From assembly GCA_027065835.1 (NCBI GenBank), contig JAMONK010000057.1, positions 1 to 15,381 of the forward strand: DNA of 15,381 bases, read 5' to 3'. How positions within the stretch are numbered: the first letter of the stretch is position 1; every line of letters begins with the position of its first letter. The notes below the pieces were generated by a model that saw only the letters and a program-made list of their open reading frames with translations, was not told where the DNA came from and did not search any database. Source of the stretch: Thermococcus sp. (GTDB taxonomy: Archaea > Methanobacteriota_B > Thermococci > Thermococcales > Thermococcaceae). Shown piece by piece: positions 1 to 15,381 of the stretch. Made by a program: the position numbers and the translations under genes.

Positions 1-86
1 CCTCGGCGGCACACAGCAAGGAGGACCTCCAGTACGTCCTCGACGCCTTCGAGGACCTCGGTAAGAAGACGGGCTTTTTGAAGTGA
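1..86 (+). CDS. C-terminal end of an alpha-oxoamine synthase, probably 2-amino-3-ketobutyrate CoA ligase / glycine C-acetyltransferase (5' truncated)
   Basis: Only the last 27 residues lie in the window, read in the frame starting at base 3 and ending at TGA 84-86. The peptide begins SAAHSKEDL and ends in a helix with the pattern AFEDLGKKTG. An S-A-A-H-(S/T)-K-E followed by an amphipathic helix and 'GK..G' is the usual C-terminus of PLP-dependent alpha-oxoamine synthases (2-amino-3-ketobutyrate CoA ligase and 8-amino-7-oxononanoate synthase groups). Thermococcus genomes carry such a gene near the HerA-Rad50 region, as far as I recall, which supports the call. The PLP lysine and substrate-binding regions are outside the window, so the exact substrate cannot be decided. 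A T5 run follows 12 nt after the stop. Confidence 0.6.
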   Translation, partial: SAAHSKEDLQYVLDAFEDLGKKTGFLK

Positions 87-98
87 AGTACCTTCCCC

Positions 99-119
99 TT
101 TTTCTAATTCTCCAGAATT
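99..119 (+). terminator. Probable T-rich terminator of the upstream alpha-oxoamine synthase gene
   Basis: A TTTTT run at 99-103 lies just after the stop at 86. It is followed directly by a perfect short inverted repeat, AATTCT-CC-AGAATT (106-119). Thermococcales terminate mainly at oligo-T stretches, so the T run is the likely signal. The inverted repeat has only a 2-nt centre and may instead be a protein-binding site. Confidence 0.4.
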
Positions 120-161
120 TTGTTCCCTATTCGAACACATAAGTCCATTTCCAGTTAAAAA

Positions 162-180
162 TCAAAACCTACAGTTTTGA
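162..180. repeat. Perfect 7-bp stem inverted repeat (TCAAAAC-5nt-GTTTTGA)
   Basis: TCAAAAC at 162-168 is the exact reverse complement of GTTTTGA at 174-180, with the 5-nt loop CTACA. It lies about 25 bp upstream of the predicted TATA element of the DUF835 gene and 76 nt after the previous stop. It is AT-rich and has no T run behind it on the plus strand. It could be an operator, a 3'-end hairpin of the preceding transcript, or chance. Confidence 0.35.
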
Positions 181-201
181 CATCTCTTCAAACGTCCACC
201 G

Positions 202-217
202 AAAAATATAATTTATT
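202..217 (+). promoter_or_regulatory. TATA-box promoter of the DUF835 gene
   Basis: The AT-rich stretch AAAAATATAATTTATT is the only good TATA-like element before the gene at 268. With the archaeal spacing of about 25 nt it places transcription start near 232-237, giving a leader of about 30 nt with a Shine-Dalgarno sequence (GGTGGTG, 256-262). Confidence 0.5.
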
Positions 218-239
218 GGAGGAGCTACAATACATGGGG

Positions 240-252
240 ATAACCCGGTTAT
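240..252. promoter_or_regulatory. 13-bp perfect palindrome in the leader of the DUF835 gene, candidate operator
   Basis: ATAACC-C-GGTTAT is a perfect palindrome with one central base. It sits between the predicted transcription start (about 232-237) and the ribosome binding site (256-262). Binding of a dimeric regulator there would block initiation or early elongation. No regulator is known for it from this sequence, so the function is inferred. Confidence 0.35.
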
Positions 253-267
253 TACGGTGGTGCTTCC

Positions 268-1080
268 ATGGCAGTGGTCATCGGAGTGCTCGTGGAGGTT
301 GCTTTCATAGGACTATTCCTTATAACCGTCGGCCGCAGAAAAAAGTTCATCTCCCACTACCCCGAGCTCAAACGGTTCTACGACTATGTGATGGTCTCGT
401 TCCTAGTGGCCGCGGTGGGCAAGTTTGTCTTTCTGTTCCTCGACCTCAACAGTAACAACCTCCTGCCCATGAGCTCCGGTCGGGTGATCCGGATAAACTC
501 AACCGGCAACCTCCTGGTTCTCCTGGCGGCGATAATTTTCATCGCAGGATGGTGGAACCTTCTGACTGTTTTAACAGAGAGGTACGAGCTAGTGCCAGTG
601 GTCGAGTTTACCGGGGAAGAGAACCACGAACCCCTTAAACCCAACCTCTACCTCTGCAATCTGCCCAACTGCTACCCGGTGATAGCCAAGCTCCTGCGTG
701 GAAGGGCGGGGTTAATAGTGTCGAGGCATCCCCCGGAGGCCATAAGGGAAAGGTTGAACATCAAAAGGACCCCGGTGTTGTGGTTAACCACGGTTAGGGA
801 CAGAAACGCCGTTTCCCCCACGAGGCTCGAGTTCCTCCTCCAGACGATGGTGAACTTCATGAGAAAAACCAAGGATCCAAAGGTCATCTTCCTCGACGGC
901 GTTGAGTATCTGATCCTGGAGAACGGTTTCGTTCCGGTCTTCAAGTTCCTGACGACGCTCAAGGATCATACAACCTTCTACAACACCATTGTCATAGTAC
1001 CGCTGGACGTGGAAAGCTTGGACGAAAAAAGCCGGCATCTCCTCTATGGAGAGTTTAAGAGGCTGAAGCACGAGTGCTAA
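268..1080 (+). CDS. DUF835 family membrane protein
   Basis: The 270-residue protein has three hydrophobic segments (about residues 3-21, 40-60 and 78-101) followed by a soluble domain of about 150 residues (113-265). The pattern VIFLDGVEYLILENGF (206-221), the following helix with 'KFL..LKD', and a hydrophobic strand IVIVPLD (241-247) are typical of DUF835, a family greatly expanded in Thermococcales. DUF835 proteins have no established biochemical role. Signalling or chemosensory functions have been suggested because DUF835 also occurs fused to sensor modules. Here the soluble domain would face the cytoplasm behind the membrane anchor. The ATG at 268 is set by GGTGGTG at 256-262 (5-nt spacing); TAA at 241-243 blocks any earlier in-frame start. 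The stop TAA overlaps the stop codon of the convergent endA gene. Confidence 0.85.
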   Translation: MAVVIGVLVEVAFIGLFLITVGRRKKFISHYPELKRFYDYVMVSFLVAAVGKFVFLFLDLNSNNLLPMSSGRVIRINSTGNLLVLLAAIIFIAGWWNLLTVLTERYELVPVVEFTGEENHEPLKPNLYLCNLPNCYPVIAKLLRGRAGLIVSRHPPEAIRERLNIKRTPVLWLTTVRDRNAVSPTRLEFLLQTMVNFMRKTKDPKVIFLDGVEYLILENGFVPVFKFLTTLKDHTTFYNTIVIVPLDVESLDEKSRHLLYGEFKRLKHEC

Positions 1081-1592
1081 AACTTCGTCCACTCGATCTT
1101 GTAATAGACAACGTCGTTGTCCTCATCGACTACCGCCATCACCATGTTCTTCCTGACGCCGTGGGCAACCCTCACGCGGGCGGTGATATCGTTCGGGGAA
1201 AAGCGGAGGTTCTCCGGAACCACCCAGACCAGCCACTGGGAGTGCTCGTCAAGCCCCCTGCGGTAGACACGGAAGTGGGAGCCGAATTTGAGGGCGGACT
1301 TCACGACGTAGCCCCTGTCGCGCAGGTCGGTGTAGACGAGCAGCTTGATGTCGAACTGGTCGTCGCGCCTCCTGCCGCGTTCAACCAGCTCCTTGAAAGA
1401 AAGCTCCCTGTCATCGTCGAAGACCCGTATCCTGCCCTTTTCCATCAGATAGGCCGCCTCTATGAGCGAAAGAAAGAGCTTCCCGTTCACAACCTCTCCA
1501 AAGTAGCGCTTGTTGTAGAACTGGTTTATCGCCTTCTCCCTCTCGCTGAACGCCCTGTCCCCGCTGAGCTTGAAAGTTATCGGTTCCTTCAA
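1077..1592 (-). CDS. endA: tRNA-splicing endonuclease EndA (homotetramer type)
   Basis: EndA cuts the bulge-helix-bulge motif of intron-containing pre-tRNAs (and pre-rRNAs), leaving 2',3'-cyclic phosphate and 5'-OH ends. The catalytic triad is visible: Tyr in HFRVYRRG, His in DEHSQWL, and Lys in GVRKNMVMAVVD (Tyr110, His117, Lys148 from the TTG start). The product is about 171 residues, matching the single-subunit alpha4 class rather than fused or two-subunit forms. I chose TTG at 1592. It overlaps the TGA stop of the upstream acetyltransferase as TTGA, has GGTGG 6 nt upstream, and gives an N-terminus starting MKEPITFKLSGDR, as I recall from relatives. A GTG at 1607 would add five residues but has its purine-rich SD directly abutting the start. 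It is translated after the acetyltransferase gene and probably coupled to it. The 3' end overlaps that of the convergent DUF835 gene. Confidence 0.93.
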   Translation of the reverse strand: MKEPITFKLSGDRAFSEREKAINQFYNKRYFGEVVNGKLFLSLIEAAYLMEKGRIRVFDDDRELSFKELVERGRRRDDQFDIKLLVYTDLRDRGYVVKSALKFGSHFRVYRRGLDEHSQWLVWVVPENLRFSPNDITARVRVAHGVRKNMVMAVVDEDNDVVYYKIEWTKF

Positions 1593-2092
1593 TTCCTGCC
1601 ACCCCACTCCTCGACGGGAAGGAGCATGTAGTAGGCATCCTCACCGTCGGAGTAATAGCCTATGACCCTCTTAATCCTCTTGAAGCCGAAGCGTTCGTAG
1701 AGGTTTATAGCGTTTTGGTTGCTCACCCTCACCTCGAGTCCGATCCATTTTGCGCCCCTCGCCGCGAGCCGCTCTATGACCTCGGAGAGGAGGGCCGAAC
1801 CTACCCCCTTCCCGCGGTATTTCGGATCAACCGCTATGCTCATGATGTGCCCCTCGAGGTCCGGCCGCAGGTATGCCATGACGTAGCCGATGACCCTGCC
1901 GTTGTACTCGGCCACGAGGAACGTATCCGGGTTGTTCTCAAGGAAGATAAGAAAAACGCCACGCGGGTACTGCTCCCTGAACGAGGCCCTCTCTATTCTA
2001 ACGATCTCTGGCATGTCGAAGAGCTTCGCGGGTCTTACCACCACCATCGATAGGGGCAGTCGTCCCCCGAATTCTCGGCTGGAGGTGCTCAT
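1589..2092 (-). CDS. rimI: GNAT-family N-terminal acetyltransferase, RimI/Ard1-like
   Basis: The 167-residue protein has the GNAT fold signature: RPAKLFDMPEIVRIERASF at the N-terminus (20-38), strand HIMSIAVDP (82-90), the acetyl-CoA pyrophosphate loop YRGKGVG (92-98), and the C-terminal pattern N-x-x-AINLYERFGF (125-137) followed by DAYYM (152-156). This pattern fits archaeal RimI/Ard1-type protein N-alpha-acetyltransferases, which modify N-termini of ribosomal and other proteins. The ATG at 2092 has no Shine-Dalgarno sequence, but a TATA-like element lies about 25 nt upstream, so a leaderless message is likely. An internal ATG at 2047 would remove the poorly conserved first 15 residues and also lacks an SD. 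It is the first gene of a two-gene unit with endA (TTGA overlap). The protein substrate cannot be told from sequence. Confidence 0.85.
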   Translation of the reverse strand: MSTSSREFGGRLPLSMVVVRPAKLFDMPEIVRIERASFREQYPRGVFLIFLENNPDTFLVAEYNGRVIGYVMAYLRPDLEGHIMSIAVDPKYRGKGVGSALLSEVIERLAARGAKWIGLEVRVSNQNAINLYERFGFKRIKRVIGYYSDGEDAYYMLLPVEEWGGRN

Positions 2093-2109
2093 GTTCTAAA
2101 GTACTCGGG

Positions 2110-2123
2110 AAGCTTTTTAATCC
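2110..2123 (-). promoter_or_regulatory. TATA-like promoter of the rimI-endA unit
   Basis: On the minus strand the element reads GGATTAAAAAGCTT. Its centre is about 25 nt upstream of the ATG at 2092, so transcription would begin at or next to the start codon (leaderless). The match to a TATA box is moderate. Confidence 0.4.
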
Positions 2124-2148
2124 TGTCGGGGTTACCCAAAGACGCAGA

Positions 2149-2179
2149 GAGGGTATCGGATTATTCGGCCAGTACCCTC
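2149..2179. repeat. Inverted repeat GAGGGTA-17nt-TACCCTC between divergent promoters
   Basis: GAGGGTA (2149-2155) and TACCCTC (2173-2179) are exact reverse complements. A further TACCC at 2133-2137 can also pair with the GGGTA copy. The elements lie between the minus-strand rimI promoter and the plus-strand herA promoter. This is a reasonable place for a shared regulator or a DNA-bending site, but no factor is known from the sequence. Confidence 0.35.
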
Positions 2180-2199
2180 ACACCGAAGGCACTTTTCAA

Positions 2200-2251
2200 G
2201 AGGAGAAAGTAAACCTTATAGCCATCAACGGGAAACTAACGGCGGTGGTGA
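2200..2251 (+). promoter_or_regulatory. Promoter and ribosome binding site of the herA-mre11-rad50-nurA operon
   Basis: A purine-rich BRE-like stretch (AGGAGAAAG, 2201-2209) precedes the TATA-like AAACCTTATA (2211-2220), which predicts transcription start near 2240. GGTGGTGA at 2244-2251 is a strong Shine-Dalgarno sequence for the ATG at 2253. The leader would be only about 13 nt. Confidence 0.5.
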
Positions 2252-2252
2252 C

Positions 2253-4028
2253 ATGAGGGTTAAGGAGGAAGAAGTTGGAATAGTAACCGGTGAAGCAAGC
2301 GTTAATTCTTTCCAGTTCTACGCCCAGCCGGACGTTGACTTAAAGTTCGGGGATTTCGTGGTTGCGAAGCTTTGTAAGGAGTCCCGCGAGAGGGAGTGCA
2401 GATGGAGCGACGATACGGAGTGGGTTATAGGGACAGTTCGCGGATTAAAGAACATAAACTGGCTTCTCAGTGAGGGAAAGAGCACCTACCACTCCCTGGA
2501 ACTCGACATACGGGAGTACGGGGAGAGCATAGGAGAAAACGAAGCCATGATCGTGAGCGTCCGGGTCCTCGGAAGGGTCAGGGTAAACGGCGAGCGGGCA
2601 GAGGTAGTCCCCAATCGCGTGCCCATCCCGAACGGGAACAGGGTTTACAGGGCCAGTTCGGAGCTTCTGAAGGCCATTTACTACGGGGGAAAAGCGTTCA
2701 TAGAGATAGGGAATCTCCTCCTGAGGGAGGACGTGCCGATATACCTCAACGCAAACGAGCTTGTATCAAGGCACTTCGCCGTCCTGGCAGTCACGGGAGC
2801 GGGTAAGTCCAACGCCGTTTCCGTGCTCATCGGCGAGACCGTTAACAGGCTCAGGGGGACGGTGGTTGTCCTCGACCCCCATGGCGACTACACGAAACTC
2901 CGCCTGCCCGGAACAGGAAGGGAGTACGTGAAGCTTATCGAGGCCAAGATCACCCCAGAGGAGATGGACAGTGAAGAACTAGCGGACCTTATAGAGGTCG
3001 CCAGCAACGCGACGATACAGAGGGAGTTCCTCGCAAAGGCCTGGGAAACCGTCAGGCACGAAAACCAGGGTGTGGGGGGACGCGAGCTCATAGAGCGCCT
3101 GATGGAGACGATAAACGAGTGGATAAGAAACAGGGCCGCGTATTTCTGGGACGAGGGAAAGGGAGGCTACATCACGGAGGACCTAAAGGGTGAGCGCATA
3201 GAGACGCTGCGTGGGGTCGTTTACAGGATAAGGCGCTTTTTACGGAACTACGGTTCCCTTCTGACGAGTGAGGACCTCGTGTCCCAGATAGAAAGCGGAA
3301 AGGCCAACGTTATCGACCTGGGTCCCCTGGACGAGGGACAGATGAAGGTCGTCGTCGGCAAGCTCCTCGGGAAGGTGTTCGAAACTCGCCTCGACTACGA
3401 AAAGGCCCGAAAAACCCTCTCCAGGCTGAAGGACGACCTGGCAGGGAGCCACAACTCGGCAACGGCGGAGAGGATAAGGGAGCTGGAGTCGTTTATGAGG
3501 GCCATCGAAAGGAGGAGTCCCGCCCTCGCGGAACCTATACTCATAATAGTAGAAGAGGCACACATCTTCGCACCGCAGGGAGAACACAACGATGCTGTCC
3601 GTACACTCAGCAGGATAGCCCGTGAAGGACGTAAGTTCGGTGTGGGACTGGGCATCGTCTCCCAGAGACCCAACAAGCTCAACGAAGACGTTCTAAGCCA
3701 AACGAACACCAAAATAATCCTCCGTATAGTCAACCCCAAAGATCAGGACTACGTGCTCAAGGCCAGCGAACAGCTGAGCTCTGACCTCCTGGGCGATATC
3801 GCTTCCCTCGGAAAGGGAGAGGCCGTCATAGTGGGTCAGGCGATAAGCCTGCCGGCCCTTGTGAAGATACACCACTTCAAGTCCCTCTGCGAAAAAGGGG
3901 TATGCGGTGACTACGGTGGGGAGGACATCGGCGTCGTGAACCGCTGGCTGGAGAGGGTAAAACGGGAAGAGGAGGAGAGGAAGCTTGAGGAGGTCTACGA
4001 GGAGGAAGGCGTTGACATCGATTTCTGA
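2253..4028 (+). CDS. herA: HerA hexameric DNA translocase/helicase of the end-resection operon
   Basis: HerA is a FtsK-like hexameric ATPase that pumps double-stranded DNA into its partner nuclease NurA during long-range 5'-strand resection. The 591-residue product has an N-terminal HAS-barrel region (about 1-160, with VGIVTGEAS and FGDFVVAK), Walker A in [11 protein letters not shown] (177-187), the post-Walker segment [10 protein letters not shown] (about 204-213), a helical insertion with charged residues (about 235-420), Walker B with catalytic glutamates IIVEEAH (about 431-437), and the arginine-bearing SQRPNKL motif (about 470-476). The tail is highly acidic and basic (about 568-591). 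Length and motif order match archaeal HerA. It is the first gene of the operon; mre11 starts 9 nt after its stop, and the stop codon forms part of the mre11 SD (GAGGTG, 4027-4032). Confidence 0.95.
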
Positions 4029-4037
4029 GGTGTTCGC

Positions 4038-5390
4038 ATGGTGAAGTTCGCACACATAGCAGACGCCCACCTGGGGTACGAACAGTACCGCCTGCCCTAC
4101 CGGGCCGCCGAATTCGCGGAGGCGTTCAGAAGGGCCGTTGAGATATCCGTACGCGAGGACGTCGACTTCATCCTAATATCCGGCGACCTCTTCCACCAGA
4201 GTCGGCCGAGCCCCGAAACCCTGAAAGAAGCCATAGAAATACTCTCAACCCCACGGGATAGGGGTATACCCGTCTTCGCGATAGAGGGGAACCACGACAG
4301 AACCCAGAGGAGGATCTCCGCCTATCACCTCCTTGAGGGACTGGGTCTTTTGAACCTGGTGGGCCTGCGCGAGGAGGGAGTCGAGAACGAGCACCTGAAG
4401 AGCCGCCGCCTCGGAAACAAATTCCTCGTCAAGGGGGTATTTGAAAAAAACGGAGAAAGCATTGAAATTCATGGGATGCGATATATGAGCGCTGCCTGGC
4501 TTGAGAAGAACCCGCTGGAAGGGATGTTCAGGCCGAAGGGGGACGCCATCCTCATGCTGCACCAGGGGATAAAGGAGCTGGTCGAGGAGATGATGGGGGT
4601 TCTGCCAGAGAGTCAGAGGGACTACTTCGAGCTCAAGCTGGGAGACCTCCCCAAGGGCTACCTCTACTACGCTCTCGGCCACATACACAAGAACTTCGAG
4701 ACAACCTACGACATCGGAAAGCTGGTCTATCCCGGATCACTCCAGCGCTGGGACTTCGGTGACTACGAGACAAGGTACCGCTGGGATGGCAGGGCGTTTA
4801 AGGCCAGGGAGGGTACCAGGAAAGGTTTCTACATCGTAGAGGACTGGAACCCAAGGTTCGTTGAGCTTAAAGTCAGGCCTTTTGTGGACATCCGGATCGA
4901 GGCCGACGAGGAGACCGCCAGGCGTGAGCTGGAGCGCCTTGGAAAGAAGATACCCAAGGAGGCCTTCGTGCGCCTCGACCTCAAATGGGAGCGGCCCTTT
5001 GATGTGTCCGCTTTCTACAGCCTCCTTCCAGTTCGCTACCTGTACGTTAGAACGCGCTTTGAGAGAAAGTCCAGGAAAGGAGAGAAATCCGGAGAAGTGC
5101 CGAAAGTCGAGGACTACTTCCATCCCATAGAGCTGAAGGCCATAGAGCTGACGGGGGTAAAGAAGCTGGGGAACGTCGAGGGGGTGATCGAACTCTTCCT
5201 CGAAGGTGAGTGGGAGCCGAAGGAAGATGGCACTGAGGGGAAAGCGGAGGAGCCCAGAGAAAAGGCGGAAAGAGCCGAGAAAGAAGCCAAAAAATCACCG
5301 AGAGAGCATGAGGAGGAAAAGGTAAGGGAGAAGAAAGCGCCCCAGAAGAAAGGGAAGGATCTGCTCGCATGGCTCGGTGGTGAGAGATGA
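4038..5390 (+). CDS. mre11: Mre11 DNA double-strand break repair nuclease
   Basis: Mre11 is the Mn-dependent endo/3'-5' exonuclease of the Mre11-Rad50 complex, which recognises and opens DNA ends. All metal-binding phosphodiesterase motifs are present: D9 and H11 (IADAHLG), D50 and H53 (SGDLFHQS), N85/H86/D87 (GNHDR), H175 (MLHQGIKE), and H215 and H217 (LGHIHKNF). The capping domain follows (about 245-345), then a Rad50-binding region. The last about 55 residues (396-450) are a charged, low-complexity linker rich in Glu/Lys/Arg that ends in the hydrophobic patch [10 protein letters not shown]. At 450 residues it is somewhat longer than the well-studied Pyrococcus protein, because of this tail. 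The ATG at 4038 has GAGGTG 5 nt upstream. The stop overlaps the rad50 start (ATGA, 5387-5390), implying coupled translation. Confidence 0.97.
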   Translation: MVKFAHIADAHLGYEQYRLPYRAAEFAEAFRRAVEISVREDVDFILISGDLFHQSRPSPETLKEAIEILSTPRDRGIPVFAIEGNHDRTQRRISAYHLLEGLGLLNLVGLREEGVENEHLKSRRLGNKFLVKGVFEKNGESIEIHGMRYMSAAWLEKNPLEGMFRPKGDAILMLHQGIKELVEEMMGVLPESQRDYFELKLGDLPKGYLYYALGHIHKNFETTYDIGKLVYPGSLQRWDFGDYETRYRWDGRAFKAREGTRKGFYIVEDWNPRFVELKVRPFVDIRIEADEETARRELERLGKKIPKEAFVRLDLKWERPFDVSAFYSLLPVRYLYVRTRFERKSRKGEKSGEVPKVEDYFHPIELKAIELTGVKKLGNVEGVIELFLEGEWEPKEDGTEGKAEEPREKAERAEKEAKKSPREHEEEKVREKKAPQKKGKDLLAWLGGER

Positions 5391-8056
5391 GGATAGAAAA
5401 GCTCTTGGTCAAAGATTTTCGGTCCCATAAGTTTACGAGGGTAACCTTCACCGGAGGCATAAACCTGATAGTGGGGCAGAACGGGAGCGGGAAGAGCTCA
5501 CTTCTGGACGCGCTTCTTGTAGGTCTCTACTGGCCCACGAAACCAAAGGACCTGAGGAAGGAGGACATCCTGCGGATAAGGGGAAGCGACGCCGATAAGA
5601 CCTCCACGGAGATAACGGTCTTCTTCGAAAAGGGTGGAGTCAGGTACCAGGTACACCGAAAGATAACCCGGGGGGTAGCGTACATCAAATACCTGGATGG
5701 CGACACATGGAGGGCCCTGGAGAGCGGTCAAAAGGGAGTACGGGATTGGATAGAGAAAACGATACCCTACGACGTTTTTCTCAACGCGATATATATAAGG
5801 CAGGGGGAGATAGACGCCATCCTGGAGAGCGACGAGAGCAGGGATAAGGTTGTGAGGCAGGTTCTGGGTCTGGACAAGTACGAGAACGCCTACCGGAATC
5901 TGCTGGACGTCAGAAAAGAAATCGAGGGGAGAATAAGGTCCATAGAGGATTACCTGAAGAGCACGGAGAACCTTGACGACCTCATATCCTCCATGGAAAA
6001 GGAACTCTCGGAAACCCTGAGGGAGATAGGGGAACTCTCCTCTGAGATTCCAAAGCTCACAAAAAAACTCCAGAAGGCTGAGGAAGAACTGAAACGGCTG
6101 GATTCCCTCGAAAAAGAAATAAACTCCCTGATGCTCACCATAAAAAAGAAAGAAGGCAACCTCAATGCTCTGGAAGCGAGACGGCTGGAGCTGAAGGAAA
6201 GGATAACAGAAGCACGGGAGCGCATCAAGGCCCTGGAGAAAAAGGTTGAAGAACTGAAGGGACTTAAGGACAAGGCAGAAGAGTATACACGGCTCTCGGA
6301 GTTCAGGAAACATTACGTGGATGGGAAGGCCAGGAACGAGAAGCTCATGGCGGAGTACCGGGCCCAGATCTCGGGGATAGACGAGAGGCTCAAGGAACTG
6401 GAGGGCCTCAAAAAACGCCTTGGAGAACTAACCGGCAGGAAAGAAGAGCTGGAGAAAAAAGCGAAGGAGCTTGAAGAGGACGTTAAAGCCTATGAAGAGG
6501 CTAAATCGCTGACCTCCAGCCTTGAAAGGCTCCGGAAACGGTTGAAGTTGAAGCCCGAGGAAGTGGAGGAGCTTGAGAGGAGCGTTGATGAGGCCAGGGA
6601 CCGGAAAGAAGAGATACAGAGAGAGTTCGAAACCATAAAAGAGAAGCGTGGTGAGCTGAAAAACCTGGCAAAGGAAAGGAACGGGGCGATACTGGAGCTC
6701 CGGAAGGCGCGGGGGAAATGCCCAGTCTGCGGCAGGGAGCTCACCGAGAAGCACAAGGAGGACATCATCAAGAGGTACCAAGAGGAGCTGAAGGAAGTCG
6801 CTGCCAGGGTAAAGGAGCTGGACGAACGGGAACGGGCGTTGAGAAAGGAGCTTGTAAGGGTGGAAGAAGTTCTCAAAAGGGAGAAAGAGCTGATAGCCGC
6901 AAGGGAGCTTTTGAAGCAGATTGAAGAGATAGAGGGCAAGCTGAATAGGTACAACCTGGAGTCACTTGAGAAAAGGGCGAAGGAACATGAGATGCTGAAG
7001 GGAGAGCTGGAAAAGCTCAAAGGCGAAATGGCGGGCATTCAACGGGAGCTGGAGCGCGAGAGCACTCTACTGAAAAAGAAGGATACACTCAACAAAAAGC
7101 TGAAGAAAGCTGAAGAAGAACTTCTAAGGCTGAACGAAGAACTAGAATCCCTCGGTTTTTCAAACATCAAGGGTCTAGACTCCCGGATAAAAGGGCTGGA
7201 GCCGGCGTATCAGAGGTACCTGGAGCTTAAGTCCTCACCCGCGGAGCTTGAAAAAGAGAGGAAAGCTCTGGAGAAATTCAGGAGAGACATGGAGGGCCTG
7301 GTGAAGAAGCTCAAGGATGAGGACAGAGAGCTTAACTCATTGAGGAAGGAGCTGGAGGAGAAGAGAGGTGCCTACGACCCGGAAAAACACGCCGAGGCCA
7401 GAAAGCACTTCATCGGGCTCAAAGAGGAGCTCGCCACGAAGAACGCTGAACTTGAAGGTGCGAGAAAGAAACACGACGAGATAATGGGGAGACTGAAGGA
7501 GTTCAAGGAAGAAAGGAGAGAACGTGAACGGAAGCTTCTGGACCTACAAAAGCTGAAAAAAGCCCGTGAAAGAGTCCAGGAGCTGAGGGAAAAGGTAAGA
7601 CGATACAAAGCAATGCTGAGAGAGGACGCCCTGGCAAAGGTCGGCGACGTGGCCAGCAAGATATTCGAGGAGCTGACGGAGGAGAAGTACTCTGGGATAA
7701 CGGTCAAGGCGGAGGAGAACAAGGTGAAGCTCGGCGTCGTTTACAGCGGAAGGGAGCACGGTCTGGGATTCCTGAGCGGCGGCGAGAGGATAGCCTTAGG
7801 ACTGGCGTTCCGCCTCGCACTGTCTCTGTATCTGGCGGGGGAGATAAGCCTGCTCATCCTGGACGAACCAACACCTTACCTCGACGAGGAGAGGCGTAGG
7901 AGGCTCGTGGACATAATGAGCCGCTACCTGAGGAAGATACCGCAGGTCATAGTCGTCTCCCACGACGAAGAGCTCAAGGACGCGGCGGACCGCGTGATAA
8001 AGGTAAGCCTGGAAAACGGGGTCTCCGTGGTGAGGGAGGTAGAACTGGGGGTGTGA
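5387..8056 (+). CDS. rad50: Rad50 ABC-type ATPase of the Mre11-Rad50 complex
   Basis: Rad50 is the SMC-like ATPase that clamps DNA ends, tethers them through its coiled coils, and gates Mre11 activity. The 889-residue protein shows Walker A GQNGSGKS (30-37), the Q-loop region [10 protein letters not shown] (about 136-145), a long first coiled-coil arm, the zinc hook CPVC at residues 445-448, a returning arm, signature LSGGE (796-800), Walker B LLILDEP (822-828), D-loop YLDE (831-834), and switch histidine in VVSHDEE (H859). The hook is almost central, as expected for two antiparallel arms of equal length. The arms are built of Lys/Glu/Leu heptads, which lowers local G+C somewhat, unlike the composition break in nurA. 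The ATG overlaps the mre11 stop and has GGTGGTGAG at 5376-5384. Confidence 0.97.
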
Positions 8057-8058
8057 GC

Positions 8059-9387
8059 ATGTACCGTTTGATAGACAGAAGGAGCGTTAACAGGATCAAG
8101 AGCATGCTGCAGAGGGGCTATGAAGAGGCAAGGGGAAAGATGGCCGAGGTGGAGTGGCGGCCCCTCCCCAAGGAGAGGGAAAGCTGCACGGTATACGCCG
8201 TTGATGGGAGCCAGGGAAAGCAGCGGCTCAGCGGGACGATATTTTACACCGTCTCCTCCTACGCCTTTGGAAACGGACCAAGCTACCGTCTGGTGTACAC
8301 GAACGCCATGCTCTACAACCAGGGGATATCCGACCAGATAATCCGCCTCCAGATGGAGACCCTTGAGAACAAGCTGGGATTTCTGGCCGCAGAGCTCGGG
8401 GAAGTTGAGTACGTCATGATGGACGGAACGCTGACAGGCTCTCTCACAAGGCCACCGGTTTATCCGGAGAGTGTGAGGGGGATAAATGCTCTCCAGGTCG
8501 TATTAGAGGACGAATTTACTTCCATGATAGAATTCGTACTGAATAGACTTGATCAAAACTATCAAAATCTTGAGTCCCAGCTCAAAAAAGAACAAAAAAG
8601 CTATGATGAAGTAATATTCGCAGAGTCTCTTATGAGAGATGTTTTCAGAAAGTTCTTCAAAAACAAGCTCATTGCTCACTCTAAGGGAATCAGAATAAGA
8701 AACTGTGAAACAGCACCAGAAAAGGTATTAATACCCCTTGAAGCCCTTGAGAGATACAGAGGGAAAAGTGTTGAGGAAGCCGTTGAGAATTTAAGGAAGA
8801 GGTATTGCAGAGAGATAGTAATCGAAGACATCAAAGAAGCTATCCATGTAGTTTTAAGTTATCTCGAGTATCTTTACTCCCTAGAACAACTGCTTAACAT
8901 TAATCTAATTTACGTCGCTAAAAGCTTTTATACAAAACGATTCGCAAAGAAAGCAGGTCTTGGCCTTCCGGATGTACCATACCTGGATTCATATATTAGA
9001 AGCAAATTCGGCGAAGAGATTCCAGGGTATCTCCCCTTTCCAGAACCAGTAAAAGTTGAGCATTCACTTCCAGAACCACTAAAAGGGTTCTTTCCAAAAA
9101 TTGAAAAACTGGGCTCTACAGGCGTTCCTTCTTCATACATCCGCACTATGAAGGGAGGGGTGATATACCTCCTCCAGAGCAACAGGACGATAGACGACGA
9201 GCTCCTGAGCAGGGTACTGTGGCACGAGAGCAATGGGTACTTCAGACCGCTGCAGAGGGCCCATGAGGGTGTTAAAATAGAGAAAAAGGCGTTTGAAGCC
9301 GAACTCGCTGCACTGTTGAACATAATAAAAAAGGAGAGTCCGGAGCTCAGGGTCTTCCTGAAGTACGGACGCTCACCCCTGGAATGA
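8059..9387 (+). CDS. nurA: NurA 5'-3' nuclease, partner of HerA (internally mosaic gene)
   Basis: NurA is a dimeric Mn-dependent nuclease that sits on the HerA hexamer and degrades the 5' strand (and ssDNA) during end resection. Conserved motifs: Asp49 in YAVDGSQG (46-53), Asp122 in [12 protein letters not shown] (118-129), and the C-terminal Tyr394 and His402 in [13 protein letters not shown]. The 442-residue length is typical. I chose ATG 8059 because GGGGGTG (8047-8053) is 5 nt upstream. A GTG at 8053 overlaps the rad50 stop but has no properly spaced SD. Bases about 8505-9125 (residues about 149-355) are about 38% G+C with AAA, GAA, AGA and TTA codons, whereas both ends of the gene are about 53-58% G+C. 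The frame is uninterrupted, so the gene looks functional but recombinant. It ends 23 nt from the stop of a convergent gene, with no T-rich terminator between. Confidence 0.94.
8505..9125 (+). other. AT-rich mosaic tract inside nurA, probable recombination import
   Basis: I counted G and C by hand in ten 60-base lines from 8521 to 9120: 21, 19, 21, 25, 25, 21, 18, 26, 28 and 23, that is 227/600 or 38%. The line before (8461-8520) has 28/60 and 8401-8460 has about 32/60; the lines after have 32/60 (9121-9180) and about 34/60 (9181-9240). The shift is abrupt at both ends and keeps the reading frame. Codons for Lys, Glu, Arg, Leu and Asn change to AT-ending forms within the tract. No inserted gene, inverted terminal repeats or target duplication were seen. 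It therefore resembles homologous replacement by a low-GC Thermococcales allele rather than an insertion. Boundaries are accurate to perhaps 20-30 bp. Confidence 0.75.
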
Positions 9388-9410
9388 AGGGGACTGGGGC
9401 AAAGGGACGA

Positions 9411-11339
9411 TCAGCCCCTCACGGTCGCCTCAAAAGAGGCCACCATACCCGCGTAGTCAGGGCCAACTCCCCTGAGGTACCCTTTCACTTTCCTGGCCGT
9501 GCCCCAGCGATCAGGGCCCGCGAGGACAAGGACCACCTGTCCATTGGACCACACGTCGCTTTTGATGATTATCCCCCTCGTACCGGTCCGAATGGAGTTC
9601 TGCTCGTCCGCGGTAAGGGCCTCCCTGACGTAGGCCCCAACACCGTCGTATGCATCCGGGCCACCCAGGATTATCACGAAGGGGCTCTGCTTGTAGGCAT
9701 CAAACTGAGCCGCGGTCACCCTTTTGACCGAGAAACCCAGGTTCTCAAGCTGGGCACCCAGGAGATCGCCCTTGATGTCCCAGTCTATATCATTTGCCAG
9801 TATCACAACGTCAGGGGTCCCCTTCGAACCCCCCATGACCCAGTTAACGAGGTTATCAAGGACGTTAAGCTCCGCCCCGTTTCCTTCCTCAAGATCAAAG
9901 GAGGTATAGACCGCGCGGTAGGGGCCGTCCATGCGGAGGATTCCTCCCGTGTAGTCCACGGTGTGCGCAAAGACTTCGGGGAAATGCCTTCTCGCGGCCC
10001 ACAGGAACCTCCACATCTCCAAGTCAGGTGGAGAAGGCAGAACGTTAACATCCCGACCGTTCACAGAGACCGAGACGTGATCGTCCATAAAAACCGCGTT
10101 GGAAACCGCATCGGCGAGGGGGAGCTCGGCGGTCATGCTGAAGTTGAAGGACCTGCCGCTCATGTTGGCCATCACCGAGGCGAGTCCCCGCAACAAGGTG
10201 CCGTTGTCTTCCACGAACCTGTTAAGCGCCCTCCTGGCCATCGCACGCTGGCCGTCGGAGAGCACCACCTGCCACCCGACGGTGTCGTAGGAGGAGGGGG
10301 AGATCCCAGAATCCCCAATCATTAGGGTAGAGCCCGTGTTCACGTAGGGGAGCATTACGGAAACGTTCTCAAGACCGCAGGATGAACGGACGACCTCCTC
10401 AAGCTGAAGCAGACCCAGCCCCAGCATTCCCGCGATGCTCGACTCGTTCGTCGAGTTGCCGATGTGAAGGGGATTGGCCCCGTCGAACAGCGTCCCCCCA
10501 GTCACTATCAAACCGGCGTGGCTCGCCTTCAGGTAGCTCTCCAGGGCACGCATCTCCTCGGAGTTGAGACCCCAGTTTGGGAGCCAGAGGTCGGCGAGTA
10601 TGATCGCCTTCGGTCCGATTTTTGATATGGCCCCCGGCAGCTCCGAGGGGGAGATTACCGTTATGTCGTACTTCGCCGCAAGCTGCTCCCAGTGGTGCTC
10701 CCCTATCATCCAATGGGGAACAAGTTTCAGGGGGGTCACCGCGGCCTCGTAGTCGGAGAGGTTGTAGTTATAGAACTCCCGGGAGGCGTTTATCATGTCC
10801 ACAACCGAGTTCAGGGAATCAAGATAGGATCTGGCGTCCACAGACGGGTCAACGATGAGTACCCGCTCCCCGGAGGGGTTGACAACGTAGAACGTATAAA
10901 CCGGGCTCACGGAAACTTTTCCCGTCGGTCCCGTGACCACGACCTTAAAGTCAACCTTAACACCGGGCTGCTGGGCCGGTATGGTGAGCTTCTTGTAGTA
11001 CACGTAAAACTTGCTGGGGTTGTTGCCGTAGTAGCGATTTATTATGGACTGGTATACGTCCCAGCTCTCGCCGGCGGCGGCATCCTTAACGAAAGCGGTT
11101 TTCCATTCACCATCGTTCACACGGTAGTAGGCGGTGATGTTCTTCGGCGGAAACATGTCCGCAACGTAGAAGTACACGACCTCCTCGGTACCGGGCTGTA
11201 TGGCGTGGCCACTTGGGGCGTTTCCTACGATTATCAGCGGCGGGTAAATCTTGTTCACGATAACGGTGGCCGAAGCAACTGCCATCACGGAGCAGAAGAG
11301 AATTAGGATAAAGAACAGTGCGGGAACCCTCCCTCTCAT
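9411..11339 (-). CDS. Secreted multidomain protein with GATase-like core and S-layer/cell-wall-binding-like C-terminal domain
   Basis: The product has a typical signal peptide (basic MRGR, hydrophobic core, ASA cleavage site near residue 24) and about 620 extracellular residues. Residues about 25-155 are beta-rich and look Ig/FN3-like (e.g. ITAYYRVNDGEW). Residues about 160-500 look like a Rossmann/class I glutamine-amidotransferase-like fold, with strands VLIVDPSVD, KAIILADLWLP and AGLIVTGGT and a terminal 'GGILRMDGPYR...LDNLVNWV'. Residues about 510-615 resemble the domain found in archaeal S-layer proteins and CW-binding-repeat proteins (PDVVILANDID, FVIILGGPDAYDGVG, IIIKSDVWSNGQVVLVLAGP). 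Several N-x-S/T sequons are present. No catalytic triad of an active amidotransferase is evident, so a binding or structural surface role is more likely. ATG 11339 is favoured over the adjacent GTG 11342 because GGTGAT (minus strand, 11345-11350) is 5 nt from it. It is divergent from the FecCD-ABC genes. Confidence 0.8.
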   Translation of the reverse strand: MRGRVPALFFILILFCSVMAVASATVIVNKIYPPLIIVGNAPSGHAIQPGTEEVVYFYVADMFPPKNITAYYRVNDGEWKTAFVKDAAAGESWDVYQSIINRYYGNNPSKFYVYYKKLTIPAQQPGVKVDFKVVVTGPTGKVSVSPVYTFYVVNPSGERVLIVDPSVDARSYLDSLNSVVDMINASREFYNYNLSDYEAAVTPLKLVPHWMIGEHHWEQLAAKYDITVISPSELPGAISKIGPKAIILADLWLPNWGLNSEEMRALESYLKASHAGLIVTGGTLFDGANPLHIGNSTNESSIAGMLGLGLLQLEEVVRSSCGLENVSVMLPYVNTGSTLMIGDSGISPSSYDTVGWQVVLSDGQRAMARRALNRFVEDNGTLLRGLASVMANMSGRSFNFSMTAELPLADAVSNAVFMDDHVSVSVNGRDVNVLPSPPDLEMWRFLWAARRHFPEVFAHTVDYTGGILRMDGPYRAVYTSFDLEEGNGAELNVLDNLVNWVMGGSKGTPDVVILANDIDWDIKGDLLGAQLENLGFSVKRVTAAQFDAYKQSPFVIILGGPDAYDGVGAYVREALTADEQNSIRTGTRGIIIKSDVWSNGQVVLVLAGPDRWGTARKVKGYLRGVGPDYAGMVASFEATVRG

Positions 11340-11370
11340 CACGCATCACCATCCAGAGTAGGTCATCGAA

Positions 11371-11380
11371 GTATTTATAG
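11371..11380 (-). promoter_or_regulatory. TATA box of the secreted-protein gene
   Basis: On the minus strand the sequence is CTATAAATAC, a strong TATA element. Transcription would start near 11350, leaving a very short leader that still carries GGTGAT just before the start codon. The plus-strand reading of the same bases (TATTTATA) is also TATA-like, so the site might fire both ways. Confidence 0.6.
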
Positions 11381-11404
11381 GTTCCCTAGTCCTCGGAAGG
11401 CGTT

Positions 11405-11419
11405 CCGAAAGATTTAAAC
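11405..11419 (+). promoter_or_regulatory. BRE/TATA promoter of the FecCD-ABC operon
   Basis: CCGAAAGATTTAAAC matches the common Thermococcus arrangement of a purine-rich BRE (CGAAAG) followed by TTTAAA (11413-11418). Transcription is predicted near 11440, practically at the ATG at 11443. This makes the ATG at 11422 an unlikely start from this promoter. Confidence 0.55.
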
Positions 11420-11442
11420 GAATGGACAAAAAATCCAGGCAC

Positions 11443-12447
11443 ATGAGAAAGTGGCTCCCCGCACTGGCATTCCTTTCACTGGTATCCCTCTTCCTGGGCG
11501 TTTACGTTGGTTCGGTGGGAGTCCCCGCGTCGCAGGTGAGCACCGGGATAGCCTACGGCGTGGCGAGGGCCCTTCACCTAACCACCACATCGAAACCCCC
11601 GAAGTTCTTCGTGATAATATGGGAGATCAGACTCCCGAGGGTCCTGCTCGCGTACCTCGTCGGCCTGGCACTCGCGTCCGCAGGTGTTGCAGCTCAGGCA
11701 CTGTTTAAAAACCCCCTGGCGGACCCGTACATCATAGGCGTGAGCGCGGGCGCCAGCATCGGGGCGGCGATAGCGTCAGTCTACGCCCCCTCACAGATGG
11801 GCCCCTTTGCCCTGGTCTTCGCGGTGTTCTCGGTTCTCGTTGTTTACAGCGCGGCAAAGGTCGATGGTAACGTTCCTGTGGACACATTGCTCCTGGCGGG
11901 GGTCGCGTACGGGTTCATGGCCAGTGCGGTAACGTGGTACATAATACTCAAAGAGGGCGAGAGGGCCCGCGTTACGTGGATGTGGATGATGGGAAGTTTC
12001 AACGGCGCATCCTGGGCCAACGTGGGGCAGATGGCCGTGGTAACCCTTCTGGGCACCGGCTTCTTGATATGGAAGTGGCGCGAGCTCAACCTTCTGCTTC
12101 TCGGGGAGGAGAGCGTGGCACTCGGTCTCGATGTCTCCCTCTACCGGAAGCTCACAGTGGGTGCTATTGCACTGTTAACGGCGTTTGCCGTCTCAACGGC
12201 AGGCATAATAGGGTTCGTGGGGCTTGTGGCGCCGCACATCATGCGCATCCTCCTTGGACCCAACCACAGAAGGCTGACGCCCGCCGCTGCGCTTCTCGGG
12301 GGGGTGCTGCTAGTCACGGCGGACCTCGTAGCCAGGGTACTATCAAGGCCGACCGAGATCCCTGTCGGGATAGTAACGGCACTCATGGGGGCACCCTTCT
12401 TTCTTTACCTCCTGCGGAAGCACAGAAAGGGGGTGTTCACCGCATGA
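11443..12447 (+). CDS. FecCD/BtuC-family ABC transporter permease (iron-chelate, heme or cobalamin type)
   Basis: This is a polytopic membrane protein of about 334 residues with about ten hydrophobic segments, the normal size for FecCD/BtuC permeases. Family motifs are clear: NPLADPYIIGVSAGASIGA after the second helix region, TLLLAGVAYGF in the middle, and GIIGFVGLVAPHIMRILLGPNHRRLTP near the C-terminus, which contains the cytoplasmic loop contacting the ATPase. It would form a homodimeric channel for a siderophore, heme, cobalamin or similar ligand. The start is uncertain. ATG 11422 adds MDKKSRH but lies 4 nt after the TATA element and has no SD; ATG 11443 fits a leaderless message. The stop overlaps the ATPase start (ATGA, 12444-12447). 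No substrate-binding protein gene of the usual BtuF/FepB type is next to it. Confidence 0.9.
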   Translation: MRKWLPALAFLSLVSLFLGVYVGSVGVPASQVSTGIAYGVARALHLTTTSKPPKFFVIIWEIRLPRVLLAYLVGLALASAGVAAQALFKNPLADPYIIGVSAGASIGAAIASVYAPSQMGPFALVFAVFSVLVVYSAAKVDGNVPVDTLLLAGVAYGFMASAVTWYIILKEGERARVTWMWMMGSFNGASWANVGQMAVVTLLGTGFLIWKWRELNLLLLGEESVALGLDVSLYRKLTVGAIALLTAFAVSTAGIIGFVGLVAPHIMRILLGPNHRRLTPAAALLGGVLLVTADLVARVLSRPTEIPVGIVTALMGAPFFLYLLRKHRKGVFTA

Positions 12448-13163
12448 GGCTCGATGTTGATATATCCTTCTCGTACGGCGAGGTCGAGGTTCTAAAGGAC
12501 GTTGAGTTCTCGGCCCGAAAGGGGGAGTTGCTTGCCATAATCGGGCCAAACGGAGCAGGGAAATCAACGCTCCTGAAGTGCATGGTGGGCATACTGAAAC
12601 CCCGGGGACACGTAACGGTGGACGGGGCGGACGTACTCTCACTGAAACCAAAGGAGAGGGCAAGGATGATAACCTACGTTCCTCAGAGCGCCCTCCCCGA
12701 GTTCACCTTCACGATAGAGGAGTTCGTTGAGATGGGGACCTACGCAACAAGGGGGAGCGTGAGAAGGGCCCTGGAAACGGTAGGACTCTGGGAAAGGAAG
12801 GATGAACCTGTGACGAACCTCAGCGGTGGGGAGTACCAGCTGACCCTGATAGCGAGGGCACTGGCACAGGACAGCAGGGTGGTACTACTGGATGAACCTA
12901 CCTCCCACCTGGATATAAACCACACCCTCCAGGTGATGGAACTGCTCAGGGGGATGAAGGAGGAGCACGTGACAATCCCCGTCCTCCACGACCTGAACCT
13001 CGCGCTGACCTACGCGGACAGGCTGATACTGCTCCACAGGGGCAGGAAAAGGTGGGAGGGAAAACCGGAGGAGCTCGAACCATCCGTTCTGGAGGAGGTG
13101 TACGGAGTCAAGGTCAAAATCCTGGAGATCGAGGGGGAGAGACTGCTCCTAGCAGCACCCTAG
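12444..13163 (+). CDS. ABC transporter ATP-binding protein, FepC/BtuD type
   Basis: The 239-residue nucleotide-binding subunit partners the overlapping FecCD permease. Walker A GPNGAGKST (34-42), Q-loop Gln81 (TYVPQSA), signature LSGGEYQ (126-132), Walker B VVLLDEP (146-152), D-loop SHLD (154-157), and switch histidine in VLHDLNLALTYADRL (H182) are all intact. The HDLN and YADR pattern is characteristic of the iron-chelate/cobalamin/heme importer group. The signature has Tyr at the position usually held by Arg, Gln or Trp, a variable site. ATG is used in an ATGA overlap, so it is coupled to the permease. The next gene has its own promoter 5-13 nt after the stop. Confidence 0.92.
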   Translation: MRLDVDISFSYGEVEVLKDVEFSARKGELLAIIGPNGAGKSTLLKCMVGILKPRGHVTVDGADVLSLKPKERARMITYVPQSALPEFTFTIEEFVEMGTYATRGSVRRALETVGLWERKDEPVTNLSGGEYQLTLIARALAQDSRVVLLDEPTSHLDINHTLQVMELLRGMKEEHVTIPVLHDLNLALTYADRLILLHRGRKRWEGKPEELEPSVLEEVYGVKVKILEIEGERLLLAAP

Positions 13164-13205
13164 CAAAGGTTTAAAACATGAGGAGAAAATAGGCTCAGGG
13201 GTGAG
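13163..13205 (+). promoter_or_regulatory. Promoter and ribosome binding site of the proteasome beta gene
   Basis: GCAAAGG (13163-13169) followed by TTTAAAA (13170-13176) is a standard Thermococcus BRE/TATA pair that overlaps the end of the preceding gene. Transcription should begin near 13198-13200. AGGGGTGAG at 13197-13205 precedes the ATG at 13209, so the leader is very short. Confidence 0.6.
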
Positions 13206-13208
13206 AGA

Positions 13209-13811
13209 ATGGAGACCAAGAAGACCGGAACCACCACCGTGGGAATAAAGGTTAAAGAGGGGGTTGTGCTTGCCGCCGACACCCAGGCTTCACTCGACCA
13301 CATGGTCGAAACCCTCAACATCAAGAAGATAGTCCCGATAACCGACAGGATAGCCATCACAACAGCCGGAAGCGTTGGGGATGTGCAGGCACTGGCCAGG
13401 ATGCTGGAGGCCGAGGCACGGTACTACCAGTTCACGTGGGGCAAACCCATGACGACGCGGGCCATGGCCAACCTGCTCAGCAACGTCCTTCAGGAGAACA
13501 AGTGGTTCCCGTACATGGTGCAGATAATAATCGGCGGCTACGTCGATGAACCAACGCTGGCGAGCCTTGATCCCCTCGGTGGCCTGGTGTTCGACGATTA
13601 CACGGCAACTGGCTCCGGGAGTCCCTTTGCGATAGCCGTTCTTGAGGACGGTTACAGCAAGGAGATGAGTGTTGAGGACGCGAGGGAGCTGGCGGTAAGG
13701 GCCGTAAAAACCGCCGGAAAGAGGGACGTCTACACCGGAAGCAAGAAGGTACAGGTCGTTGTCATAACGAACGCGGGCATGAAAGAGGAGTTCGTGGAGT
13801 TCAAGGACTGA
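13209..13811 (+). CDS. psmB: 20S proteasome beta subunit
   Basis: This is an N-terminal threonine peptidase of the archaeal 20S core. The 200-residue precursor has a 7-residue propeptide (METKKTG) cut before Thr8, which becomes catalytic Thr1. In mature numbering Asp17 (AADTQAS), Lys33 (NIKKIVPI), the GS47-48 turn (TTAGSVGD), Ser129 (TATGSGS) and Asp166 (GKRDVYTGS) are all in place. Position 19, commonly Arg in beta subunits, is Gln, and position 169 is Thr rather than Ser. Thermococcales usually have two beta paralogues; the TQASLDHM segment suggests one particular paralogue, but I cannot say firmly which. It is transcribed from its own promoter. The following region contains T4 runs that may serve as terminator. 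Confidence 0.95.
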
Positions 13812-13842
13812 AAATCTTTTAACCTTTTCACCCCATCAGGTT
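13812..13842 (+). promoter_or_regulatory. Promoter region of the metallopeptidase-like gene, overlapping the psmB terminator region
   Basis: AAAATCTTTTAAC (13811-13823) combines a BRE-like A tract with TATA-like CTTTTAAC. Its centre is about 25 nt before the ATG at 13845, so the transcript is probably leaderless or nearly so; AGGTT at 13838-13842 is at best a weak SD. The two TTTT runs (13817-13820 and 13825-13828) could also end the psmB transcript. Confidence 0.45.
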
Positions 13843-13844
13843 CC

Positions 13845-14933
13845 ATGAGCGGATCCGGGAAAAAACTGGTCGCAGTGGCGCTGGTGCTTCTCTTCTTCAC
13901 CACCACGTACGCCGCCGTTAGGGTAAGCTGCGAGACCGAACCCGTTCTCCAGCAGGCCAGGGAGATTCTGAAGGAAGTCCAGGAGATAAGGGGGCTGAAG
14001 TTCAAGGAAGAACCCCAGATCATAGTGATAAGCAGGGCGGAGGCCCTGGCGATGTGGAAGCCATCGAAGGAAGACCTGGAGACCATGAGGGTGATGGAGC
14101 ACGTGTACAAGATGAGCCTCCTCATAAGGCCCGACTATCCCTTCCTGAGGAGGAAGGAAGAGCAGAGGGCCGGCTGGATGGCGGCGACGGTGGGGGACAA
14201 GATATACATAATCCGGGAGAACTTTCTGGGCAACCTGGACACGGCCCGCAGGGCGCTGGCCCACGAGTCCGTACACGTCCTTCAGAAGCAGTGGTTCAAC
14301 GCAAAGTACGGGGCAGATACGTTTGATGGAACGCTCGCAGTAAGGGCGCTCGTTGAAGGAGACGCGGATCTGGTTGCGGACTTGTACTGCGAGAGAAACG
14401 GCATCCCGATCCACAAAATAACATCCCTGAGCGGCGATCCCGTAACCGACATAAACATCTTTCCCTACGTCTTCGGAGACTCCTTCGTACGCTACCTCTA
14501 CGAAAAAGGCGGATGGAAGCTAGTCAATGGGGCGTACAAAAGGTATCCAGAGAGTACAGCGCAGATAATGCATCCACAACTCTACCTCGCCAACGTGACG
14601 CCTGTGAACGTGAGCGTTCAGGTGCCTGGGGGCTGGGACGTCCTCTACAACGACAGGATGGGGGAGTTCTACGTTTACATCCTGATGAGAGACCACGGGG
14701 TTAAGAACGATACCGCCTGGCGGATCGCGTCCTTCTGGCGGGGGGACCGGCTCGTTCTGGCGAAGAAAGGTGACGAATATATCCTCCTGTGGAAGGTAGA
14801 GTTCCAGAACGGGAGCGCGGCCAGGGAGTTCACGGAAGAACTCGAGACGCTCATAAAAGGCAACACGTACGCAAACTACACGGTAAACCTGGAGGGAAGT
14901 TCCGTCACCCTGAAATCGGAGAGGAGGGAATGA
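13845..14933 (+). CDS. Membrane-anchored or secreted HExxH zinc metallopeptidase-like protein
   Basis: The 362-residue product begins with a short basic stretch and a hydrophobic segment (about 7-25), acting as signal peptide or anchor, so the rest is probably outside the cell. ALAHESVHVLQ carries HExxH (H140, E141, H144). LVEGDADLVADLY (169-181) supplies Glu171, the likely third zinc ligand 27 residues after H144, a gluzincin-like layout. A further segment, YPESTAQIMHPQLY (234-247), resembles a conserved 'ST.QI.HP..Y' motif that I associate with poorly characterised extracellular HExxH proteins. Asn-x-Ser/Thr sequons occur in the C-terminal part. It lies between a proteasome subunit and threonine synthase, but nothing ties it functionally to either. 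Substrate and activity are unknown. The ATG has no strong SD and fits a leaderless start. Confidence 0.75.
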   Translation: MSGSGKKLVAVALVLLFFTTTYAAVRVSCETEPVLQQAREILKEVQEIRGLKFKEEPQIIVISRAEALAMWKPSKEDLETMRVMEHVYKMSLLIRPDYPFLRRKEEQRAGWMAATVGDKIYIIRENFLGNLDTARRALAHESVHVLQKQWFNAKYGADTFDGTLAVRALVEGDADLVADLYCERNGIPIHKITSLSGDPVTDINIFPYVFGDSFVRYLYEKGGWKLVNGAYKRYPESTAQIMHPQLYLANVTPVNVSVQVPGGWDVLYNDRMGEFYVYILMRDHGVKNDTAWRIASFWRGDRLVLAKKGDEYILLWKVEFQNGSAAREFTEELETLIKGNTYANYTVNLEGSSVTLKSERRE

Positions 14934-14934
14934 T

Positions 14935-15381
14935 ATGAAACTCAAATGTTCCCTGTGCGGCAGACAATACGACGAACCTGTTCAGAGGTGTGAATGCGGC
15001 GGGCCGGTCGAGTTTGAAAGGTTCACCGGTGAACCGTACATAGGAAAGAGCGTCTGGGAGCGGTTCTGGGACTTCTGGCCGGTGGAGCCGGCACTGGAGC
15101 TCTCCCTCGGCGAGGGCGACACGCCCCTTGTGAAGTCGGGGCTCGGCGAAGAGCTTGGAGTGAAGCTCTACCTCAAGAACGAGACGGTGAACCCGACGTG
15201 GAGCTTCAAGGACAGGGGCACCTTCCTTGCGATGAGCTACGCCCTAAAGGCCGGCTACAAGACCGTTGGAACCGTCTCCACAGGAAACATGGCGGCGAGC
15301 GTTTCGGCCTACGCTTCCCGCTTCGGGTTGAAGGCGAAGATTCTCGTCTCCGAGAGCGCGAGCGACGAGAAGCTGAAGGCC
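14935..15381 (+). CDS. thrC: Threonine synthase, N-terminal part (3' truncated by the window)
   Basis: Threonine synthase is a PLP enzyme converting O-phospho-homoserine to threonine. The 149 codons present begin with a zinc-ribbon-like segment (CSLC at 5-8, CEC at 19-21), then the fold-type II core: LGEGDTPLVKS (58-68), TWSFKDRG with the PLP-binding lysine (88-95), and TVSTGNMAASVSAYASRFG, which contains the phosphate-binding S-T-G-N loop. These fit archaeal threonine synthase. A related PLP lyase such as cysteate synthase is possible but less likely. The ATG is one nt after the stop of the preceding gene, with GAGGAGGG (14921-14928) 6 nt upstream, so the two genes are probably co-transcribed. 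No stop occurs before the window edge. Confidence 0.88.
   Translation, partial: MKLKCSLCGRQYDEPVQRCECGGPVEFERFTGEPYIGKSVWERFWDFWPVEPALELSLGEGDTPLVKSGLGEELGVKLYLKNETVNPTWSFKDRGTFLAMSYALKAGYKTVGTVSTGNMAASVSAYASRFGLKAKILVSESASDEKLKA

What the first reader, a model, noticed from the sequence alone, without database searches (positions are those of the whole stretch)
8505..9125. Mosaic nurA: a low-GC core inside a high-GC gene
Within one intact reading frame, about 620 bp drop to about 38% G+C (hand count 227/600 for 8521-9120), against about 53-58% immediately on both sides. Codon choice shifts to AAA, GAA, AGA, TTA and AAT. The catalytic motifs at both ends ([21 protein letters not shown]) lie outside the tract. 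Homologous import from a low-GC Thermococcales relative is the simplest reading. A swap of the middle of a nuclease that must dock on HerA is notable: it could reflect partner matching, escape from a viral inhibitor of HerA-NurA, or a neutral recombination scar.
Basis: partly seen in the sequence, partly recalled or inferred. Interest (0 to 1): 0.75.

Follow-up and report, generated by a model that had tools for sequence, protein, structure and literature searches.

The report
Swapped middle of a repair nuclease
In Thermococcus archaea the middle of the DNA-cutting repair enzyme NurA has been replaced several times, between species and at the same two borders, by ancient alternative versions; the low-GC stretch seen here is one such replacement, and what favours the exchange is still unknown.

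Summary
The import reading is supported. Residues 1-144 and 362-444 belong with the sister genome G055, as do rpoB, herA, mre11 and rad50. Residues ~145-358 are 38% identical to G055 but 83-88% to T. thioreducens and three allies (core type alpha). AU tests reject the single-history alternatives tested.

It is not a one-off scar. In 39 class-I NurAs (Thermococcus and two sister genera) flanks are 66-100% identical, while the core comes in discrete types (30-55% between types, flanks up to 97%). Core type changes at least 6-7 times over 28 genomes, with the same borders in the six cross-type pairs examined. Within alpha the core changes little in protein. Among 171 gene pairs compared for one swap pair, only nurA shows an internal identity drop over 0.3.

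HerA contacts reported for T. kodakarensis NurA all lie in the flanks, and core type does not follow HerA subtype, so HerA matching is disfavoured. I infer that discrete alleles of a HerA-independent, dimerisation-associated module are kept by selection, possibly by inhibitors from mobile elements. That agent is not shown.

The parts
8053..9387 (+). nurA, 444 aa, intact; last gene of herA-mre11-rad50-nurA
   Evidence: Pfam PF09376 E=3.8e-40
8053..8484 (+). N-terminal flank (residues 1-144): RNase-H-like strands, catalytic D51, HerA contacts R5, I7, F72; shares ancestry with sister genome G055
8425..8484 (+). left conserved anchor, residues 125-144 ([20 protein letters not shown]); identity between cross-type partners ends at its end
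   Evidence: 6 cross-type pairs examined
8485..9126 (+). exchanged core, type alpha (residues 145-358), 38.3% GC: helical motif between strands beta4 and beta5, beta5, and a variable linker
   Evidence: ancestry borders 8316..8457 and 9144
9136..9183 (+). right conserved anchor, residues 362-377 ([16 protein letters not shown]); identity between cross-type partners resumes here
9127..9384 (+). C-terminal flank: HerA contacts M366, H391, R402, I424, P442, L443 and the unwinding residues; ancestry again that of G055
   Evidence: PMC12977600 sections 9 and 13
2253..4028 (+). herA, 97% identical to G055, 68-69% to the four other alpha-core holders
4038..5390 (+). mre11, 89% identical to G055
5387..8056 (+). 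rad50, 91% identical to G055

Best explanation
SHOWN: the window's NurA is a mosaic. Its own lineage (sister G055) supplies the catalytic and HerA-docking flanks, and an alpha-type core sits in frame between two strongly conserved anchors. The same module has been exchanged several times in the genus, leaving discrete core types that cross species lines. INFERRED, mechanism of exchange: allelic homologous recombination with incoming DNA of another Thermococcus; the conserved anchors give the pairing homology and the divergent core is replaced between them. No convincing spare core was found in the genomes searched. INFERRED, why it persists: the core carries the archaeal beta4-beta5 motif (reported to aid PfNurA dimerisation) and none of the published HerA contacts, so alternative versions can be plugged in without breaking the HerA motor. 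Selection from something that recognises this surface, most likely an inhibitor made by viruses or plasmids, favours carrying a type that is locally rare.
For: Mosaic: flanks 93-95% / core 38% to G055, against flanks 83-85% / core 83-88% to the four other alpha holders; dS 0.23-0.29 in the flanks and saturated in the core; two-breakpoint fit log-likelihood -87 against -177 for the best of 200 label permutations, these scanned on a coarser grid; AU tests. Recurrence: pairs with nearly the same HerA/Mre11/Rad50 but different cores are win/G055, G071 (T. thioreducens)/G070, G028 (T. peptonophilus)/G068 and G029 (T. piezophilus)/G041; at least 6 changes on the HerA+Mre11+Rad50 tree and 7 on the rpoB tree, 28 genomes each, quick trees; same borders in 6 cross-type pairs. 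Not background: nurA is the only one of 171 gene pairs with an internal drop over 0.3 between G041 and G029. Discrete and constrained: within alpha, core dN is 0.05-0.09 with dS 2.7 to saturated; types are 30-55% identical, alpha cores 83-99% among themselves. HerA contacts lie outside the core.
Against: The selective agent is not shown; no inhibitor was searched for directly. Within types there is no sign of fast, positively selected change (omega about 0.02-0.07 where finite, from saturated dS), unlike a classic arms race. The dimerisation role of the motif is taken from one passage of PMC9960219 and was not tested. The genome-wide control rests on one pair; its 171 gene pairs cover 158 kb, under a tenth of the genome, and 12 of them are under 70% identical. 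Beta cores are themselves as low as 48% identical among 496 pairs, so 'beta' is a broad type. The low-GC donor is unidentified; one alpha holder (G061) has hardly any dip and the beta core of G070 has a moderate one (GC3 -0.16). Class-II NurAs, about as common in the genus, show no such swaps (0 of 80 close pairs). rpoB places G068 away from G028, so that pair is close in the operon rather than as species; G028's rpoB neighbours G069 and G024 are also beta.
Confidence: 0.6

Rival explanations
1. Neutral recombination scar: Thermococcus species exchange DNA freely, and nurA simply caught a random tract whose inner part is divergent.
For: Interspecies recombination is known in this order (VARTIG, PMC8416519), and low-GC tracts may fade with time (core minus flank GC3 from -0.38 to -0.03 among alpha holders).
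Against: Only nurA of 171 gene pairs shows it between G041 and G029; 6-7 changes hit the same module with the same borders in the 6 pairs examined; HerA, Mre11 and Rad50 show such drops far less often (10, 33 and 34 of 666 pairs over 0.35, against 322 of 741 for NurA). Neutral swaps do not explain why types 30-55% identical persist across species.
Confidence: 0.12
2. Dimer or partner specificity: the core is a self-association or third-partner surface (for example SSB, Mre11-Rad50 or an accessory protein), and each type matches a partner encoded elsewhere.
For: The motif between beta4 and beta5 contributes to PfNurA dimerisation (PMC9960219, passages), and the corresponding stretch of the model (residues 125-284) holds the most variable part of the core. 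Discrete types that change little in protein fit a physical partner.
Against: HerA, Mre11 and Rad50 do not change with core type in the four close pairs, and alpha and beta occur with both HerA subtypes. A homodimer needs no outside diversity. Partners outside the operon were not tested.
Confidence: 0.22
3. Matching to HerA.
For: HerA itself has two subtypes around residues 271-330.
Against: All nine reported NurA contacts to HerA map to the flanks and are the same residues in the window; core and HerA subtypes combine: beta X 17, beta Y 13, alpha X 1, alpha Y 4, gamma Y 1, delta X 1.
Confidence: 0.04
4. Assembly chimera of the fragmented genome assembly that holds the window.
For: The genome is 75% complete in 260 contigs, and related strains may have been co-assembled.
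Against: It would need two in-frame switches 650-830 bp apart; the same architecture stands in genomes of one or two contigs (G071, G028, G029).
Confidence: 0.04

Closest known systems
Archaeal HerA-NurA helicase-nuclease, T. kodakarensis (PDB 9x1l; PMC12977600) and P. furiosus NurA (3tai)
   Same: Same Pfam family and fold; catalytic and HerA-docking residues kept
   Different: The T. kodakarensis enzyme aligns well in the flanks and poorly in the core; the sections of PMC12977600 and the passages of PMC5715905 and PMC9960219 that I saw do not discuss exchange of cores
VARTIG hypervariable Ig module of Thermococcales (PMC8416519; abstract and passages seen)
   Same: One domain of a protein is diversified by recombination between species of Thermococcales at the same locus, not within one genome
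   Different: VARTIG is patchy, of unknown function and called highly unlikely to be essential; nurA could not be disrupted in T. kodakarensis (PMC12977600, section 14). NurA has 0 occurrences in the main text of the VARTIG paper
Specificity-domain exchange in type I restriction systems (recalled)
   Same: Conserved segments flank interchangeable variable domains
   Different: No second copy or invertible cassette seen here, and no DNA sequence specificity known to me for NurA
RecBCD and its phage-encoded inhibitors (PMC9836394; listing with the start of the abstract seen)
   Same: A DNA-end-processing nuclease complex that is targeted by phage inhibitors
   Different: No NurA inhibitor is known to me; none turned up in the listing, and none was searched for in genomes

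Membership tests
NurA nuclease (PF09376) | NurA domain match over the curated cut-off | tested here: met
   138.4 bits against a cut-off of 21
NurA nuclease (PF09376) | catalytic aspartate (T. kodakarensis D49) kept | tested here: met
   D51, in 39 of 39 class-I rows
NurA nuclease (PF09376) | operon with herA, mre11, rad50 | tested here: met
NurA nuclease (PF09376) | nuclease activity with HerA | not testable with these tools
   needs protein
Recombinational domain-exchange locus (VARTIG-like) | variable domain with a tree unlike its flanks and the species | tested here: met
Recombinational domain-exchange locus (VARTIG-like) | several independent exchanges at the same place | tested here: met
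Recombinational domain-exchange locus (VARTIG-like) | Ig domains and variable downstream genes | tested here: not met
   Pfam gives only NurA for this protein; downstream genes were not compared. Not a VARTIG member, only alike in mode
Intragenomic cassette switching (silent donor copies) | spare cores elsewhere in the genome | tested here: not met
   core profile: 88 of 94 genomes match; 85 list one match; G053 has two pieces of one gene, G054 two pieces on two contigs, G031 one weak extra hit. The own genome is 75% complete
Anti-phage defence locus | protects against viruses or plasmids | not testable with these tools
   proposed for T. kodakarensis HerA-NurA in PMC12977600 on biochemical and structural grounds

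The most novel reading that the evidence does not exclude
NurA carries 'serotypes': trans-species allelic cores of a DNA-end nuclease, maintained by frequency-dependent selection from virus- or plasmid-encoded proteins that bind the face of NurA that HerA leaves free. That would make HerA-NurA an archaeal counterpart of RecBCD as an immunity hub, and the core type a readout of which inhibitors circulate.
Probability: 0.3. Interest if true: 0.87.

Novelty: new variant of a known kind. Interest (0 to 1): 0.72.

Why it matters
Core repair enzymes are expected to evolve by slow change. Here a nuclease whose gene could not be disrupted in T. kodakarensis swaps its middle between species at the same borders, while its motor-docking and catalytic parts stay put. 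That speaks to an open question raised in 2026 (PMC12977600): is archaeal HerA-NurA a resection enzyme, an antiviral nuclease, or both? Close pairs such as T. piezophilus against G041 or T. thioreducens against G070 are natural experiments in which, within the operon, almost only the NurA core differs, so the question can be tested by exchanging cores in a laboratory strain.

Tried and rejected
HerA matching: disfavoured on contact residues and free combination. Neutral background: disfavoured by the control; the same control for the window's own pair is weak, with only 15 rows, at least two of which (about 43-44% identical) are not true orthologues and stand there because all window rows were kept; nurA was the one row over 0.3. 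Mobile carrier: the core-only protein search gave 15 hits of 1091 candidates, all with the NurA Pfam domain, but that search admits only proteins of 0.55-1.75 times NurA's length, so it could not see a free-standing core; the six-frame profile search of 94 family genomes could, and found none convincing. With whole NurA: viral contigs 5 pattern matches, 0 confirmed; phages 0; plasmids 1, Methanocaldococcus jannaschii NurA at 30% over 38% of the query. Low-GC donor: not found; P0003, P0007 and P0008 carry further alpha or alpha-like cores (69-86% to alpha), but I had no scans of metagenome contigs to get their DNA. Outside the family: the 88 genomes with a match among 115 of the phylum are the same 88, so 0 of the 21 further genomes match. 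Class II: 0 of 80 pairs with flanks of 85% or more have a core under 60%; class I 95 of 278. The rpoB tree inside one search was wrong (wrong strand taken for some loci) and was replaced. Literature: searches for NurA with horizontal, virus and inhibitor, hypervariable, or domain swap listed nothing whose title or abstract start concerns exchange of the NurA core; the library is open-licence only and most papers were judged by the listing.

Full report
OBSERVATION. In the 136 kb of the same genome that I fetched, 600-bp windows average 0.552, sd 0.033; the dip inside nurA (0.171) stands far from the next of 53 ORFs (0.058).

IMPORT. The closest genome found is G055: rpoB is sister to it with full SH-aLRT support, and HerA, Mre11 and Rad50 are 97%, 89% and 91% identical. 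The flanks of NurA go with G055 (93%, 95% with slightly narrower borders), but the core is 38% identical to G055 and 83-88% to G071, G048, G037 and G061, whose flanks are 83-85% and whose HerA, Mre11 and Rad50 are only 60-69% identical. Among 317 informative sites, donor-like sites make up 222 of 240 inside the fitted tract and 7 of 77 outside; sites shared with only one of the three donors compared were left out; none of 200 permutations came near the fit. Flank dS to G055 is 0.23-0.29, like HerA 0.27 and Rad50 0.29 (Mre11 0.43); the core is saturated. The core tree puts the window in the alpha clade (SH-aLRT 100), the flank tree with G055 (95), and AU tests reject the alternatives. G055 carries the widespread beta core, found in 32 of the 47 class-I NurAs clustered, in genera g1, g4 and g5, so the window's lineage is the likely recipient. 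Species names for genomes (G071 T. thioreducens, G070 T. thermotolerans, G028 T. peptonophilus, G029 T. piezophilus) are my inference from equal contig lengths.

RECURRENCE. Over 39 class-I NurAs (741 pairs) alpha and beta cores are 30-42% identical while their flanks are 67-96%; gamma (G028) and delta (G029) are 35-44% to beta, 46-50% to alpha and 55% to each other; alpha cores are 83-99% among themselves, beta cores 48-99%. In four pairs HerA, Mre11 and Rad50 are nearly the same while the NurA core is 38-44% identical. win/G055 and G029/G041 are sisters on both trees, G071/G070 on the rpoB tree and together with G037 on the operon tree; G028 lies among beta holders on both (G024, G068 and G069 in the operon; G069 and G024 by rpoB), while rpoB puts G068 elsewhere. 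In the six cross-type pairs examined identity breaks after the motif ending PPVYPES and resumes at YIRTM. The core type changes at least 6 times on the HerA+Mre11+Rad50 tree and 7 on the rpoB tree, 28 genomes each. Within alpha, G071 and G048 differ by dS 2.69 in the core against 0.35-0.63 in flanks and neighbours, which suggests that alpha cores were exchanged again. The pair G061/G050 is less clean, since their HerA also differs.

CONTROL. Between G041 and G029, 400 kb each, 171 of 253 reciprocal best pairs were kept after dropping overlapping frames; they cover 158 kb, median identity 0.968, 12 of them under 0.7. nurA is the only one with an internal drop in identity over 0.3 (0.47; the next, 0.28, has unequal ORF lengths, then 0.17). 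This is one pair and under a tenth of its genome. Across class-I pairs a drop over 0.35 is seen in 322 of 741 for NurA, against 10, 33 and 34 of 666 for HerA, Mre11 and Rad50. Pairs are not independent.

ANATOMY. The model (mean pLDDT 75.7) has strands at 47-59, 62-73, 78-87 and 120-124, mostly helices through the core with a strand at 285-290, and the next long strand at 360-364, at the right border; it matches T. kodakarensis and P. furiosus NurA. HerA contacts of T. kodakarensis NurA (R3, I5, F70, M365, H390, R401, I423, P441, L442; PMC12977600 section 9) and the unwinding residues tested there (K407 to E414; section 13) map outside the core, and all nine contacts are the same residue here; I423 is the least conserved (I in 25 of 39 rows). 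The archaeal motif between beta4 and beta5 contributes to PfNurA dimerisation according to PMC9960219 (passages seen). The core is not free to vary: in a 41-row alignment it holds invariant residues such as H265, Y270 and K290-Y293.

GC. Six of seven non-beta cores have GC3 0.17-0.38 below their flanks; 18 beta cores of the genus average 0.04 below (the lowest 0.16, G070). G061 is the exception among alpha (-0.03). A low-GC origin with later amelioration fits, but no low-GC holder of the alpha core was found in the family genomes.

MECHANISM. I take exchange by homologous recombination in the conserved anchors as very likely. Competence and vesicle transfer in Thermococcales are recalled, not looked up. 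Why the types persist is inferred. The antiviral role proposed for HerA-NurA (PMC12977600; abstract, sections 9 and 13 and the first of two parts of the discussion read) makes an inhibitor-driven balance the most attractive reading, yet little protein change within alpha would also suit a fixed set of binding partners.

Noticed in passing
L073-L097, L102-L106, L108-L112 (class II) against L033-L072, L098-L101 (class I): The whole herA-mre11-rad50-nurA operon exists in two deep versions (class-II HerA 41-47% identical to the window) and both versions occur within genera g1 and g4, so the entire operon seems to be replaceable; class-II NurA shows no core swaps.
   Followed up: partly
window 3063-3242 (HerA residues 271-330): HerA has two subtypes in this stretch (77-98% or 28-40% identical to the window in class-I genomes of genus g1), perhaps its helix-bundle domain at the DNA entrance (a guess); it does not track the NurA core type.
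   Followed up: partly
L033 against L034, NurA core: Two close relatives both with alpha cores differ far more at silent core sites (dS 2.69) than elsewhere in the operon (0.35-0.63), as if the core was exchanged again within the type.
   Followed up: no
L115 (G000:C2) 3651-4616: End of a contig of the same genome at about 35-40% G+C, the only other tract with 600-bp windows at or under 40% in the 136 kb scanned.
   Followed up: no
G031:C1:812955-813215 (-): Weak second match to the NurA core in a 275-aa open frame, far from that genome's nurA (E 1e-4 to 6e-4).
   Followed up: no
model m301351e82a3b: Distant fold match to TdpAB (8wfd_G, E 6e-4); that TdpAB is an antiphage system is recalled.
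   Followed up: no
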